DNA of 64,000 nucleotides from Acidimicrobiales bacterium (lineage in GTDB: Bacteria; Actinomycetota; Acidimicrobiia; Acidimicrobiales; MedAcidi-G1): the NCBI GenBank assembly GCA_014237715.1, contig JAAZZG010000001.1, positions 1 through 64,000 on the forward strand, read 5' to 3'. The translations under genes were made by a program, and so were the position numbers. Positions 1 through 64,000 of the stretch are shown piece after piece. The notes under the pieces are model-generated. The model did not search any database, was not told where the DNA came from, and was given only the letters and a program-made list of their open reading frames with translations. Numbering within the stretch: the first letter of the stretch is position 1; each line of letters opens with the position of its first letter.

Positions 1-2
1 AG

Positions 3-671
3 GTCGATACGGGCGTTCCAGCATTTGGTCCTGACGGCGCCCAGATCGGCGGCCCCGGCATCATCGAGGTCTTCGCGGACTGGAAACGCCTCGAGGGTCC
101 CGACGAGGCACCCCGGGTGAACGGTCGGATTCGGGGACTCGTCCAGGCCTCGGTCGGGGGGTTCGCCGAGGACGTGGCCGAAGAGGTGGAACGCCACGGC
201 TTTGCCTGCCGTGACGGCTCCCACGGCCGGTGTGCCTGGCTGCAGCATCGGCAGGAGGTGCTGTTGGCTACCGACGAACTCTTCAGCGTCCGCGACGTCG
301 TACGACGCCTCATGCCGGGTGCATCGGCTGTCGACGAGGAGATCCGCACCGAGACGTTCGACCTGGAGACCGGCCGTCCTATCACCGTGGCTGAACTCTT
401 CGACCCGATGACCGACTGGGTCGCAGCGGTGTCCATCGAGGCCATCAGTCGATTGGCCCGGGAACCGTGGACCGACGAGCGCCGGGTCGTTGGTGCATCA
501 TCCGAGTCGGGCAACTTCGAGCGATTCAACCTCACCCACGGGGGGCTGGTGCTGTCCTTCGCTCCGGGCTCCATTGGTGGCCACGGCAGCAACACCGTGT
601 CGATCACCATCCCGTATCGGGCCCTGGACGGCTTCTGGGCTGAGGACGGCCCGGTCTCCCGCATCGAATAG
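3..671 (+). CDS. DUF3298-like (RsiV C-terminal type) protein, 5' truncated
   Basis: The frame is open from the left edge of the window to the stop at 669-671, so the true start lies outside; 222 residues are visible. The C-terminal third carries the pattern of DUF3298 domains, as in the anti-sigma factor RsiV: a stretch on 'fields set by input' (ITVAELFDP), then a region GLVLSFAPGSIGG, and finally the strand SITIPYRAL near the C-terminus. No signal peptide can be judged because the N-terminus is missing. DUF3298 proteins are usually exported or membrane-anchored; that is family knowledge and cannot be confirmed here. A GTG at 117 could start a shorter protein, but the uninterrupted upstream frame makes an upstream start more likely. 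Confidence 0.6.
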   Translation, partial: VDTGVPAFGPDGAQIGGPGIIEVFADWKRLEGPDEAPRVNGRIRGLVQASVGGFAEDVAEEVERHGFACRDGSHGRCAWLQHRQEVLLATDELFSVRDVVRRLMPGASAVDEEIRTETFDLETGRPITVAELFDPMTDWVAAVSIEAISRLAREPWTDERRVVGASSESGNFERFNLTHGGLVLSFAPGSIGGHGSNTVSITIPYRALDGFWAEDGPVSRIE

Positions 672-700
672 CCGGAGGTTGACCGCCTAGTTTTCGGGCC

Positions 701-1396
701 ATGGGCATTGAAGAGAACAACCTCCTCGAGGTGATGCGAACCACGTTCTCGTGTCGGGACTTCACCGATGCCCCGGTCACCGACGACCAGCTCCACAGGA
801 TCCTGGACGCGGCCCGCTTCGCTCCGTCAGGCGGCAACCGGCAGGGTTCGCACGTGGTCGTCGTCCGGGACCGCTCCCTACGCCAACGGCTTGGCGAGCT
901 CTGCGGTCCGACCATGCGTCTCTATGCCGCGCAGGGTGCCGCTGGCGAGACGCCGTTCAATACTGTCGTCGAATCCGTGGTCGATCCCGAGGTGGCGATG
1001 GCAGGTGACGACTCGACTCCCTCGGGTTCCCCGGACCTGTTCGAGCGCCTCGGCGAGGTGCCGGTGGTCCTCGTCGTCACCGTGGACCTGTCGGTCGTGG
1101 CGTCGATGGACAAGGACCTCGACCGGGTGGGCGTGGTCACCGGCGCATCGGTGTACCCGTTGGTCTGGAACATCCTTCTGGCGGCCCGCACCGAAGGCCT
1201 GGCCGGCGTGGTTACTACCGCCGTGGTGCCTGCCGAGGATGAGGTGCGAAGCCTCCTGGGGCTACCCGAACACCATGCGGTGGCGGCCATGCTGCCCCTC
1301 GGCGAGCCCGTCAGGCAGCTCACGAAACTCTCCAGACGACCAGTGGAGAACTTCACGACCATCGACCGGTTCGACGGGCCACCGCTCACTGCCTGA
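701..1396 (+). CDS. Nitroreductase family protein
   Basis: This 231-residue protein has the nitroreductase fold signature: an N-terminal FMN-binding stretch (around residues 16-45, with SCRDF, PVTDDQL and the segment AARFAPSGGNRQ) and a C-terminal stretch with GVVTT and a LPEHHAVAAMLPLGEP-type end that closes the flavin site. Family members are FMN-dependent NAD(P)H oxidoreductases acting on nitro compounds, quinones or unsaturated substrates; the substrate cannot be told here. The ATG at 701 follows the preceding gene by 29 bp without a clear ribosome binding site. It precedes a second flavin/F420-type oxidoreductase in the same direction (35 bp gap), so the two may be cotranscribed. Confidence 0.85.
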   Translation: MGIEENNLLEVMRTTFSCRDFTDAPVTDDQLHRILDAARFAPSGGNRQGSHVVVVRDRSLRQRLGELCGPTMRLYAAQGAAGETPFNTVVESVVDPEVAMAGDDSTPSGSPDLFERLGEVPVVLVVTVDLSVVASMDKDLDRVGVVTGASVYPLVWNILLAARTEGLAGVVTTAVVPAEDEVRSLLGLPEHHAVAAMLPLGEPVRQLTKLSRRPVENFTTIDRFDGPPLTA

Positions 1397-1431
1397 CCGG
1401 GCACCGGCGACTAGGCGATGGGACCGATCTG

Positions 1432-2271
1432 ATGGAACTGGGCATCACCATCCACCTAACCGACCGGTCAATGGACGTCCGTGATCTTGCCTTGGCGGCA
1501 GAGGAGCGGGGCTTCTCGTCGCTTTGGGTGCCTGAACACACCCACATCCCGACCAACCGAATCACCTCGGCTCCGGATGGTGAATCCGAGCTGGCTGACG
1601 AGTACGCGCGATCACCCGACCCCTGGATCTCCCTGGCGGCCGCGGCGGCCGTTACCGGGCGGATCCGGCTGGGTTCCGGTGTATCGCTGGCGGCCCAGCA
1701 CCACCCGATCAATCTCGCCAAGGCCGTGGCCAGCGTCGACTGTCTGTCGGCCGGCCGCACGGTGTGTGGTGTGGGCTTCGGATGGAACCGGGAGGAGATG
1801 GCCGACCACGGGGTCGACTTCGCCACCCGCCGAGCCCGGGTGCGTGAACACGTGGCCGCCATGCGAAGCCTGTGGGCTGACGAGGAAGCGGAGTTCCACG
1901 GCGAGTTCGTCGACTTCGACCCCTGCTGGTCGTGGCCGGTACCCGTCCAGCGGCCCGGACCATCGGTCCTGATCGGCGGCGGGGGAGGACCCCGGCTGCT
2001 TGCCGAGGTGGCGGCCTGGGCCGACGGCTGGCTACCTATTGGAGGATCCGGTCTGCAGGCAGGCATGGAGGCGCTCCGGATGATTTGCGACGAGGTGGGA
2101 CGGGACGTGGCGGACCTGGCGGTCATCCCCATCGGCACCATTCCTGAATCAGGGAAATTGGAGCACTACGCGTCGCTCGGTATCACCGAGACGGTGCTCC
2201 GTGTGCCGTCCGCCGGTCGGGACGAGGTCTTGCCGGTGCTCGATGCCTACATGCGGTTCCTCAAGGTCTGA
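1432..2271 (+). CDS. LLM class F420-dependent oxidoreductase
   Basis: This 279-residue protein is a luciferase-like monooxygenase family member. It shows the typical N-terminal sequence (ELGITIHLTD, then AEERGFSSLWVPEHTHIP), the core GRIRLGSGV, the motif VGFGWNREEM near residue 116, and GGGGGPRLLAEVAAWADGW near 183-201. In actinobacteria this LLM subgroup generally uses coenzyme F420 rather than FMN; that assignment rests on family resemblance, not on a proven cofactor residue. ATG at 1432. It stops three bases before the next gene's GTG, which suggests an operon with the phosphohistidine-domain gene downstream and perhaps the nitroreductase upstream. Confidence 0.85.
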   Translation: MELGITIHLTDRSMDVRDLALAAEERGFSSLWVPEHTHIPTNRITSAPDGESELADEYARSPDPWISLAAAAAVTGRIRLGSGVSLAAQHHPINLAKAVASVDCLSAGRTVCGVGFGWNREEMADHGVDFATRRARVREHVAAMRSLWADEEAEFHGEFVDFDPCWSWPVPVQRPGPSVLIGGGGGPRLLAEVAAWADGWLPIGGSGLQAGMEALRMICDEVGRDVADLAVIPIGTIPESGKLEHYASLGITETVLRVPSAGRDEVLPVLDAYMRFLKV

Positions 2272-2274
2272 CCT

Positions 2275-4041
2275 GTGGCTCGGCAGCACATGGAAGGGGA
2301 CGTTCAAGGAGAACTGGCTGACTTCGGACTGGGGCCCTACGTGCATGGGACGCCGAGCCGACGGTTTCCGGTCTACACCCGTGGAAACGCCGGCGAGGTC
2401 TACCCTCAGCCCGTCTTTCCGCTTACCTCTGCCATGGCCAAGGCGTTTGCCGGGGATTCGACGGGTGACTTTCTCCGATCCACCGGGATGCTCACCGACG
2501 CGGAGTGCGACGAGGATGCCGATGTCTTCATGGGTGTGTTCGGTGGCTACGCGTACATCAATCTTTCAGTCACCCGGGTGGTGGCCATCCGGACGCCCGG
2601 AATGTCCCTCAACGATGCCGATGCGCCGTTCCTGGGGGCAGAGGCGCTGGCCCCCGAGCACATAGCGGACCGTCGGGACCGGAACTGGATCGCCACCGTG
2701 CGTGGTCTCCGGTACGGCTGGCGGGTGCTGGCCAGCCCGGACCTCCCGGCGTTGGACGATGCGGCGGCCGAGATCGCCACCTGGCGGGCCGGCCTCACAC
2801 CGATCTGCGAGGCCTCTGACGACGAGTTGTTCGACGAGACGGCACAGATGCTCCCGATGATCAGCCGGATCTTCGCCCTCCACCTATCGATCACCGGGGG
2901 CACGGGAATCGGTCTCGACGCCCTGCGACGGACCGCGGGTCGTCATGGCGAGGACCTGATGGCCCTGCTTGGCGGGCTGGGCGACGTGGATTCGGCGGTT
3001 CCTTCCGATGCCCTCTGGGATCTTGGACGCCTCGTGCGAGGTGATCCCGGTTTGACCGCCCACTTCGACGAGGGGCTCGATGGTCTCGAGACCCGGCTTC
3101 TCGGCGATGCCGCGGCGGCGGATTTCCTGGCGGCCTTTAACGGGTTCCTCGCTCGACATGGCGCCCGCGGCCCCAACGAGTGGGAGATGGGCTGTGACGT
3201 GTGGGGGACGAAGCCGGCGTTGCCGCTGGCCCTTGTCGACCGCATGCGCCATGCCGACGATGACCATTCTCCGGGTGTCCGGGGGGCTCGACGGGCGACG
3301 GACCGTGAAGATGCGGTGGCCGCGGCCCGGCGCCGTGTCCGCCGCCACGAGCGGTGGCTGTTCGACCGGGGGTTGCGATGCACGGTGGTCCGCACCCGGG
3401 GCCGGGAGCGGTGCAAGACGATTCTGGTGGAGGCCATCCACGAGGGTCGGCTTCGGCTCCGGGAACTCGGCCGCCGCCTGGCCGAACGCCATCCCGGCGT
3501 GGCTCACGATGACCTGTTCTTCGTGACCCTCGACGAGGCCCCTACCTACCGGGCCGGACCCGAGGCGTTCGTCGACGTGGTGTCCGCCCGACGGGCCATC
3601 CGAAATCGGTTGGAGGCGCTCGAACCGCCGTTCTCCTTCGCCGGCCGACTCCCACCGACTGACACCTGGCGGCGACGTGCAGATGCGACGACCGCCGAGG
3701 CGCTGGCGCCAGGAACCGTGCTCACCGGTACGGGCGGCTCGCCCGGCGTAGCCCGAGGGCGGGCACGGGTGGTCACCGACCCGTCAGACCCCGGCGACCT
3801 CGGACCGGGTGACGTCCTGGTGGCACCGTTGACCGATCCATCGTGGACACCGTTGTTCGTGCCCGTGGAGGCCGTGGTGGTCGACGTCGGTGGTCAGATG
3901 AGCCACGCGGTGATCGTGTCGCGTGAGCTGGGCCTGCCGTGCGTGGTGGCCGCCACCGGGGCGACGACCGCCATTCTCGATGGCACACTGATCGAGGTCG
4001 ACGGTGCCGCCGGGACGATTCGGATCCTGGGCGACGGGTGA
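2275..4041 (+). CDS. PEP-utilising enzyme mobile-domain protein (stand-alone phosphohistidine swivel)
   Basis: The 588-residue protein ends in a PEP-utilisers mobile (swivelling phosphohistidine) domain: about residues 480-588, with GSPGVARGRARVV, the 'DVLVAPLTDPSW' stretch and the phosphate-accepting His in GGQMSHAVIVSRE. The first 450 residues resemble the middle and C-terminal parts of rifampin phosphotransferase/PEP-synthase-like proteins, and no ATP-grasp nucleotide-binding domain is present. It therefore cannot phosphorylate itself in the usual way and may need a partner or act as a binding protein. GTG start at 2275; an ATG at 2290 is an alternative. It is 3 bp downstream of the LLM oxidoreductase and converges on serC. 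Confidence 0.75.
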   Translation: MARQHMEGDVQGELADFGLGPYVHGTPSRRFPVYTRGNAGEVYPQPVFPLTSAMAKAFAGDSTGDFLRSTGMLTDAECDEDADVFMGVFGGYAYINLSVTRVVAIRTPGMSLNDADAPFLGAEALAPEHIADRRDRNWIATVRGLRYGWRVLASPDLPALDDAAAEIATWRAGLTPICEASDDELFDETAQMLPMISRIFALHLSITGGTGIGLDALRRTAGRHGEDLMALLGGLGDVDSAVPSDALWDLGRLVRGDPGLTAHFDEGLDGLETRLLGDAAAADFLAAFNGFLARHGARGPNEWEMGCDVWGTKPALPLALVDRMRHADDDHSPGVRGARRATDREDAVAAARRRVRRHERWLFDRGLRCTVVRTRGRERCKTILVEAIHEGRLRLRELGRRLAERHPGVAHDDLFFVTLDEAPTYRAGPEAFVDVVSARRAIRNRLEALEPPFSFAGRLPPTDTWRRRADATTAEALAPGTVLTGTGGSPGVARGRARVVTDPSDPGDLGPGDVLVAPLTDPSWTPLFVPVEAVVVDVGGQMSHAVIVSRELGLPCVVAATGATTAILDGTLIEVDGAAGTIRILGDG

Positions 4042-4042
4042 G

Positions 4043-5134
4043 TCAACCGTGGGCGGAGCGGAACCCGTCCATGAAGTCGACGAGCATCCGGACACTGTCC
4101 ACCCGGAGGGCGTTGTAGACGCTGGCCCGGATACCACCCACGCTGCGGTGGCCCTTCAGGTTCACCATGCCTGCATCGGCGGCCTCGGCCACAAACCGCT
4201 CCTCCAGGTCCTCGTCGGGTAGGCGGAACACGATGTTCATGTGTGACCGGCTGGCCTCGTCGACCGGGCAGACGTACCAACCGTCGCTCTCGTCGATGGC
4301 TCCGTAGAGGATTGAAGCTCGCTGCGCGGCCCGCTGCTCGAAGGTGGCCAGACCGCCCTCGGTGTGCATCCAGCGAAGCACTTTGCCCATGACGTAGATG
4401 GCGAACATGGGGGGCGTGTTGGCCATGGAGTTGTTGGAGTCATGGGTGGCGTAGTCGAGGTAGGAGGTCAGGTTGCGGCCGTGGCTCGACAGCCGATCCT
4501 TCCTGACGATCACGACAGCCAGACCGGCGGGCCCGAGGTTCTTCTGGGCGCCGCCGTACACGAGGTCGTGGACGTCCCAGTCGATGGGGCGGCTCAGGAA
4601 GTCCGAGCTCATGTCGGTCACCAGCGGTACGTTGGCCGACGGCAACTCGGGGAATCGGATGCCGCCGATGGTCTCGTTGCTGGTTAGGTGGAGGTAACGG
4701 CTGCCGTCGCGGACCTCGATCTCGTCTGTGCCTGGCATGCGGTCGAAAGCGCCCTCGGCGTCGGTCCACGCCTCGTACACGGGGGCGACCTTGCGGGCGT
4801 CGCCGATGGCCTTCTTGCCCCAGGTGCCGGAGTTCACGTAGCCGGCCGTCTCGCCGTCGGCCAGCAGGTTCATCGGAACCTGGGCGAACTGCAACGAGGC
4901 GCCGCCCTGCAGGAACAGGATGGAGAACTCGTCGGGCACCGAAGCCAACGAACGGAAGTCGGCCAGGGCGTTCATGTGGACGGCGTCGTAGGCCGGCGCG
5001 CGGTGGCTTGCCTCGATGATCGACATGCCGGTGCCGTCGAAGTCGAGGAGCTCGTCACGCACCTCTTCGAGGACCGACACCGGAAGGGTGCACGGGCCCG
5101 CGCAGAAGTTGTGGACACGGGTGGACGTGGTCAT
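4043..5134 (-). CDS. serC: Phosphoserine aminotransferase
   Basis: A 363-residue class V PLP aminotransferase. It converts 3-phosphohydroxypyruvate and glutamate to phosphoserine in serine synthesis, and can also act in pyridoxine synthesis. Diagnostic stretches are the N-terminal NFCAGPCTLP, GTGMSIIEASHR, LFLQGGASLQFAQVPMNLL, GYVNSGTWGKKAI and the PLP lysine in YGGAQKNLGPAG near residue 196. The start ATG is preceded by AAGGGAG at a good distance. The sequence is of the enterobacterial/Bacillus type of SerC and differs from the usual mycobacterial type. It converges tail to tail with the swivel-domain gene, 1 bp apart. Confidence 0.95.
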   Translation of the reverse strand: MTTSTRVHNFCAGPCTLPVSVLEEVRDELLDFDGTGMSIIEASHRAPAYDAVHMNALADFRSLASVPDEFSILFLQGGASLQFAQVPMNLLADGETAGYVNSGTWGKKAIGDARKVAPVYEAWTDAEGAFDRMPGTDEIEVRDGSRYLHLTSNETIGGIRFPELPSANVPLVTDMSSDFLSRPIDWDVHDLVYGGAQKNLGPAGLAVVIVRKDRLSSHGRNLTSYLDYATHDSNNSMANTPPMFAIYVMGKVLRWMHTEGGLATFEQRAAQRASILYGAIDESDGWYVCPVDEASRSHMNIVFRLPDEDLEERFVAEAADAGMVNLKGHRSVGGIRASVYNALRVDSVRMLVDFMDGFRSAHG

Positions 5135-5362
5135 CGGGGTTCTCCCTTGGTCGAGCCCGGGCCGGCCGTAGCGGACACGAGGTCGTCGGTAGATGTCCCG
5201 TGAGGGGACAGGGCCTGAATGGACTCGCCCATCCTACTTGAGTGGTTTCGGCGGGGGGAGGGGTCGGCCCGAGCCGCTCATTGGCGCAACCCGCTCAACC
5301 GGTGATCTGGGTCAGCGAGTGGCCTGTGTCAACGGGTGGCCTGTGTCAACGGGTGGCGGGTA
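5135..5362. other. Intergenic region with a 17-bp tandem repeat
   Basis: No gene is seen in this 228-bp gap between the serC start and the end of the CapA-like gene. It must contain the serC promoter. At its right end a 17-bp unit (GTGGCCTGTGTCAACGG) occurs twice in tandem at 5319-5335 and 5336-5352, and a degenerate third copy runs into the last codons of the CapA-like gene. No terminator-like hairpin with a T-tract was recognised. Confidence 0.5.
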
Positions 5363-5370
5363 TCAGCCGG
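5319..5370. repeat. Short tandem repeat, 17-bp period
   Basis: Two perfect 17-bp copies (GTGGCCTGTGTCAACGG, 5319-5335 and 5336-5352) are followed by a partly matching copy at 5353-5370 that overlaps the stop codon of the minus-strand gene. This looks like local slippage; no function is proposed. Confidence 0.6.
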
Positions 5371-6628
5371 TGGTGAACGTGAGGCGACGCAGGACGGATT
5401 CGACTACGGCTGCTGTCCGGGCGGCCGAGTCGGCCAGCATGGCGGGATCGGCCAGATCGGGTTCGTTGATTCCGATGGGCACCACCTCGTGGGTTGTCTC
5501 CCGATCAACCCACGTCGGGACGTAGCCCACGTCGGTGATTCGGGCGCCATCAGCCGTCTCGGTGACCTGGAACCAGGCGATGAGGCCGTCCTGGGTCTCG
5601 GGTGGGCAAGAACTGCACGGGTTGGTCTCGTCGCCGGGCTGGTTGGTGAGCAGATTGCCCAGTCCGAACGCCACGGCGTCGCCACCACGTCGGACTACCG
5701 GCTGGACGACGTGGGCGTGGTGCCCGAGCACCAGGTCGACCTCGGGGGCGGCTAGCAGACGTTCAGCTGCCGAGCGTTGTCGGTCCGTGGGGTCGGCCCG
5801 GTACTCCTCGCCCCAGTGCACGCTGACGACCACGAAGTCGGCACCGTCGGATCGGGCCGCCGCCGCCTCGCTGACCACCCGGTCCACGTCGAGGTGGGGG
5901 ACCATCCACGGTGGGTCCACGGGAAGATCCCGGCCGTTGATGAGGTCGGTGACCGAGAAGTGAGCCACCCGGAGGCCGCCGGGAGTGAACCAGGCTGGCC
6001 CGGCGGCGTCCTCTGTGTCGGCCATGCCGGCGGTGGCCAGTCCGACCCGCCGCAGGTGGTGGAGGGTGGCCGTCACGCTGGACGGCCCCGAATCCAGAGC
6101 GTGGTTCGACGCGAGTGAGCAGCCGTCGTAACCGGCGTCGGCAATGGCGTCGGCCAGCGATGACGGCACCCGGAACGTGCCTCGGAAGCTGAGGTCCCGG
6201 TCGTCCATAGACAACGGACTCTCGAGATGACAGAGGGCCAGGTCTGCACCAGCGATGATCGGGCGAATCCGTGCGAACAGGGGAGTGAAGTCCCATCCGT
6301 TCTCGCTGGTGGCCCGTTCGGCTACGGCACCGTGGCTGATGATGTCCCCGGTGGCCACCAGCGTGAATGACAGCGGGGTCGGAGCGGTACCCGTCGGTTC
6401 GACCCCGTCGGTGTCGTTGGTTGAGGTCACGGCGCTGGACCCGGCAGCGGGGACCGTGCTGTTGACCGGTGTTTCAACCGGAGTCTCGGTCAGGGCCGAT
6501 GGTTCCGGGTCGCCGCTGCCCACGAGGTCAGCCACGAGGAGCACCAGGAGGGCCACCATGGTGACGACCTGGAGCCGCCAGGCCAGTCGCCGTTCGGAAC
6601 GGAACAGAGGGTGGACAGGATCGCTCAC
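5363..6628 (-). CDS. CapA family protein (poly-gamma-glutamate synthesis-like metallophosphoesterase)
   Basis: The 421-residue protein has one N-terminal membrane segment (about residues 18-36, LQVVTMVALLVLLVADLVG), a Thr/Pro/Ser-rich linker, then a CapA/PGA-cap domain. Fold signatures are VATGDIISHG, HLESPLS, SLASNHALDSG, SVHWGEEY and LGHHAHVVQP, which together form the calcineurin-like metal site. CapA proteins are membrane-anchored, outward-facing enzymes linked to poly-gamma-glutamate or other envelope polymers. The GTG start at 6628 is chosen because it overlaps the TGA of the upstream amidohydrolase by 4 bp (GTGA), which implies translational coupling. Longer upstream starts would lie inside that gene. 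Confidence 0.8.
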   Translation of the reverse strand: MSDPVHPLFRSERRLAWRLQVVTMVALLVLLVADLVGSGDPEPSALTETPVETPVNSTVPAAGSSAVTSTNDTDGVEPTGTAPTPLSFTLVATGDIISHGAVAERATSENGWDFTPLFARIRPIIAGADLALCHLESPLSMDDRDLSFRGTFRVPSSLADAIADAGYDGCSLASNHALDSGPSSVTATLHHLRRVGLATAGMADTEDAAGPAWFTPGGLRVAHFSVTDLINGRDLPVDPPWMVPHLDVDRVVSEAAAARSDGADFVVVSVHWGEEYRADPTDRQRSAAERLLAAPEVDLVLGHHAHVVQPVVRRGGDAVAFGLGNLLTNQPGDETNPCSSCPPETQDGLIAWFQVTETADGARITDVGYVPTWVDRETTHEVVPIGINEPDLADPAMLADSAARTAAVVESVLRRLTFTTG

Positions 6629-8253
6629 CCGGCGTCGACCTGGCTCAGGAGAGGTACTCCGGGACGCGCCGACCGGTTGGTGGTACCGGCCTCCCGCACA
6701 ACCTGTCCGTTGACCACCACGTGGTGGACACCGACCGACTCCAGCCACGTCTTCTCAATGGTCGCACGGTCGGAAATGGTGGCCGGGTCGAAGACGGTCA
6801 CGTCGGCCGCCGCTCCGGCCGAGAGGCGCCCCCGTTGGGCCATGGCCGGGCTGGAACCCTCCAGCAGTCGGGCCGGGAGGATGGTCATCTTGGCCAGTGC
6901 CTCGGGCAGCGTCAGCACGCCCTGATCGCGCACGTAGTGGCCCAGCACCCGACTGAAACAGCCCGATGCCCGGGGATGGTTGTTGTGGGGCCTTTCGAGG
7001 ATGGCGTCGGATCCCACCATGATCCAGGGGGTGGTCAGCGGCAGTTCGATGTCGTCGTCGGACATGGCGAACGCCGCGGTGAGAAGGTTGTCCTTCCGGG
7101 CTGCTTGCCATCCAGCCTCGTCGAGGCGCTTGGACGTGGCCGCGACCTGGAGGTCGGCCACCGTGATGCCGTACTTCTCCCGGAAGTTGTCGAACCGGGC
7201 GCTATTCGCGTAGGTGGCCCAGAAGGTGTAGGGGTAGGAGCAGGCCGTCAGGGCCAGCCCGTCGGTCCGCGCTGCTTCCATCTGGGCGATCGCCTCGGCC
7301 ATCCGCCCGGTGCCGCCGGTCGAGTTGACGTGCTCGATGTGGACGGCACAGCCCGTTCGCCGGGCCACGGTGACCGCCTCGGCAATGGCCTCCTCCTGGG
7401 TCCCCGGTTCCAGGTTCTCCGAGTACCGGAGGTGCAGGCAGAGGGGCACGCCGTGGGAGGCGGCGAGGTCACCGTGACGAAGCATCTCGTCGAGGGTCAC
7501 GCCGGGGACGTATTCCGGTTGCTCGTGGATGCCCAGTGCGCCCCCTCGTAGGTCAGCGTCGGCCCGTCGGATCAACTCGTCGATATGGCGATCGGTGGCG
7601 TAGTCGATGCCCGCACCGATGGCTGCCCGGTGGCTGTACTGGTCGGTGGCGCCGCCGTAGTTGACCGGTGGCCGGTGGGTAGCCGAGCGCGACAGAAACG
7701 TGTCCATTGGGTCGTTGATCCCGTGCATGCAGAGGTTGGAGGTGACCCCGTCGGCGATCTTGTTCCATTCTCCGTAACCGTTCACAGGGTAGGAAAGGAT
7801 GTCGATGAAGCCAGGAGCGACCACCAGCCCGGTGGCGTTCAGCGTTGAACGGCCGATCAGCGGTGTGGTGGCCACCGTCATCACGGTGTCGCCGTCGATG
7901 CCCACGTGGGCCACAGCGTCGAACCCGGTCTCCGGGTCGATGACCCGCCCGCCGGCAACCACCAGGTCGTAGCGGTGGGTGTCGACCGTGGTGGTGGTCT
8001 CATCGGGCCCACCGGTCGACGTCGTCGATGGTTCCGGGGGCCGGCTGGTGGATGAGCGAGGAACCGCCGGAATGGTGGTCGGGCCGCCGGCGGTGGCCCC
8101 ACCATTCGGTCTGCCGGGAAGCCGCCGACCGAGGGCGAGGAGGGCGGTGCCGAAACCGATGCCGAGGACGACTCGTCGTCTACCCACCGCCTTGGGCCGC
8201 AAGTCGGTATCCGGGTACGAGTCGGGTTGCGGGTCGTCGGCAGCCTCGTCCAC
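6625..8253 (-). CDS. N-acyl-D-amino-acid deacylase-like amidohydrolase, probably exported
   Basis: This 542-residue protein has an N-terminal GRRR-V-V-L-G segment followed by a hydrophobic stretch, which resembles a Tat signal, and then a Pro/Thr-rich linker. From about residue 95 it is an amidohydrolase of the D-aminoacylase/dihydroorotase type: LVVAGGRVIDPETG, LVVAPGFID, AVHIEHVNSTGG, MVGSDAI and a C-terminal RGRLSAGAAADVTVFDP. The metal-binding His-x-His that normally follows GFID is replaced by FIDILSYP, with no histidine. GTG at 8253 is preferred; the longer upstream frame runs into the divergent gene's 5' region. Its stop overlaps the CapA-like start, so the two probably work on the same cell-envelope substrate. 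Confidence 0.75.
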   Translation of the reverse strand: MDEAADDPQPDSYPDTDLRPKAVGRRRVVLGIGFGTALLALGRRLPGRPNGGATAGGPTTIPAVPRSSTSRPPEPSTTSTGGPDETTTTVDTHRYDLVVAGGRVIDPETGFDAVAHVGIDGDTVMTVATTPLIGRSTLNATGLVVAPGFIDILSYPVNGYGEWNKIADGVTSNLCMHGINDPMDTFLSRSATHRPPVNYGGATDQYSHRAAIGAGIDYATDRHIDELIRRADADLRGGALGIHEQPEYVPGVTLDEMLRHGDLAASHGVPLCLHLRYSENLEPGTQEEAIAEAVTVARRTGCAVHIEHVNSTGGTGRMAEAIAQMEAARTDGLALTACSYPYTFWATYANSARFDNFREKYGITVADLQVAATSKRLDEAGWQAARKDNLLTAAFAMSDDDIELPLTTPWIMVGSDAILERPHNNHPRASGCFSRVLGHYVRDQGVLTLPEALAKMTILPARLLEGSSPAMAQRGRLSAGAAADVTVFDPATISDRATIEKTWLESVGVHHVVVNGQVVREAGTTNRSARPGVPLLSQVDAG

Positions 8254-8315
8254 GGAGCCAGACGCTAGTGGTGGGCCGCCCCGGACCGGGTCCGGGCGGT
8301 GGCTACCGTGGCCGT
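8254..8315. promoter_or_regulatory. Divergent promoter region
   Basis: This short gap of 62 bp separates the two divergent genes starting at 8253 (minus) and 8316 (plus) and must carry at least one promoter. No convincing -10/-35 pair or palindrome could be picked out. Confidence 0.35.
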
Positions 8316-9374
8316 GTGGTCGACGGGACGCTACGACGCGTCGGACTCCTGCTGGGGACCGGCTTGCTGGTGGTGATCCTGACCGTGGTGGCTGGGCTGG
8401 AACGGGGCGGGGCCGACCACTGGGTGGCCGGCCGACCACTGGCTGTCGTCGGCGCTCGACTGGTCGTCGAACCCGCCCCGGCACGCAGCCTTGATCCCTA
8501 CCGTGGAACCGGTACGTGGGTTGACGCCTACGACTTCGATCCGGCCTACGCACCGGGGAAGTTGACGGTGGTGCCGACCGATATGGCGGTCATGGCCGAG
8601 ACCGGTGTCCGTACCTTGTTTATCCAGGCGTCGAGGTCGGACCGTCGTGCTGTGGACCTCATTGCCGACCCGTGGTTGCTGGCCGGCTTCCTCCTGGCCG
8701 GCGATGCCGCCGACGTGGCGATCGTTGCCTGGTACCTACCGAAGTGGACTGCTGACGACGAGGACCTTGAGCGCCTCCTGGCTCTGGACCGCTTCACCGT
8801 GCTGGGACGGCGGTTTGCCGGGATCGCGGTGGACATCGAGTGGAACCGGGACGGCCTGGGGGCCATTGAACGGTCGGACCGGCTGGTCGACCTGTCGGAC
8901 CGGCTTCGACGAACGGTGGGCGACGATCCGCTGGGGGCGATCGTCATGCCACCGGTCATCACCGACGAGATCAATCTGGCGTACTGGCCCGGCTTCCCGT
9001 GGGTCGAACTGGCCGGCCGCTACGACGTCTGGCTGCCCATGGGCTACTGGTCGTTCCGGACCGAGGAGCATGCAGACCCGGCGTTCTACACGACGGACAA
9101 CATTCGTCGGCTACGAGCTGACCTGGGCGACCCGGACGCCGCCGTGCACGCCATTGGCGGTATCGGGGCGGCCGACGGGACGGCGGTGGTGGACCCCGGT
9201 GAACCGTTGGCGTCGGTCGACGACCTCGAACCTTTTGTGGCTGCGTTGGTCGGCGAGGGGGCGATCGGCGGTTCGATCTACGACTGGGCATCCATGGGTG
9301 TCGATGCCCGGGTCCGGTTCGGCCAACTCATGGGCGGCCCGTTTTCGGCGGAGTCGGTGGCCTGGGCGGGCTGA
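8316..9374 (+). CDS. Membrane-anchored putative TIM-barrel (glycoside-hydrolase-like) protein
   Basis: The 352-residue protein starts with one membrane segment (about residues 9-26, VGLLLGTGLLVVILTVVAG) and then a soluble domain. The pattern of short hydrophobic strands ending in acidic or aromatic residues (GTWVDAYDF, VRTLFIQ, VAIVAWYLP, GIAVDIEWN, GAIVMPPVI, YDVWLPMGYWSF, GGSIYDW) resembles a glycoside-hydrolase or polysaccharide-deacetylase-like TIM barrel. GIAVDIEW would supply an Asp/Glu pair. No named family could be assigned, so the enzymatic role is a guess. GTG at 8316 fits the divergent arrangement with the amidohydrolase; the longer frame to 8028 overlaps that gene and is rejected. 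Confidence 0.6.
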   Translation: MVDGTLRRVGLLLGTGLLVVILTVVAGLERGGADHWVAGRPLAVVGARLVVEPAPARSLDPYRGTGTWVDAYDFDPAYAPGKLTVVPTDMAVMAETGVRTLFIQASRSDRRAVDLIADPWLLAGFLLAGDAADVAIVAWYLPKWTADDEDLERLLALDRFTVLGRRFAGIAVDIEWNRDGLGAIERSDRLVDLSDRLRRTVGDDPLGAIVMPPVITDEINLAYWPGFPWVELAGRYDVWLPMGYWSFRTEEHADPAFYTTDNIRRLRADLGDPDAAVHAIGGIGAADGTAVVDPGEPLASVDDLEPFVAALVGEGAIGGSIYDWASMGVDARVRFGQLMGGPFSAESVAWAG

Positions 9375-9535
9375 GGCCGAGGAGTCAACATTGTGCCCAC
9401 GGGCGGACGATTCCCTGTGGCGGCCCACCGCAATTGGTCCGCGCGCGCGGGTCGCGTACCATGGACCCCCAGACCATGGACGGTCCGGATCGGCCCGAGG
9501 GTGGACTGGGCTGAGTGATGGGGAGGAAACACCTG

Positions 9536-11086
9536 ATGACTGAACGGCGCGGCGCGACCGAGAGTCCGTCCACGACGGCGACTTCGACGACCAGCTTCGG
9601 CGTAGGCCGTCGTGAGAACCATGACGCCTCAGCGTTCTACGCCCGGTTCACCCCGCCGACCGTGTCCGACGACGACGTGGTGGTCCGGGCGCCCGACCTG
9701 GGCGACGGCTGTCTCAATGGCGATGCCCGCGACATGCACCAGGTACCGGATGCATCGGTCGCCCTGGTGGTCACCTCCCCGCCCTACTTCGTGGGCAAGG
9801 ACTACGAGGTGGAGATGGAACGTGACGGCGTGCCGTCCTCCTACCTGGAGTACCTGGGGATGCTGCGTGACGTGTTCGCCGAGTGCGTGCGGGTGCTCGA
9901 GCCGGGCGGCCGGATCGCCGTCAACGTGGCCAACCTGGGTCGCAAGCCGTACCGGAGCCTGTCGGCCGACGTCATCGGGATCCTGCAGGACGAACTGGGG
10001 CTGCTGCTCCGGGGCGAGGTGGTGTGGCAGAAGGCCGAGGGGGCGACCGGCTCGGTGGCCTGGGGCTCGTTCAGGCGGGCCGCCAACCCGGTGCTGCGTG
10101 ACATGACCGAACGGGTGGTCATCGCCAGCAAGGGTCGTTTCGACCGCGCCGTGCCGGCTGCCCGAAGGACCCGTGACGGCCTCCCGTCGGAGAGCACCAT
10201 CACCACCGACGAGTTCATGGAAGCCACCCTCGACGTGTGGCGGATCGACGCCGAACAGGCCACCCGGGTGGGCCATCCGGCGCCCTTTCCCGTCGAGTTG
10301 CCACGACGGCTCATCGACCTTTACACCTACCGGGACGACCTGGTACTGGACCCCTTCCTCGGGTCGGGCAGCACGCTGGTGGCGGCCGTCCGCTCCGGCC
10401 GTCGTGGCGTGGGTTTCGACCTGGATCCCGAGTACGTGACGTTGGCCAAGCAACGCCTAGCTGACGAGCAACGTCGCCTCGCCGAAGAGCCGGTCGCAGC
10501 GTGGCGCCGGGCGGACCTGTCCAGTGCCATGGCCGCCCAGGAGGGGTTGTTCGCAGAGGTGGGGGCGCTCGGGCCCGATCAGGCGCTCGACCGGGCCACG
10601 GCATCGGGCAAGAAGGTGGCTGACATTGCCGAGGCCGCACTCCTCGAGGCCGGTTTCGAGGTCGTCAAGGCTCCGGCGGCCCGGCGCGACCTGGGCCTGC
10701 AGTTCCCGTTCCTGGTGACCGATGGACATCTGGGTCGTCAGTGGTACGTCGACGTGGCAGGAGCGTTCACCAACGCCCGGGCCGGAATGCGGCGCGCCGA
10801 CGTGTTATGGCGGACTCTCGGGCGGGCCCACGTCCTGTCCAGCGGGCATGCCGCTGACGGCCCGCACGGCCGACCCCGACTACTGGTGCTGACCCCTCGT
10901 CTGCCGCGTTCCGGAACCGAGGGCGATCGTGCCCTTCGGGCCGCTGGAGGCCACGGGGTGTTCGACGTGTTGGAACTGTTCGATGGGCCGGCTGCCGAGC
11001 GACTCCGCCACTACGCCGAGACGTCCCCCGATCGTCCGCTGCCGGGATTCTGGAGGGACGACGAGATAGAGGCCCGCTTCACCTGA
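9536..11086 (+). CDS. Orphan DNA methyltransferase (beta-class N4/N6 type) with C-terminal extension
   Basis: In this 516-residue protein the catalytic motif IV, TSPPY (residues 80-84), comes before the SAM-binding motif I, DPFLGSGST (about 271), which is the order of beta-class amino-methyltransferases. TSPPY is common in N4-cytosine enzymes, so m4C or m6A cannot be decided. The last about 170 residues are not part of a usual methyltransferase; the segment around LGRQWYVDVAGAF and PRLLVLT alternates strand and helix like a nuclease-type fold. No restriction gene is adjacent, so it looks like an orphan, perhaps regulatory, methylase. ATG at 9536 is chosen for its GGAGG 9 bases upstream; GTG 9515 and ATG 9518 are alternatives. 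Confidence 0.8.
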   Translation: MTERRGATESPSTTATSTTSFGVGRRENHDASAFYARFTPPTVSDDDVVVRAPDLGDGCLNGDARDMHQVPDASVALVVTSPPYFVGKDYEVEMERDGVPSSYLEYLGMLRDVFAECVRVLEPGGRIAVNVANLGRKPYRSLSADVIGILQDELGLLLRGEVVWQKAEGATGSVAWGSFRRAANPVLRDMTERVVIASKGRFDRAVPAARRTRDGLPSESTITTDEFMEATLDVWRIDAEQATRVGHPAPFPVELPRRLIDLYTYRDDLVLDPFLGSGSTLVAAVRSGRRGVGFDLDPEYVTLAKQRLADEQRRLAEEPVAAWRRADLSSAMAAQEGLFAEVGALGPDQALDRATASGKKVADIAEAALLEAGFEVVKAPAARRDLGLQFPFLVTDGHLGRQWYVDVAGAFTNARAGMRRADVLWRTLGRAHVLSSGHAADGPHGRPRLLVLTPRLPRSGTEGDRALRAAGGHGVFDVLELFDGPAAERLRHYAETSPDRPLPGFWRDDEIEARFT

Positions 11087-11977
11087 TCAGCCGTCGGGTT
11101 CGTCAGACACCGGTTCGAAGACCACCTCGAACAGCACCGGCCACCGTTTCCCCGTCAACAGGAACCTGCCGGTTTCGGGGTCGTGGGCGATCCCGTTGAG
11201 TACGTCTTCATCGCCCAGTGTGGACCGGTCGGCCAACAGGCCTGATGCGTCCACCACCGCGGTAACCGCCCCGGTCGACGGGTCGATAGCCACGATGGTG
11301 TCGGTCAGCCAAACATTGGCCCACACGGTGCCGTCCACGCACTCCAGCTCGTTGAGGCGTTCCACCGGTTGGCCGTCCAGCCGCACAGCGATGTCCCCAC
11401 TGCGGGTGAGGTCGAGGTTCCGAAACGTGAGGTGATCCGAACCGTCGGACATGACCAGCGAGTCGACTGCTCCATCCGGGCCGGCCTCGCCGAGGCCGCA
11501 GAGCCCCCAGCCCTGACCGCCATAGGTCAGGACGTCAACCTCGCTGAGAGTCGCCAGATTCCAGACCACGGCCCGACCGGCCTTCCAGGTCAACTGGATG
11601 GCCCGATCGTCGCCGAGCGAGGTGAGGCCCTCGCCGAACCACGTGGCGTCGAGGAGCGCGGACCGCAGCACCCGTCCGGTGGCCCGGTCAACCTCACGGA
11701 TTCCCGACTCCCCGTAGCGGCCGGTGGTCTCCAGGAGTCGGCCGTCGACCAGTTCGAGCCCCTGGGTGAAAGCCGTCGGGTCATGTGGGTGGGTGGCCAT
11801 TACCCGGGGAACAAGGCGAAGAACCGGATCGACGATCGGGCCGCCGGCCGATGACGGCTCGTCTGCTTCCCCGGGGCCCGGCGAACCGCAGGCGATCAGG
11901 GCCATGCCAGTGACCGGGATCAGGAGCACCCACAGCAGGGCCCATGCGGCACACCTGATCGGGTGGTGTCGGTTCAC
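11087..11977 (-). CDS. Glutaminyl-peptide cyclotransferase family lipoprotein
   Basis: The 296-residue protein starts with a lipoprotein signal (LLIPVTGMALIAC, Cys at about residue 30), so it is predicted to be anchored on the outer face of the membrane. The rest is a plant/bacterial-type glutamine cyclotransferase beta-propeller: THPHDPTAFTQGLEL, GLLETTG-like GRLLETTGRYGES, LTWKAGRAVVW, GGQGWGLCG, LNELECVDGTVWANVW and LNGIAHDPETGRFLLTGKRWP are all characteristic. The enzyme turns N-terminal Gln of peptides into pyroglutamate. It ends directly against the methyltransferase stop (tail to tail, no gap). Confidence 0.85.
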   Translation of the reverse strand: MNRHHPIRCAAWALLWVLLIPVTGMALIACGSPGPGEADEPSSAGGPIVDPVLRLVPRVMATHPHDPTAFTQGLELVDGRLLETTGRYGESGIREVDRATGRVLRSALLDATWFGEGLTSLGDDRAIQLTWKAGRAVVWNLATLSEVDVLTYGGQGWGLCGLGEAGPDGAVDSLVMSDGSDHLTFRNLDLTRSGDIAVRLDGQPVERLNELECVDGTVWANVWLTDTIVAIDPSTGAVTAVVDASGLLADRSTLGDEDVLNGIAHDPETGRFLLTGKRWPVLFEVVFEPVSDEPDG

Positions 11978-12063
11978 GGCTCCACATCCTCGTCTCGTCG
12001 GTCCGAAGGCGGTCCGGCCAGACTGCGATCCATGACCGGACGGTGTGATCGTAGGACCCGCTG

Positions 12064-13044
12064 ATGGGCCCCATTGGTGGGGATCGGGTCTCCGGGGATC
12101 TGGGCGCCGGCGACCCGGTGACCGGGCGTATCAAACGCGACGGGATAGGCACCTCGTGGCTGGACTGGGGTGGGGACGGCCCGGCGGTCGTTCTCCTGCA
12201 TCCCAACGGTTTCTGTGCCGGCGTGTACGACCCGTTGGCCCGCCGGCTGGCATTCCAACATCGGGTGGTAGGGATCGACCTCCGGGGCCACGGAGCCAGC
12301 GACGACGTCATCGAGTCGGCCCTCTTGGGAAACGACGCCATGGCGCTCGACGTGCTGGCCGTGGCCGACCACCTGGGTCTGGACCGGTTCGCCCTCATCG
12401 GGGTCTCCTTTGGTGGAGGCGTTGGCATTGAGGTGGCGGCCGTGGCGCCCGAGCGGGTGGCCGCTCTCGTTCTCTGCGAGGCCATCGCCATCGAGGCGGA
12501 GGCCCGCGAACAGCAGCACTTCGGCTATCGGGACGGTCCCGACGGAGGGGACCACCCGTTGGCCGTGGGGGCCCGTCGTCGGCGTGACGTGTGGGACGAC
12601 CGGGAAGCCGTTCTGGTCTCCTACGGCTCTCGTCCCCCGATGGACCAACTCGCTCCTGAGGCGCTGGCCGGGTACGTGCGTTGGGGCTTCCGAGACCGTC
12701 CTGACGGCAGCGTGGAGCTGGCCTGTCGCCCGGAGACCGAGGCCCAGATCTTCGGTTCGGCGGACCGCCACGGCCCCGTGCAGGCGTTCGACGCGCTGCG
12801 ATTGGTGGCCGCCGACGGTCGGGTGCCCACAGCCGTCATGGCCGGCAGCCGCACGGACCTCAACCCGGAATGGTTCCGGGCACAGGCCTCGGCGCTGGGC
12901 GTCTACCTGCAACTGATCGACGGTGGGCACTTCTGCCTTTTCGAGGACACCGCCCGGGCCGAGCAGCTCGTGGGTACTGCCCTCGCTGGTATGGGACATG
13001 GACGGCCATTGGTGGCTGGACGCGAGCATGAGGAGATGAAATGA
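12064..13044 (+). CDS. Alpha/beta hydrolase
   Basis: A 326-residue alpha/beta-hydrolase-fold protein with VVLLHPNGFCAGVYDPLA (oxyanion region), VVGIDLRGHGASD, the nucleophile elbow GVSFGGG (Ser at about residue 120) and a C-terminal His in LIDGGHFCLFED. The substrate is unknown. The start is uncertain: ATG 12064 has no clear ribosome binding site, and GTG 12118 is an alternative that would begin just before the conserved domain. Its stop overlaps the start of the metallo-hydrolase gene by 4 bp (ATGA), so both are likely made from one transcript. Confidence 0.75.
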   Translation: MGPIGGDRVSGDLGAGDPVTGRIKRDGIGTSWLDWGGDGPAVVLLHPNGFCAGVYDPLARRLAFQHRVVGIDLRGHGASDDVIESALLGNDAMALDVLAVADHLGLDRFALIGVSFGGGVGIEVAAVAPERVAALVLCEAIAIEAEAREQQHFGYRDGPDGGDHPLAVGARRRRDVWDDREAVLVSYGSRPPMDQLAPEALAGYVRWGFRDRPDGSVELACRPETEAQIFGSADRHGPVQAFDALRLVAADGRVPTAVMAGSRTDLNPEWFRAQASALGVYLQLIDGGHFCLFEDTARAEQLVGTALAGMGHGRPLVAGREHEEMK

Positions 13045-14393
13045 GCGGGCAGCGGAGCATGCATCCTGTTGACGTGGCCAACCGGGTCATCGACTCGGGG
13101 ATGGCGGAGTCGCCCCACAACCGGGTGACCCATGAGCTCTCGGTGATCGAGGACGACGTGGCGGTCATCGAATCGTTCTCCCACTGCTGGGTGGTGGACA
13201 CCGGAGAGGGGCTGGTGTGCTGGGACGCCAGCGGCGTCCAGTCCGGGCCGACGGTGGTCGCCGCACTACGACAGTGGACGGATCGACCGGTCCACAGCCT
13301 CGTCTACACCCACGGACACGTCGACCACGTGGGTGGCAGCGGGGCCTTCGTGGCCGACGCACAGGGCCGGGGCGACCCCCGCCCCCGCTTCCTGGCCCAT
13401 GAAGCGGTGCCGGCCCGTTTCGAGCGGTACCGGGCCACCAACGGCTGGAACCTGGCCATCAACCGTCGCCAGTTCGGGGGAATCAGGAACCCGGCCAAGC
13501 TGGGCATCGGTGGTGATGGTCCGCGTTTTCTGACCGACGATGTGGCCGAACCTGACGAGACCTTCCGTGACCACATGTCGTTCACCGTCGGTGACCGCAC
13601 CTTCGAGTTGCGCCATGCCCGCGGCGAAACCGACGATCATGCCTGGGGCTGGGATGCCGAACGTCGCACCGCCTGGACGGGGGACTTCACGTCGTGGGTG
13701 TTCCCCAACGCCGGGAACCCCCAGAAGGTCCAGCGATACCCCATCGAATGGGCGGCCGCCATGCGCGACATGCTGGCCGTCGGAGTGGAGCGGGTGTATC
13801 CGGCCCACGGGTTGCCCATCGTCGGTCGCCAACGCGTCGAGATCGTGCTGGGTGACATCGCTGAAGCGCTCGAGCACCTAACTGGCCGGACGCTGGACCT
13901 GATGAACGAGGGTGCATCCATCGACGAGATCATCCACACGGTGCGGGTACCGGACCATCTGGCCGACCGACCGTGGCTGGCTCCGCAGTACGACGAACCG
14001 GAGTTCGTGGTGCGAAACGTGTATCGGCAGTTCGGCGGTTGGTGGGATGGCAACGCGGCCAACCTGAAGCCGGCGCCGGAGGCCGCGGTGGCTGCCGAGG
14101 TGGTCGGCCTGGCCGGTTCGGTGGAGGCGCTGGTGGACAGGGCGCAGGCTCTGGTCGAGGCTGGAGACGTCCGTCTGGCCTGTCATCTGGTGGAGATGGC
14201 CGTGGCGGCCGAACCGGAACACGAGGGGGCGCAGCGGGCCCGGGCCGACGTCTACTGGCACCGGCGGGCCGCCGAACGGTCGCTCATGTCCAAGGGCGTG
14301 TACGCGGCGGCAGCCCGTGAGTCCGAGGACGCCCTCGGTGAGGATGCGGCCGGGGATTCGATCGCTGCGTCGATTCGGGGTTCCCTGGGTTGA
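13041..14393 (+). CDS. Metallo-beta-lactamase-fold alkyl sulfatase-like hydrolase
   Basis: The 450-residue protein has the zinc-binding motif HGHVDH (about residue 91), further ligands in RGETDDHAWGWD and YPAHGLPIVG, and then an alkyl-sulfatase dimerisation-like helical domain. That domain is recognised by the stretch RNVYRQFGGWWDGN around residue 325 and the helices that follow, where such proteins have the same Y-x-x-x-G-WW-x-GN pattern. BDS1/SdsA1-type enzymes cleave primary alkyl sulfates such as SDS; the C-terminal SCP-2-like domain of SdsA1 is absent. It overlaps the upstream hydrolase by 4 bp and converges with menC. Confidence 0.85.
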   Translation: MSGQRSMHPVDVANRVIDSGMAESPHNRVTHELSVIEDDVAVIESFSHCWVVDTGEGLVCWDASGVQSGPTVVAALRQWTDRPVHSLVYTHGHVDHVGGSGAFVADAQGRGDPRPRFLAHEAVPARFERYRATNGWNLAINRRQFGGIRNPAKLGIGGDGPRFLTDDVAEPDETFRDHMSFTVGDRTFELRHARGETDDHAWGWDAERRTAWTGDFTSWVFPNAGNPQKVQRYPIEWAAAMRDMLAVGVERVYPAHGLPIVGRQRVEIVLGDIAEALEHLTGRTLDLMNEGASIDEIIHTVRVPDHLADRPWLAPQYDEPEFVVRNVYRQFGGWWDGNAANLKPAPEAAVAAEVVGLAGSVEALVDRAQALVEAGDVRLACHLVEMAVAAEPEHEGAQRARADVYWHRRAAERSLMSKGVYAAAARESEDALGEDAAGDSIAASIRGSLG

Positions 14394-14400
14394 GTTTCGA

Positions 14401-14430
14401 CTCAGGCCCCGGCTGTGGCCGCGGTCTGAG
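14401..14430. terminator. Hairpin between convergent genes, possible bidirectional terminator
   Basis: The outer arms CTCAG and CTGAG and the inner arms CGGC and GCCG form a GC-rich stem of about 12 pairs around a TGTG loop, located between two convergent genes. A T-tract is lacking on both sides, so activity as an intrinsic terminator is uncertain. Confidence 0.5.
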
Positions 14431-14442
14431 GCCCGGGTGGGA

Positions 14443-15453
14443 TCAATCGAGGTGGAGAACGCCGTGTCTCGGGAGCAGCGACGGAGCGTTGTCGGTGTGC
14501 AGCAGGCCGGCGGTAGCCAGCCCGGGTGCCGGGTCCAGGGCGCCGAGCGCCGACGCCAGGTGGGCCGCCGCACCGATGCCTATCGACCCCTCGAGTAGCG
14601 AGGTCACCACGACGGTTAGCCCGGCCTCGGAGGCGGTCCGGGCCGCAGCGGCGGTCGCCAACGGTCCTCCCATGGCGGATGGCTTCAGCACGACAACGTC
14701 GGCGCTGGCCAGGCTGATGGCCCGGTCGAGATCCTCCGGGGTGGCGATGGACTCATCCACGGCCAACGGGATCGGCGACGCGGCCCGGACGACTGCCAGA
14801 GCGTCGAGACCGGATACCGGTTCCTCCACGAACTCGATCTCTAGGTCGGCGAGGCGTTCCAGATGACGGGGGGCCGCATCGATCGCCCAACCACCGTTGG
14901 CGTCGATCCGTAGACGGGCGTCACCAATGGCATCCCGGACGGCGTTCAAGCGGGCCAGGTCGGCCTCGAACGGACCGGCAGCCACCTTCACCTTCACCGT
15001 TCGGTGGCCCAGGGCGACGGCGGAAGCGGCGGCTGCCGCTGCCTCGTCCGGTGTGGCGCCAACCACCAGTGCCGAAACGGGTACGACGCTGGGACTCCCG
15101 GGAGCCAGCAGGTCGTGGAGGGGCCGCTCGGCGGCTTGAGCGGCGAGATCCAGCAGGGCTCCGTCGATGGCGGCTCGGGCGGTCGGACTCCCCGTGGGTT
15201 CGGCGCCGTCGTCGGCCCAGCGCCGGAGCGCCCGTTCCGCCTCATCGGCTGTCTCGGGGGTGAAGGCGGTCATCGGGGCGGCTTCGCCGCGGCCGAACCG
15301 TCCCTCGCCGTCGACCAGCGTCAGTACCACGACGTCGCGCTGGCTGATGGTGCCGTGGGCGGTCACCATGGGGGAGCGGTAGGCCAGCGTCACCCGGTCG
15401 ACCCTGATCTCCCTGACGTCCGGAGGTTCGAGGTCGACGAAATCGGTGATCAT
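14443..15453 (-). CDS. menC: o-Succinylbenzoate synthase
   Basis: A 336-residue enolase-superfamily enzyme. It dehydrates SHCHC to o-succinylbenzoate in menaquinone synthesis. Seen are the catalytic lysine motif KVKV (about residue 152), the metal ligands in RIDANGGW, EFVEEPV and AVDES, the second lysine in VVLKPSAMGG, and the C-terminal SLLEGSIGIGAAAHLA. The identity as menC rather than another enolase-type dehydratase/racemase is supported strongly by the position: it is the last gene of a men operon and its ATG overlaps the stop of menH by 4 bp. Confidence 0.92.
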   Translation of the reverse strand: MITDFVDLEPPDVREIRVDRVTLAYRSPMVTAHGTISQRDVVVLTLVDGEGRFGRGEAAPMTAFTPETADEAERALRRWADDGAEPTGSPTARAAIDGALLDLAAQAAERPLHDLLAPGSPSVVPVSALVVGATPDEAAAAAASAVALGHRTVKVKVAAGPFEADLARLNAVRDAIGDARLRIDANGGWAIDAAPRHLERLADLEIEFVEEPVSGLDALAVVRAASPIPLAVDESIATPEDLDRAISLASADVVVLKPSAMGGPLATAAAARTASEAGLTVVVTSLLEGSIGIGAAAHLASALGALDPAPGLATAGLLHTDNAPSLLPRHGVLHLD

Positions 15454-16286
15454 CGCCCGTCGACCTCGTCGAGCATCTCCCGTATGGCAGCCACCACGTG
15501 GTCGGGGTGCTCGAGGTGGGCTGCGTGCCCGGCCTCGGGGACCACCTCAATGGCTGACCGCGCCAACCCGGCGGCCATACGCATGGCGATGGCCCGGAAC
15601 TTTGGGTCCTCGTCGCCCGCCAGCAGGAGGACTGGCACGTCGACGCCCGCCAGGTGGTGCCAGTACGACGGCTGGGCGCCCGTGCCGGTGCCTCGGAGGC
15701 TGGCGGCCAGTCCGTCCGGATCGTTGGTCAGTCGCTGGGCCCGGTCGTCGGCCAGCGATTTGGCGCCGAGGCGGTTCTGGCTGGCGAACAGCGGGCTGGC
15801 CATCCACCGGTCCACGAAGGCGGGAAGGCCCTGTTCCAGAAGGTCGTCGGCCAGTTCGTCGTCGGATCGTCGGCGTGCCGCACGTTCTACGGGATCCGAC
15901 AATCCGGGGGACGCCCCGATCAGAGAGAGGGAGATCACCTGTTCAGGGTGTCGGATCGCCAGGCCGAGGGCCACCCGTCCACCCATGGAGTAGCCGACCA
16001 GGTGGGTCGGTCCGAGGTCGTGCTGGTCGATCACCTGAGCCACGGCGTCGACGGTGTGTTCGAACCCGTAGGTCTGGGCGTCGTCGCTGGAGCGGACGGC
16101 AGTGCTACGTCCATGGCCCGGCAGGTCGACAACCGCCACCGACCGGGTGTCGGACAGCGATCGGGCCAGAGGCCACATGGTGATTGTCGAACCGGTAAAA
16201 CCGTGGAGGACCAGGATCGGGCGGCCCGTGGCATCTCCGTCGGAAGGTCCCTCGAATTCGACGTGGAGGCCCAACTCGTCGGTCAC
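15450..16286 (-). CDS. menH: SHCHC synthase-like alpha/beta hydrolase
   Basis: The 278-residue protein has an alpha/beta-hydrolase fold: ILVLHGFTGST, VAVVDLPGHGRS, the nucleophile elbow GYSMGGR (Ser near residue 100) and PEAGHAAHLEHPDHV with the catalytic His. MenH eliminates pyruvate from SEPHCHC to give SHCHC. Sequence alone would only say alpha/beta hydrolase; the menH call rests on its place between menD and menC. It starts with GTG and overlaps the menD stop by 4 bp (GTGA). Confidence 0.85.
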   Translation of the reverse strand: MTDELGLHVEFEGPSDGDATGRPILVLHGFTGSTITMWPLARSLSDTRSVAVVDLPGHGRSTAVRSSDDAQTYGFEHTVDAVAQVIDQHDLGPTHLVGYSMGGRVALGLAIRHPEQVISLSLIGASPGLSDPVERAARRRSDDELADDLLEQGLPAFVDRWMASPLFASQNRLGAKSLADDRAQRLTNDPDGLAASLRGTGTGAQPSYWHHLAGVDVPVLLLAGDEDPKFRAIAMRMAAGLARSAIEVVPEAGHAAHLEHPDHVVAAIREMLDEVDGR

Positions 16287-18058
16287 CGAATCGCCTCCGG
16301 GCCTCGGAGGGCACGGTCGGCCACCCGGGCGGCTTCGCGGTGGAGTTCGACGTTGGTGGTGGCATCGGTCCGAACATGGACGAGGTGGAGGCCCGGTGCA
16401 CCCACCGACCGGATCAGTGCATCCTCCAGCGTCGGTTGATCCGCCGGTTGGTGGAGGGTGGCGCCAGCCAGGCGGGCCGCGTGGCTGAGGTCCAGTCCAT
16501 GGGGCGTGTGGAAGAGGCGCTGGTGGTCGACGTGGTCACGTTCGGCGATGGGGAGGAAGGAGAAGATTCCGCCTCCGTTGTTGTCGACGATGACGACCGT
16601 CAGGTCGACACCGAGGCGTCGGGCTGCAGTGAGTCCACCAAGGTCGTGGAGCACGGTGAGGTCGCCGGCCAACAGCACCGTCGGGGTGCTCGAGCCGGCC
16701 GCCAAGCCGATGGCCGTGGAGACCTGTCCGTCGATGCCGTTGGCGCCCCGGTTGCCGCGGACCGACCACTCCCGCTGGTCGACGGGCAGGAAGGCATCGA
16801 GGTCGCGTAGCGGCATGGAGTTGCCCACCACCAGGGTGACCGCGTCGGGCAGGGCGGCGTCAAGGGCAGCCACCACACCGGGCTCGTCAAACGGAGCATC
16901 GGTCACGAGAGTTGCCACGGCGGACGCGGCGGTCGCCTCGGCATCCAGCCAGGTGCCCAGCCAGGTGCCCGGCTGGATCCCGGTCCGGTCATCATCGGTG
17001 AAATGTCTGAGGAGGTGCCCGGCCAGACGACCCGGCTCGGCGCCCACCCGGTCGGTGATCCGGCGCGCAGCATCGGGGAAGCGCCCGAGGTGGTCGACGG
17101 CGACAATACGGTCGGCGCCCACCCGGTCCAGCCACAGGCGGTAGCCCTTGCTGGTCGGCATAGCCCCCAGTTGGACAACTACGTCGGGGTGGTGGTCGTC
17201 GGCCCACGAGGAGCGCAGGAGGTGATCGCCGGTAGCCAGCACAGGGGCGTCGGCGACGTGGCCGCCGCGGCGGAGACCGGACACCGGGTCAGCGAGGATC
17301 GGCCAGCCTGTCTGGCGGGCCAGCTCGGCCAGGGCGACGCGTCCGACGGGCGAGGGGTCCATGGGGCCGGCCACGATGAGGCCCCGCTCGGGACGGTCAT
17401 CGCCGGCCACCAACTCGTCGAGGCAGCCCGCCTCGATGGGCACCCGGTCGGGAGGCAGAGGAAGAAGCCCGACGGATGGCAGGCCAGTCTGTGAAGGATC
17501 ACCCGAGGGGGGCTCCAGCGGTTCGCGTAGCGGTACGTTGAGGTGTACTGGGCCGGGGGCCGGCCGGGTTGCTCGCACCACGGCCTGATGTGCCACTGAT
17601 GCCGCCTCGCCAGCCGGTTCGCTACCGGCTACCGCGGTGGTCGTCGCCCAACGTACGTGGGTCCCGTAGATCCCGTCCTGGTCGATGGTCTGGGGAGCGC
17701 CGACGCCCTGCAACTCGGCCGGCCGGTCGCTAGTTAGGACCATGAGCGGCACCCCGGAATGGAAGGCTTCGATGACCGCCGGCAGGTAGTTGGCCGCTGC
17801 GGTACCCGAGGTGCACAGGAGGGCTACCGGGCGGCCGGTGGCCCGGGCCAAGCCCAGGGCGAAGAACCCGCCGGAGCGTTCGTCGAGGTGCATCGACAGC
17901 TCGAGCCCGGGGGTGTGGTCGGCAGCCACTGTCATCGGTGTCGACCGTGACCCCGGCGATGCGGCGACGTGGTTCACCCCGCATTCGACAAACTGGGCGA
18001 ACAGCGTCCGGCACCAGGCCTGGACTGCGACCGGGTCAGCGGCCGGAAGGTAGGTCAT
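16283..18058 (-). CDS. menD: SEPHCHC synthase (2-succinyl-5-enolpyruvyl-6-hydroxy-3-cyclohexene-1-carboxylate synthase)
   Basis: A 591-residue thiamine-diphosphate enzyme. It joins isochorismate and 2-oxoglutarate in the first committed menaquinone step. The N-terminal domain shows AASPGSRSTPM, the catalytic Glu in LDERSGGFFALG (about residue 58), LLCTSGTAAANYLPAV and SDRPAELQGVGAPQTIDQ. The C-terminal ThDP-binding region has GNSMPLRDLD, NRGANGIDGQVST, LAGDLTVLHD and VDNNGGGIFSFLP. Length is normal for MenD. ATG start overlaps the menF stop (ATGA). Confidence 0.96.
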   Translation of the reverse strand: MTYLPAADPVAVQAWCRTLFAQFVECGVNHVAASPGSRSTPMTVAADHTPGLELSMHLDERSGGFFALGLARATGRPVALLCTSGTAAANYLPAVIEAFHSGVPLMVLTSDRPAELQGVGAPQTIDQDGIYGTHVRWATTTAVAGSEPAGEAASVAHQAVVRATRPAPGPVHLNVPLREPLEPPSGDPSQTGLPSVGLLPLPPDRVPIEAGCLDELVAGDDRPERGLIVAGPMDPSPVGRVALAELARQTGWPILADPVSGLRRGGHVADAPVLATGDHLLRSSWADDHHPDVVVQLGAMPTSKGYRLWLDRVGADRIVAVDHLGRFPDAARRITDRVGAEPGRLAGHLLRHFTDDDRTGIQPGTWLGTWLDAEATAASAVATLVTDAPFDEPGVVAALDAALPDAVTLVVGNSMPLRDLDAFLPVDQREWSVRGNRGANGIDGQVSTAIGLAAGSSTPTVLLAGDLTVLHDLGGLTAARRLGVDLTVVIVDNNGGGIFSFLPIAERDHVDHQRLFHTPHGLDLSHAARLAGATLHQPADQPTLEDALIRSVGAPGLHLVHVRTDATTNVELHREAARVADRALRGPEAIR

Positions 18059-19434
18059 GGCGTGGCACCCATCGCCCTGGGCTCGGTTCTGCCGGACGGT
18101 GGAGTAGCCAGCACGAGTCCGAGGAGGGTTCGCAACTTGACGTCGGTTTCGGCCAGCTCGCGGTCGGGATCCGAGCCGGCTACCACACCGGCACCCGCGT
18201 ACAACGTGGTCCCCCCATTGTGGACCAGGCCGGTTCGCAGAGCGACCCGGAACTCGCCGTCACCCGATGCATCCATCCAGCCCACCGGGCTGGCGAACCA
18301 TCCCCGCTCCATGCCCTCGTGGACGGCCCGAAGGTGGGCGGCCTGGCCACCGGGATGGCCGGCCACCGCCGGTGTGGGGTGGAGGACGCCCACCAGGTCC
18401 AGCAGTCCTACGCCGTCGGGAAGTTCAGCGTCGATCGGCGTATGGAGGTGCTGGATACCGTGCAGTCGGAGCAGGGTCGGGTTCCGTGGGTGGCGGTCGG
18501 CCACGCCGAGGCCGTCCAACGCCCGGTCGACGGCTTCAACGACTACGTCGTGTTCGGCGCGTTCCTTGGGGCTGGTCAGCAGGCCCTGGCCGAGGGCGGC
18601 GTCGATCGCCGGGTCATCGTCTCGTGGCGCTGATCCGGCGAGCGCAGCGGTGTGGAGGTGTCCGACGTGTACGGCGGCCAAACGTTCTGGCGTGGCCCCG
18701 ATGAAGATCGTGTCGGCCCCAGCCGGTCGCACGGCCAGCGTGGCGCACGCCGGATAGGTGTCACGCAGGGCGGCCAGCAGCGGTGAGGGTTCGGGCCGGT
18801 GGTCGACGTGGATGGATCGACACGGCACGGCCTTGGCGAGGTCACCACGGTCGATGGCGGCCAGCGCCAGACGAACCAGTTGGCGGTAGTGCTCGCGGGC
18901 TTCCGGGCCGGCGTGTTCCGCGGGGTCCACCAGTTCTGCTGGAGTGGGAGTTGGGGCACCGAGCAGAGGGGTGGGCCGGTCGTGGTCGTCGATACGGGTC
19001 ACCCAGGTGCGGTCGGCGTGACGAACCACTTGGACGGCGGGCAGGACCAGTCGGCCGGCTCCAAACGCCATCCAGGGGCTGGGTTCTCTGAGTGGAACGG
19101 ATACTTCAGGAAGGTTCTCGTCAAAGGCGAAGCCACCGGCGATCCTGGGAGGTGGGGCGTCGTCCGGAGCCCGCAGGTGGATGGACTTCCAGAGTCGAGC
19201 GGCGGCCCCGGCGGCATCCAGGAACCGGGAGTCGCCGCCTAGTTCGAGCACGGCTGCCGAACCGAGGCCGACCCACGAGGTGTCGTCGTCGGGGACCTCC
19301 CAGAACCACGCCTCGTCGTCGCTCGGAGTCACGGCAAGCCAGGCCAGCGGGTCGGTGGCCGGTCCGGTGTGGACTTCGACGGTGGTGGCCCGCATCGGCC
19401 CTGCAAAGGGCGTCGGGTCGGCGGTCAACGCCAT
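18055..19434 (-). CDS. menF: Isochorismate synthase
   Basis: The 459-residue protein belongs to the chorismate-binding family; it isomerises chorismate to isochorismate. Recognisable are GGFAFDENL in the N-terminal part, then RLALAAIDRGDLAKAVPCR, IFIGATPERLAA, ALAGSAPRDDD, LLTSPKERAEHDVVVEAV, LHPTPAVAGHPGG and RTGLVHNGGTTLYAGAGVV in order, covering the Mg2+ and substrate site. Placement directly before menD with a 4-bp overlap supports MenF rather than a siderophore-type EntC. Its start overlaps the end of the merR gene by 10 bp. Confidence 0.95.
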   Translation of the reverse strand: MALTADPTPFAGPMRATTVEVHTGPATDPLAWLAVTPSDDEAWFWEVPDDDTSWVGLGSAAVLELGGDSRFLDAAGAAARLWKSIHLRAPDDAPPPRIAGGFAFDENLPEVSVPLREPSPWMAFGAGRLVLPAVQVVRHADRTWVTRIDDHDRPTPLLGAPTPTPAELVDPAEHAGPEAREHYRQLVRLALAAIDRGDLAKAVPCRSIHVDHRPEPSPLLAALRDTYPACATLAVRPAGADTIFIGATPERLAAVHVGHLHTAALAGSAPRDDDPAIDAALGQGLLTSPKERAEHDVVVEAVDRALDGLGVADRHPRNPTLLRLHGIQHLHTPIDAELPDGVGLLDLVGVLHPTPAVAGHPGGQAAHLRAVHEGMERGWFASPVGWMDASGDGEFRVALRTGLVHNGGTTLYAGAGVVAGSDPDRELAETDVKLRTLLGLVLATPPSGRTEPRAMGATP

Positions 19435-20222
19435 CGGACGTCTACCTCCAGGCGGTCAGCATCGGCAGTCAGGAGGGCATCGGCCAACCCTGCCCCGGCG
19501 TCGGCTCCCGCCCGCTCGCGGGCCCGGGTCACCAGCGTCCTGTGGAAGTGCTGGGCCACCAGACGGGTGACGGCTGGCAGCAGCGAGCGGACCACTTCGA
19601 CCAGGTCCTGGTCTCCATCAGTCCGTTCTCCAGTAACGGTTGTTCCGTGGTGGACGTGGCGTTCGAAGAGGTCGACGGCACGCTCCGCCACCTCGTGGAC
19701 GTTGGCGCCGTGGTCTGCGGCCAGGGCGACCAACTCGTCGAGCGGGACGCCGGCAGCGCTGATGGCCAGACCGGCCCGCACCATGGAGACCGCACCCTCG
19801 TCGAATCGGGGCTCGGGGTCTGTGGTGATGGGTGCGAGGAGACCGTTGTCGACCAATAGGGCAACGAGTCCTTCAGGAACCCCGGCCTGCCCGGCCACCT
19901 CGGAGCGCGAGAGGCTGCGATCCAGAGCGTCGTCGGCCAGACGACGGAGCTCGTCGACGGCCCCGCTGGCGGATGACTCGGAACTCAGCGCACCGATCTG
20001 GGTCAAGGTGAATCCGTCCTCGGCTAGGCGACGGATCTCGGCCAGTCGGGTCACGTGGTGGTCGGAATAGACGGCTCGTCGGCCATTGCGGACCGGCGGA
20101 GTCAACAGGCCGAGACGCTGGTAGTACCGCACGGTGTCGATGCCCAGGCCGGAGGTCGCCGCCACCTCGTCGACGGTCAGACCGGTAGGGGGGTTCCCGT
20201 TGTCGGCGTCCACGTTGGCCAC
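19425..20222 (-). CDS. MerR family transcriptional regulator heading the men operon
   Basis: The 265-residue protein starts with a MerR-type winged helix-turn-helix (residues 14-80: LTVDEVAATSGLGIDTVRYYQRLGLLTPP, YSDHHVTRLAEIRRLAEDGFTLTQI). It is followed by a long helical effector/dimerisation region without the Cys pattern of metal sensors. The second part, around 110-200, repeats a helix-turn-helix-like layout (LSRSEVAGQAGVPEGLVALLVDNGLL). GTG start. The gene overlaps menF by 10 bp, so it is the first cistron of the men operon and likely controls it; coupling of a MerR to menaquinone synthesis is an inference from position. A palindromic site lies just upstream. Confidence 0.85.
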   Translation of the reverse strand: MANVDADNGNPPTGLTVDEVAATSGLGIDTVRYYQRLGLLTPPVRNGRRAVYSDHHVTRLAEIRRLAEDGFTLTQIGALSSESSASGAVDELRRLADDALDRSLSRSEVAGQAGVPEGLVALLVDNGLLAPITTDPEPRFDEGAVSMVRAGLAISAAGVPLDELVALAADHGANVHEVAERAVDLFERHVHHGTTVTGERTDGDQDLVEVVRSLLPAVTRLVAQHFHRTLVTRARERAGADAGAGLADALLTADADRLEVDVRWR

Positions 20223-20241
20223 AGCCTGATTCTAGAAGTTA

Positions 20242-20271
20242 TTACTCTGAGTGTCGATACTCGCACTGTAA
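20242..20271. promoter_or_regulatory. Imperfect 30-bp inverted repeat, operator candidate for the MerR regulator
   Basis: Half sites TTAC..TG.G.GT and AC.C.CA..GTAA flank a 4-bp centre. The site lies in a local AT-rich stretch, centred about 35 bp upstream of the merR GTG at 20222 and about 75 bp upstream of the selenoprotein ATG at 20333. MerR regulators usually bind long dyads in the promoter spacer of their own operon, so autoregulation and joint control of the divergent gene are plausible. Confidence 0.5.
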
Positions 20272-20332
20272 AATTGGATCTTCCGAGCTGCCTGATCGTC
20301 GCCAGCCGGGTCATGGATGCCACGATGAAGGC

Positions 20333-21256
20333 ATGGAAGTCCGACCGGAGACGTCAACGCCGATCGACTACATCGCCCTGACCCGCGACCGGTACGACCT
20401 CCTGGGCTATCCCCCGTACCAGTGGGCCGAGTTGACGGACACGCCGCCGTGGACGCCGCTGACCCGACCCCTCGCCGAGTCGACGGTGGCCCTCATCGGA
20501 TCAGGCGGCGCCTATCGCGAGGGGCAGACGGCCTTCCACTGGAAGGACGACACCGGTGTACGGCGTATCCCATCGGCCGATCCGGCCACCGACATCCGGG
20601 TCACCCACTTCGCCTACGACCTCGAGCCGGCCCGGGAGGATCCGAACATCGTGTTCCCCGTGGACCGGCTTCGCGATCTGGTCGACGAGGGCGTGATCGG
20701 CGGCTTGGCTCCCACGGCCCTGGGGTGCATGGGTGGGATCTACTCCGTCCGTCGTGCCACGGAGGAACTGGCCCCGGCCGTCGTCGCTGAGATCACGGCC
20801 ATGGACGTCGACCTGGCCCTGCTGGTGCCTGTCTGACCGGTCTGCCACCAGACCGTGGGTCTGGTAGCGAGGGCATTGGAGGCTGCCGGCGTGCCGACCT
20901 TGTGCCTGACGTCGGCGTACAGCATCACCGCGTCGGTGAACCCGCCGAGGGCCGCTTTCTCGGACCTACCGCTGGGTCACACCGTCGGTCGGCCCCACCA
21001 ACCGGAGTTCCAACGCGACTTGCTGCGTCGGGCGCTGAACGCGGCAGTCAACATGGACGCCCCGGGGACCATTGCCGCCACCGGCGTGACCTGGGACAGC
21101 GACGGCTCCTGGAAGCGGAGGGCCACGCCCACCGGGATGGAGTCCGAGGAGGATGCATCGAGGGACGGCGACCCGGGAGACTCCCGCAACGTCCGCGTCG
21201 ACACCCCGCAGTACCAGTACGAGTCCGACCGGCTGGCTGCCGGATCGGGTTCGTGA
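20333..21256 (+). CDS. Selenoprotein, glycine/sarcosine/betaine/proline reductase B-subunit (GrdB/PrdB) family
   Basis: The reading frame is 307 residues with an in-frame TGA at 20834-20836 (residue 168). The two halves are in the same frame and continue one conserved protein: DYIALTRDRYDLLGYPP, IGSGGAYREGQ, DIRVTHFAYDL, LAPTALGCMGGIYS before the TGA, and PVCHQTVGLVARALEAAGVPTLCL after it. GrdB/PrdB-like proteins carry a selenocysteine here, giving a U-P-V-C (UxxC) redox motif with Cys171. A hairpin 10 nt behind the TGA fits a bacterial SECIS. The classical relatives cleave C-N bonds of glycine, sarcosine, betaine or D-proline with partner subunits; none of the partners is in this window, so the substrate here is unknown. 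ATG start. Confidence 0.9.
20847..20865 (+). promoter_or_regulatory. SECIS-like hairpin behind the in-frame UGA
   Basis: ACCAGACC (20847-20854) pairs perfectly with GGTCTGGT (20858-20865) around a GTG loop. The loop starts 18 nt after the UGA, within the distance that bacterial SelB requires, and it contains the GU step seen in bacterial SECIS apical loops. It lies inside the coding sequence, as bacterial SECIS elements do. Confidence 0.75.
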
Positions 21257-21305
21257 TTCCCGTTTACTGACCAACTTTTCTGACTCCCAGCCCCTGAGGA
21301 ATCCC

Positions 21306-22262
21306 ATGCCCGTCGCTTCCGACCTGCAACCACTGTTGGATGCCATCGCCCAACGGCGGGATCCGGATGCCCCCATCGATCTCGAGGAACTCCGGGAGGG
21401 TTACCGGGCCATCTGCACCAGTGGACAGCACCTTGCCGCCGAGGTGTCTGAGGTAACCGAACGGATGATTCCCGGGCCGGATGGCGACCTCCCGATACGC
21501 GTCTACCGGGCGGAGGGGCTGGGCGACCGGGCTCCCGTGGTGCTCTACCTGCATGGTGGTGGCTGGACGATTGGTGACCTAGAGGGCTACGACGAGCAGT
21601 TCCGCGCCGTGGCGTCAACCGCTGGAGCGGTGGTGGTGGCCCTCGAGTACCGGCTTGCCCCCGAGCATCCCTTTCCAGCGGCCGTAGACGACTCCTGGGC
21701 GGCTCTCTGCTGGGTGTCGGAGCACGCGGCCGAACTCGGGATCGATCCTGGGCGGCTGGTGGTGGCCGGTGACAGTGCCGGCGGCAACCTGAGTGCGGTT
21801 CTGTCGCTGCTGGCCCGGGATCGTGGTGGTCCGACGATCGCCCACCAGTTCCTGATCTATCCGGCCACCGATTTCGACTACGTCTCCGGACGCTGGCCGT
21901 CGTTGGAGGAAAACGCCACGGGATACTTCCTGGAGTTGAGGACCATGCGGTGGTTCGCTGAAAACGTTGCCGGAGATCGGAATCTGGCCGCAGAGCCCCT
22001 GGCCGCACCGATACGCGCCGAGAACCATGCGGGCCTTCCGCCGGCCACCCTGATGGTGGGCGGCTTCGATCCGCTGCGGGATGAGGGCTTGGGCTATGCC
22101 GAGGTGCTCCGATCGGCTGGCGTGCCGGTCAATGTGATCTATCACGAGGAGCAGACCCACGGGTACTGGATTGTCGCTCCGCTGGTGCCGTCATCGGATG
22201 CGGCACGCGATGTCGACCTGGCGGCCCTGCAAGCGGCCATCGGGGCGCTGCCTGTCGGCTAG
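21306..22262 (+). CDS. Alpha/beta hydrolase, hormone-sensitive-lipase family
   Basis: The 318-residue protein has the HSL-family oxyanion motif HGGGW (about residue 80), the nucleophile elbow GDSAGGN (Ser about 157), an Asp in MVGGFDPLRDEG and His in EEQTHGYW. These esterases/lipases act on short acyl esters. ATG 21306 is chosen because the family domain begins soon after and longer starts run into the selenoprotein gene. It lies 49 bp downstream of the selenoprotein and is likely in the same transcript. Confidence 0.85.
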   Translation: MPVASDLQPLLDAIAQRRDPDAPIDLEELREGYRAICTSGQHLAAEVSEVTERMIPGPDGDLPIRVYRAEGLGDRAPVVLYLHGGGWTIGDLEGYDEQFRAVASTAGAVVVALEYRLAPEHPFPAAVDDSWAALCWVSEHAAELGIDPGRLVVAGDSAGGNLSAVLSLLARDRGGPTIAHQFLIYPATDFDYVSGRWPSLEENATGYFLELRTMRWFAENVAGDRNLAAEPLAAPIRAENHAGLPPATLMVGGFDPLRDEGLGYAEVLRSAGVPVNVIYHEEQTHGYWIVAPLVPSSDAARDVDLAALQAAIGALPVG

Positions 22263-22310
22263 CCCCGCCGGTTAGGCCCAGTCGCATGGCCGGTCGACCA
22301 GGCCAGCAGG

Positions 22311-23579
22311 TCAGCTCGGTTCGGCCACCGTTCCAGCAGCCACCAGGGCGTCGACCTCGGCACTGGTGCGACCCATGGCCACCAGCACCTCGCGGGTGTG
22401 CTGGCCGATGGTTGGCGCCGTCGACCGGGCCGCCCACGGTGTTCCATGGAAGTCCACCGGCGTGGCCACCATGGTGGTCGACGACACGTCGTCGGGAACG
22501 TCGATCAGAGCGCCCGAACCGTGGAACGCCGGGTCGGCCAACAGGTCGTCCGGCGAGTTGATGGGCGCCCAGAAGAAGTCGGGTTCGGTGGCGAACACCT
22601 CGGTCCACTCGTCCAGCGTCTGGGTGGCGAAGATCCCGTCCAACATGCTGATCAGCTCAGATGCGTTGGCCGCCCGCTCCCGGGGTCGGGCGAACCGCTC
22701 GTCGTCCAACCACTCCGGGTGGCCGACAGCCCGGGCCAGTGGCGGCCAGTGGCGCTCGCCCTCCAGACCGACGATCCAGAACCGTCGGCCGCAGCCCGCC
22801 GTGTAGTTGTTCATGGCCGGATTGCCCATCGACGTGCGTTCGCCGATCTCCAGGGTGGCGCCCCACATCAGCAGCAGGTTCAGGTCGAAACTGATGGTGT
22901 AGGCGCCCTGGCGCATGAGCGACGTCTCGACGAGTTGGCCCTGACCGGTCCGTTCTCGGTCGAACAGGGCGGCTGACACTGCGGCGGCGGCGGCCATGCC
23001 GGTCGAGTGGTCGCCCATCCCGCCTCGTTGGAAGGGGGGATCGCCGCCCGGTGGTGTTAGCAGGCCGGCCACACCGGACCGGGCCCAGAAGGCGGCGATG
23101 TCGAAGGCCGCCCGGTCAGCATCGGGACCCTCGGAGCCGTAGCCGGTGATCTGGCAGTACACGAGGCGGGGTAGGCGCTCGCCGATCGACGCGTGGTCGA
23201 GGCCCAGGCGTTTGAGGGCGCCGACCCGCAGGTTGGTCACGAACACATCGGCATCGGCCAGCAGTTCCATGGCGATAGCCAGACCGTCGTCGGTTCCGAG
23301 GTCAACAGCGATGCCCTTCTTGGATCGGTTGTCCATCTCGAACACCGGGTTGGTGGGCATGTCGCCGCCGAGCATCCACTGGAACATGCGGCACGGGTCA
23401 CCCGACGGGGGTTCGATCTTGACCACGTCGGCCCCCCAGTCGGCGAGGATCCCGCTGGCGGCGGGGCCGGCGAGCCACACGCCGAGTTCCACGACCTTCA
23501 CGCCCCGCATGGGGCCGGTCGCCACTTCCTCGTTCGGAACCGTGTCCTGACCAGTCTCTGTTTCAGCCATGTCCGCCAC
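22311..23579 (-). CDS. CaiB/BaiF family (type III) CoA transferase
   Basis: The 422-residue protein shows the type III CoA transferase pattern: VKVVELGVWLAGPAASGILADWGADVVKIEPPSGDP at residues 27-62, RSKKGIAVDL, VTNLRVGALKRLGLD, YCQITGYGSEGPDADRAAFDIAAFWARSG with the catalytic Asp, and GQGQLVETSLM. Family members move CoA between carboxylic acids via an aspartyl-CoA intermediate. It is divergent from the phosphatase gene and carries a weaker copy of the TetR-type operator 78-92 bp upstream of its start. Confidence 0.9.
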   Translation of the reverse strand: MADMAETETGQDTVPNEEVATGPMRGVKVVELGVWLAGPAASGILADWGADVVKIEPPSGDPCRMFQWMLGGDMPTNPVFEMDNRSKKGIAVDLGTDDGLAIAMELLADADVFVTNLRVGALKRLGLDHASIGERLPRLVYCQITGYGSEGPDADRAAFDIAAFWARSGVAGLLTPPGGDPPFQRGGMGDHSTGMAAAAAVSAALFDRERTGQGQLVETSLMRQGAYTISFDLNLLLMWGATLEIGERTSMGNPAMNNYTAGCGRRFWIVGLEGERHWPPLARAVGHPEWLDDERFARPRERAANASELISMLDGIFATQTLDEWTEVFATEPDFFWAPINSPDDLLADPAFHGSGALIDVPDDVSSTTMVATPVDFHGTPWAARSTAPTIGQHTREVLVAMGRTSAEVDALVAAGTVAEPS

Positions 23580-23645
23580 TCCCTCCAGATGCTGGGACAG
23601 ACGGGAGGGCGAGAATCAACGGGAAGGCGTTCTTCATGATTGAGT

Positions 23646-23657
23646 GTCCCATGGGAC
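23646..23657. promoter_or_regulatory. Perfect 12-bp palindrome
   Basis: GTCCCATGGGAC lies in the divergent region between the CoA transferase and the phosphatase and adjoins the weaker TetR-type site. It could be part of an operator, but no known motif is matched. Confidence 0.3.
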
Positions 23658-23671
23658 TGATGGTCCGACAA
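23657..23671. promoter_or_regulatory. Weak copy of the shared CTGACGGA-CATCAG motif
   Basis: The plus strand reads CTGATGGTCCGACAA; the reverse complement matches the site at 24273-24287 in 12 of 15 positions. It lies upstream of the divergent CoA transferase gene and, if the phosphatase starts at 23696, directly in front of that gene too. Confidence 0.45.
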
Positions 23672-23695
23672 GGACACGCCGGGTACCGTCGAACG

Positions 23696-24253
23696 GTGAT
23701 CCTGTTCGTGTGTACCGGCAACACCTGCCGGTCGGCCATGGCCGAGGCAGTGCTGCGGGCCCGTCTGGACGAACGCGACGGGGACGTTTCGGCATTGTTC
23801 CCGGTGGTCGCATCGGCCGGGACCGAGGTGCGCGGGGGCGCGGACGGAGTCGGGGCGAACCTATTGGCTGTCGAGGTGCTCGCCGAGCGGGGCATCGACC
23901 TCGATGGGCATGTCAGCAGGTCGTTGACTTTCGAACTGGTGGCCGGCGCCGACCTGGTGGTGGCCATGACCCGCCTTCATCAGGCAGCCGTTTCTGCGCT
24001 CGATCCCACGGTCCGTGCCCGGACCTTTCTGGCCGGCGAGGTGGTGCGACTGGGAGGGCAGGTCGGTCCACGTGAGGATCGACCGTTGGACGAGTGGATC
24101 CGGGCACTGGACGGGGCCCGGGGCGGCCACTTCACCGCTGGGCGGGTGGCCGACGAGGTGGCCGACCCGTGGGGCGAACCGATCGACGAGTACCGACGAT
24201 GCGCCGACCGATTGGACGGTATCGCCACCGCTCTGGCCCGTCTGCTTGCCTGA
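23696..24253 (+). CDS. Low-molecular-weight protein-tyrosine-phosphatase family protein
   Basis: With the GTG start at 23696 the protein has 185 residues and begins VILFVCTGNTCRSAMAE. The signature CX5R (Cys6 to Arg12) stands at the N-terminus as usual for this fold, and the general acid Asp is in VADPWGEP near the C-terminus. The fold covers tyrosine phosphatases and arsenate reductases; the sequence does not decide between them. Upstream ATGs at 23636, 23651 and 23660 would add unconserved residues and overlap the operator region. It precedes the acyl-CoA dehydrogenase by 64 bp. Confidence 0.85.
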   Translation: MILFVCTGNTCRSAMAEAVLRARLDERDGDVSALFPVVASAGTEVRGGADGVGANLLAVEVLAERGIDLDGHVSRSLTFELVAGADLVVAMTRLHQAAVSALDPTVRARTFLAGEVVRLGGQVGPREDRPLDEWIRALDGARGGHFTAGRVADEVADPWGEPIDEYRRCADRLDGIATALARLLA

Positions 24254-24270
24254 TCGAAGGCAATGGGCTG

Positions 24271-24289
24271 ATCTGACGGACCATCAGAT
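24271..24289. promoter_or_regulatory. Palindromic operator (CTGACGGA-CATCAG motif) before the acyl-CoA dehydrogenase
   Basis: ATCTGA and TCAGAT form the outer arms of a near-perfect 19-bp palindrome with core CTGACGGACCATCAG at 24273-24287. It ends 28 bp before the start of the acyl-CoA dehydrogenase gene. Nearly the same 15 bp (one mismatch) stand in front of the tetR gene at 30969-30983. Confidence 0.65.
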
Positions 24290-24317
24290 CAACGGAGGGC
24301 TGGAGTACCGTCAGGCC

Positions 24318-25529
24318 GTGGACTTCACCCGCACCCCGACCGAGGAGGCCTTCGCCGACGAGGTGCGGACCTGGCTCGAGGAGCACCTGGTGGGCGGGTT
24401 CGCCGACCTACGGGGTCGGGGCGGGGTCGGCCAGGAGGACGTGGCCCCCGAACTCCTCCTGGAGTGGGAGCGCGAGCTTGCCTCCGGGAGGTGGCTTGGC
24501 ATTGACTACCCGGTCCACCTTGGCGGGCGTGACGCCACCCTGGCCGACCAGGTGATCTTCCACCAGACGTACGTGGAGGCCCGGGCGCCTGGACGCTTTC
24601 CCAACATCGGACTGAGCCTGCTCGGACCGACCGTGGTGGCCTACGGCACCGAGGCCCAGCAGGAACGGTTCGTCGGCCCGATCCTCGCCGGTACCGAACA
24701 CTGGTGTCAGGGGTATTCCGAGCCCAACGCCGGCTCAGACCTGGCCAACGTGGCCACCCGGGCCCGCCTGGACGGGGACCGGTGGCTGATCACCGGTCAG
24801 AAGATCTGGACGTCGCTGGCCCAGTTCGCCCAGTGGGCCTTCGTGGTGTGCCGGACCGACCCGACAACAGAACGCCACGCCGGCCTCTCCTACCTGCTGG
24901 TTCCCATGGACCAGGCCGGCATCGAGGTGCGACCCATCGTGCAGATCACCGGCGGCACCGAGTTCAACGAGGTGTTCTTCGACGACGCCGAGACCGACGC
25001 CGACCTGGTGGTCGGCGAGGTGGGCGGCGGCTGGGCGGTGGCCATGGGAACCCTCGGGTTCGAGCGGGGAGCCTCGACCCTCGGCCAGCAGACCGGATAT
25101 CGACAGGAACTCGATGCACTCATGGACCTGGCCCGGACCAACGGGTCGATCGACGACCCGTTGCTTCGCCAGGACCTCATGCGGGCATGGAGCGAACTGG
25201 AAATCCTCCGTTACAACCAACTCCGGATGCTCACCGCGCTGGTGGCCGACGGCGTGCCCGGCCCGGAGATGTCCATTGGCAAGCTCTACTGGGCCTCGTG
25301 GCACCGACGCCTCGGTGAACTGGGCATCCGGATTCGTGGGGCCAGCGGCATGATCGGGGTGGACGCCACCTCACCGCTCGAGGACCCCCTGGGGGCCGAC
25401 TACCGGTTGGACCGCCTGCAGCGCACCTTCCTCTACAGCCGGTCTCACACCATCTACGGCGGTTCAAACCAGGTGCAACGCAACGTGCTCGGCGAACGAG
25501 TCCTCGGCCTACCCCGGGAGCCCCGCTAG
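24318..25529 (+). CDS. Acyl-CoA dehydrogenase
   Basis: The 403-residue FAD enzyme oxidises an acyl-CoA to the 2-enoyl-CoA. Seen in order are the N-terminal helical domain, CQGYSEPNAGSDLANV (about residues 132-147), WLITGQKIWTS, the middle beta-domain with FNEVFFDD, and the C-terminal SHTIYGGSNQVQRNVLGERVLGLP, which binds the FAD pyrophosphate of the neighbouring subunit. GTG 24318 is chosen: it directly follows the operator and gives the normal length; longer starts overlap the phosphatase gene. The thiolase gene follows after 79 bp. Confidence 0.93.
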   Translation: MDFTRTPTEEAFADEVRTWLEEHLVGGFADLRGRGGVGQEDVAPELLLEWERELASGRWLGIDYPVHLGGRDATLADQVIFHQTYVEARAPGRFPNIGLSLLGPTVVAYGTEAQQERFVGPILAGTEHWCQGYSEPNAGSDLANVATRARLDGDRWLITGQKIWTSLAQFAQWAFVVCRTDPTTERHAGLSYLLVPMDQAGIEVRPIVQITGGTEFNEVFFDDAETDADLVVGEVGGGWAVAMGTLGFERGASTLGQQTGYRQELDALMDLARTNGSIDDPLLRQDLMRAWSELEILRYNQLRMLTALVADGVPGPEMSIGKLYWASWHRRLGELGIRIRGASGMIGVDATSPLEDPLGADYRLDRLQRTFLYSRSHTIYGGSNQVQRNVLGERVLGLPREPR

Positions 25530-25608
25530 GCCGTTCGTGCCACTGACCCGCCGTCCCGTACGCTTTTCGCACTGATCCCTTTTCTCCCCGCAACCCAGGA
25601 GCAGTCCC

Positions 25609-26760
25609 ATGTCCGAGGCCTACATTGTCGACGCCATCCGAACGCCCACCGGCAAGAAGGGCGGCGGGTTGTCCCAGGTGCATCCCGCCGACCTGGGCGC
25701 GCACGTGATTAGCGGCGTCCTGGAACGCAACGACGTCGACCCGATGGCCGTCGACGACGTGGTCATGGGCTGCGTGGACAACCTCGGCCCCCAGGCCGGC
25801 GACATTGCCCGTACGGCGTGGCTGGCCGCCGGCCTACCCGAGGCCGTCCCCGGCACCACCGTGGATCGCCAGTGCGGTTCGGGCCAGCAGGCCGTGAGCT
25901 TCGCGGCGATGGGTGTCATGGCCGGCGTGCAGGACCTGGTGGTGGCTGGAGGCATACAGAACATGAGCATGATCCCCATCGGTCTGGCCCTCGAGGCCGC
26001 CAAGCCGTTCGGCCACGAAGACCCGTTCAGTGGCTCGACCGGCTGGGTGGATCGCTACGGCACCCAGGAAGTGTCCCAGTTCCGGGGCGCCGAGATGATC
26101 GCCGAGAAGTGGGACCTTTCCCGCGAGGCCATGGAGGCCTTTGCCTTTGAGAGTCACCAGCGGGCCGTCCGGGCCATCGACGAGGGCCGGTTCGACCCCG
26201 AGGTCAGCCCGCTGGCCGGCGTTGAGGCCGACGAGGGTCCTCGTCGCGGTGGCAGCCTGGAGAAGATGGCGCAACTGGCGCCGCTGGTCGAGGGCGGACG
26301 GATCACCGCAGCGCTAGCCAGTCAGGTCAGCGACGGGGCGGCTGCCCTGCTCATCGCGTCGGAACAGGCGGTGGCCGATCACGGCCTGACCCCCCGGGCC
26401 CGGATCCATCACATGAGTGTGCGGGGCGACGACCCGATCTACATGCTCACCGGCCCGATCGCGGCGACCACCCATGCTCTCGAGAAGACGGGCATGTCGA
26501 TCGACGACTTCGACCTCTTCGAGTGCAACGAGGCGTTCGCCCCGGTGCCGCTGGCGTGGATGCTCGAACACAGCGTGCCGCACGAGAAGGTCAACGTGAA
26601 CGGTGGAGCCATCGCCCTGGGGCACCCGCTGGGATGCAGCGGCGCAAAGCTAATGACCACGCTCCTGCACGAGTTGGAGCGCACCGGCGGTCGCTACGGC
26701 TTTCAGACCATGTGCGAGGGCGGCGGCCAGGCCAACGTCACCATCCTCGAGCGGCTCTGA
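25609..26760 (+). CDS. Acetyl-CoA acetyltransferase family thiolase
   Basis: A 383-residue thiolase with the nucleophilic Cys89 in VDRQCGSGQQA, the His-containing ECNEAFAPV and GGAIALGHPLGCSGA motifs, and the second catalytic Cys in TMCEGGGQANVT near the C-terminus. It cleaves 3-ketoacyl-CoA (or condenses two acyl-CoAs). The ATG has a good AGGAG 7 bases upstream. Its place behind an acyl-CoA dehydrogenase and next to crotonase and ligase genes points to beta-oxidation of an unidentified acid. Confidence 0.95.
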   Translation: MSEAYIVDAIRTPTGKKGGGLSQVHPADLGAHVISGVLERNDVDPMAVDDVVMGCVDNLGPQAGDIARTAWLAAGLPEAVPGTTVDRQCGSGQQAVSFAAMGVMAGVQDLVVAGGIQNMSMIPIGLALEAAKPFGHEDPFSGSTGWVDRYGTQEVSQFRGAEMIAEKWDLSREAMEAFAFESHQRAVRAIDEGRFDPEVSPLAGVEADEGPRRGGSLEKMAQLAPLVEGGRITAALASQVSDGAAALLIASEQAVADHGLTPRARIHHMSVRGDDPIYMLTGPIAATTHALEKTGMSIDDFDLFECNEAFAPVPLAWMLEHSVPHEKVNVNGGAIALGHPLGCSGAKLMTTLLHELERTGGRYGFQTMCEGGGQANVTILERL

Positions 26761-26791
26761 TCTGGCGGCCCGCACGGCCTGCCCCAGGAGT

Positions 26792-27778
26792 TCAGTCAAG
26801 AAACGTGTCGACCAGGCCCCAGTCGAGCGCCGTGGCGACGTCGATGGTGGTGCCGGTCAGGCACAACCACGCGGTGCGTTGGCGGCCAATCCGCCGGGGC
26901 ACGCTGACCGTCCCGCCAGCACCCGGGATCAGCCCCATGGAGACCTCCGGTAGTCGGAACGTCGCTGCAGCGGTGGCCTCGATCCGACCGGCAAAGGCGG
27001 CCAACTCCACACCCGACCCGACCGCCGGTCCCTGGACGGTCACCGTCAGGCGTGGGGCCAGCCGATCCAGCCACGAAGCGGCGTTGCCCGACGACCGGAT
27101 CAGGTGGGCCGTCGCCGAGTTGTCGACCGTTCCGAACTCGGCCGGGTCTCCGCCGCAGCAGAAGGCTGACCCGGCGCCGGTCAGGTGAACGGGCCGATCG
27201 TCGCCTGGGACGGTGAGCGGGCGAAGTGCTTCGACGAGGGCGTCACGCATGGCCGCCGACCAGGCGTTGCGGAGCCGGGGTCGGTTCAGCGTCAGCCGGA
27301 CGACATCGCCGGAGGCATCCACCAAGACCGGCGGGTCAGGTTCCCCGGGGCGGGCCCGACGTCCACGGCCGTCCAACCAGCGGGCGAACTCCGGTCCGCC
27401 CTGCAAGGTGCCGAAGGCCGTGCTCTCGAGGAGCAGCCCACCATCGGTCGACATGCCATCACCGTGACGGAGCACCTGGCAGCAGGTCACGGCGGCCATC
27501 GGGTTGGCCATCACGCCGTCGACCACCGCGGCCGCCGCATCGGGATCGGCGACCAGAACGTCCAGGGCGGGTGCCGTGCCCACAGGAGCGATGCCCACCG
27601 AGACCAGTGGAAGCCCATCCAGCACGGCTGTGGTCCCCGCAGTCAGACGGTCGGCGTCGTTGATCACCAGCACCGGCACGTCCCGTAGGGCGCCAAGGTC
27701 CAGGTCGACAGTCGGTGCGCTCAGCAGATCGGTGGCCTCAGTAGCCGACCAGACCCGGACGGAGCCCGAACCGGTCAC
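26792..27778 (-). CDS. Crotonase-fold protein with apparently permuted domain order
   Basis: The 328-residue protein contains a clear enoyl-CoA hydratase core from about residue 150: VVRLTLNRPRLRNAWSAAMRDAL, GSAFCCGGDPAEFG (CoA-oxyanion region), GSGVELAAFAGRIEATAAATFRLPEVSMGLIPGAGGT and GLVDTFLD. It then stops, about 60-70 residues earlier than a normal crotonase, without the C-terminal helices. Instead the N-terminal half contains NPMAAVTCCQVLRHG and FGTLQGGPEFARWL, which look like that missing C-terminal part. Function as hydratase/isomerase is likely but the substrate is unknown. GTG start, 10 bp behind the ligase stop, so it is in an operon with the ligase gene. Confidence 0.75.
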   Translation of the reverse strand: MTGSGSVRVWSATEATDLLSAPTVDLDLGALRDVPVLVINDADRLTAGTTAVLDGLPLVSVGIAPVGTAPALDVLVADPDAAAAVVDGVMANPMAAVTCCQVLRHGDGMSTDGGLLLESTAFGTLQGGPEFARWLDGRGRRARPGEPDPPVLVDASGDVVRLTLNRPRLRNAWSAAMRDALVEALRPLTVPGDDRPVHLTGAGSAFCCGGDPAEFGTVDNSATAHLIRSSGNAASWLDRLAPRLTVTVQGPAVGSGVELAAFAGRIEATAAATFRLPEVSMGLIPGAGGTVSVPRRIGRQRTAWLCLTGTTIDVATALDWGLVDTFLD

Positions 27779-27788
27779 GGGGTTGGTG

Positions 27789-29327
27789 TCATTGGGTCGA
27801 ACCGTCGCCGAGGTCGGCCAGGTCGGCCCGCAGGACCCGCCGGAGGAGTTTTCCGGTGTCGTTGTAGGGGAGGGCGTCCACGAACGCCACGTGGTCCGGG
27901 GTGCGGTTGGAACGCAGCTCGGCCCTTACGGCCTCCTGCAACTCGTCGGCACCCACCGTCGAGCCGGCGGAGCGGACCACGGCGGCCACGATCCGTTCTC
28001 CCCACTGGGCATCAGGCAGGCCAATGGCTGCCGCATCCGACACCCCGGGGTGGCCGACGAGGACGGCCTCGATTTCGCTGGGGGAGATGTTCTGGCCGCC
28101 CTTGACGATGACGTCGTCGATCCGGCCCGAGACGTGGAGGAAGCCGTCGTCTCCCATCCAGCCGCCGTCGTGGGTGGGGAACCAGCCTTCAGGGGTCAGG
28201 CGGGTCGCCATGCCCCGGTACTCGCCGGACACCTGCTCGCCCCGCACCCAGATCTCCCCGGGCTCACCGGTTGGCACTTCGGTGCCGTCCTCGTCGCGGA
28301 TCGACACCTCGATGCTGGGCAGCGGCCGCCCTGCCGAGCCGAGGCGGGCCCGGACGGATTCATCGTCGCTGGCCAGAGCCTCGCGGTGTTCCTGTGGGCC
28401 CAAAAGGGCCACCGTGGAGCTGGTCTCGGTCAACCCGTAGGCGTTCACGAAGGCCGTGTCGGGAAGAAGCTCGAGGGCCCGTTCGATGGTTGGGCGGGGC
28501 ATCTTCCCCCCGCCGTAGGACAGCGACCTGAGGCTGGGCAGGTAAGCCCCGTCCCGAGCCGCACCGTCCGCGATCTCCGCGTCTAGGTGCTCAACGATCC
28601 GGGTCAGCATGGTGGGTACCACCATGGCGCTGGTGACGCCTTCAGTGCGCACCAGGTCGACCCAGGCTGCAGCGTCGAAGGCGGGCAGCTGCACGATGCG
28701 CCGACCGGCGTAGACGTTGGACAGGATGGCTGCCATGCCCGCCACGTGGTAGGGCGGCACGCTGACCAGAGCCGCCTCTTCCTCGCCGGCGCCCATGAAC
28801 TCGACTGAGCCGAGCACGTAGGACACGAGGTGCCGGTGGCGAAGTACGGCGGCCTTGGGCTCGCCGGTCGTGCCGCTGGTGAACAGGAGGATGGCCGTTC
28901 CCTCACCCTCCATGTCCCATTCGGGGGAGGGTGCGATGGCGTCGACCAGGTCGACCAGCAGTGCGTCTCTGTCTAGGACCGACACACCGTCCACCCCGGA
29001 GAGGCGACCGGTGGCCTCGGGACCCACCACGGCGATCGCCGGGGCTATCCGCCCGGCGAGCGTGGCCAACTCATCATCGGTGAGGCGGTAGTTCAGAGGC
29101 ACGAAGGGCAGGTCGGCCCACGCCGCGCCGAACAGGGAGATGGGCAGGGCGGCCGACGAAACATCAGCCATGGCCACCGCGTCGGCCCCGGCGGCACGAA
29201 AACGATCAGCTGCCGCGCCGGCCCGGTCGAACAATTGCTGGAAGGTCAGGCCGTCATCGAGGGAGCCGACGGCGATTCGGTCGCCGAATCCGGCAGCCGC
29301 CATCTCCAGAAGCATCATCAGGTTCAC
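27789..29327 (-). CDS. AMP-dependent acyl-CoA synthetase/ligase
   Basis: A 512-residue adenylate-forming enzyme that activates a carboxylic acid with ATP and CoA. Motifs are the P-loop-like LLFTSGTTGEPKAAV (about residue 147), NAYGLTETSSTVALLG (A5), TPEGWFPTHDGGWMGDDGFLHVSGRIDDVIVKGGQNISPSEIE (A7-A8 hinge) and the C-terminal lysine in NDTGKLLRRVLR. The acid is not identifiable. It is the first gene of a minus-strand pair with the permuted crotonase (10-bp gap). Confidence 0.93.
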   Translation of the reverse strand: MNLMMLLEMAAAGFGDRIAVGSLDDGLTFQQLFDRAGAAADRFRAAGADAVAMADVSSAALPISLFGAAWADLPFVPLNYRLTDDELATLAGRIAPAIAVVGPEATGRLSGVDGVSVLDRDALLVDLVDAIAPSPEWDMEGEGTAILLFTSGTTGEPKAAVLRHRHLVSYVLGSVEFMGAGEEEAALVSVPPYHVAGMAAILSNVYAGRRIVQLPAFDAAAWVDLVRTEGVTSAMVVPTMLTRIVEHLDAEIADGAARDGAYLPSLRSLSYGGGKMPRPTIERALELLPDTAFVNAYGLTETSSTVALLGPQEHREALASDDESVRARLGSAGRPLPSIEVSIRDEDGTEVPTGEPGEIWVRGEQVSGEYRGMATRLTPEGWFPTHDGGWMGDDGFLHVSGRIDDVIVKGGQNISPSEIEAVLVGHPGVSDAAAIGLPDAQWGERIVAAVVRSAGSTVGADELQEAVRAELRSNRTPDHVAFVDALPYNDTGKLLRRVLRADLADLGDGSTQ

Positions 29328-29375
29328 GGTTGGGTCAGCTTCCTGGTCGACTATCCGGCGGGCGGCTGGTTCGCC

Positions 29376-29681
29376 TCAGTCTGAGGCGGGGAGGGGCTTG
29401 GCCTCCTTGAGGTCCAGCAATGTGTCGCCCAGGCCGAGCGAGCCGTCACCAGGCTTTGTACAGAGGACCTCGATGGTCTCCTCGGCATCGACGTACCGCT
29501 TGCCCATCAGGGTTCCGCTGGCGGCGTCCGGAGCGGGCGTGCCGGCACCAGAGGCGGAACCGGCGGATGCCATGGGCACGCCGCCACAACGCAGGTCGGC
29601 CTCACCGGCGCCCTTCACGACGATCACCTCGGTGGTGCAGACGTCGCTGGTGAACCGGCTTCCGGGCTTCAGGTTGGGCAT
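29376..29681 (-). CDS. Small conserved protein of unknown function next to acyl-CoA genes
   Basis: With ATG 29681 the protein has 101 residues and begins MPNLKPGSRFTSDVCTTEVIVVKG. It has two cysteines close to its N-terminus (VCTTE and LRCGG), a Gly/Ala/Pro-rich middle and a YVDAEETIEVLCTKPG segment with a third Cys. There is no signal peptide or membrane segment. The start at 29681 removes an upstream extension without conserved character. Proteins of this look occur beside acyl-CoA ligase genes in actinobacteria, to my knowledge without assigned function; I cannot name a family. Confidence 0.6.
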   Translation of the reverse strand: MPNLKPGSRFTSDVCTTEVIVVKGAGEADLRCGGVPMASAGSASGAGTPAPDAASGTLMGKRYVDAEETIEVLCTKPGDGSLGLGDTLLDLKEAKPLPASD

Positions 29682-29773
29682 GGGGACTCCAGGGCATGAG
29701 TGGTGGTCGGAGGTCAAGAGCATCGCCCATCGGCGACCCTCTGGCCACTCCGGCCCGGAGCCGATCCACGGCA

Positions 29774-30937
29774 ATGACTAGCGTCGATCCGATGTCCCGA
29801 TCCGACAGCACACCGATGCTCGACGAGGTGCTTCGCTGGACCGGTGAGCCTCCTCGTGCAGACGATCCAGGGTCGGCAACCCGGAGATGGGAGGCGTCAC
29901 AGGCCGCAGTGCTGAGTGGCCCGGCCAATGGTCCGCCCCGAAGGGTGCCCAACGGGGTGGCCAACGGACTCGCCGTGCTGACGTCGGTGCTGGAGGCACT
30001 GAGCGGCCTGCTCGTGGATGGGCCGACGCTGGTTGCCGAACGGGCGGTAGCGGCCGGTCTCAGCCGTCGGGGGACGACGTCGGTTGGGGGTGACGCCCAC
30101 CTCGTGGAGGCTGCCGGCGGGATCGTCTGTCTGAACATGGCCCGGCCCGACGACGTGGCTTCCATTCCGGCACTCCTGGGAGCCACCATGGATCCGACTG
30201 ACTGGCCGGCAGTGCGTCGGGCTATCTCCCTTCTTACGGGTGCAGAACTGGTCAAGAGGGCCGACCTGCTCGGCATGCCCTTCGGCGTGCCGGGTACCGC
30301 ACCGGATCGACCGCTGGTGGTGACCATCGGTGCTAGCCGGCCCGAGGTGGGAAAGCAGCCGCTGGTTGTCGAGTTCGGTTCGCTCTGGGCGGCCCCTCTC
30401 TGCGGTGCACTTCTGGCCCGAGCCGGATGCCGGGTCGTGAAGGTGGAGAGCGTGCATCGACCGGACGGTGCCCGGCGTGGCCCGGCGGCGTTCTTCGAAT
30501 CGCTAAACGGAGCCAAGGAGGTGGTCAGCGTGGACCCGTCGACTGCTGACGGCCTCGAACGGGTTCGGATGCTGGTTGATGCGGCCGACGTGGTGCTCGA
30601 GGCCAGCCGACCCAGGGCGTTGGCTCACTGGGGGATCGCCGCCGCCGAAGAGGTGCAACGCGGCACGGTGTGGGCCTCGATCACCGGCTACGGGCGAACC
30701 GGCCCGAGGTCGGGTGGGGTGGCCTTCGGTGACGATGCCGCAGTGTCCGGAGGGCTGATGCTGCACGACCCGCCGGGCTTCGTGGCTGATGCCGTTCCCG
30801 ATCCGGTTACCGGTCTGTTGGCCGCCGTGGCGGTCCAGGCCGCCCTGGCGGACGGGGCTGGTGCCCTCCTTGACCTCTCGTTGGCCGGTGTCGCCCGTTG
30901 GCTGGCCGATCCGGAGGCAGACATGACTGTGGGTTGA
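29774..30937 (+). CDS. CaiB/BaiF-like CoA transferase with swapped halves
   Basis: The 387-residue protein contains a type III CoA transferase N-terminal core, but it starts only around residue 195: PLVVEFGSLWAAPLCGALLARAGCRVVKVESVHRPDGARRG, LNGAKEVVSVD, and TVWASITGYGRTGPRSGGVAFGDDAAVSGGLM. The first about 190 residues (LVEAAGGIVCLNMARPDDVASIPALL, RRAISLLTGAELVKRADLLGMPFGVPG) resemble the second half of CaiB-type enzymes. The order looks inverted relative to the usual protein. Catalytic competence is open. ATG 29774 is chosen because the longer frame overlaps the divergent small gene. It lies upstream of the TetR gene. Confidence 0.65.
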   Translation: MTSVDPMSRSDSTPMLDEVLRWTGEPPRADDPGSATRRWEASQAAVLSGPANGPPRRVPNGVANGLAVLTSVLEALSGLLVDGPTLVAERAVAAGLSRRGTTSVGGDAHLVEAAGGIVCLNMARPDDVASIPALLGATMDPTDWPAVRRAISLLTGAELVKRADLLGMPFGVPGTAPDRPLVVTIGASRPEVGKQPLVVEFGSLWAAPLCGALLARAGCRVVKVESVHRPDGARRGPAAFFESLNGAKEVVSVDPSTADGLERVRMLVDAADVVLEASRPRALAHWGIAAAEEVQRGTVWASITGYGRTGPRSGGVAFGDDAAVSGGLMLHDPPGFVADAVPDPVTGLLAAVAVQAALADGAGALLDLSLAGVARWLADPEADMTVG

Positions 30938-30968
30938 AGCACTCGAAAGTGATGAAGTTCTCCTATTC

Positions 30969-30983
30969 CTGACGGAGCATCAG
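30969..30983. promoter_or_regulatory. Operator copy in front of the tetR gene
   Basis: CTGACGGAGCATCAG differs from the site before the acyl-CoA dehydrogenase (24273-24287) at one base. It ends 27 bp before the GTG of the TetR regulator, the normal place of an autoregulatory operator. Confidence 0.65.
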
Positions 30984-31010
30984 ATACCCCTTCCGGCCTA
31001 CCATCAGCCC

Positions 31011-31658
31011 GTGAGCGAACAGACGACCGACGACGATGACGTCCAGGACCTGCGGGCGTCCGATGGTCGGGTGCCCGGGCGTCGAGGCCTGGCCACCCGC
31101 CAGAAGATGCTGGATGCCACCGGCATCCTTCTCGACACGGTGGCCTACCGCGACCTCAAGGTGGTCGACATCGCCCGGGAGGCCGGCACGTCTCCGGCCA
31201 CCTTCTACCAGTACTTCCCTGACGTCGAAGCGGCCATGCTGGCCATGGCGGCCGACCTCGGCGACGCCTGGTACGAGGATCTTTCCAAGCTCGTCACCAA
31301 CCGGGACTGGGAGGGCGACCCCGACGGGTCGGCCCACCGGGTGGCTGACGGCATGCTCGAGTTCTGGACCCTCCACAAGCCGGTCCTGCGGGTATTGGAC
31401 ATGGCCTCGATGGAGGGTGACCTCCGGTTCCGGGAGATCCGGACCAACCTGCTGGCCGGGGCCACCAAAGCCCTGATGGACTTGGCGGCCGAACGGCACA
31501 TTCCTGGCGATCCGATGGCGTCCGCCGGTGTGGTCGTCGGAATGCTGGCCCATGTGGCCAACCACCAGCACGGCCTTGAGCGTTGGGGTGTCTCCCACGA
31601 TGTACTGGTGGACACGGTGGCCGGGATCATCCGCCGAACCATCCTCGGGGTGGTCTGA
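31011..31658 (+). CDS. TetR family transcriptional regulator
   Basis: The 215-residue protein has a TetR-type N-terminal helix-turn-helix domain (about residues 25-70: GLATRQKMLDATGILL, LKVVDIAREAGTSPATFYQYFPDVEAAMLAMA) and a longer helical ligand-binding domain typical of acyl-CoA-sensing members. GTG start. An inverted repeat 27 bp upstream is nearly identical to one before the acyl-CoA dehydrogenase gene, so it probably represses itself and the 22-26 kb acyl-CoA genes. An acyl-CoA thioester as ligand is an inference from the target genes. Confidence 0.9.
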   Translation: MSEQTTDDDDVQDLRASDGRVPGRRGLATRQKMLDATGILLDTVAYRDLKVVDIAREAGTSPATFYQYFPDVEAAMLAMAADLGDAWYEDLSKLVTNRDWEGDPDGSAHRVADGMLEFWTLHKPVLRVLDMASMEGDLRFREIRTNLLAGATKALMDLAAERHIPGDPMASAGVVVGMLAHVANHQHGLERWGVSHDVLVDTVAGIIRRTILGVV

Positions 31659-31711
31659 TCCCTGAGACCTGACCCGGAGCCACCTGACGGGTCACCGGTA
31701 GCCTCCACCGG

Positions 31712-33052
31712 GTGACCCCCCGAGTTCGCTTCGCCCCTTCTCCCACCGGCTACCTGCACGTAGGTAGTGCCCGCACCGCACTGTTCAACTGGCTGCACGC
31801 CCGCTCGACTGGCGGCACCTTCGTGTTGCGTATCGAGGACACCGACGCCGAGCGGAACCGCACCGACCTGACCGACAGCCTGCTGGCCGAGCTGGAATGG
31901 TTGGGTCTCGACTGGGATGAGGGCCCGTACTTCCAGTCCGAACGCTGCGACCGGCACCGAGAGGTCGTCGAGGACCTCCTCGGCCGGGGTCTGGCCTACC
32001 TGTGCGACGCGGACAACCAGGAAGTGGCGGGATCGACACTGGTCGAGGGTCTGGCCGTGCGGTTCCGGATGCCGGTCGGAGCGACCATGGCCTTCGCCGA
32101 CGTGGTCCGGGGCGACGTCTCGTTCGCCACCGACGACCTGGAGGACTTCGTCATCTGGCGCTCGAACGGGTCGCCCATGTTCCTGCTGGCCAATGCGGTG
32201 GACGACGCAGACATGGGCATCACCCATGCCATTCGTGGTGAGGACCTCCTGTCGGGAGTGCCAAAGGTCCTCCTCCTATTGGATGCCATCGGGGTGCCCC
32301 GGCCCACCTACGCCCACCTGCCCCTACTCGTCAACGAGCAGCGCAAGAAGCTCTCCAAGAGACGAGATGACGTGTCGATCGGTGACTACAGGTCCCGTGG
32401 CTATCTCCCGGAGGCCATGGTCAACTACTTGGCCCTATTGGGGTGGGGCCCGCCTGATGACGTCGAGGTCAGGCCGCTTTCCGAAATCGTGGAACTGTTC
32501 CGGATCCAAGACGTGAACAAGGCGGCTGCCTTCTTCGACCTCAAAAAGCTTGAGCATGTGAACGCCAGCCATCTAAGAGGGTTGTCCAAGCCGGACTTCA
32601 TGGAGCGGGTGGCCCCCTGGGTCGGCACCGACGCGCCATGGCCGGCTGACCGGTTCGACACCGGCCAGTTCTCGACCATGGTCGACCTCGTCCAGGAGAA
32701 GCTTCGAACGTTGAGCGACATGCCCCGATTCGTGGACTTCCTCTTCCTGGAGGATCCGGTCGATGATCCCGACTCCTGGGAGAAGGTGATGGTGAAGGGT
32801 CCATCTGCTGCCGCCATGCTCGATGGAGCGGCGGTGGCGCTGTCGGATTGTGCCTGGGACACCGATTCGGTCCTGGCGGCAGTCGCTGCTGTCGGGGAGT
32901 CGTTGGACCTCAGGCTCGGGAAGGCCCAGGCCCCGGTTCGGGTAGCGGTGACCGGTCGCACCGTCGGACCTCCGCTGTTCGAGACGATGGCCGTGTGCAT
33001 GGAGCGCGACGAGGTGCTTCGGCGGATCGCCCGGGCGAGAGCTCGTCTGTAG
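31712..33052 (+). CDS. gltX: Glutamyl-tRNA synthetase
   Basis: A 446-residue class I aminoacyl-tRNA synthetase. The HIGH-type motif is HVGS in SPTGYLHVGSARTALFN (residue 16) and the KMSKS-type motif is KLSKRRDD (about 212). Other signatures are FVLRIEDTDAERN and GMGITHAIRGEDLL-like DMGITHAIRGEDLLSGVPK. It charges tRNA-Glu, and in bacteria without GlnRS also tRNA-Gln. Directly downstream lie tRNA-Gln(CUG) and tRNA-Glu(CUC), the two possible substrates. GTG start. Confidence 0.95.
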   Translation: MTPRVRFAPSPTGYLHVGSARTALFNWLHARSTGGTFVLRIEDTDAERNRTDLTDSLLAELEWLGLDWDEGPYFQSERCDRHREVVEDLLGRGLAYLCDADNQEVAGSTLVEGLAVRFRMPVGATMAFADVVRGDVSFATDDLEDFVIWRSNGSPMFLLANAVDDADMGITHAIRGEDLLSGVPKVLLLLDAIGVPRPTYAHLPLLVNEQRKKLSKRRDDVSIGDYRSRGYLPEAMVNYLALLGWGPPDDVEVRPLSEIVELFRIQDVNKAAAFFDLKKLEHVNASHLRGLSKPDFMERVAPWVGTDAPWPADRFDTGQFSTMVDLVQEKLRTLSDMPRFVDFLFLEDPVDDPDSWEKVMVKGPSAAAMLDGAAVALSDCAWDTDSVLAAVAAVGESLDLRLGKAQAPVRVAVTGRTVGPPLFETMAVCMERDEVLRRIARARARL

Positions 33053-33137
33053 TACCCGTCACGACCGCGACGACGACCTGTCGCGTTGGTCGTTGCAGCC
33101 TCGCCGTTACGCTTACCGGGCCCTCAGGGGTCCACCT

Positions 33138-33209
33138 TCGGGGGTGGTGTAATTGGCAACACAGCTGGTTCTGGTCCAGTCGTTGGGGGTTCGAGTCCTC
33201 CCCCCCGAG
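33138..33209 (+). tRNA. tRNA-Gln (anticodon CUG)
   Basis: The cloverleaf folds completely. The acceptor arms are TCGGGGG and CCCCCGA, the D-stem is GTGT/ACAC, the anticodon stem is GCTGG/CCAGT with loop TTCTGGT (anticodon CTG), and the T-arm is GGGGG-TTCGAGT-CCTCC. The discriminator base is G at 33209. The 3' CCA is not encoded. Confidence 0.95.
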
Positions 33210-33294
33210 CAAGAGGCGGCGTCTGACGTCGTCGCTACAATGACCGCCGCTCTGACGGTTCCGATCCCCGGATCGGTGGCGTCGGACGGCTCTG

Positions 33295-33370
33295 GCCCCG
33301 TTCGTCTAGAGGCCTAGGACGCCAGATTCTCAATCTGGTAGCACGGGTTCGAATCCCGTACGGGGTACCA
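33295..33370 (+). tRNA. tRNA-Glu (anticodon CUC)
   Basis: Acceptor arms GCCCCGT and ACGGGGT, anticodon stem CCAGA/TCTGG with loop TTCTCAA (anticodon CTC), and T-arm ACGGG-TTCGAAT-CCCGT. The discriminator is A at 33367 and a CCA is encoded at 33368-33370. It lies 85 bp behind tRNA-Gln. Confidence 0.95.
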
Positions 33371-33373
33371 AGA

Positions 33374-33400
33374 GGCCGGTCCGATTGTGGGCCGGCCCTT
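33374..33400 (+). terminator. Rho-independent terminator behind tRNA-Glu
   Basis: GGCCGG (33374-33379) pairs with CCGGCC (33392-33397), and an inner CC/GG pair extends the stem around a GATTGT loop. A short T-rich run (CTTTGGTTT) follows. It probably ends the gltX-tRNA transcript. Confidence 0.7.
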
Positions 33401-33421
33401 TGGTTTCAAGGCGAAGGCCGT

Positions 33422-33787
33422 TTAGTAGATGGCCAGGAGTTCGGCTACGACGATGAGCGCCGAAAATACGATGCCCATTACCCGCATGGGACCGATGGGC
33501 AACTTCTGTAGGGCGGCTCCGAAGTTGGAGGAGGCCACGCCGTCGGGCATGTCCTTCCTGAGCGCGGCAAAGTCGGCGAACACCCCGTCGAAGTTCAACG
33601 TCGTCCACATCGACCCGATCACCGCGATGGCTGCCACCGCCAGTTGAACGCTCGAGTCACCCAGCGCATCCCCGCCGAAGGCGATGATGACCAGCACCAC
33701 GCCGTGCATCAGCACGAACGGGAGGATCAGGGAACTGCCCGCCTGTGACCTCATTGAGGTGATCCCCACCCACGTCGACTCCTGCAT
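33422..33787 (-). CDS. Small integral membrane protein of unknown function
   Basis: The 121-residue protein has three predicted membrane segments: around residues 17-37 (LILPFVLMHGVVLVIIAFGG), 47-62 (LAVAAIAVIGSMW) and 100-119 (VMGIVFSALIVVAELLAIY). Between the second and third lies a soluble loop. No known motif was recognised. ATG 33787 is chosen because it is preceded by GGGGG and because the upstream extension is rich in Arg and Cys and looks non-coding. It converges on the tRNA terminator. Confidence 0.6.
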   Translation of the reverse strand: MQESTWVGITSMRSQAGSSLILPFVLMHGVVLVIIAFGGDALGDSSVQLAVAAIAVIGSMWTTLNFDGVFADFAALRKDMPDGVASSNFGAALQKLPIGPMRVMGIVFSALIVVAELLAIY

Positions 33788-33960
33788 GTCACTACCCCCG
33801 TGCTCGCTTCCGCCGAGCCTGTCGGCCCGCCTCTGACGACAGTACCGCCCAGGTAGCCCTCTACGCCGGAAGTTGCACGGCGGGCGGGACATCCGCCCTC
33901 TATTCGGTGGTTACTGATGCCATCCGAGTGTTGCCAAAGCTTGTCAAGGTTGATTTACTG

Positions 33961-34052
33961 GTCTCCACATCAAGAGTGGTACGCCTTCGGGTGTGCCCAG
34001 CAACCTGGGATGGACACCCAAGGTGCTGTCCGCTTCGTGCGGAGATGCGGTC
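33961..34052 (+). ncRNA. SAM riboswitch (SAM-I/IV-variant type)
   Basis: The core has all hallmarks of the SAM-I/SAM-IV clan. P1 is CCACATC (33965-33971) with GATGCGG (34044-34050). Then follow ATCAAGAG, a short P2 hairpin with a CTTCGG-type tetraloop, the conserved GCAACC, P3 (ACCTGGG/CCCAAGGT), the conserved AAGGTGCT, and a P4 hairpin TCCGC/GCGGA. The long P2 with kink-turn of SAM-I is missing, which fits the SAM-I/IV variant class. It sits 125 bp upstream of a metY gene, a classic SAM riboswitch target. Confidence 0.85.
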
Positions 34053-34135
34053 CCGACTAGATATTCGGGGCAACAAAGTGTCTGAGCTGTCGATGCCGCG
34101 AGGCTTCGAACGTTCGTCGCCGGCGACCAGGGTGT

Positions 34136-34169
34136 CCTCCCGTAACTAGAGCCCTGCGGGGCCGGGAGG
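34136..34169 (+). promoter_or_regulatory. Shine-Dalgarno-sequestering hairpin of the riboswitch
   Basis: CCTCCCG (34136-34142) is exactly complementary to CGGGAGG (34163-34169), which contains the metY ribosome binding site GGAGG 7 bases before the ATG. A nested GCCC/GGGC pairing lies in the loop. This points to translational control; a second hairpin, CCCGA/TCGGG at 34052-34069, follows the aptamer and may be the alternative partner. Confidence 0.7.
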
Positions 34170-34176
34170 AAATCCG

Positions 34177-35493
34177 ATGAGCGCCGAATGGGGCTTTGAA
34201 ACGAAACAGATCCATGCCGGGCAGGACCCTGATCCGACAACCGGTAGTCGGGCCGTGCCCATCTATCAGACAACCTCATACGTCTTCCGTGACAGCCAAC
34301 ACGCCGCGGATCTCTTCGCGCTAGCCGAGGTTGGCAACATTTACACCCGGATCATGAATCCGACACAGATGGTGCTTGAGGCTCGCCTCCAGTCACTAGA
34401 GGGCGGTACGGATACAGCGATTGGGATCCCAGGAGCCTTGGCGCTTGCTTCGGGTCAGGCGGCGGAGACAATCGCGATCTTGAACCTTGCTGAGTCAGGC
34501 GACCACATTGTCTCCTCGGCTTCGCTCTACGGGGGGACCTACAACCTGTTCCACTACACCCTTCCCAAGTTGGGGATTGAGACGACCTTCATCGACGATC
34601 CTGACGACCTTGATGCGTGGAGGGCGGCAATCCGGCCGAATACCAAAGCCTTTTACGGCGAGACGATTGGGAATCCGAGAAACGACTGCCTCGATGTCAG
34701 AGGGATTTCCGAGTTGGGTCACGAGGCGGGCATTCCCCTCGTGGTCGATAACACCGTTCCCACCCCGTTCCTGTTCAACCCACTAGCCCTAGGGGCGGAC
34801 ATTGTCGTGCACTCTTTGACCAAGTTCATTGGAGGTCACGGCAACTCGGTCGGTGGCGTAATTGTGGACGGTGGGACCTTCGACTATGGAGCCAGCGGCC
34901 GGTTTCCCAACTTCACCGAACCTGATCCGAGTTACCACGGGCTTGCCTACTGGCCGGCTCTCGGGAACGGGGCGTACATCATCAAGGCCCGCGTACAACT
35001 GCTCCGTGACATTGGTGCGGCGGTTTCTCCGCAGAACGCCTTCTACTTCCTCCAAGGACTCGAAACACTGAGTTACCGGATGGAACGGCACTTTGCGAAC
35101 GCCCAGGCGGTTGCCGAGTACCTCGACTCCCACGACCAAGTCGAACGAGTCCAATATGCCGGACTGTCGAGTAGTCCGTGGCATGACCGGCTAACCGAGT
35201 ACGGCAGCGGCCGAGGTTACGGCTCTGTCCCGGCATTCATCATCGAGGGAGGACATGAGGCCGGGGCTCGCTTCGTTGACGCCCTCCAGTTGCACAGCCA
35301 CGTCGCCAATATCGGCGATGTGCGCAGCTTGGCTATCCACCCGACGTCGACTACCCACTCACAGCTCACTAAAGAGGAGCAGTCAGCGACTGGAGTTGAG
35401 CCGGGATTGGTTCGACTCTCAGTTGGGTTGGAGACTCTGGATGACATCATTGCCGACCTGGAGGTGGGGTTTGCCGCGGCGCAAACCCGCTAA
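34177..35493 (+). CDS. metY: O-acetylhomoserine sulfhydrylase
   Basis: The 438-residue protein is a Cys/Met-metabolism PLP enzyme of the O-acetylhomoserine (thiol)-lyase branch, making homocysteine from O-acetylhomoserine and sulfide. It shows [31 protein letters not shown] at the N-terminus, [21 protein letters not shown], the PLP lysine in [16 protein letters not shown] (residue 216) and [13 protein letters not shown] near the C-terminus. GGAGG 7 bases upstream of ATG. The SAM riboswitch upstream supports the methionine role. Its codon use looks less GC-biased than that of neighbours outside 33.4-38.4 kb. A paralogue lies at 47819-49114. Confidence 0.93.
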
Positions 35494-35724
35494 TGGCACC
35501 AGATCCTGATTGGGGCCGGTCACTTTCTGATGTGCTTCACTAACAGGAAGCGATTTAGGCGACACAGTGCTATAGCTGTCAACACCTCAGCGGAGATCCT
35601 TATATGCCGCCATCGGCGGCTGCGTAAGCACGCGGAGCGTGTCGCAGATGACGGGTTTGCCAGATGGTGCTTGCTCAGACCGGCCTGATCGACCACGGAA
35701 CTCACCGCTATTTCGGTGCGATCC
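35494..35724. other. Intergenic region without a recognised gene
   Basis: This 231-bp gap between two convergent genes is locally AT-richer. A 6-bp perfect stem (GCCGCC/GGCGGC, 35606-35620) is the only structure seen and could end the metY transcript. A 61-codon minus-strand frame at 35520-35705 has no protein-like features. Confidence 0.4.
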
Positions 35725-36315
35725 TCAGGCCAGATGTCGGAGGTGGGCGGTCTCGTTGACGCTTCGCAACGTCCGGACCCCGGTAGAAGAGGCGGCGATT
35801 CTGGAGATCCCGCAATAGTCGCTGATCAGAGCGAACGGGTCGTCGTGGCCGAGCAGCGTCTGGATGTAGACGCTGGCCACCATGCTGTGGCAGAACACGG
35901 CCACCGTGCGACCCCTTTGGGCGGCCACGATGTCGTCGAACGTCTTCTGGACCCGGTCGCGGAAGGGCTCGTAGCCGTCGGAGAACATGCGTAGCGGGTC
36001 CTCCATGAATTCGCGAACCACCTCGTGATCGGCGTCCATGTCCTCGGCCGGCGTGTAATTGGAGCGACGGTGATCGGATTCCTTGAGGCCGTCGAGTCGT
36101 TCAGGAATGAGGCCGAGTCGGTCGGCGAGGGGCTGGCCGGTCTGGATGGCCCGACGCATGGTGCTGGTCACAATGACATCGACCGTCTCGTCGGCCAGGA
36201 ACTCGGCGGTCGCTTCAGCCTGTTGCAGACCGAGCGGCGACAATGGGGGATCGGCGGGGCCGTCGGACCGGACCTCGGCCTCGGGGAGCGCGTGCCTGAT
36301 GACGAGGAGTTCCAC
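35725..36315 (-). CDS. Histidine phosphatase superfamily protein (phosphoglycerate mutase-like)
   Basis: The 196-residue protein begins ELLVIRHALPEAE, where Arg7-His8 stand for the catalytic RHG motif with Ala instead of Gly. It continues with PLSPLGLQQAEATAEFL, VIVTSTMRRAIQTGQPLA and the second catalytic His in VAVFCHSMVASVY. These enzymes remove phosphate via a phosphohistidine; the substrate (sugar phosphate, nucleotide or protein) is unknown. GTG start. Confidence 0.85.
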   Translation of the reverse strand: MELLVIRHALPEAEVRSDGPADPPLSPLGLQQAEATAEFLADETVDVIVTSTMRRAIQTGQPLADRLGLIPERLDGLKESDHRRSNYTPAEDMDADHEVVREFMEDPLRMFSDGYEPFRDRVQKTFDDIVAAQRGRTVAVFCHSMVASVYIQTLLGHDDPFALISDYCGISRIAASSTGVRTLRSVNETAHLRHLA

Positions 36316-36426
36316 GATCCCGGAACCTACGGGCCGATGCCTTTCCGGCCGTTAGTGGGCTTGCGATGTCAGGAACTCCCCACGTCCAACCCTTGCTGTC
36401 CGTTGCCCTTGTTCGAGTTGTTGAGG

Positions 36427-37434
36427 TCAATTCGGACTACTGAGGCCGAGTTCAGCCACCGTCCGGAGCCAGAGTTCGTGTCCTGGGTCCAAGACATCAA
36501 AGTGGGTGCCGGTGTCAGAGAAGATCCCGGTTGCTCCGGGAATCAGCGCACTCTGACTGATGGGCACGGTCTGGTCATAGCGCCCATGAACGACGATGAT
36601 CCGAGGGCCGTCGAAGACTGGTTGGGCGACCCGGTAGCGCTCGGAAACCTCATCGGGCTCGCCGCCTAGCAATGCTTGCACTGCACCCGATCCAAGGTTC
36701 ACTTCGGCGGCTAAACGCAGGTCAACAACTGCGGCCTGAGCAACGACGGTGTGTGGTGTGACGGTCGGACTCGCGCCTGGGTCGCCAGGAGATAGCCGGT
36801 CCCGACTCCCCGCCCAGAGCGCAAGGTGACCACCAGCCGAGTGCCCGATCACGATCACATCGTCGAGTGCTAGCGGCTCGTCTAGGTGGGCGAGATGGTC
36901 AATGGCCCGGGCGACGTCTTCCAACGTCCCCGGATACCCCCCTCCAGAATCACCCACCGACCGGTAATCGATGTTCCAGGTCACGACTCCCCGCTCAGTC
37001 GCGTCCTCGGCCAGGAGCGTCATCAATGAACTGTCGAAACCCGACCGCCAGAATCCCCCGTGGATGAGGACTACGACCCGAAAGGGTCCGTCCCCCGGCG
37101 GAACCCTGAGATCGCCGGCCTGAAGACGATCAGGTCCGTAGGAAATGCGACGAAGCCGCTCGTGGCCGACGGCATTGAGATCGGACTCCTTCCTCGCTCG
37201 AGGAGCGGCGGATGTGGATGCTCCCGCATCCGGCATCGTTGTCGTGGCTCGCGTTGTTGTCGTGGCTGGCGCTGCGGTCGTGACCGACACCGTTGTCGAG
37301 ACGAGCGAGTCTGGGGCGTCGCTGCTGCACGCGGCTTCTGTGGCACACATCGCAAGAATCCCCAGGCAGGCGACCACCCTTGTGGGCCGGTAGTAGCGGG
37401 GATGAACACGTCTCGTCGTCAGGCGATACGTCAC
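36427..37434 (-). CDS. Lipoprotein alpha/beta hydrolase (esterase)
   Basis: The 335-residue protein has an N-terminal lipoprotein-like signal (VVACLGILAMCATEAACSS, Cys about residue 36) and a Thr/Ala-rich linker up to residue 80. The hydrolase domain follows: VVVLIHGGFWRSG, WNIDYRSVGDSGGGYPG, nucleophile elbow GHSAGGH (Ser about 197), Asp in HGRYDQTVP and His in DPGHELW. It is predicted to act outside the membrane on an ester or formamide. GTG start with AAGGA upstream. Confidence 0.8.
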   Translation of the reverse strand: MTYRLTTRRVHPRYYRPTRVVACLGILAMCATEAACSSDAPDSLVSTTVSVTTAAPATTTTRATTTMPDAGASTSAAPRARKESDLNAVGHERLRRISYGPDRLQAGDLRVPPGDGPFRVVVLIHGGFWRSGFDSSLMTLLAEDATERGVVTWNIDYRSVGDSGGGYPGTLEDVARAIDHLAHLDEPLALDDVIVIGHSAGGHLALWAGSRDRLSPGDPGASPTVTPHTVVAQAAVVDLRLAAEVNLGSGAVQALLGGEPDEVSERYRVAQPVFDGPRIIVVHGRYDQTVPISQSALIPGATGIFSDTGTHFDVLDPGHELWLRTVAELGLSSPN

Positions 37435-37543
37435 AAGAGTTGTTCCTTACGAGACAAGGGCGCCTCTAGGTGGATCAGTGTGGGGTCCGGTAGGTGCAGA
37501 TACGTACGGCGAACTGTGCGCGAAGGACCGTATATTTCACCGG

Positions 37544-38368
37544 ATGGCGACCGTCCTTATCACCGGCAGCAACAGTGGCTTCGGCAGCTTGGCCGTCCTC
37601 ACCCTTGCCAGGCAGGGCCATCAGGTGGTCGCCACCATGCGGACCGTCTCCAAGGGTGACGACCTTCGACGGCTTGCTGAAAGCGAAGGTCTTGATATTG
37701 AGATCCGTCAGCTCGACGTCACCGATCCAGACTCAGTCGAAGCAGCTATCGCCGACCCGGCAGGCATTGATGTGCTGGTCAACAACGCCGGTTTCGAGGT
37801 TCAGGGAGCGATAGAACAGATTGACGATGTTCTCATGCAACGTCAACTGGAGACCAATGTCATGGGTCCACTACGCACAATGAGAGCGGTTCTCCCAGCA
37901 TGGAGCGAGCGTGGAAGCGGAGTAATCGTAAACGTCAGCAGCATTGCCGGACGGGTGGCCCCGCCCTACAGCGGCGCTTACGCGGCATCGAAACACGCTC
38001 TCGAAGCCCTGACTGAATCGCTCCACTTTGAGGTATCCCATCTTGGGATCCGGGTTCATCTCATCGAACCCGGGCGTTTCCCGACCAACTTTTCCGACAA
38101 CATTGTCTTCCCCCCGACCTGGGAGGGTTCGCCTCACGAGGACCGGGCCCTCATATTTCGGGATTCGTTGACGAGCCTCGACGGAGACGGGACCCCAGCC
38201 GATCCCCAATTCGTTGCCGATTCCATTGTTCGTGCTGCCACTGACCCCTCGACACCGTTTCGAACGCTGGTTGGCGGGGACGCCGAACTCATCGACGCAA
38301 CTAAGACCTCCATGAGCTTCGAGGATTTCGAAACCACGATGCGTACCGCCCTCGACTGGCACGACTGA
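37544..38368 (+). CDS. Short-chain dehydrogenase/reductase
   Basis: The 274-residue SDR has the cofactor motif TGSNSGFG (residues 7-14), NNAG (about 83), the catalytic Ser in VNVSSIAGR, and YAASK with the Tyr-Lys pair. The adenine-side residues (ATMRTVSK) favour NADP(H). The substrate is unknown. ATG 37544 is chosen since the fold begins there; the longer start at 37478 adds unrelated residues. It belongs to the lower-GC stretch between the tRNA genes. Confidence 0.9.
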   Translation: MATVLITGSNSGFGSLAVLTLARQGHQVVATMRTVSKGDDLRRLAESEGLDIEIRQLDVTDPDSVEAAIADPAGIDVLVNNAGFEVQGAIEQIDDVLMQRQLETNVMGPLRTMRAVLPAWSERGSGVIVNVSSIAGRVAPPYSGAYAASKHALEALTESLHFEVSHLGIRVHLIEPGRFPTNFSDNIVFPPTWEGSPHEDRALIFRDSLTSLDGDGTPADPQFVADSIVRAATDPSTPFRTLVGGDAELIDATKTSMSFEDFETTMRTALDWHD

Positions 38369-38401
38369 CATCGATTAGTTGAGCAGGGGCTCAAACCGGT
38401 G

Positions 38402-38710
38402 TTAGTCCCTCTCGAAGAGGTCGCCCATCTTGTCGAGTTGGTCGGTCAAACGCTCCAGCTGACCCTCCAGCCGACGGTTGATTCTTAGGGCGACGGAGGC
38501 CAGCACGACCACGAGTACCGTCACCGCACCCGCCGTGATGAACAGGCTGAGCAGCGAGCCGCCATCGGTATTCGGGAGGATCCGGGCCACCAGGCCGTTG
38601 ATGGCGTCCTTCCAGGACAGGGCAACTACCAGACCGAACGCCGTCATCACCGACGACATCACGATCCCGCGGATATTCAGTTTCTCGACGTTCTCTCTGA
38701 AGTCGCTCAT
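38402..38710 (-). CDS. Small membrane protein, DUF5654-like
   Basis: The 102-residue protein begins MSDFRENVEKLNIRGIVMSSVMTAFGLVVALSWKDAI, which looks like the DUF5654 pattern (a membrane helix with Trp-Lys-Asp at its end). A second membrane segment lies at about 54-75, and the C-terminus (RRLEGQLERLTDQLDKMGDLFERD) is a probable coiled coil. Function unknown. The ATG follows GGAGAG. Confidence 0.65.
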   Translation of the reverse strand: MSDFRENVEKLNIRGIVMSSVMTAFGLVVALSWKDAINGLVARILPNTDGGSLLSLFITAGAVTVLVVVLASVALRINRRLEGQLERLTDQLDKMGDLFERD

Positions 38711-38798
38711 GTGCGCAGCTTCTCTCCGTCTGACCTTCGGCCCGCTGGTCGGTCATCGTAGGCGAGACCCACGAAACCGCAGGTCAAACAAGCACTAC

Positions 38799-38875
38799 TG
38801 GTCGGGATGGGGAGATTTGAACTCCCGACCCCCTGCTCCCAAAGCAGGTGCGCTACCTGGCTGCGCCACATCCCG
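38799..38875 (-). tRNA. tRNA-Pro (anticodon UGG)
   Basis: On the minus strand the acceptor arms CGGGATG and CATCCCG pair, the D-stem is GCGC/GCGC, the anticodon stem CCTGC/GCAGG closes loop TTTGGGA (anticodon TGG), and the T-arm is GGGAG-TTCAAAT-CTCCC. Discriminator A; CCA is encoded at 38799-38801. Confidence 0.95.
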
Positions 38876-39008
38876 GATCGGCAGCCAGTGTACGAGTAGG
38901 CCACGGTTGCCCTCGGGGTAAACCAGGGCTGTCCGAAGGTGACGACAACGGACTGGTGCGCGATCCTCTTGTACGGACGACGCCACGATCCTGGAGGTCC
39001 CGAGCAGC

Positions 39009-40589
39009 ATGAGTGAACCGATCTACGACGCCCGGACGTTCTGGGAGCTGGTCGAGCGGCGGGTGGCCGACAGCCCGGATCGGGCATTCCTGATCGACCC
39101 CGGCGGGGACGAGGTGCCGGACCGAACGGTGACCTTCGCCGAGGCCAGGGCGTGGGCTGAACGTACGGCCGCCGGGTTCGCCGACATGGGTGTCGGTGAA
39201 GGCACCCATGTGACATGGGTGCTGCCCACCCGTATCGAGACCATTGTGGTGTCCCTTGCCCTGTCGCGCCTCGGTGCCGTCCAGAACCCGATCATCCACA
39301 TCTATCGGGACCGCGAGGTCGGCTTCTGTATCCGTCAGACAGCCGCCGAGGTGGTACTCACACCGGGGGAGTGGAACGGCTTCGACTACCGGGCCATGGC
39401 CGAGCGGGTCACCGCGGACTTCGACTCGCCGCCGATCGTGCTTGACACCTACGACACCCTGCCCGTGGGAGACCCGGCTGGACTCCCACCGGTCCCCGCG
39501 ACACCGGCCGACGGAGAGCCACCCATCCGGTGGACCTACTACACGTCAGGTACCACATCGGATCCCAAGGGCGTGCTGCACACCGATGCCAGCCTCATGG
39601 CCGGAGGCGTGGGTCTAGCCCGGGCATTGGACATGCAGTCCACCGACGTCGGGTCGATTGCCTTCCCGTACGCCCACATCGGTGGCCCCGACTACCTGGT
39701 CTGTCTCTTGGCCAGCGGCTTTCCAGCCGTGCTTGTAGAGAAGTTCGACCTTGGTGCGGTGGTAGATGCCTACCGCCGCCACGGAGTGACAATGGCTGGT
39801 GGCAGCACCGTCTTCTACACGATGTTCCTCGGGGTCCAGCGCCAGCAGCCCGACGATCCGATCATCCCTACGCTTCGCCTCCTCTCGGGAGGCGGGGCTC
39901 CCAAACCCCCCGAGATCTTCTTCGAAGTGCAGGCCGAGATGGGCATCCCGGTGGCCCACGGCTACGGCATGACCGAGAGCCCGATGATCTGCCAGGGGTC
40001 GCCCACTGATTCCGACGACCAGCTCGCCCACACCGAAGGTCATCCAGTGCATGCCGCGCAAGTGGCCATCTGCCGACCCGATGGAAGCGAGTGCGATCGT
40101 GGAGAGGAGGGTGAGGTCCGGATCTCGGGCCCGCAGCTCTTCAAGGGCTACCGGGACCACTCCCTGAACGCCGATGCCTTCGACGATCTGGGCCGGTTCC
40201 GCAGCGGCGACCTAGCCGTCATGCGTGATGACGGCCACGTGACCCTTACCGGTCGACTGAAGGACGTCATCATCCGCAAGGGCGAGAACATCGCCCCCAA
40301 GGAGGTCGAGGACGTCCTCTACGCCCACCCGGCTGTCGGTGCCGTGGCCGTCATCGGCCTTCCCGACACTGAGCGTGGTGAACGGGTCTGTGCGGTGGTC
40401 GAGACGGCGGAGGATTCTGAACCACTGACCCTCGACCAGCTGGTCGAGGCGTGCGCCGACGCCGGTCTCATGCGCCAGAAGGTGCCTGAGCAACTGGTGG
40501 TGTACGACGGCCCGCTACCCCGCAACGCCACCATGAAGATCCTGAAGTACGAACTGAAGGAAGCCATGGCCGAAATTCCCTGGCCGTAG
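39009..40589 (+). CDS. AMP-dependent acyl-CoA synthetase
   Basis: A 526-residue adenylate-forming ligase. Motifs are WTYYTSGTTSDPKGVLHT (about residues 174-191), VAHGYGMTESPMICQG (A5), LGRFRSGDLAVMRDDGHVTLTGRLKDVIIRKGENIAPKEVEDVL (A7-A8) and the C-terminal lysine in PRNATMKILKYEL. It is a cyclohexanecarboxylate/medium-chain acyl ligase type by look; the acid is not known. A GGAGG stands 12 bases before the ATG. The crotonase gene downstream is convergent. Confidence 0.92.
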   Translation: MSEPIYDARTFWELVERRVADSPDRAFLIDPGGDEVPDRTVTFAEARAWAERTAAGFADMGVGEGTHVTWVLPTRIETIVVSLALSRLGAVQNPIIHIYRDREVGFCIRQTAAEVVLTPGEWNGFDYRAMAERVTADFDSPPIVLDTYDTLPVGDPAGLPPVPATPADGEPPIRWTYYTSGTTSDPKGVLHTDASLMAGGVGLARALDMQSTDVGSIAFPYAHIGGPDYLVCLLASGFPAVLVEKFDLGAVVDAYRRHGVTMAGGSTVFYTMFLGVQRQQPDDPIIPTLRLLSGGGAPKPPEIFFEVQAEMGIPVAHGYGMTESPMICQGSPTDSDDQLAHTEGHPVHAAQVAICRPDGSECDRGEEGEVRISGPQLFKGYRDHSLNADAFDDLGRFRSGDLAVMRDDGHVTLTGRLKDVIIRKGENIAPKEVEDVLYAHPAVGAVAVIGLPDTERGERVCAVVETAEDSEPLTLDQLVEACADAGLMRQKVPEQLVVYDGPLPRNATMKILKYELKEAMAEIPWP

Positions 40590-40598
40590 GGGAATCCC

Positions 40599-40612
40599 GT
40601 CCCGGGAGGGAC
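40599..40612. terminator. Hairpin between convergent genes
   Basis: GTCCC (40599-40603) and GGGAC (40608-40612) form a 5-bp GC-rich stem with a GGGA loop, just behind the ligase stop and followed by TCTTGTCC. It is a weak terminator candidate. Confidence 0.4.
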
Positions 40613-40642
40613 TCTTGTCCCCAGGAGGGTGGGCCGTAGGAA

Positions 40643-41434
40643 TCACCGGCCGGTGAACCGGCCCTGACGACGATCCCGGAAGGCCGCCACACCCTCGGCG
40701 GCATCCTCGGAGGCTGCCAATCTGGACTGGGTGGCCCCCAGCGCCTCGATGCACGCCTCTTCGCCCTCGCGGACGTAGCGGGCGGACGAGGCCTTGGTGG
40801 CCTGGATGGCCAACGGGGCGTTCGTGCAGATCACCTCGGCGATCTCGATGGCCCGGTTCAACTGGGTGCCGGTCGCTACGACCTCCTGGACGAGACCGAT
40901 CCGGTAGGCCTCGGCCGCGTCGAACTCGTCAGAGGTGAGCAGGTGGTACATGGCGTTACCCCATCCGCCCCGGTCGACGAAGCGCATGGTGGCGCCGCCC
41001 GCAGCATGGATGCCCCGCATCGGTTCGAGTTGGGAGAATCGGCAGTCGTCGGCGGCTACGACGATGTCGCCGGCCAGCATGAGTTCGATGCCCAGGGTGA
41101 ACGTCACGCCCTGCACCGCGGTGACGATCGGCTTGCAGCACCGACGCCCGAGCGACATCGGGTCGATGCGGCCACTGGTCGATCGTCGACCTTCCTTCAT
41201 GCCACCGTGGAACTTCGGAAGGTCCAGCCCTGCAGTGAAGTGGGCGCCGTGGCCGAACAGCACCCCGCACCAGAGGTCGTCGTCGGTGTCGAGACGCTCG
41301 AAGGCGTCGACCAACTGGCGGGCCATCTGTGGCGTATAGCCGTTCATCTTGGCTGGTCGGTCCAGCCCGATGAGCAGGATTCGACCACGTACCTCGGTGG
41401 TGACTCCGCCTTCGGCGGGATCGAGTTCGGTCAT
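40643..41434 (-). CDS. Enoyl-CoA hydratase/isomerase family protein (crotonase)
   Basis: The 263-residue protein has normal crotonase order: GRILLIGLDRPAKMNGYTPQMARQL, FGHGAHFTAGLDLPKF (oxyanion loop), VTAVQGVTFTLGIELMLAGDIVVAADDCRFSQLE and AEAYRIGLVQEVV, then the C-terminal helices. The Glu residues expected for a hydratase are not obvious (GIHAAGGATMRFV at the second position), so it may be an isomerase or act on an unusual acyl-CoA. Confidence 0.88.
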   Translation of the reverse strand: MTELDPAEGGVTTEVRGRILLIGLDRPAKMNGYTPQMARQLVDAFERLDTDDDLWCGVLFGHGAHFTAGLDLPKFHGGMKEGRRSTSGRIDPMSLGRRCCKPIVTAVQGVTFTLGIELMLAGDIVVAADDCRFSQLEPMRGIHAAGGATMRFVDRGGWGNAMYHLLTSDEFDAAEAYRIGLVQEVVATGTQLNRAIEIAEVICTNAPLAIQATKASSARYVREGEEACIEALGATQSRLAASEDAAEGVAAFRDRRQGRFTGR

Positions 41435-41497
41435 GGTGGGGCCTCCGTGTCGTGCGTCTGACCCGGAGTCTGGACGACCGGGAGGGTCCCCGACGGA

Positions 41498-42040
41498 TCA
41501 GGCGGCGGCCCGTACCGCCTCACGCTCTAGCAGACGTTCCTTGATGGGCAGGCCGAACGCGTAGCCACCGAGGCTGCCGTCGGTCCGAAGCACTCGGTGG
41601 CACGGAATCAGAACTGGGATGGGGTTAGCGCCCAACGCGGTCCCCACGGCTCGTACCGCCTTGGGGCGATGGATCGCCCGGGCCAGATCCGCATAGGTGT
41701 GAGTGGTTCCCGCCGGGATTGCCAGGCAGGCCTCCCAAACTGACATCTGGAAGGGCGTGGCGCCACGAAGATCGAAGGTCAGGTCGCTGCGATCGCCGGT
41801 ACTGAGGGAGTGTTCGATGGTGTCGAACAGGTCGTCCGGCATGGTCTCGGCACGTGCAGCTCCACGGCCGGTGCGATCATGGTGCTCCTCACGGAACCGG
41901 GCGAAGGTGGTGGTGTTCGCAAAACTCGCTCCCGAGATGCCGTAGTCGTTCCAGGCGACCCAGAGGCCTCCGACCGGTCCGGCAATCTTCGCGATCTTGT
42001 CGACGGGTTTCTCGTCGACTTCCTCCTCGGTGCCGGTCAT
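41498..42040 (-). CDS. ogt: Methylated-DNA--protein-cysteine methyltransferase
   Basis: With ATG 42040 the protein has 180 residues. It carries the suicidal methyl acceptor Cys147 in IPCHRV, preceded by TPFQMSVWEACLAIPAGTTHTYADLARAI (the HTH that holds DNA) and GTALGANP with the Asn hinge. It repairs O6-alkylguanine and O4-alkylthymine. The start at 42040 removes an upstream extension of non-coding look. Confidence 0.93.
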   Translation of the reverse strand: MTGTEEEVDEKPVDKIAKIAGPVGGLWVAWNDYGISGASFANTTTFARFREEHHDRTGRGAARAETMPDDLFDTIEHSLSTGDRSDLTFDLRGATPFQMSVWEACLAIPAGTTHTYADLARAIHRPKAVRAVGTALGANPIPVLIPCHRVLRTDGSLGGYAFGLPIKERLLEREAVRAAA

Positions 42041-42315
42041 GCATGTCCCCCTTCGAGGGTCGTGGGTGTGATCTGCCCACTCTCGCGTAGAACCCTGTTG
42101 CATGCATCCCACCAGTGGCTGAAAAGCGGCGGGATCAGCGCGTCTGGCGGCATGGTGGTTCGGCTGGTATCAGAGGAAATGGAGAAGCGACGTCAGTCGG
42201 GAGTCCCACATGTCGATCTGGTGCAGGTGTTCGCTGAGCCCCGGGTACCGCGAATGCGTGCCGCTCTAACTGGTTGAGTGGCCGGTTGAGTCGCCCGACC
42301 GAGTGGGCAACCCGA
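42041..42315. other. Intergenic region without a recognised gene
   Basis: These 275 bp upstream of ogt and downstream of the universal stress protein gene hold no gene with protein-like features; the plus-strand frame that covers part of it overlaps ogt and has no family character. It must contain the ogt promoter. A short direct repeat GGTTGAGT occurs near 42272 and 42284. Confidence 0.4.
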
Positions 42316-42780
42316 TCAGTCGGTGTCGAGGCCCGATCGGACGATGACTAGCGGGCACGGGCTGTGGTGGGCGATGGCTTGGCTGACCGAGCCCAGGCGG
42401 AGTCCGGCGAATCCGCCTCGCCCCCGGTTGCCGACCACCAGCATGGACGCACCTTCGGCCGAGGCCATGAGGGTGTCGGCCGGCCGGCCCTTCTTCAGGG
42501 TGCGTCGGATCTCGACCTCATTTCCGTATTTCGAGGCCTCGAGGGCGGATTCGATGACCTCGCCCTGCATCTTGTCGACCTCGGTCGCCAGGTCGAACGA
42601 ATCCAGCGGAACGTAGCCCAGGTCGGGGGCGGCGGGCACGTAGGTGGGGGAGAAGCAAGTCACCACTTCGACCATGGCCCCTCGATGGTGGGCTTCTTCA
42701 AGGGCCCAGATCAACGCCTCGCGGGCGTATCCCGAACCTTCGATGCCGACGACGATGCGCCGGTCGGAACCGTCACCCAT
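42316..42780 (-). CDS. Universal stress protein (UspA family)
   Basis: The 154-residue single-domain protein begins RRIVVGIEGSGYAREALIWALEEAHHRGAMVEVVTCF and ends with SMLVVGNRGRGGFAGLRLGSVSQAIAHHSPCPLVIVRS. The latter holds the ATP-binding G-x2-G-x9-G-S pattern, so it is of the ATP-binding class. Role in stress adaptation is family knowledge. Monocistronic arrangement upstream of nothing obvious; 94 bp separate it from carD. Confidence 0.92.
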   Translation of the reverse strand: MGDGSDRRIVVGIEGSGYAREALIWALEEAHHRGAMVEVVTCFSPTYVPAAPDLGYVPLDSFDLATEVDKMQGEVIESALEASKYGNEVEIRRTLKKGRPADTLMASAEGASMLVVGNRGRGGFAGLRLGSVSQAIAHHSPCPLVIVRSGLDTD

Positions 42781-42874
42781 CAGGTATGCCTCCGTCTTGG
42801 TCCCCGACTACCAATATCAAGTGTAGGACAGGAGAACGGTCGGGGTGCCGGGCATTGGTGGGCCGGGCGTCATC

Positions 42875-43351
42875 TCAGGAGAGGGCTTCTTCGACCTTGG
42901 CTATGGCCTTCTCCTCCGGCGTGTTCAATGCGAAGGCCAGTTCGGATACCAGCACACTGAGGGCCTTGGTGTAGAGCGTCTTCTCGCCGGCCGACAGGCC
43001 CTTGGCCTGATCGCGCAGGGCAAGGTTTCGGACCACTTCAGCGACCTGGTAGACGTCGCCGCTCTTGAGCTTCTCCTGGTGGTTCTTGAACCGTCGCGAC
43101 CAGTTGGCCGGCTCGCGGATGTCCCGCTTCTGGAGCACCTCGAACAGGTCCTCCACGTCGTCCTTGTCGATCGGCCAGCGCATGCCAACGTCTTCGGCCT
43201 TGTCGACCGGAACCGACAGTGTTAGTTCGCCGTGGGCCATCTCGAGCACCAGATATTCGGTGTTCTCGCCGAAGGCCTTCTTCTTTTCCTTCTTGACGAT
43301 GACCGCAGCGCCGTGGTGCGGATAGACGACCTTGTCGCCGGGCTTGAACAT
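42875..43351 (-). CDS. carD: CarD family transcription factor
   Basis: The 158-residue protein starts MFKPGDKVVYPHHGAAVIVKKE (the Tudor-like RNA-polymerase interaction domain) and continues with a helical DNA-binding domain (about 80-158) that includes the conserved Trp in EPANWSRRFKNHQEKL. CarD binds the RNA polymerase beta subunit and stabilises open complexes at rRNA and other promoters. Length and sequence agree with the actinobacterial type. ATG 43351; the longer frame upstream is a shadow of the neighbouring gene. Confidence 0.95.
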   Translation of the reverse strand: MFKPGDKVVYPHHGAAVIVKKEKKKAFGENTEYLVLEMAHGELTLSVPVDKAEDVGMRWPIDKDDVEDLFEVLQKRDIREPANWSRRFKNHQEKLKSGDVYQVAEVVRNLALRDQAKGLSAGEKTLYTKALSVLVSELAFALNTPEEKAIAKVEEALS

Positions 43352-43448
43352 CGAGGGAGCCTCCGGGGCTGCTGGGGGGGAGGATTCAGGATACCGCCGT
43401 GAGACGGAGGACGAGCCGGGAACGAGTTGGCTCGAGGGGTCGGACCGA

Positions 43449-43829
43449 TCAGGCTCCGAGGCGCTCGCGGGCCGCCTTACTTCGTTCAAGCAGGTGCTCG
43501 GGCACACCGAACTGGTTGCCGGCCGCTCCGCTGCCACCGTCGGCCTCGCCGTCATCGAAGGATTCCTCTGGAGCCTCGGCGGCACGTCGTCCTGCTTCGG
43601 CCCGGTCGATCCGGTATGCGTCCCAGTCGGTGGCCAGACAGACCTGCTGGTGGCCGACCTGTCCGAGCCGAACGCCGTTGTCAAAATCGACCCAGTAGCG
43701 GTACCAGGTCACGCCATTGGCCACCCGAACCTTGCCGGCTGTGCCCTCGGGGACGCCGGGAAGGTCGACGGTTGCGACGACCTTCTTGTAGCGCTTTATG
43801 GGCAGCGTGCGATCAATGGTCTTGGCCAT
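43449..43829 (-). CDS. Conserved protein of unknown function, SH3/KOW-like N-terminus
   Basis: The 126-residue protein begins AKTIDRTLPIKRYKKVVATVDLPGVPEGTAGKVRVANGVTWYRYWVDFDNG, a small beta-barrel pattern with a central Gly-rich turn such as in KOW/SH3-like domains. The C-terminal half is acidic and Gly/Ala-rich, ending in a short amphipathic helix. No signal or membrane segment. It stands between proS and carD on the same strand (97 bp before carD, 52 bp after proS). Its function is not known to me. Confidence 0.65.
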   Translation of the reverse strand: MAKTIDRTLPIKRYKKVVATVDLPGVPEGTAGKVRVANGVTWYRYWVDFDNGVRLGQVGHQQVCLATDWDAYRIDRAEAGRRAAEAPEESFDDGEADGGSGAAGNQFGVPEHLLERSKAARERLGA

Positions 43830-43881
43830 GGGATTCCCGGGAGTCTCAGGTGGCTGGTTTCAGTGGGCAGGTGGCGCAACG

Positions 43882-45597
43882 CTAGCGGCCCGCTGAACGC
43901 CCGGTGACGACAGCGTCGACCACTCGGGCCACCACGTCGTCGATGGGCACGTCAACCTTCTCGCCGTCGGCCCGGCTGGTGTATTCCAGCTGGCCGTTGT
44001 CCAGGCCGCGGGGGCCGATGGTGATCCGCAGAGGGATGCCGACCAGTTCGGCATCAGCAAACTTCACGCCAGGACGACCGTCTCGGTCGTCAAGCAGAAC
44101 GTCAATACCGGCGGCCTGAAGTTCTCCGTAGAGGCGTTCGGCGACGGCCATTGATTCTTCGTGGTCGACCTTCACCACGGTCAGGACCACCTCGTACGGG
44201 GCGATCGACATGGGCCATATCAGGCCGTGTTCGTCATGGTGGGTCTCGGCGACAGTGGCCATGGCCCGGCCCACGCCGATGCCGTAGGACCCCATGGTCG
44301 GCACCCGGTTGACGCCTTCGGCGTCCAGGACGGTGACCCCCATCGCATCCGCGTACTTGCGACCCAACTTGAAGATGTGGCCGGCCTCGATACAGCGGAC
44401 GACCCGCAGGGCATTGCCACAGGTGGTGCAGGCCTCGCCGTCCAGGATGCAGCGGATGTCTAGCCAGTGGTTGACAGCGATGTCGCGTTCGACGTCGACA
44501 CCTTCGAGGTGCTGGTCGTCGACGTTGGCCCCGGTGGTCATGCCGGATCGGCCACGAAGTGCCTCGTCGGCATAGATGGGCAGTTCGGTCACGCCGACCG
44601 CGCCGAGGCTGCCGGGCGACGCACCGAGGGCCGCTTTGATCTCGTCGGCGTCGGCGGGCACCACTTCGGTGGCTCCGGTGGCATCGATGAACTTCTGCTG
44701 CAGGAACGGATGGTCGCCCCGCAGCAGGACCAGCGTGAGCACGCCGTCGACGTTGTAGACGAGCGTCTTGACCTGGTGGACCGCCGGATGGTCGAGTTCG
44801 ACGAGTGCTGCGATGGTCCGCACGCCAGGCGTCGGAAAGCTCTGCGGAGCGTCGCCGGACGAGCGGTTATCCACAGGTTCGAGCGCCGCAGTGGCCCGCT
44901 CCACATTGGCGGCGTATCCGCATCCGTCACAGATCGCCACGTCGTCCTCGCCGGCATCGGACTCGACCATGAACTCGATCGAGGCGCTGCCGCCCATGGC
45001 GCCCGACGAGGCCTCCACCGGACGGGTATCTAGGTCGAGACGTCGGAAGATCCGCTGGTAGGCGTCGTGATGGAGGTCGAAGGATCGGTTGAGGCCATCG
45101 TCGTCGAGGTCGAACGAGTACGAGTCCTTCATGGCGAACTCGCGTACCCGCAGTAGCCCCGACTTGGGTCGGGGTTCATCCCGGAACTTCCACTGGATCT
45201 GGTACCAGAGCTGCGGCAGTTCCCGGTAGGAGTTGAGCTCCTGGGAGATGGTGGCGAACACTTCCTCATGCGTCATGCCGAGGGCCAGATCGGCGCCCTT
45301 GCGGTCCGTCAGGCGGAACATCTCGTCGCCCATCGACTCCCAACGGCCCGAGGCCTGCCAGATGGAGGCGGGGTGCATGGCGGGCAGCAGGAACTCCTGG
45401 GCACCGATGCCGTCCATCTCTTGGCGAATGACCGCGGCCACCTTCTGGTGGACCCGCCAACCCAGCGGCAGCATTGAGTAGTGGCCGGACTGGAGTTGGC
45501 GCATGAAGCCGCCGCGGGCGAGCAGGCGGTGGCTCACCGCCTCGGCCTCGGCCGGGGCGTCGCGCAGAGTGGGAACAAAAAGGGATGACCAGCGCAC
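43882..45597 (-). CDS. proS: Prolyl-tRNA synthetase
   Basis: A 571-residue class II enzyme of the bacterial type: LFVPTLRDAPAEAEAVSHRLLARGGFMRQLQSG at the N-terminus, motif 2 in LWYQIQWKFRDEPRPKSGLLRVREFAMKDSYSFD, the editing insertion (about 220-400, with FIDATGATEVVPADADEIKAALG), motif 3 in GSYGIGVGRAMATVAE and the anticodon-binding domain at the C-terminus. It charges tRNA-Pro; a tRNA-Pro gene lies 5 kb away. Start ATG with a divergent acyl-CoA dehydrogenase gene 139 bp away. Confidence 0.96.
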   Translation of the reverse strand: MRWSSLFVPTLRDAPAEAEAVSHRLLARGGFMRQLQSGHYSMLPLGWRVHQKVAAVIRQEMDGIGAQEFLLPAMHPASIWQASGRWESMGDEMFRLTDRKGADLALGMTHEEVFATISQELNSYRELPQLWYQIQWKFRDEPRPKSGLLRVREFAMKDSYSFDLDDDGLNRSFDLHHDAYQRIFRRLDLDTRPVEASSGAMGGSASIEFMVESDAGEDDVAICDGCGYAANVERATAALEPVDNRSSGDAPQSFPTPGVRTIAALVELDHPAVHQVKTLVYNVDGVLTLVLLRGDHPFLQQKFIDATGATEVVPADADEIKAALGASPGSLGAVGVTELPIYADEALRGRSGMTTGANVDDQHLEGVDVERDIAVNHWLDIRCILDGEACTTCGNALRVVRCIEAGHIFKLGRKYADAMGVTVLDAEGVNRVPTMGSYGIGVGRAMATVAETHHDEHGLIWPMSIAPYEVVLTVVKVDHEESMAVAERLYGELQAAGIDVLLDDRDGRPGVKFADAELVGIPLRITIGPRGLDNGQLEYTSRADGEKVDVPIDDVVARVVDAVVTGRSAGR

Positions 45598-45736
45598 CGG
45601 CCGTCTCCTCTCCGGCTGTCGGGGCCGTTCGGGGTGAAGTCAGATCGTACCAACCCGCACCGGGGGCGACGGTAGCCACCCGGCGCTGGTCCGGCCGGGT
45701 AGGAAGCGGCTGGCGGGCCCGTGCCAGAATCGATCC

Positions 45737-47008
45737 ATGACCGACACCATCACCTCCGTGGCGGCGACCGGGACCCCTGACGAGGTCCGCGCCGAACTCG
45801 ATGCCTGGCTCTCAGAGAACTGGGATCCTGACCTGACCGTTGAGGAGTGGTGGGCCCGTCTGGCTGGCGCCCGGTGGGCGTCGCCGGCCTTGCCGCCCGA
45901 GGCTGGCGGCCGTGGCTACGGACGGGACCTCGCCTCGGCGGTGTCGACCGGACTGGCAGAGGCCAATGTGGTCGGTCCGCCAATGGGGTTGGGCCTGATG
46001 CTGGCCGCTCCGACCATCGGTGTGCACGGCACCCCCGAACAGATCGACCGCTGGGTACCGCCCATCCTTGAGGGGACCGAGGCCTGGTGTCAGCTGTTCT
46101 CCGAGCCGGGCGCCGGATCGGACCTTGCCGGCCTGCAGTGCAAAGCGGTCCGTGACGGCGACGAGTGGATCATCACCGGTCAGAAGGTCTGGACGTCAGG
46201 CGGCCACATGGCCCAGAAGGGGATGCTCATCGCCCGGACCGATCCCGATGCTCCCAAGCACCAGGGCATCACCTACTTCGGTATCGATATGGACCAGCCG
46301 GGTATCGAGGTCCGCCCGCTCCGGGAGATGACCGGACAGGCCTTGTTTAACGAGGTGTTCCTCGACGAAGCCCGGGTTCCCCACGACGCCGTCATTGGCG
46401 GTCTGGGCGTCGGCTGGGCGGTGGCCAACACCACACTGGCCTTTGAACGGGCCAGCCTTGGCGGCGGCGGGAAGCACCCGGTGTCGGTGGCTCCTGGTCC
46501 GACGGCCGGCCGGCTTCAGGCACGCGCCGGTGATTACACCGAGCGGGTCAACCGAGGTCCGGACGGTGAGGGCGGTCGTGGCATGGGCACATCGGCCATG
46601 ATCGATCTGGCCCGTGCAGTGGGCAACGCTGATGACCCGATCGTGCGTCAGGAGATCGTGCAGCTGCACATTCTTGGCGAGGTGAACCGGCTCAACATGC
46701 AGAGGGCCAAGGCAGGCGGCAGCCGCACTGGTGCCGAAGGCAACATGGCCAAGTTGGCCATGAGCGAACTGGTTCGACGTAGCCGCGACGTGGGCAACCT
46801 GATCATCGGAGCCGACGGGATGCTGGCCCCGGCTAGTTGCACTACCGGCGGGGTGGTCCAGGAGGTCACGGTGTTCAGCCCGGCGCCGGCCATCTACGGC
46901 GGCACCGATCAGGTGCAGCGAAACATCATCGGCGAGCGGGTGCTCGGCCTTCCCAAGGAGCCGGGCCCGGACAAGGGAACGCCGTTCCGGGACCTCCTCC
47001 AGAACTAG
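45737..47008 (+). CDS. Acyl-CoA dehydrogenase
   Basis: The 423-residue enzyme shows CQLFSEPGAGSDLAGLQC (about residue 116), WIITGQKVWTSGGHMAQ, FNEVFLDEARVP, and IYGGTDQVQRNIIGERVLGLPKEPG at the C-terminus. Compared with the enzyme at 24318-25529 it has an insertion around 250-285 (GGGGKHPVSVAPGPTAGRL and GPDGEGGRGMG), rich in Gly. Substrate unknown. Its stop overlaps the stop of the convergent hydrolase gene. Confidence 0.93.
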   Translation: MTDTITSVAATGTPDEVRAELDAWLSENWDPDLTVEEWWARLAGARWASPALPPEAGGRGYGRDLASAVSTGLAEANVVGPPMGLGLMLAAPTIGVHGTPEQIDRWVPPILEGTEAWCQLFSEPGAGSDLAGLQCKAVRDGDEWIITGQKVWTSGGHMAQKGMLIARTDPDAPKHQGITYFGIDMDQPGIEVRPLREMTGQALFNEVFLDEARVPHDAVIGGLGVGWAVANTTLAFERASLGGGGKHPVSVAPGPTAGRLQARAGDYTERVNRGPDGEGGRGMGTSAMIDLARAVGNADDPIVRQEIVQLHILGEVNRLNMQRAKAGGSRTGAEGNMAKLAMSELVRRSRDVGNLIIGADGMLAPASCTTGGVVQEVTVFSPAPAIYGGTDQVQRNIIGERVLGLPKEPGPDKGTPFRDLLQN

Positions 47009-47811
47009 CTCGGAAACAGGTGGGCCAGGAGGGCTGACCGGACGGCGTCCGGATCCTCCATCATCGGGGCGTGTCCCGAGGTGGCCAGTTCGACCAGTGT
47101 GGCGTGACCAAGCGCGTCGACCAGCGGTTGGGCGCTCCGACGTGGGGTCATCCGGTCGAGCGTGCCCAGCACCACCGTGGTCGGACAGGTGATCGCGGCT
47201 CCGGCATCCACCGCTCCGTCGTATGCCCCGCACAGTGCCAGGTCACCGGCCAGTACCCCGTCGGGCGAGGTCTCGATGACGGCCCTGCTGGTTCCCGTCA
47301 TCGACATTCCCGGGGTGGGGTTGGTGCCGAACTTCTGGTCGGGTCCATGCATCCAGCCGGCCATGAGGTCGGCGGCCAAGGGATTGTCGTCGTCGGCGGC
47401 GGTTTGCAGAGCGGGATGCACGGGCATGGCTGCTCCGAGTCCCATCACGACCAGCGACGCGATCCGGTCACCGAGGGTGGCAGCCGCTTCGAGGCCGATG
47501 AACGCGCCCATGGAGTGGCCGATCACGTGCAGTGGCCCGCCGAGGGCCTCGGACAGGTCGCCCACCCAGGCCGCCAGTCCTGCTATCGACCCCAGCGCCG
47601 GTCCGTCGGAGTAGCCGTGTCCCGGCAGGTCGACGGCCACCGCCCGGGTGTCGTGGTGGGCCAACCAGCGGGTCTGGTGCGACCAGACCGTTCGGTCCAT
47701 GCCGGCCCCGTGGATCAGGGCTACCAGCGGGGCATCGGCCACCTCTGGTCGGTCGATGGCCATTGCGCCGGTCGCCGCGTGCACCGATTGGCCAGCTACC
47801 TGGATTCTCAT
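47005..47811 (-). CDS. Alpha/beta hydrolase
   Basis: With ATG 47811 the protein has 268 residues: VALIHGAGMDRTVW, VAVDLPGHGYSDG, nucleophile elbow GHSMGAF (Ser about 100), Asp in LGTLDRMTP and His in TSGHAPMMEDP. It follows the metY-like gene on the same strand with a 7-bp gap, so the two are likely cotranslated from one transcript; a link to homoserine acylation (MetX-type) is possible by context but the sequence is not MetX-like in length. Confidence 0.85.
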   Translation of the reverse strand: MRIQVAGQSVHAATGAMAIDRPEVADAPLVALIHGAGMDRTVWSHQTRWLAHHDTRAVAVDLPGHGYSDGPALGSIAGLAAWVGDLSEALGGPLHVIGHSMGAFIGLEAAATLGDRIASLVVMGLGAAMPVHPALQTAADDDNPLAADLMAGWMHGPDQKFGTNPTPGMSMTGTSRAVIETSPDGVLAGDLALCGAYDGAVDAGAAITCPTTVVLGTLDRMTPRRSAQPLVDALGHATLVELATSGHAPMMEDPDAVRSALLAHLFPS

Positions 47812-47818
47812 CGGTCGA

Positions 47819-49114
47819 TTACGCCTTCTGAGAGGCGCGCAGGGCCCGCGACAGGTCGGCACAGATGTCGTCGGGGTCCTCGAGTCCGACAGAGAGGCGG
47901 ATGAGTTCCTCACCTATCCCGGCGGCTGCGAGATCCTCGGCGCTCATCTGCTGGTGGGTGGTCGACCCGGGATGGATGACCAGTGTCTTGGCGTCGCCCA
48001 CGTTGGCCAGGTGCGAGGCCAGTTCGACGGCTTCGATGAAGCGGCGTCCGGCCTCTCGTCCGCCGTGCACGCCGAAGCTCAGGATGGCACCAGCTCCCTT
48101 CGGGTAGAGCCGGGCGGCCAGTTCGTGGTCGGGGTGGCTGGGGTGCGCTGGATGGCTGATCCACGACACGGCGTCATGGGCGTCCAGCATCTCGATCACC
48201 CGGTGGGTGTTGTCGACGTGGCGGGCCATGCGTACCGGGAGGGTCTCGACACCCTGCAGCAGGTAGAAGGCGTTGGCCGGACTCATGCAGCCGCCGAAAT
48301 CGCGCAACCCCTCGGCTCGGGCGCGCATGGACAGGGCGGTGGTACCGAACTCTTCGGTGAAGGTGATGCCGTGATAGCCGTCGTAGGGCTCCGACAGCGT
48401 GGGGAACTTCCCGCTGGACGCCCAGTCGAAGCGTCCGCCGTCCACCACCACGCCGCCGATGGCCACGCCGTGTCCGCCCAGGAACTTTGTCACCGAGTGG
48501 ATGACGATGTCGGCGCCGTGGTCGATGGGGCGCATCAGGTACGGCGTGGCGAACGTCGAGTCGACGGCCAACGGCAGGCCGTGGGAGTGGGCCACCTCGG
48601 CCACCGCGGTTACGTCGAGTACCTCGATGCCTGGGTTGCCGAGGGTCTCGGCGAACACCAGGCGGGTCTCTGGACGGATGGCCGCATCGAAGGCTCGGGG
48701 GTCACGGGGATCGACGAAGGTCGTGGTGATCCCGAACCGGGGCATGGTCAGGTTCAACATGTTGTGGCTGCCGCCGTAGATGTTGCGGCTGGCTACCACG
48801 TGGTCGCCAGCATTCAGGATGGTGGCCATGGCCAGGTGCAGGGCTGCCTGCCCGCTGGACGTGCATACGGCACCCACCCCACCTTCCAGCGAGGCGATCC
48901 GCTCCTCGAGCACGGCAACGGTCGGGTTGGAGATCCGTGAGTAGAGGTGGCCACTGACCTCCAGGTTGAACAGGCCCGCCGCGTGGTCGACCGAGTCGAA
49001 CACGTACGAGGTGGTCTGGTGAATGGGCACGGCCCGCGAGCCGGTCACCGGGTCGGGACGTTGCCCGGCGTGCAGGGCACGGGTGTCGAATCGGTGGTGA
49101 TCAGGTTCGACCAT
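47819..49114 (-). CDS. O-acetylhomoserine sulfhydrylase-like PLP enzyme
   Basis: The 431-residue protein is of the same branch as the MetY at 34177-35493: [66 protein letters not shown], the PLP lysine in HSVTKFLGGHGVAIGG (about residue 210) and LVIHPGSTTHQQMS. It is thus a second candidate for homocysteine synthesis or a related gamma-replacement. No riboswitch is seen upstream, unlike its paralogue, which suggests different control. ATG start. Confidence 0.88.
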   Translation of the reverse strand: MVEPDHHRFDTRALHAGQRPDPVTGSRAVPIHQTTSYVFDSVDHAAGLFNLEVSGHLYSRISNPTVAVLEERIASLEGGVGAVCTSSGQAALHLAMATILNAGDHVVASRNIYGGSHNMLNLTMPRFGITTTFVDPRDPRAFDAAIRPETRLVFAETLGNPGIEVLDVTAVAEVAHSHGLPLAVDSTFATPYLMRPIDHGADIVIHSVTKFLGGHGVAIGGVVVDGGRFDWASSGKFPTLSEPYDGYHGITFTEEFGTTALSMRARAEGLRDFGGCMSPANAFYLLQGVETLPVRMARHVDNTHRVIEMLDAHDAVSWISHPAHPSHPDHELAARLYPKGAGAILSFGVHGGREAGRRFIEAVELASHLANVGDAKTLVIHPGSTTHQQMSAEDLAAAGIGEELIRLSVGLEDPDDICADLSRALRASQKA

Positions 49115-49170
49115 GGGTGGAACCTAGGCCAGTCGGAGCGACACGATGGTGCTGGTCCGACTGTGCCCGA

Positions 49171-50178
49171 TCAGTACGAGACCCGCTGGGCCAGTCGGTC
49201 GAGGGCCTCGTCGGTGCCGATGGCCACGATTACATCACCCTCGGCGAACGGCCGACCGGTCACGTCGTCGGTGTGGAACCGGGACGCGGCGTCCCGCACG
49301 CTGAGCACCACGGCGCCCGTGTCCTGGCGGATAGTCAGGTCGTCGATGGTTTGACCCACGAAGTCGCAACCGTCGGGAAGGCGGATCTCGCGCATCTTGG
49401 CTTCGAAGTCGCCGTCATGGACTACCACGTCGACGAAGTCGGCCACGTTGGGTTGGGTGGCCAGGCTGGCCATCCGACTTCCGGCGATCTCGTATGGGTT
49501 CAGCGCCCGATCGGCACCTACCTGGAGCATCTTGGTCATGGCCTCGGAATCGTCGGCACGCGAAACAATGAACAGCTCCGGATTCATCTTGCGTGACGAC
49601 AGCGTCACGTACAGGTTGTCCACGCTGGTGCCCAGCGCGGTGATGAGGGTGGCCGCCCGTTCGATGCCGGCGGTTCGCAGCACTTCGTCGCTGGTGGCGT
49701 CTCCCACCACGTGCAGTACGTCGTCAGGAAGGCGAGATTCGTCGCGGTCGACCACCACGATCTCCTGGCCGACCGACCGCACGAATTGTTCGATGGCCTG
49801 ACCCACCCGGCCGGTACCACAGACCACCAGGTGGCCGCTCAGGTCGTCGATGGTGCGTTGCATTCGATACCTCCGGAACTGGCCGGTGAGTCGGCCCTCG
49901 ACGATGCTCTCGATGACCGACGTGGCGCCGTAGAGCATTGAGCCGGCGCCTAACAGGATGAGTACCGAGGTGTAGGCCTTCCATGCGGTGTCCGGATCGC
50001 CGTCGGCAACCTCCCGGAATCCGACGGTGGAGACGGTGATGATGGTCTGGTAGGCGGCGTCGACCAGACCGAGGCCGAGGATGGTGTAGCCGGCAGTGCC
50101 CAGGACGAGTACGCCGACGATGAGCGATGCAGCGGTCGCTAGATGGCCCCAGGTGTCGGGGCGGATCCGGGCGAACAT
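49171..50178 (-). CDS. Potassium channel with RCK (TrkA-N/TrkA-C) domains
   Basis: With ATG 50178 the protein has 335 residues. Two membrane helices (about 12-36 and 68-87) flank the pore loop with selectivity filter TVGF (51-54) in TIITVSTVGFREV. A TrkA-N domain follows with the Rossmann motif VVCGTGRVGQAIEQFV (about 114) and Asp in VVVDRDE, then a TrkA-C domain with LPDGCDFVGQTIDDL. The ion channel type is K+ by the TVGF/TVGY-like filter; ligand (NAD(H), ATP or Ca2+) unknown. Confidence 0.9.
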   Translation of the reverse strand: MFARIRPDTWGHLATAASLIVGVLVLGTAGYTILGLGLVDAAYQTIITVSTVGFREVADGDPDTAWKAYTSVLILLGAGSMLYGATSVIESIVEGRLTGQFRRYRMQRTIDDLSGHLVVCGTGRVGQAIEQFVRSVGQEIVVVDRDESRLPDDVLHVVGDATSDEVLRTAGIERAATLITALGTSVDNLYVTLSSRKMNPELFIVSRADDSEAMTKMLQVGADRALNPYEIAGSRMASLATQPNVADFVDVVVHDGDFEAKMREIRLPDGCDFVGQTIDDLTIRQDTGAVVLSVRDAASRFHTDDVTGRPFAEGDVIVAIGTDEALDRLAQRVSY

Positions 50179-50245
50179 GACCTGAGGGTAGGACACGACG
50201 AGGGTCGGTTCCCCCGTTGGTGTGCCGTGTCTAGAGTGCGCGGTC

Positions 50246-51229
50246 ATGCGCATCGGATTTATCGGATTGGGCAACGCTGGCGGCAAGTTGGCCGGCAGCC
50301 TCCTCCGAAACGGCTACGACCTGACCGTTCGTGATCTCGATTCCGAGGTGGCACGCCCGTTTGTCGATGGCGGTGCCTCGTGGGCCGACTCGCCGAGGGA
50401 GATGGCTGAGGCGTGCGATGTGGTGATCACGTGCCTCCCGTCGCCCGCGGCCTGCTCGGCGGTGATGGAAGCCGATGACGGGGTCCTCGCTGGGCTGCGC
50501 GCCGTGGCCGAAGCGGGGACTGATGCCGGCGGGTCGCGGATCTGGCTGGAGATGAGCACGACCGACGAGTCCGAGGTTCGACGTATCGGCGCCCTGGTGG
50601 TTGAGGCGGGGGCCGAACCGGTGGACTGCCCGGTCTCGGGGGGCTGCCACCGGGCGGCCACCGGGAATATCGCCATCTTCGCGGGGTGTGAACGGGAGAC
50701 CTTCGAGCGGATCCTGCCCGTGCTGACCACCATGGGGCGGCGGATTCTGCACACCGGTCCGCTGGGCTCGGCGTCGATACTGAAGGTGGTGACCAACTAC
50801 CTGGCGTCGGCCAACCTCCTGTCAGTCAGTGAGGCGCTAGTGACCGCATCGGCCGCTGGCATGGACCTCAACACCTCGTACGAGGCCATCCGCATCTCAT
50901 CGGGCAACTCGTTCGTGCACGAGACCGAGAGTCAGGTCATCTTGAACGGCAGCCGGGACATCAACTTCACCATGGACCTGGTGGCCAAGGACGTTGGCCT
51001 GTTCGATGCCCTGTCCCGCAGGCTCGACGTGCCGTTGGAGCTCTCACCGTTGCTGGTCGAGGTCTTCGAGGACGGTCGGGCCCGCTACGGCGACCGGGAG
51101 TTCTCACCCAACATCATCCGGCGACTCGAGGAGGCCACCGGTCTGGACGTGCGGACGTCCGGTTTCCCGGCCGAGATCGTCGATGACGAGCCAGAGGAAC
51201 CCGGCTACGAGGTGGTGCCGCCTCGATGA
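50246..51229 (+). CDS. NAD(P)-dependent 3-hydroxyacid dehydrogenase family (HIBADH-like)
   Basis: The 327-residue protein begins RIGFIGLGNAGGKLAGSLLRNGYDL (Rossmann GxGxxG), has DVVITCLPSPAACSAVM, DCPVSGGCHRAATGNIAIFAG (substrate-binding S-G-G), GSASILKVVTNYLASANL with the catalytic Lys, and a C-terminal helical domain (NFTMDLVAKDVGLFDAL). It belongs to the 3-hydroxyisobutyrate/tartronate semialdehyde-type beta-hydroxyacid dehydrogenases. Overlaps the next gene by 4 bp. Confidence 0.9.
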   Translation: MRIGFIGLGNAGGKLAGSLLRNGYDLTVRDLDSEVARPFVDGGASWADSPREMAEACDVVITCLPSPAACSAVMEADDGVLAGLRAVAEAGTDAGGSRIWLEMSTTDESEVRRIGALVVEAGAEPVDCPVSGGCHRAATGNIAIFAGCERETFERILPVLTTMGRRILHTGPLGSASILKVVTNYLASANLLSVSEALVTASAAGMDLNTSYEAIRISSGNSFVHETESQVILNGSRDINFTMDLVAKDVGLFDALSRRLDVPLELSPLLVEVFEDGRARYGDREFSPNIIRRLEEATGLDVRTSGFPAEIVDDEPEEPGYEVVPPR

Positions 51230-52401
51230 GCACGATTCCTGAGGTCATGACTGCTCTCCAGCTGGTGGGCAACGGTGGACCTGAGATGCTCGTTCTACGC
51301 CACGACGTACCCGTCCCGGTCCCGGCCGACGACGAGGTGCTTGTGCGGGTCCGGGCGTGCGCCATGAACAACACCGACGTGAACACCCGGGTGGGTTGGT
51401 ATTCCAAGGCAGTGACCGGGGCGACGGCCACCGAGGGCTTCACCGCCGCCGATTCGGTGGGAGAAGTGGCCGACGACGCCGCGTGGGGAGGCAGCGGCCT
51501 TGCTTTCCCGCGCATTCAGGGGGCCGATCCGTGCGGCGAGGTGGTGGCCGTGGGGGCGACGGTCGACGCTGACCTGATCGGACGACGGGTGCTAGCCGAC
51601 GGCTGGATTCGTGACGCCGACGACCCGTCCGACCGCTCGAAGGCCGGTTATCTGGGATCTGAACGGGATGGCGGTTACGCCCAGTACTGCGTCATCCCGG
51701 TCCGAAACGTCTATCCGATCGATCCGGCCGACGGACCCCCGCTAGATCTGACTGACGCCGAGTTGGCGTCGTTCCCTTGTTCGTGGGCGACGGCGGAACA
51801 CATGCTCACCCGCCCGGCGGTGGGTCTGTCCGACACGGTGGTGGTGACCGGAGCGTCCGGTGGTGTGGGATCGGCGCTGGTGCAGCTGGCCAGTCTGCGG
51901 GGCGCCCGGGTGGTGGCCGTGACCAGCGCCGCCAAGTTCGCCGCCGTCTATGCCATGGGGGCCGATGCCTGTGTGGACCGGGCCACTGATGACCTGGCTG
52001 CCGCGGTGGTTGAAGCGGCGGCCAGTCTGGCCGACAAGGGGTCCGACGGAGGGTCCGCCCTGGCAAGCGGCCGGGTCGACGTGCTGGCCGACGTGGTAGG
52101 TGGCCCCGACTTCGCTCCGCTGCTCGAGGTGGTCCGCAGGGGAGGGCGGTACACGACTGCCGGGGCCATCGCTGGGCCCATCGTGGACCTGGACCTTCGG
52201 ACGCTGTACCTCAACGATCTCGAGTTGTTCGGTTGCACCGTGTACGAACCGCCGGTATTCGAAGCGCTCGTCGCCTACATCCAACGGGGAGAGGTGTACC
52301 CGGTGGTGGCCGCCACGTGGCCGCTCGCCGACTTCCATGCCGCCCAGGAGGCGTTCACCGCCAAGTCCCATGTGGGGGCCATGGTTGTCGAGATCCCCTG
52401 A
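51226..52401 (+). CDS. MDR family oxidoreductase (quinone oxidoreductase/zinc-less ADH type)
   Basis: The 391-residue protein has the medium-chain dehydrogenase/reductase fold: VLVRVRACAMNNTDVNTRVGWYS, GADPCGEVVAVGATV, VVTGASGGVGSALVQLASLRGARVVAV (nucleotide-binding) and DVLADVVGGPDFAPLLEVVRRGGRYTTAGAIAG. The CGVCHSD-type zinc-binding set is absent, so it is probably a zinc-independent quinone or enoyl reductase. ATG overlaps the stop of the upstream dehydrogenase (ATGA); a shared pathway is implied. Confidence 0.88.
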   Translation: MSTIPEVMTALQLVGNGGPEMLVLRHDVPVPVPADDEVLVRVRACAMNNTDVNTRVGWYSKAVTGATATEGFTAADSVGEVADDAAWGGSGLAFPRIQGADPCGEVVAVGATVDADLIGRRVLADGWIRDADDPSDRSKAGYLGSERDGGYAQYCVIPVRNVYPIDPADGPPLDLTDAELASFPCSWATAEHMLTRPAVGLSDTVVVTGASGGVGSALVQLASLRGARVVAVTSAAKFAAVYAMGADACVDRATDDLAAAVVEAAASLADKGSDGGSALASGRVDVLADVVGGPDFAPLLEVVRRGGRYTTAGAIAGPIVDLDLRTLYLNDLELFGCTVYEPPVFEALVAYIQRGEVYPVVAATWPLADFHAAQEAFTAKSHVGAMVVEIP

Positions 52402-52411
52402 GGTCTCGTTG

Positions 52412-52427
52412 CCGGACACCCGTCCGG
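52412..52427. terminator. Hairpin between convergent genes
   Basis: CCGGAC and GTCCGG form a perfect 6-bp stem around ACCC just behind the MDR gene and ahead of the convergent fabH-like gene. No long T-tract follows, so it is a weak terminator candidate. Confidence 0.4.
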
Positions 52428-52473
52428 TTGGAGCCGGTGTCAGCACAGGGGCGGGCGCCCGCGCAGGGAAGGG

Positions 52474-53577
52474 TCAGCCGATGGGTGGGTCGTTGGCGTG
52501 GAGCGGGGCGTAGAAGTCCAGGTTCTGCCTGAGTAGGTCCATCGACGTCATGTCGGTTGGGGGCAATTCGCCCTCGTGTACGCCCACCGGTTCGGTGCGG
52601 TTGCCCCACGTCAGGGCAATCGACCCCCAGGTGACCCCGCCGCCGAAGGCCGTCAGTACGACGGTGTCGCCGGGTGAGATGCGGCCCGCATCCAGCGCAT
52701 CGGAGAGGGCCATGGGGATCGATGCCGCTGCCGTGTTGCCCAGGTCGGTGATGTTGACGAAGACTCGCCCCGCTTCGATGCCCAGTCGCCGCGTCGCCGA
52801 ATCGATGATCCGGGCATTTGCCTGATGGGGGACAACCAGATCGACGTCGTCGGCGGTTAGTCCGGCCCGTTCGAGCACGCGGGCTGCCGACGCCGAGATG
52901 CCCTGGACGGCGATCTTGAACACGGCCCGCCCCTCGAAGTGGAGGCGAAAATTCTGTGGGTCGTTCGTGGCCTGAGGTTCTCCGGCCGATCCCATGGACC
53001 TGATGACCATGGTGCCGCCTTTGCCGCCGTCGGCCCCTAGGTCGACGGACAGCACCCCGGCCCCATCCTCGGAGGGCTCGAACACCGCGGCACCTGCGCC
53101 GTCACCGAATAGGATGGCCGTTCCGCGGTCCCGGTAGTCCATGGCGAAGTGGAGTTTCTCGGCGCCCACCAGCAGCACCTTGTCGGCGTAGCCCGATTCA
53201 ATCATCGAGGCGACCACCGACGTGCCGTAAACGAAGCCCGAGCAGGCGGCGTTCAGGTCGAAGGCGGCGGCGTTGGAGGCACCGATCCGATCCTGGACCA
53301 TGGCGGCCACGCTCGGGCAGAGGATCTCCGGGGTGCAGGTGGCCACCACGACGAGGTCGACCTCGTCGGCGTCCAGACCGGAACAGGCCAGCGCCCGACG
53401 GGCGGCCAGCTCGGCCATATCTGTTACCTCGACGTGGGAGAGCTGGCGGTTACGGATTCCGGTGCGTTCGACGATCCACTCGTCGGTGGTGTCCATGAGC
53501 TGCTCGAGGTCGGCATTGCTGAGCGAGACCGGGGGAACACATTTCCCCCACCCGGTGATCACGGCACGTCGGGACAT
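52474..53577 (-). CDS. fabH: 3-Oxoacyl-[ACP] synthase III-like protein
   Basis: The 367-residue protein is a FabH/KAS III-type condensing enzyme. It begins RRAVITGWGKCVPP, has Cys112 in LNAACSGFVYG, the His in VVPHQANARII and the Asn in NLGNTAAASIPMAL, so the Cys-His-Asn triad is complete. It condenses acyl-CoA with malonyl-ACP to start fatty acid chains. The length exceeds usual FabH (about 317-335) because of a C-terminal extension of some 30 residues. ATG 53577. Confidence 0.88.
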   Translation of the reverse strand: MSRRAVITGWGKCVPPVSLSNADLEQLMDTTDEWIVERTGIRNRQLSHVEVTDMAELAARRALACSGLDADEVDLVVVATCTPEILCPSVAAMVQDRIGASNAAAFDLNAACSGFVYGTSVVASMIESGYADKVLLVGAEKLHFAMDYRDRGTAILFGDGAGAAVFEPSEDGAGVLSVDLGADGGKGGTMVIRSMGSAGEPQATNDPQNFRLHFEGRAVFKIAVQGISASAARVLERAGLTADDVDLVVPHQANARIIDSATRRLGIEAGRVFVNITDLGNTAAASIPMALSDALDAGRISPGDTVVLTAFGGGVTWGSIALTWGNRTEPVGVHEGELPPTDMTSMDLLRQNLDFYAPLHANDPPIG

Positions 53578-53755
53578 GGGGAATTTCCTACCACGCAAAG
53601 GCGTTCAGACTCGTTGTCGGTGGCGGCCGGCCCTGTTTCCGGGTGCGGTGGTTCGTGGTGCTCTGGCTGCGCTACGCCGGTTTGACCCACGGTGGATGAT
53701 TTCCAACGCCCCTCGGATCCGTCGACTCCACGTACGCCGGTAGGTTCGTCTCCGT

Positions 53756-54340
53756 ATGTCGGTCGATCAGATGAGCCTGTTCACGGCGCTCCTGGCGTTG
53801 GTCGCCGCAGCGGTGGCCCTGGTTGGGGTACTTCTGTTGACCACCGCTGCCGGCCGGGCGGTACTCGCAGGGTTTCGAACAGACGCCCGACGGCTGGCTT
53901 TTTCGATGGCCGGCGTCTCAACCGCGGCCAGTCTCTGGTTCTCCGAGGTCGGCGGCTTCATCCCCTGTGAACTCTGCTGGTATCAGCGGATCCTCATGTA
54001 CCCGCTGGTCTTGGTCCTGGGTACGGCCGTCTGGGGCCGTGACGACCTTCTACGTTGGCGGGTCCTCCCGTTCTCGCTCCTCGGGGTGGCCGTTTCGGGT
54101 TACCACGTGCAGTTGCAGTGGTTCCCGGACCAGGCGTCCTCCTGTGAGATGGCGACACCGTGCACCCAGCAGTGGGTCGACGAGTTCGGCTTCGTGTCGA
54201 TCCCGGTGATGGCGTTCTTCGGGTTCGCGGCCATCACGGTGCTCGTACTGGCCGCCACTGTCCGCGCTGACACGGGTCTTCCGGACGGTCTGCGTGCTGG
54301 CCGGGACGTGGAGTCCATCACTCCGGAAGAGGGGCCATGA
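53756..54340 (+). CDS. DsbB family disulfide bond formation protein
   Basis: The 194-residue membrane protein has four to five hydrophobic segments, the first redox pair in PCELCWYQR (Cys71, Cys74) and a second pair in SSCEMATPCTQQW at about 131 and 137, the DsbB/BdbC pattern. It would pass electrons from a thiol oxidase to quinone, here menaquinone. ATG 53756 or 53771. The next gene, a membrane-bound thioredoxin, overlaps by 4 bp, giving a DsbB-DsbA-like pair. Confidence 0.88.
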   Translation: MSVDQMSLFTALLALVAAAVALVGVLLLTTAAGRAVLAGFRTDARRLAFSMAGVSTAASLWFSEVGGFIPCELCWYQRILMYPLVLVLGTAVWGRDDLLRWRVLPFSLLGVAVSGYHVQLQWFPDQASSCEMATPCTQQWVDEFGFVSIPVMAFFGFAAITVLVLAATVRADTGLPDGLRAGRDVESITPEEGP

Positions 54341-55002
54341 CCGACGAGACGACGAGTGGCGGAGGTCCGGGACGGACCATCGCGTACGTACTGGTGGGGG
54401 CGGTTGCCCTAGCGCTGGTGGCCGCGCTGACCCTCGGGGGAGGCGAGCCGGTCGGTGATCTCGAAGGCAACGAGACCGGTCCGGTGCTGGTGGCCGGCGA
54501 AGGCCTGCCCGAGTTCGACGGCACGTCCGGTGATCCGGCAATCGGGATGATGGCGCCTGACTTCGACGCCACCTCGTTCGACGGTCGACAGGTGCTCATC
54601 CGACCCGGTGAAGGGTCGGGCTACGTGTTGGCCTTCTTCGCCCACTGGTGTCCCCACTGCCAGGACGAGGTGCCCAAGCTCGTCGACTGGATCGGACGGG
54701 GAGGCATTCCCGACGGGGTCGAGGTGGTGGCCGTATCGACCGCGGTGTACCTAGAGCGCGGCAATCCGCCACGGGCCTGGCTGGCTGGTGAGGGTTGGCC
54801 GGCCGTCGCGGTGCGAGACGACGACACGAGCACCGTGGCCGATGCGTTCGGGCTCCGGAGTTTCCCGTACTTCGTTGTCGTTGGAACCGACGGGAGGGTG
54901 CGCGGTCGGGTCAGCGGAGGGCTGGCTCTTGAGGACTGGAACTGGGCGCTCGACCAGGCGGGACGTTCAGGCGCCGTGCGATCCGGCTCCGGTTCCGCCT
55001 GA
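54337..55002 (+). CDS. Membrane-anchored thioredoxin-fold protein (TlpA/DsbE-like)
   Basis: The 221-residue protein has one N-terminal membrane anchor (about 15-32) and a thioredoxin fold with APDFDATSFDG, the active site WCPHC (Cys105, Cys108) and the cis-proline in RSFPYFVVVG. WCPHC is a DsbA-like rather than classical thioredoxin dipeptide and suits a thiol oxidase. It overlaps the dsbB-like gene (ATGA), which is its likely electron acceptor. Confidence 0.88.
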   Translation: MTDETTSGGGPGRTIAYVLVGAVALALVAALTLGGGEPVGDLEGNETGPVLVAGEGLPEFDGTSGDPAIGMMAPDFDATSFDGRQVLIRPGEGSGYVLAFFAHWCPHCQDEVPKLVDWIGRGGIPDGVEVVAVSTAVYLERGNPPRAWLAGEGWPAVAVRDDDTSTVADAFGLRSFPYFVVVGTDGRVRGRVSGGLALEDWNWALDQAGRSGAVRSGSGSA

Positions 55003-55106
55003 GCCAGGGGCCAGAGAGGCGACGGCCGGCTCGAGACGCTGGCTGCCCATCTGGATCCGGCGTTGGTGACGGTGCGAATCGCGCCTTGGGTCGACTGTAG
55101 GAGCAC

Positions 55107-55763
55107 TCAATGGGTGCGACCGAACTGCATGTGTGAGGTCTCATTTGTGGTCGCGAGCACCACTTCACCTCGAGGAGAGTCAATCGTGACGGACATTCCC
55201 GGTGGCCCTGCAGATACCGCGATGTCGAGATCGATGGCATGCAAGGTGCCTGCGAGGTCATCGGCGTCGGGCGCCGTGATGGCCAACGCCCTGAACTCAC
55301 CCCCGACGGGATTGGTGTCTTTCGGATTGGCACACTCGAGCCAATCGATGAAGAACGGCATGCGCCCACCGTGCGGACTTCCGATAGGGAACAACAGATC
55401 CCACACGAGGAGTTCACCCGATTCCGTCTTGCGCTGGGTGCGATTGGGACCCTGAGTCGGTACGCCGGACAGTTCCAGTGCCTTGGCTATGGCGTTGAGA
55501 TCACCTTCGGCCACCCAGGTGACCATTCCACCGCTCGTCAAGTTGGCGAACTGTGCACCAGCGTTACCTTCCTGGGACTGTGCCGGGTCAGGTGCGATGA
55601 TCTCGAGATAGGTGGAGCCCAGGGACAGAAGTGCATTGCGAGTTCCGAGACCCACATGCTCTCCGCCGTAAGCCGCTGCTACCCCGAACGTGTCCGCTGC
55701 CCATTCGATGCCTTCGTCTAACGATGCCACGGCGTACATGAAGTGATCGATCCGCGTGGTCAA
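55107..55763 (-). CDS. VOC superfamily (glyoxalase-like) protein
   Basis: The protein has a glyoxalase-like domain: TTRIDHFMYAVASLDEGIEWAADTFGVAA at the start, LGTRNALLSLGSTYLEIIAPDP with the metal-type Glu, and a second half (PFFIDWLECANPKDTNP). A TTG start at 55763 gives 218 residues and is preceded by GAGGGGG 8 bases upstream; the ATG at 55829 has no such site and overlaps the control region of the ZIP gene. Codon use is less GC-rich than that of neighbours to the left. Confidence 0.75.
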   Translation of the reverse strand: MTTRIDHFMYAVASLDEGIEWAADTFGVAAAYGGEHVGLGTRNALLSLGSTYLEIIAPDPAQSQEGNAGAQFANLTSGGMVTWVAEGDLNAIAKALELSGVPTQGPNRTQRKTESGELLVWDLLFPIGSPHGGRMPFFIDWLECANPKDTNPVGGEFRALAITAPDADDLAGTLHAIDLDIAVSAGPPGMSVTIDSPRGEVVLATTNETSHMQFGRTH

Positions 55764-55834
55764 GATGCTCGCCCCCTCTGCCGGCACCGGATCCTTGCAG
55801 CCCTCGAGAGAAAGAAATTGCAAACACATGTTGA

Positions 55835-55853
55835 AATGGGAATGGTTCTCATT
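55835..55853. promoter_or_regulatory. Zur/Fur-like box before the ZIP transporter gene
   Basis: AATGGGAATGGTTCTCATT is a 19-bp inverted repeat with only pyrimidine/purine wobble differences between arms. The core TGAGAAC-ATTCCCA on the minus strand follows the TGAAAATGATTTTCA pattern of actinobacterial Zur sites. It ends 11 bp before the ATG, a place where it can block transcription or initiation. Zur is favoured over Fur by the zinc-type transporter, but binding is not proven. Confidence 0.65.
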
Positions 55854-55864
55854 AGTGTGAGGTG

Positions 55865-56728
55865 ATGGAAATCTTCTATCTAGTCCTACTCATCGCTGTG
55901 GTTTCTCTTGGGCCTGGGCTACTGCCCCAGGTGTTCGTCAACAGGATCTCATCTCGAGGGCTTGCAGACCTGACTGGCTTCGCGTCCGGGCTCTTGTTGG
56001 TTTCGGCGCTTGTAGTCGTGGTCCCTGAGGGCTTTCATACCGCTGCTGAAAGCGGTGGCGGGTTCGCGTTCGATCCCGTAGTACTTGGCCTTGCTGGTTT
56101 GGCGGGATTCAGCTTGCTGTTGGCGTTAGAAGGCTTGGGAATCGGTCACGCTGTTCACGAGGAGCATCACGACCACGAAAGCGGTCACGGCCACGAGCAT
56201 GTACATCATCCGTACTCATCAGGAGTCGTTGCACTAGGGCTGTCGGTCCACGCTTTGGCAGATGGCCTTGCTATCGGAGCGGCCGCAACATCTGGCGAAA
56301 CATCGTTCTCACTGCTCGTAGCGTTTGCGGTGATCGTTCACCGCGTGCCGGCCGCCCTCAGCCTTGGCATCTTCCTGCTACATCAACCGGGGGGTAGGAG
56401 AGCAGCCATAAAGGGGCTGTTGTTATTCACTCTCGCCACACCCGTGGCCCTCGTTCTGTCATACCTGGTGCTCGACGGCGCTGATAAGTCAGTTCTGGCC
56501 CTCGTGTTGCTTTTCTCGGCTGGGACCTTCGTCTACGTAGCAACGGTCGACACTCTCCCGGCCATACACAATCCGACGACCGGTCGGCGGTCAGTGCGCA
56601 ACGTGCTGTCAAGTGCGGCAGCGTTCTCCATACTTCTGATAGTGCTGAATAGCGCTGGGATCTTGGAACATGGCCATCATGAGATCGACGGTCACCACGA
56701 CGATGGTCACGTAGAAGACAGCCGTTGA
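55865..56728 (+). CDS. ZIP family metal transporter
   Basis: The 287-residue membrane protein has about eight hydrophobic segments. A His-rich cytosolic loop (GHAVHEEHHDHESGHGHEH, about residues 97-115) binds metal. The signature helices GLSVHALADGLAIGAAAT and VIVHRVPAALSLGIFLLHQP carry the His/Glu-type metal site of ZIP proteins, and a His/Asp-rich tail follows. It probably imports zinc or another divalent metal. ATG 55865; a GTG stands directly before it. A Zur-like box lies upstream. Confidence 0.88.
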   Translation: MEIFYLVLLIAVVSLGPGLLPQVFVNRISSRGLADLTGFASGLLLVSALVVVVPEGFHTAAESGGGFAFDPVVLGLAGLAGFSLLLALEGLGIGHAVHEEHHDHESGHGHEHVHHPYSSGVVALGLSVHALADGLAIGAAATSGETSFSLLVAFAVIVHRVPAALSLGIFLLHQPGGRRAAIKGLLLFTLATPVALVLSYLVLDGADKSVLALVLLFSAGTFVYVATVDTLPAIHNPTTGRRSVRNVLSSAAAFSILLIVLNSAGILEHGHHEIDGHHDDGHVEDSR

Positions 56729-56764
56729 CCATCAAGACTCAAGCCGGTAGCTCGTAGCGCGAAT

Positions 56765-56784
56765 CCAACACCAAGGCGTGTTGG
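56765..56784 (+). terminator. Hairpin behind the ZIP gene
   Basis: CCAACAC and GTGTTGG form a perfect 7-bp stem around CAAGGC, 37 bp behind the stop. A second stem CGAGAAG/CTTCTCG (56791-56823) follows. Together they are the likely end of the ZIP transcript. Confidence 0.5.
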
Positions 56785-56908
56785 AAGTTTCGAGAAGACA
56801 TTGCTCTTGGTGCTGCCTTCTCGAGTTTCGGTGCCCTATGGCCTCTAGAGGGATCGTGTCGCCGTGGGCAGGGGCTTGACCGTCGTCTACTAGGCAATCA
56901 TCCGGTGG

Positions 56909-57709
56909 TCACGCTGCCAGTCGACGCAACTGGTGGGCAGCGAGAGACCCGGCGACCGCCACCATGGCACCCAGAGCCACGAGGCCTGGCCACGTCATCG
57001 ACCAGGTGAGGTCGCCCAGAAACCCTTGGCGGGCAAACCGCAGCACGTTGGTGACTGGATTTACTCTGGCGACAGTGTGTAGCCAGCCGTTCATGAAGTG
57101 AAGCGGCACCTGGCCGGTGGACAAGAACATCAAGCTGAACCCGCAGACCTGGATCAAGATCATGGAACGCATTGTGCGAAACCGATAGACGACTGCCAGG
57201 CCGAGAAGGCAGAACGCTGAGGCCATACCCGCCGTAGCCACGTAAACGGTCACCAGGGCAAGCGGGCCGCCGGGCAACCTGAGTCCACCAAGAGCCGAGA
57301 CTAGTAACACACCCGTAGTCGGGATCGTCGACCTCAGCGCGCTGTAGGCCATCGTCCCAACCAAGATCGGTACTCGGCTACCAGGAGTCAGCAACAGCCG
57401 ATCAAAAAAGCCGTTCTCAATGTCCTCAGCGGTAGTCGATGCACCACCCACCCCTGCAAACACCGCCCCCTGCATAGCGGCGTATACCGCCATCCAATTG
57501 AAAACATTGTCGGTCCCGTAACCCTCGACCCGAGTGAGCGATCCGAATGCGCCTGTAAAGCTGACAACGAAGATCAGCGGCATCAGGAGCACCGGCATGA
57601 TCAAGGTTGGCCGCGCCACGATGCGGCGCATCCCCCTACCGCAGATTGCAGAGGCCACCATGCCGGCGAATCTCAGGTCCGTGGAGTGATCGACCGTGAC
57701 GGCGCTCAC
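56909..57709 (-). CDS. ABC-2 type exporter permease (DrrB-like), second copy
   Basis: The 266-residue protein has six membrane segments. It has the family stretch TAEDIENGFFDRLLLTPGSR (about 82-101) and VNPVTNVLRFARQGFLG near the end. The GTG start at 57709 overlaps the stop of the upstream permease by 4 bp (GTGA). It shares the DIENGFFDRL block with that permease, so the two are paralogues that probably pair in one transporter. Substrate unknown. Confidence 0.85.
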   Translation of the reverse strand: MSAVTVDHSTDLRFAGMVASAICGRGMRRIVARPTLIMPVLLMPLIFVVSFTGAFGSLTRVEGYGTDNVFNWMAVYAAMQGAVFAGVGGASTTAEDIENGFFDRLLLTPGSRVPILVGTMAYSALRSTIPTTGVLLVSALGGLRLPGGPLALVTVYVATAGMASAFCLLGLAVVYRFRTMRSMILIQVCGFSLMFLSTGQVPLHFMNGWLHTVARVNPVTNVLRFARQGFLGDLTWSMTWPGLVALGAMVAVAGSLAAHQLRRLAA

Positions 57710-58506
57710 GAGGAACTGAGCTTCCGATTCAGGGCGACCACTGCCATCGTCACCGTGGCAACAGAAATCACCAATGGAACGACAAGTGCCTGTCCGACGT
57801 CTGCCCACGACCAGCCCTCGAGTATGAGGCGCCTAACCGGGTCGATAATCCAAGTCACCGGGTTTGCTTCGGCCACCTCGCGGAACCAGCCGCTCATCAG
57901 GTTGGTCGGGAAAAACGCTGAACTCATGAAGATGCTCGTGAACACCAGCGGAAACGTGGCGTTGACGGCCTCCTGACTGCCCGTGAAGATTGCCAGCATC
58001 TGGCCCAGCCCTCCAATGGCAATGACGAGGAGGACCGCCGCGACCACCAGCACGACAGCGGCAGCCGGCCCACCGGCGATCTCGGCGCCAAACAACAGGA
58101 ATATGGCGATGATGAGGACCCCCTTGACGGCGGCTACTACTACGGCCCCACCGAGTCGCCCCAACAACAACGGAAGGCGCATGCATGGCGAGGCCCGTAG
58201 CCGATCAAAGAAGCCGTTTTCGATGTCACGGGCTAGTTCCGTTCCGGCCTCGGTCGCACCGAACGACACTGATTGAACGAGGCTGGCCGGCAGTACGAAG
58301 TCGAGAAACGAGTCGACGGCCGGGAAGCCGGGTAACAGGATGACGCGGGTGAACTGGTGCGTGTAGACGGCGGCCAGCAGCAGCGGAAACACGATCCCTG
58401 GAACTACGTTGCCGAGTTGACGCCATTCCGAGACAACAGATCGTCGGGTAAGGGCCAGGGTCTGGGCTCCGGCGAGACGAAGCCCTGTTGCCGCACCTCC
58501 GCTCAC
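57706..58506 (-). CDS. ABC-2 type exporter permease (DrrB-like), first copy
   Basis: With the GTG start at 58506 the protein has 266 residues and six membrane segments. Signatures are ELARDIENGFFDRLRASPC, IFTGSQEAVNATFPLVFTSIFMSSAFFP and ANPVTWIIDPVRRLILEGW. It lies 10 bp behind the ATPase gene and overlaps the second permease gene. Together the three genes encode a DrrAB-type exporter. The start is not supported by a clear ribosome binding site. Confidence 0.85.
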   Translation of the reverse strand: MSGGAATGLRLAGAQTLALTRRSVVSEWRQLGNVVPGIVFPLLLAAVYTHQFTRVILLPGFPAVDSFLDFVLPASLVQSVSFGATEAGTELARDIENGFFDRLRASPCMRLPLLLGRLGGAVVVAAVKGVLIIAIFLLFGAEIAGGPAAAVVLVVAAVLLVIAIGGLGQMLAIFTGSQEAVNATFPLVFTSIFMSSAFFPTNLMSGWFREVAEANPVTWIIDPVRRLILEGWSWADVGQALVVPLVISVATVTMAVVALNRKLSSS

Positions 58507-58516
58507 AGTTGGAGAT

Positions 58517-59467
58517 TCACTTTTCGGCCCCCTCGAGGCGACGGCCGGTCGCGTCGGCGAACACGTCATCAAGACTGGGCAGATCAAGTTCTAGGTGCGA
58601 AACGGTGACTCCGGCGACATCTAGGGCCCGGACTACCTCGGCCACCCGTGCAGCACCTCCGTCGAGACCAATGGCGCAGCGGCCCTCGAAGGCCGGGCGC
58701 TCGGGTCCGAAGCCGATAAGGACGCTCCGAGCCGACTCGAGAAAGACCGGGTCGACGTCCACGCGCAGCGTCGGAGAACCGACCGTCGACTTGAGATCTG
58801 CCGGTGAGCCTTCACGAACCAGTCGGCCATGGTCGATGATGGCGATTCGGCCGGCCAACTCGTCCGCCTCTTCGAGGTACTGAGTAGTGAGGAAGACCGT
58901 CGTTCCCAACTCGCTGTTGAGCCTGCGCACCTCCTCCCAGAGAGCAAGTCGGCTCGTGGGGTCGAGTCCAGCGGATGGTTCGTCGAGGAAAAGGATGCTT
59001 GGCTCATGCACCAGCGAGAGAGCCAGGTCTAGGCGCCTCCGCATGCCCCCCGAATAGGTCGCCACACGCCGGCCCGCCGCACCCGCTAGCCCCACCCGCT
59101 CTAGGAGTTCCGCGCCACGATTTCTGGACTCCGATCGGGAGATGCCGTGGAGCACCGCTTGCAGTCGCATCAATTCGTTCCCCGTCATGAGCGGATCAAT
59201 AGAGGCGTCCTGCAAGGCCACACCGATAATCCGTCGGACAGCGGCGGCCGACTTCTCTACGTCGTGACCGTCGATTCTCGCGGTACCCCCGGTGGGTCGA
59301 AGCAGGGTGGTGAGCATCCGAACGGTGGTCGACTTGCCTGCACCGTTGGGTCCTAGAAATCCAAAGACCTCACCACGGGCAACGGACAAGTCGATTTCTT
59401 CGACAGCGACGACCTCACCGAAGGTTCTCTTGAGGCCACTTGCCTCGATCACGACGTTGTCAGTCAT
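58517..59467 (-). CDS. ABC transporter ATP-binding protein (DrrA-like)
   Basis: The 316-residue ATPase has Walker A GPNGAGKST (39-47), the Q-loop in GVALQDASIDPL, signature TYSGGMRRRLDLA, Walker B ILFLDEPSAGLDP and the H-loop replaced by LTTQYLEEADEL (Gln at the switch position, as in DrrA-type proteins). A C-terminal DrrA-type extension follows. It energises the two permeases downstream. ATG 59467; a longer frame upstream is not supported. Confidence 0.92.
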   Translation of the reverse strand: MTDNVVIEASGLKRTFGEVVAVEEIDLSVARGEVFGFLGPNGAGKSTTVRMLTTLLRPTGGTARIDGHDVEKSAAAVRRIIGVALQDASIDPLMTGNELMRLQAVLHGISRSESRNRGAELLERVGLAGAAGRRVATYSGGMRRRLDLALSLVHEPSILFLDEPSAGLDPTSRLALWEEVRRLNSELGTTVFLTTQYLEEADELAGRIAIIDHGRLVREGSPADLKSTVGSPTLRVDVDPVFLESARSVLIGFGPERPAFEGRCAIGLDGGAARVAEVVRALDVAGVTVSHLELDLPSLDDVFADATGRRLEGAEK

Positions 59468-59541
59468 TCGTACCCCGTGTTCTCGTCCATACGCGGCCCT
59501 TCCTACTCGCTGAACCCCACCCCGATGCCAGACGAGCGACG

Positions 59542-59555
59542 CTCTATCGAGCGGA
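59542..59555. repeat. Direct repeat, left copy, flanking the hydrolase gene
   Basis: CTCTATCGAGCGGA is repeated exactly at 60518-60531. The two copies enclose the alpha/beta hydrolase gene and nothing else. Confidence 0.6.
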
Positions 59556-59609
59556 GTCGTAATATCTCCCTCAAGTCTCACCTTCTTTACCGCTTAATCC
59601 GGAGTCATC

Positions 59610-60512
59610 GTGTCGCGCTGGGCTGAGAATCTGATGAGGTCGCTGGATGGGCGAGCCACCATGGTCGAAACTGACCTTGGGCCAGTCCAGGTCGCCAGAG
59701 AAGGCGATGGACCCAGAGTGTTGAGCATCCACGGTTCACCCGGTGGGTTCGACCAGGGCCTGGTCTGGGCCCAACGCCTGCGCACCGGCGGCTGCCAACT
59801 GGTCGCTCCGTCACGACCCGGGTATCTCCGGACGCCACTTGATTCCGGTCGAAGTCCGTCCGAACAGGCCGACCTGTACGCATCAATGCTCGATGCCCTC
59901 CACATTGACAAGGTGACGATCCTGGGCATCTCATCAGGCGGCCCGTCGGCAGTCCATTTCGCCGCCCGACATCCAAATAGAACCAAAGCGCTGCTTCTTG
60001 ACGCAGCCGTACTGTTGCCGATCTCCCCAGTGAGCAACGCGATCGAGCGAGCGATCTTTGAGTCCGGTGCCGGGGTCTGGCTCTCATGTCAGATAGCGAA
60101 AAGGTGGCCAAGGCTGACGGCGGCATTCGTGGTTGACGTTCTGTCAGCCGGCCTGAGCAAGGACCGCAAACGGGATGCAGTGGATTGGATCACTTCCAGT
60201 CCGGCACGACTCGACTGTGTTGTTGAACTCCCCGCCTCCCTCGCACCGAGGAGATTTCGAAAGTCTGGGCAGAGGAACGATGAATCAAATGAGATCAACC
60301 TTGAGCCACTCCCCTTCGCCGAGGTGACGGCGCCAACGCTTATCGTCCAAGGCAACAACGATGCCTTTCCTCTCATCGACCACGCCATCAGCGCTGCCAG
60401 CAAGATTCCTGATGCCGAGTTGATGTTCGTCGAAGAGGGCCATCACGGATTGCCTTGGTGTCGACACATTGACGCAGTCTCTCGGCGGCAACTCGAACTC
60501 TCGCTCGCCTAG
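59610..60512 (+). CDS. Alpha/beta hydrolase
   Basis: The 300-residue protein has VLSIHGSPGGFDQG, LVAPSRPGYLRTP, nucleophile elbow GISSGGP (Ser about 111), Asp in QGNNDAFPLID and His in EEGHHGLPW. Substrate unknown. GTG start. The gene is flanked by exact 14-bp direct repeats and has less GC-biased codons, so it may be a recent insertion. Confidence 0.8.
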   Translation: MSRWAENLMRSLDGRATMVETDLGPVQVAREGDGPRVLSIHGSPGGFDQGLVWAQRLRTGGCQLVAPSRPGYLRTPLDSGRSPSEQADLYASMLDALHIDKVTILGISSGGPSAVHFAARHPNRTKALLLDAAVLLPISPVSNAIERAIFESGAGVWLSCQIAKRWPRLTAAFVVDVLSAGLSKDRKRDAVDWITSSPARLDCVVELPASLAPRRFRKSGQRNDESNEINLEPLPFAEVTAPTLIVQGNNDAFPLIDHAISAASKIPDAELMFVEEGHHGLPWCRHIDAVSRRQLELSLA

Positions 60513-60778
60513 TAGGTCTCTATCGAGCGGAACCGAACCTCGACGATGACGATCTAGGCCAAGACCTGGGGCTCTCTAATGTGCACGGAGAGGCTCTCTT
60601 GATGGCGCTGAACGAGCGCTAAGACACAGCGGACTCGGTCGAGATTACGGCTCTGCTGCGAGTGGCCATCCGTGTAGGGGCTTCCCGAAATATGGTTGCC
60701 AGCGCAGCTCCCAATAGAACTACCTATAGCGCAGACGTATCTGGGAGGTTGGATCGCGGAACCGAGAGGTGGAGGCCA
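60513..60778. other. Intergenic region without a recognised gene
   Basis: This 266-bp stretch holds the right copy of the direct repeat at its start and the ribosome binding site GAGGTGGAGG of the alcohol dehydrogenase at its end. Several short frames on both strands lack protein-like character. The promoter of the dehydrogenase gene must be here. Confidence 0.4.
60518..60531. repeat. Direct repeat, right copy
   Basis: Exact copy of the 14 bp at 59542-59555, located 5 bp behind the stop of the hydrolase gene. Confidence 0.6.
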
Positions 60779-61864
60779 ATGAGAGCAGCTGTGCTCCACG
60801 GGGTGGGTGAACCGCTCACCATCGAAGACGTCAAGTTGGACAACCCGTGGCCGCACGAGGTGGTCGTACGGACGGCCGCCTGTGGCGTCTGCCGTAGCGA
60901 TCTGCACTTCATCGAGGGCCACTACGGCACTGACCTCCCTGTCGTCCTAGGTCACGAGGCCGCGGGTGTTGTCGAGGCTGTTGGGTCTGAGGTGACCTAC
61001 GTGCAGCCCGGCGACCGGGTCATCACCTGCATGTCGGTGTTCTGCGGACGCTGCGCCGATTGCACCGGTGGCCGCCCCTATCTGTGTACGAGCCCGGACG
61101 TGCGCCGCGGCCCCGATGATCCGTCTCGGCTGACTCTCGACGGCGAACGGGTCGCCCAACTCTACGAACTGTCCGCATACGCAGAGCAGATGCTGGTACA
61201 CGAGAACGCCACAGTGAAGGTACGTGACGAGATGCCACTGGATCGGGCGGCTCTCATCGGCTGCGCCGTGATGACTGGTTTCGGTGCCGTCGTCAACACC
61301 GCTCGGGTGTCTCCGGGTGCCACCGTGGCGGTGATCGGCTGTGGCGGCGTCGGTCTCTCGGCGGTTAATGCCGCCGCTATCACCGGCGCTGGACGGATCA
61401 TCGCCGTCGACGTGGCCGAAGCCAAACTGAGCCTGGCCAGCTTGGTGGGCGCTACCGATGTGGTCGACGCCTCTCGGGAGAACCCGGTCGAGGCCGTCCT
61501 GGAGCTGACCGCGGGCGGGGTCGACTTCTCGTTTGAGGCGTTGGGTCGTCGTGAGACCGCCGAGCAGTCGTTCCGGATGTTGCGTAGTGGCGGCACCGCA
61601 ACGGTTATCGGCATGGTGCCCGAGGGCGAGATGGTGCAGGTCGAGGCAGCCAAGCTCCTCGAGGAAAAGACGCTCCAAGGTTCCAATATGGGCTCGAACC
61701 GGTTCCGTGTGGATATGCCGCTACTCGTCGAGCACTACCTCGAGGGGCGCCTCCTCCTCGACGAGGTGACGGCCCGGCACATCCACCTCGACGAGGTGGA
61801 TGATGCCTTCCACGAGATGCGCACCGGTGCCCGTGGCCGGAGCATCGTCGTGTTCGATGGGTAG
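60779..61864 (+). CDS. Zinc-dependent alcohol dehydrogenase (class III/Rxyl type)
   Basis: The 361-residue MDR enzyme has the catalytic zinc Cys in ACGVCRSDLHF (about residue 37) and His in LGHEAAGVVEAVG. The structural zinc set lies in CGRCADCTGGRPYLC (four Cys), the nucleotide site is VIGCGGVGLSAVNAA and VDFSFEALGRRETAEQSF follows. ATG 60779 has the strong site GAGGTGGAGG; a longer frame upstream is not conserved. It resembles NAD-dependent dehydrogenases that use mycothiol- or glutathione-linked formaldehyde or simple alcohols; the substrate is not decided. Confidence 0.92.
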   Translation: MRAAVLHGVGEPLTIEDVKLDNPWPHEVVVRTAACGVCRSDLHFIEGHYGTDLPVVLGHEAAGVVEAVGSEVTYVQPGDRVITCMSVFCGRCADCTGGRPYLCTSPDVRRGPDDPSRLTLDGERVAQLYELSAYAEQMLVHENATVKVRDEMPLDRAALIGCAVMTGFGAVVNTARVSPGATVAVIGCGGVGLSAVNAAAITGAGRIIAVDVAEAKLSLASLVGATDVVDASRENPVEAVLELTAGGVDFSFEALGRRETAEQSFRMLRSGGTATVIGMVPEGEMVQVEAAKLLEEKTLQGSNMGSNRFRVDMPLLVEHYLEGRLLLDEVTARHIHLDEVDDAFHEMRTGARGRSIVVFDG

Positions 61865-61918
61865 CGGACCCACGGACGCATCCTCCGCCGGTCAAGCCAA
61901 TAGGTCTGCCTCGAATGG

Positions 61919-61942
61919 GGAGTCGCTCAGCAGCTCGACTCC
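61919..61942. terminator. Hairpin behind the alcohol dehydrogenase gene
   Basis: GGAGTCG and CGACTCC form a perfect 7-bp stem with a 10-nt loop, followed by TTCCTC. It is between two convergent genes. Confidence 0.5.
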
Positions 61943-62000
61943 TTCCTCAGTGATCAGGCGCCCTTCCCTTTCGGGACCATGAACATCCCGAAAAGATGAG

Positions 62001-62321
62001 TCAAACGGGCTCCGTAGTGACAGCGGTGGCGTAAGCGAGAATCTCGGAGGCACCAGAGGCAACAGCTGACGTCATAAACCGGAGGTTGACCGCCGCGTCG
62101 GCCCCTAGTTCAGTGGCCTGCGCCTCCATGCGGGAGAGCGCTTCGGACCTTGCCTCGACGAGCATGGCCGAATAGCTCTTGAGCTCACCGCCGACGAGTG
62201 ACTTCAAGCCTGCACCGATGTCCTTGCCGATGTTTTTCGTCCGGACCGTCGAGCCGACAGCTACACCCTTCACCGCTGTGATCCGGCGTCCAGGCAGAGA
62301 TTCGGTCGTAGTGATATCCAT
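62001..62321 (-). CDS. YbjQ/UPF0145 family heavy-metal-binding-like protein
   Basis: With ATG 62321 the protein has 106 residues, the normal length: TTTESLPGRRITAVKGVAVGSTVRTKNIGKDIGAGLKSLVGGELKSY, then a helix (LVEARSEALSRMEAQATELGADAAVNLRF) and a final strand. This is the YbjQ fold, predicted to form ring-like oligomers; function unknown, with a heavy-metal link suggested for the family. No Cys is present. Confidence 0.88.
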   Translation of the reverse strand: MDITTTESLPGRRITAVKGVAVGSTVRTKNIGKDIGAGLKSLVGGELKSYSAMLVEARSEALSRMEAQATELGADAAVNLRFMTSAVASGASEILAYATAVTTEPV

Positions 62322-62506
62322 GGTTCGCACACCTCCGTGCAGTGACTGTCTCATTTTGAAGCCACTGTAAAGACGGATGGGTCTTTCGGGAGGCTTCACC
62401 CGTTAATTGGGGGAGGCTCCACGCCTAACCCGCCTGAGGACTTTCGGCCGCTGATCCAAGACCGTAAAGTTTTTTGCCAGAGAAGCGAAGTAGGAGAGTT
62501 CCCAGA
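62322..62506. promoter_or_regulatory. Divergent promoter region
   Basis: These 185 bp separate the YbjQ gene from the truncated exported-protein gene and are partly AT-rich (GTAAAGTTTTTTGCC near 62464). The ribosome binding site AGGAG of the right-hand gene is at 62492-62496. No palindrome stood out. Confidence 0.35.
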
Positions 62507-64000
62507 GTGCGTGTACTCATGGCTTTCACGGCGGTCGCCGTACTGGCATCCATCGGATTGGCGTGTGGATCTACAACTCCTGAGCCGGTCGCCGAGCCGG
62601 TCGCTACGACGGCTGCCACGACGTCCAGCACCACGTCCACGACGATGGCACCGACCACGTCGACGACCAGCACCACGTCCACGACGGTGGCTTCGACCAC
62701 GTCGACGTCCAGCACCACGTCCACGACGGTGGCTCCGACCACGTCCACGACGGTGGTTCCGACCACGTCCACGACGGTGGTTCCGACCACGTCGACGTCC
62801 AGCACCCCGGCTACGACGGTGGCTCCGACCGTGGAGGTGGCGACGTTTTCCCGAGATGCGGGCGGCACCACCCTGGAGACGGTCGTCAGCTGCGGCCCGG
62901 ACGGGCTGAGCGCTGAACACCGGATTGACGGCGAACCTGTCGAACCCGAAACGGCCGGACTGACGTTCCCTTGGGCCTTTGAGATCTACCACCGGGTCGT
63001 AGCCGCCGTCGCCGTTGACGGTGTCGACTATCTCTTCGATGGTGGCTGGTGGATCGAGGACCGCGAGAGCGACTCCTGCGCACCGCACGAGCCACCCGTC
63101 TGGGAGGACTTCGCCGACGGCGGACAGATCGTGGTCACCGAGATCCTCTGGGAGAAGGCCGACTTCCGTGACATAGCGTGCCCCGGGTTTCTCCCAGACG
63201 CTGAGGAGGGTTGGGGCGATCCCGATACCTGCATCCTGGACTTCAACCATGTGCGTCGGGCGACAGTCGACGGGCAACTCCTCGAGATCGGGTTCGACTG
63301 TGGACCATTCGGCGTGGGTGAGGTGTGGTGGGTGGTCGATGGGACGATGGTCTCCAACCGCTACTACCACCCGCCGGAGTTCACCGAAGACGAGTATGAG
63401 CAGTTCATTCTCGAGCCGATGCGTGCCCGCTACGGCGACACGGTCTACGACTACGTCGCACAGGTCCAGTGGCTCGACAGCGAGGTCTATGTCTTCGACA
63501 TCGGTCGGGTACGAATCGACCTGAACATCGAAGCAGCCCTCAAGAGCGACAACTGCGCCCTGGTTGACTGGTCACGGCCGGAGGTCGCCTTCGAGGGCGC
63601 CACGCCGGGCCATCTGATCTGGCAGACCGGTCTCGGGGACCTGGAGTGTCCCGGAGACGGCCCGGGCGGTTACTCGTCATGCGGTAAAGACGTTACGTAC
63701 GGGGAGGCGTCCGGAACCGACCTGGGCCTGCGCTTTCGCCTGTCGTCCAAGCCGGCCACCGCAGTGGTCGTCGACATCACCTGGGACCCCACCGAGGTCC
63801 ATATCGGGCCCGCGGCGGGTGGGTGCGCCATGGTCGACCAGTCCGTGACGTCTAAGACCCTTCGAACCACCATCGAACCCGTCGACTGGCGGCGGATGCA
63901 CGAGTACGCCACGGCCGGAGCCGGAGACGGCATCGCCGACGGCGATCAGGTCACCGAGATCCGCGTGACGGTCGTGGACGAACTCTCAGACTCGGCGTAC
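62507..64000 (+). CDS. Thr-rich exported (lipo)protein, 3' truncated by the window
   Basis: The frame is open from GTG 62507 to the last base (498 codons, no stop), with AGGAG 10 bases upstream. The N-terminus has a signal sequence (AFTAVAVLASIGLACGS) that ends in a possible lipidation Cys, although GLAC deviates from the usual lipobox. Residues about 25-105 are an extreme Thr/Ser/Val/Pro linker of repeated TTSTT and TTVVPTTS units. Behind it lies a globular region with several Cys and aromatic residues (FEIYHRVVAAVAVDGVDYLFDGGWWIED, VYVFDIGRVRIDL) that I cannot assign to a family. Probably anchored outside the membrane, with the linker spanning the cell wall. Confidence 0.75.
   Translation, partial: MRVLMAFTAVAVLASIGLACGSTTPEPVAEPVATTAATTSSTTSTTMAPTTSTTSTTSTTVASTTSTSSTTSTTVAPTTSTTVVPTTSTTVVPTTSTSSTPATTVAPTVEVATFSRDAGGTTLETVVSCGPDGLSAEHRIDGEPVEPETAGLTFPWAFEIYHRVVAAVAVDGVDYLFDGGWWIEDRESDSCAPHEPPVWEDFADGGQIVVTEILWEKADFRDIACPGFLPDAEEGWGDPDTCILDFNHVRRATVDGQLLEIGFDCGPFGVGEVWWVVDGTMVSNRYYHPPEFTEDEYEQFILEPMRARYGDTVYDYVAQVQWLDSEVYVFDIGRVRIDLNIEAALKSDNCALVDWSRPEVAFEGATPGHLIWQTGLGDLECPGDGPGGYSSCGKDVTYGEASGTDLGLRFRLSSKPATAVVVDITWDPTEVHIGPAAGGCAMVDQSVTSKTLRTTIEPVDWRRMHEYATAGAGDGIADGDQVTEIRVTVVDELSDSAY
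62600..62835 (+). repeat. In-frame low-complexity tandem repeats coding the Thr-rich linker
   Basis: The commonest unit is 24 bp (ACGACGGTGGTTCCGACCACG plus TCC), coding TTVVPTTS; longer units with TCGACGTCCAGCACC are mixed in. All length differences are multiples of three, so the number of copies can vary without frameshift. Confidence 0.7.

What the first reader, a model, noticed from the sequence alone, without database searches (positions are those of the whole stretch)
20333..21256. Selenoprotein of the GrdB/PrdB family in an actinobacterium, with UGA at codon 168 and a SECIS-like hairpin
Two open frames, in the same phase and separated only by TGA at 20834-20836, together form one conserved reductase B-type protein. 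The residue expected at this position in the family is Sec or Cys, and the result is a UxxC motif (U-P-V-C). An 8-bp perfect hairpin with a GU-containing loop begins 10 nt behind the UGA. The classical glycine/betaine/proline reductases work in anaerobic fermenters with partner subunits; here the gene stands alone next to a menaquinone operon and an esterase, in what looks like a respiring actinobacterium. The substrate and partners would be new.
Basis: partly seen in the sequence, partly recalled or inferred. Interest (0 to 1): 0.92.

Follow-up and report, generated by a model that had tools for sequence, protein, structure and literature searches.

The report
Selenocysteine PrdB-like protein in Acidimicrobiia
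This gene of a probably marine actinobacterium reads one stop codon as the rare amino acid selenocysteine and makes a redox protein of a kind already counted in ocean DNA since 2005; its substrate is unknown, and its repeated place beside vitamin-K-type quinone genes is a useful new clue.

Summary
The frame 20333-21256 (+) runs through TGA 20834-20836 and encodes a 307-aa GrdB/PrdB-superfamily protein with a U168-P-V-C motif. The genome has tRNA-Sec, selA-selB, and a selD itself interrupted by TGA. Of 20 scanned relatives, 12 keep TGA here (11 Acidimicrobi*, one Entotheonella) and 8 have Cys. A hairpin at 20847-20865 with a GU loop is kept, with paired changes, in 46 distinct Sec genes, though coding sequence explains part of it. 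Sec-containing "PrdB" with UxxC was already a leading marine selenoprotein in the Sargasso Sea (42 genes) and GOS (235) surveys, so this is a new member of a known kind. The tests available speak against D-proline reductase: 147 bits against a cut-off of 300, and no PrdA/GrdE-type partner found in the 93%-complete genome. The gene does not stand alone: in its family it was divergent from a MerR-men operon at every locus examined, and in a second family it directly precedes menB (13 of 13 loci); 7 further loci show neither. Best reading: a selenol/thiol reductase of unknown substrate, probably co-regulated with menaquinone synthesis.

The parts
20333..21256 (+). PrdB-like selenoprotein gene, 307 aa, Sec at codon 168, UPVC motif
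20834..20836 (+). in-frame TGA read as selenocysteine (Cys in the 8 scanned homologues outside Acidimicrobi* and Entotheonella)
20847..20865 (+). bacterial SECIS-like hairpin; family-wide stem 20847-20853/20859-20865, in the window one more pair 20854-20858, GU in the apical loop
20223..20332 (.). divergent intergenic region with a conserved block (GAGTnnnnACTCTsAGTGTCGAT-like; the window has AAGT in place of GAGT); promoter-like site for the - strand at 20257-20229
19425..20222 (-). MerR-family regulator, first gene of the predicted menaquinone operon, divergent from the selenoprotein gene
18055..19434 (-). isochorismate synthase (menF-type)
16283..18058 (-). menD
15450..16286 (-). menH
14443..15453 (-). 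menC, o-succinylbenzoate synthase
21306..22262 (+). alpha/beta hydrolase (Abhydrolase_3, close to the hormone-sensitive-lipase type), next gene downstream in most but not all relatives
22311..23579 (-). class III CoA-transferase (CoA_transf_3); the same broad family lies near Cys homologues in other phyla

Best explanation
The gene encodes a true selenoprotein: SelB and tRNA-Sec decode the UGA with the help of the hairpin just behind it (inferred from homology and conservation, not shown by experiment). The protein is a one-subunit, PrdB-like selenol/thiol reductase. The Sec168 selenolate would attack an electrophilic or oxidised small substrate, Cys171 would resolve the selenenylsulfide, and a cellular thiol donor would reset it (inferred from the UxxC motif and its conservation). 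It fits the Sec-containing 'PrdB' group known from ocean surveys and is most likely not a D-proline reductase: it scores far below that equivalog, and no pyruvoyl partner was found in the genome. It is probably expressed in step with the menaquinone operon through the divergent MerR regulator (inferred from the conserved divergon and intergenic block), so its substrate may belong to quinone metabolism or to the redox state that controls it.
For: In-frame TGA and superfamily match. tRNA-Sec at 67.5 bits, named SeC(tca) by ARAGORN; selA 397 bits and selB 268 bits adjacent; selD 352 bits with its own TGA, 16 kb beyond the window on the same contig. 12 of 20 scanned relatives have TGA and 8 have Cys. 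Sec-or-Cys and PVCHQ invariant in the alignment of 18. Hairpin: 93.5% of cells paired in 46 distinct Sec genes against 10-43% when slid. selA in 118 of 132 class genomes with a PrdB-like hit against 141 of 263 without. Tree: the window's clade has 42 rows, 41 Sec and one nested Cys (L032), the expected Sec/Cys exchange. TGA is also an ordinary stop here: 37 of 50 predicted window genes end in it. MerR and menF divergent in 11 of 11 scan relatives and in 10 of 10 family-f1 loci, own included; menB directly downstream in 13 of 13 family-f50 loci. No PF09338 or TIGR04480 hit in G000, while PF09338 rang in 2 of 20 relatives.
Against: Part of the hairpin follows from the coding sequence: 8 homologues without Sec (7 Cys, 1 Ala) still pair 79% of the same cells and have mean z -1.1 against -1.9 for Sec genes; only 27 of 46 Sec genes beat 95% of synonymous recodings. 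14 of the 132 genomes with a hit have no selA hit, two of them listed at 90% completeness or more (G234, G292). Neither men linkage appears in 7 of the 30 best loci (families f19, f21, f29), and none was seen near L031-L039 with the window's men genes as queries. G000 is 92.6% complete, so a missing partner is not proven, and TIGR04480 had no ringing control. GrdA was not searched. No solved structure resembles the model (best Foldseek E 2.6e-3, TM 0.29), so the chemistry cannot be read from a fold.
Confidence: 0.7

Rival explanations
1. It is a genuine D-proline (or glycine/betaine-type) reductase B subunit whose pyruvoyl partner lies in the missing 7% of the genome.
For: TIGR04483 is the best NCBIfam match, 147 bits over 215 of 238 positions; PF07355 above cut-off; two relatives, G399 and the Entotheonella genome, do carry PF09338 genes.
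Against: Score is half the equivalog cut-off. No PF09338 in G000 nor in 10 of the 11 Acidimicrobi* genomes reached (their completeness is not told there). In G399 the PF09338 gene sits beside its own GrdB-like gene with a UGTG motif, on another contig stretch than this locus. PrdC and other prd genes were not searched.
Confidence: 0.07
2. TGA is a real stop: two separate genes or a decayed pseudogene.
For: Two half-frames exist; a GTG at 20855 could start the second.
Against: The 11 Acidimicrobi* loci match at 74-98% identity through the TGA (best-segment values), and homologues with Cys in its place are single frames (L032-L038; L039 has other stops in its frame). selA occurs in 118 of 132 genomes with a hit.
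Confidence: 0.02
3. UGA is reassigned or suppressed (for example as Trp, Gly or Cys) without a selenium pathway.
For: The frame is open through a TGA.
Against: The gene itself ends in TGA, as do 37 of 50 predicted window genes; the full SelA/B/D/tRNA-Sec set is present; the aligned residue is Cys elsewhere.
Confidence: 0.01
4. The protein belongs to acyl-CoA or xenobiotic degradation, its partner being a class III CoA-transferase or the esterase, and the menaquinone neighbourhood is incidental.
For: A CoA-transferase-III stretch starts 347-392 nt beyond the match on the same strand in 6 of 6 of L033-L038 (Pfam-checked in L034), and a CoA_transf_3 gene ends just at the start of the gene in L032, which also has a nitroreductase gene downstream. 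A CoA-transferase, ACAD and thiolase lie downstream in the window.
Against: In the window's family the CoA-transferase is on the other strand and was not found in L028 and L030; none was found in five family-f50 stretches of 14-15 kb; the esterase is missing in L048-L050. It is also a very large family, so adjacency can be chance.
Confidence: 0.25

Closest known systems
Marine 'Proline reductase PrdB' selenoproteins of the Sargasso Sea and GOS surveys (PMC1088965, PMC2398784; passages read)
   Same: UxxC motif; pfam07355 relationship (GOS table); more Sec than Cys sequences (235 against 110 in GOS)
   Different: Those are survey sequences; 'actinobacteri' does not occur in either main text. 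Here a host group, gene context and Sec machinery are given. Direct sequence identity with the survey sequences was not tested.
D-proline reductase PrdB (TIGR04483)
   Same: Aligns to positions 13-227 of the 238-position model, UxxC
   Different: 147 bits against a cut-off of 300; about 60 extra C-terminal residues; no PrdA found in G000
GrdB / GrdF / GrdH (glycine, sarcosine, betaine reductase component B)
   Same: Pfam GRDB above cut-off; match to the C-terminal part including the Sec region
   Different: 38-46 bits against NCBIfam cut-offs of 65-800; the match starts only at model position 265 or later; no PF09338 (GrdE-type) gene found in G000; GrdA not searched
Cys-containing PrdB-like proteins of Desulfobacteraceae and Betaproteobacteria (L032-L036, L038)
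   Same: 37-50% identical in the alignment, CPVCHQ at the same place
   Different: Cys instead of Sec; class III CoA-transferase nearby

Membership tests
Bacterial UGA-encoded selenoprotein | In-frame UGA aligned with Cys in homologues | tested here: met
   12 TGA, 8 Cys among 20 relatives; a Cys member nested in the Sec clade
Bacterial UGA-encoded selenoprotein | SelA, SelB, SelD and tRNA-Sec in the same genome | tested here: met
Bacterial UGA-encoded selenoprotein | SECIS hairpin just behind the UGA, conserved with paired changes | tested here: met
   partly coding-driven
Bacterial UGA-encoded selenoprotein | Full-length Sec protein detected | not testable with these tools
   needs mass spectrometry or 75Se labelling
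GrdB/PrdB superfamily (PF07355) | Match above Pfam's gathering score | tested here: met
   34.2 bits against 22
D-proline reductase PrdB (TIGR04483) | Score above the equivalog cut-off | tested here: not met
   146.9 against 300
D-proline reductase PrdB (TIGR04483) | PrdA (pyruvoyl subunit) in the genome | tested here: not met
   none in G000 (92.6% complete); one search shows that the PF09338 search finds such genes in 2 of 20 other genomes
D-proline reductase PrdB (TIGR04483) | Reduces D-proline | not testable with these tools
   enzyme assay
Marine Sec-PrdB group of the Sargasso/GOS surveys | UxxC Sec motif and pfam07355 relationship | tested here: met
   papers
Marine Sec-PrdB group of the Sargasso/GOS surveys | Sequence close to the survey sequences | not tested
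   those sequences were not compared

The most novel reading that the evidence does not exclude
A selenocysteine enzyme is an unrecognised helper of menaquinone synthesis in Acidimicrobiia: transcribed from a MerR-controlled divergon with the men genes in one family and placed directly before menB in another, it would reduce a menaquinone-pathway intermediate or its quinone oxidation product, or keep a pathway thiol reduced.
Probability: 0.18. Interest if true: 0.7.

Novelty: new member of a known kind. Interest (0 to 1): 0.38.

Why it matters
It gives a host group and a genomic context to one of the most abundant, functionally unassigned marine selenoprotein groups, argues that 'proline reductase' is probably a wrong name for it here, and offers a concrete lead (menaquinone genes, MerR control) for finding what such proteins do in oxygen-respiring bacteria.

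Tried and rejected
Multi-Sec paralogues: of the rows with 2 or 3 TGA, the six read (L073-L078) proved to run past a natural stop, so the idea was dropped. Fold comparison: a good model (pLDDT 86.6) had no meaningful match among solved structures (best E 2.6e-3); a sequence search of solved chains gave nothing below E 0.17. Rfam on 20700-21000 gave three sub-threshold matches, none a SECIS family. The esterase as obligatory partner was rejected because three family-f1 loci lack it. The CoA-transferase as obligatory partner was rejected because L028, L030 and five f50 stretches lack it. Paper searches for Acidimicrobiia selenoproteins found nothing relevant (listings only).

Rows dropped: the first tree lost 3 of 67 loci (L032, L039, L068) through my motif filter and showed an all-Sec clade of 41; rebuilt with L032 (65 rows; L039 not entered because of stops in its frame, L068 missed because its motif is UPIC) the clade has 41 Sec and one Cys. 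I report. In one search the set without Sec holds 8 rows found by a motif filter (7 Cys, 1 Ala: L082); L032, L034 and L081 are not in it, and L068 is not in the Sec set. In one search, 14 of 21 loci were aligned; 7 were missed by the start-motif filter. Alignment A1 holds 18 of 21 sequences (L023, L037, L039 left out).

Full report
Observation. The + strand frame from ATG 20333 runs to TGA 21254-21256 and is broken only by TGA 20834-20836, codon 168; read through, it gives 307 residues with the motif U-P-V-C. Pfam GRDB matches residues 46-164 at 34.2 bits (cut-off 22). The best NCBIfam model is D-proline reductase PrdB, TIGR04483, 146.9 bits over positions 13-227 of 238, well under its cut-off of 300.

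Organism and selenium machinery. The window lies in an unnamed 2.33-Mb genome (G000, 92.6% complete). That it belongs to Acidimicrobiia is inferred: the closest scanned locus, 98% identical, is an Acidimicrobiaceae MAG with the same gene order. That it is marine is inferred from relatives such as ETNP1_MAG_18 and ALOHA_A2.5_66 (titles). tRNA-Sec scores 67.5 bits (gathering score 47) and ARAGORN names it SeC(tca); the second hit above cut-off is a tRNA-Ser. selA (397 bits) and selB (268 bits) are adjacent on contig C22. selD (352 bits) lies at C11:80011-80934, 16 kb beyond the window on the same contig, with one TGA inside. A second PrdB-like gene with TGA lies at C33:255314-255886. TGA is also the commonest stop: 37 of 50 predicted window genes.

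Relatives. The genome-contig scan gave 20 loci. The 11 Acidimicrobi* loci (L020-L030) and one Entotheonella (L031) have TGA at this place; the other 8 (L032-L039) have Cys, L039 in a frame with other stops. In the 18-sequence alignment position 168 (Sec counted as Cys), P169, V170, C171, H172 and Q173 are invariant. Of 395 class genomes 132 have a hit at E <= 1e-10; the 30 best rows all carry one TGA; the list of matches was cut. selA is found in 259 of the same 395 at E <= 1e-50: 118 of 132 with a PrdB-like hit, 141 of 263 without. Among genomes tallied as at least 90% complete and at most 5% contaminated it is 92 of 94 against 81 of 174, where the two lacking selA (G234, G292) were picked by rounded values. 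Two genomes with only TGA-free listed rows, G158 and G194, have no selA hit; both are incomplete (80% and 64%); in G194 a paralogue has Ala at the Sec position. In a tree of 65 rows (55 Sec, 9 Cys, 1 Ala) the window's clade holds 42 rows, 41 Sec and the Cys protein L032, sister of the Entotheonella Sec protein (100/97); at least 4 changes of label are needed.

Hairpin. Counting from the T of TGA, positions 14-20 pair with 32-26 (window 20847-20853 with 20865-20859), and in the window 21-25 adds an eighth pair. Over 46 distinct Sec genes, paralogous subfamilies included, 93.5% of the seven-pair cells are standard pairs, against 10-43% when the partner is slid by 1-3; pairs 15-31, 17-29, 18-28 and 19-27 show changes on both sides; the loop holds GT at 22-23 in 43 of 46. 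Against synonymous recodings with the window's codon usage, Sec genes have mean z -1.9 (27 of 46 at p<0.05), the 8 genes without Sec -1.1 (2 of 8); the window gene has z -2.0 (p 0.03 by energy, 0.09 by pairs) and the second paralogue -5.8. So the hairpin exceeds coding constraint across the family, but in the CHQT..GLV context coding alone already gives part of it.

Neighbourhood. In 11 of 11 scan relatives the divergent neighbours are the MerR regulator and menF, with menD and menH where the stretch reaches them. The same MerR-menF pair lies beside 10 of 10 family-f1 loci of the class search, own included (the two sets may share genomes, and all are close kin, so this may be one inherited arrangement). 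MerR overlaps menF by 10 bases and menF, D, H and C overlap in turn, so MerR heads a predicted operon. The intergenic region has a conserved block in the 14 of 21 loci aligned, and a promoter-like site points towards MerR. The esterase follows in 10 of 11 scan relatives by alignment (L025's stretch ends there) and in 7 of 10 f1 loci. In family f50 the next gene on the same strand is menB in 13 of 13 loci (85-100% identical to L099's); L099's copy is menB by NCBIfam (573 bits) and starts on the last base of the selenoprotein gene's frame. The other 7 of 30 loci (f19, f21, f29) show neither within about 1.5 kb; longer stretches of six of them gave only an ACAD match (L090) and a weak 30% crotonase-like match to menB (L095). 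In L033-L038 a class III CoA-transferase stretch starts 347-392 nt beyond the match, same strand; L032 has such a gene ending at its start and a nitroreductase downstream.

Probably not a D-proline reductase. Neither PrdA (TIGR04480) nor the wider PF09338 family was found in G000. No control genome rang, so I searched the 20 relatives' genomes: PF09338 rang in 2 (G399 and the Entotheonella genome), which shows that the search can find it, and not in the other 18. In G399 the PF09338 gene stands beside its own GrdB-like gene with a UGTG motif. GrdA, PrdC and other prd genes were not searched. COX1-family genes are present, in line with a respiring organism.

Known or new. The Sargasso Sea survey (PMC1088965; passages read) lists proline reductase PrdB as third most abundant family, 42 genes, motif UXXC, and suggests that the rarity of formate dehydrogenase there may reflect the aerobic nature of the surface microbes. 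The GOS survey (PMC2398784; passages read) lists 235 Sec and 110 Cys sequences under pfam07355. A genome survey (PMC1794560; passages read) lists proline reductase selenoproteins in, for example, Anaeromyxobacter and Geobacter. Reviews PMC13188914 and PMC9312934 (passages read) list the family; 'acidimicrobi' does not occur in their main texts. PMC5029168 and PMC9402790 (passages read) also count it. Searches for Acidimicrobiia selenoproteins found no relevant paper in the held library (listings only). So the kind is known; host group, context and the men linkage are what this analysis adds.

Mechanism. Shown: frame, conservation, machinery, hairpin pairing, gene order. Inferred: UGA decoding as Sec, a selenol/thiol redox cycle between Sec168 and Cys171, MerR control. 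Open: substrate and electron donor. The AlphaFold model is confident (pLDDT 86.6, pTM 0.89) but resembles no solved structure convincingly.

Noticed in passing
G000:C33:255314-255886 (-), locus L040 about 6820-7970: Second PrdB-like selenoprotein gene of the genome (UPLC motif, longer C-terminal part), next to a gene that looks like a 2-oxoglutarate/Fe(II) oxygenase (recalled resemblance, not searched); its hairpin is the stronger one against synonymous recodings (z -5.8).
   Followed up: partly
L102 99-2805 (genome G399, the Acidimicrobiales MAG of L024): A PF09338 (GrdE-type) gene beside a GrdB-like gene with an in-frame TGA (motif UGTG): a separate reductase-like system in an actinobacterial MAG.
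   Followed up: partly
L084 (G277:C49), L082 (G194:C71), L068 (G272:C1): Motif variants: UPLD (Sec kept, Cys replaced by Asp), APMC (Ala in place of Sec, in a 64% complete genome without a selA hit), UPIC.
   Followed up: partly
G000:C11:80011-80934: selD of the same genome has its own in-frame TGA, so it is probably a selenoprotein too.
   Followed up: no
window 33962-34087 (+): SAM-I/IV riboswitch (46.4 bits) just upstream of a gene at 34177 that looks like an O-acetylhomoserine sulfhydrylase (recalled resemblance).
   Followed up: no
window 62425-62871 (-): Open frame made of a VVDVVGATVV-like repeat, low complexity.
   Followed up: no
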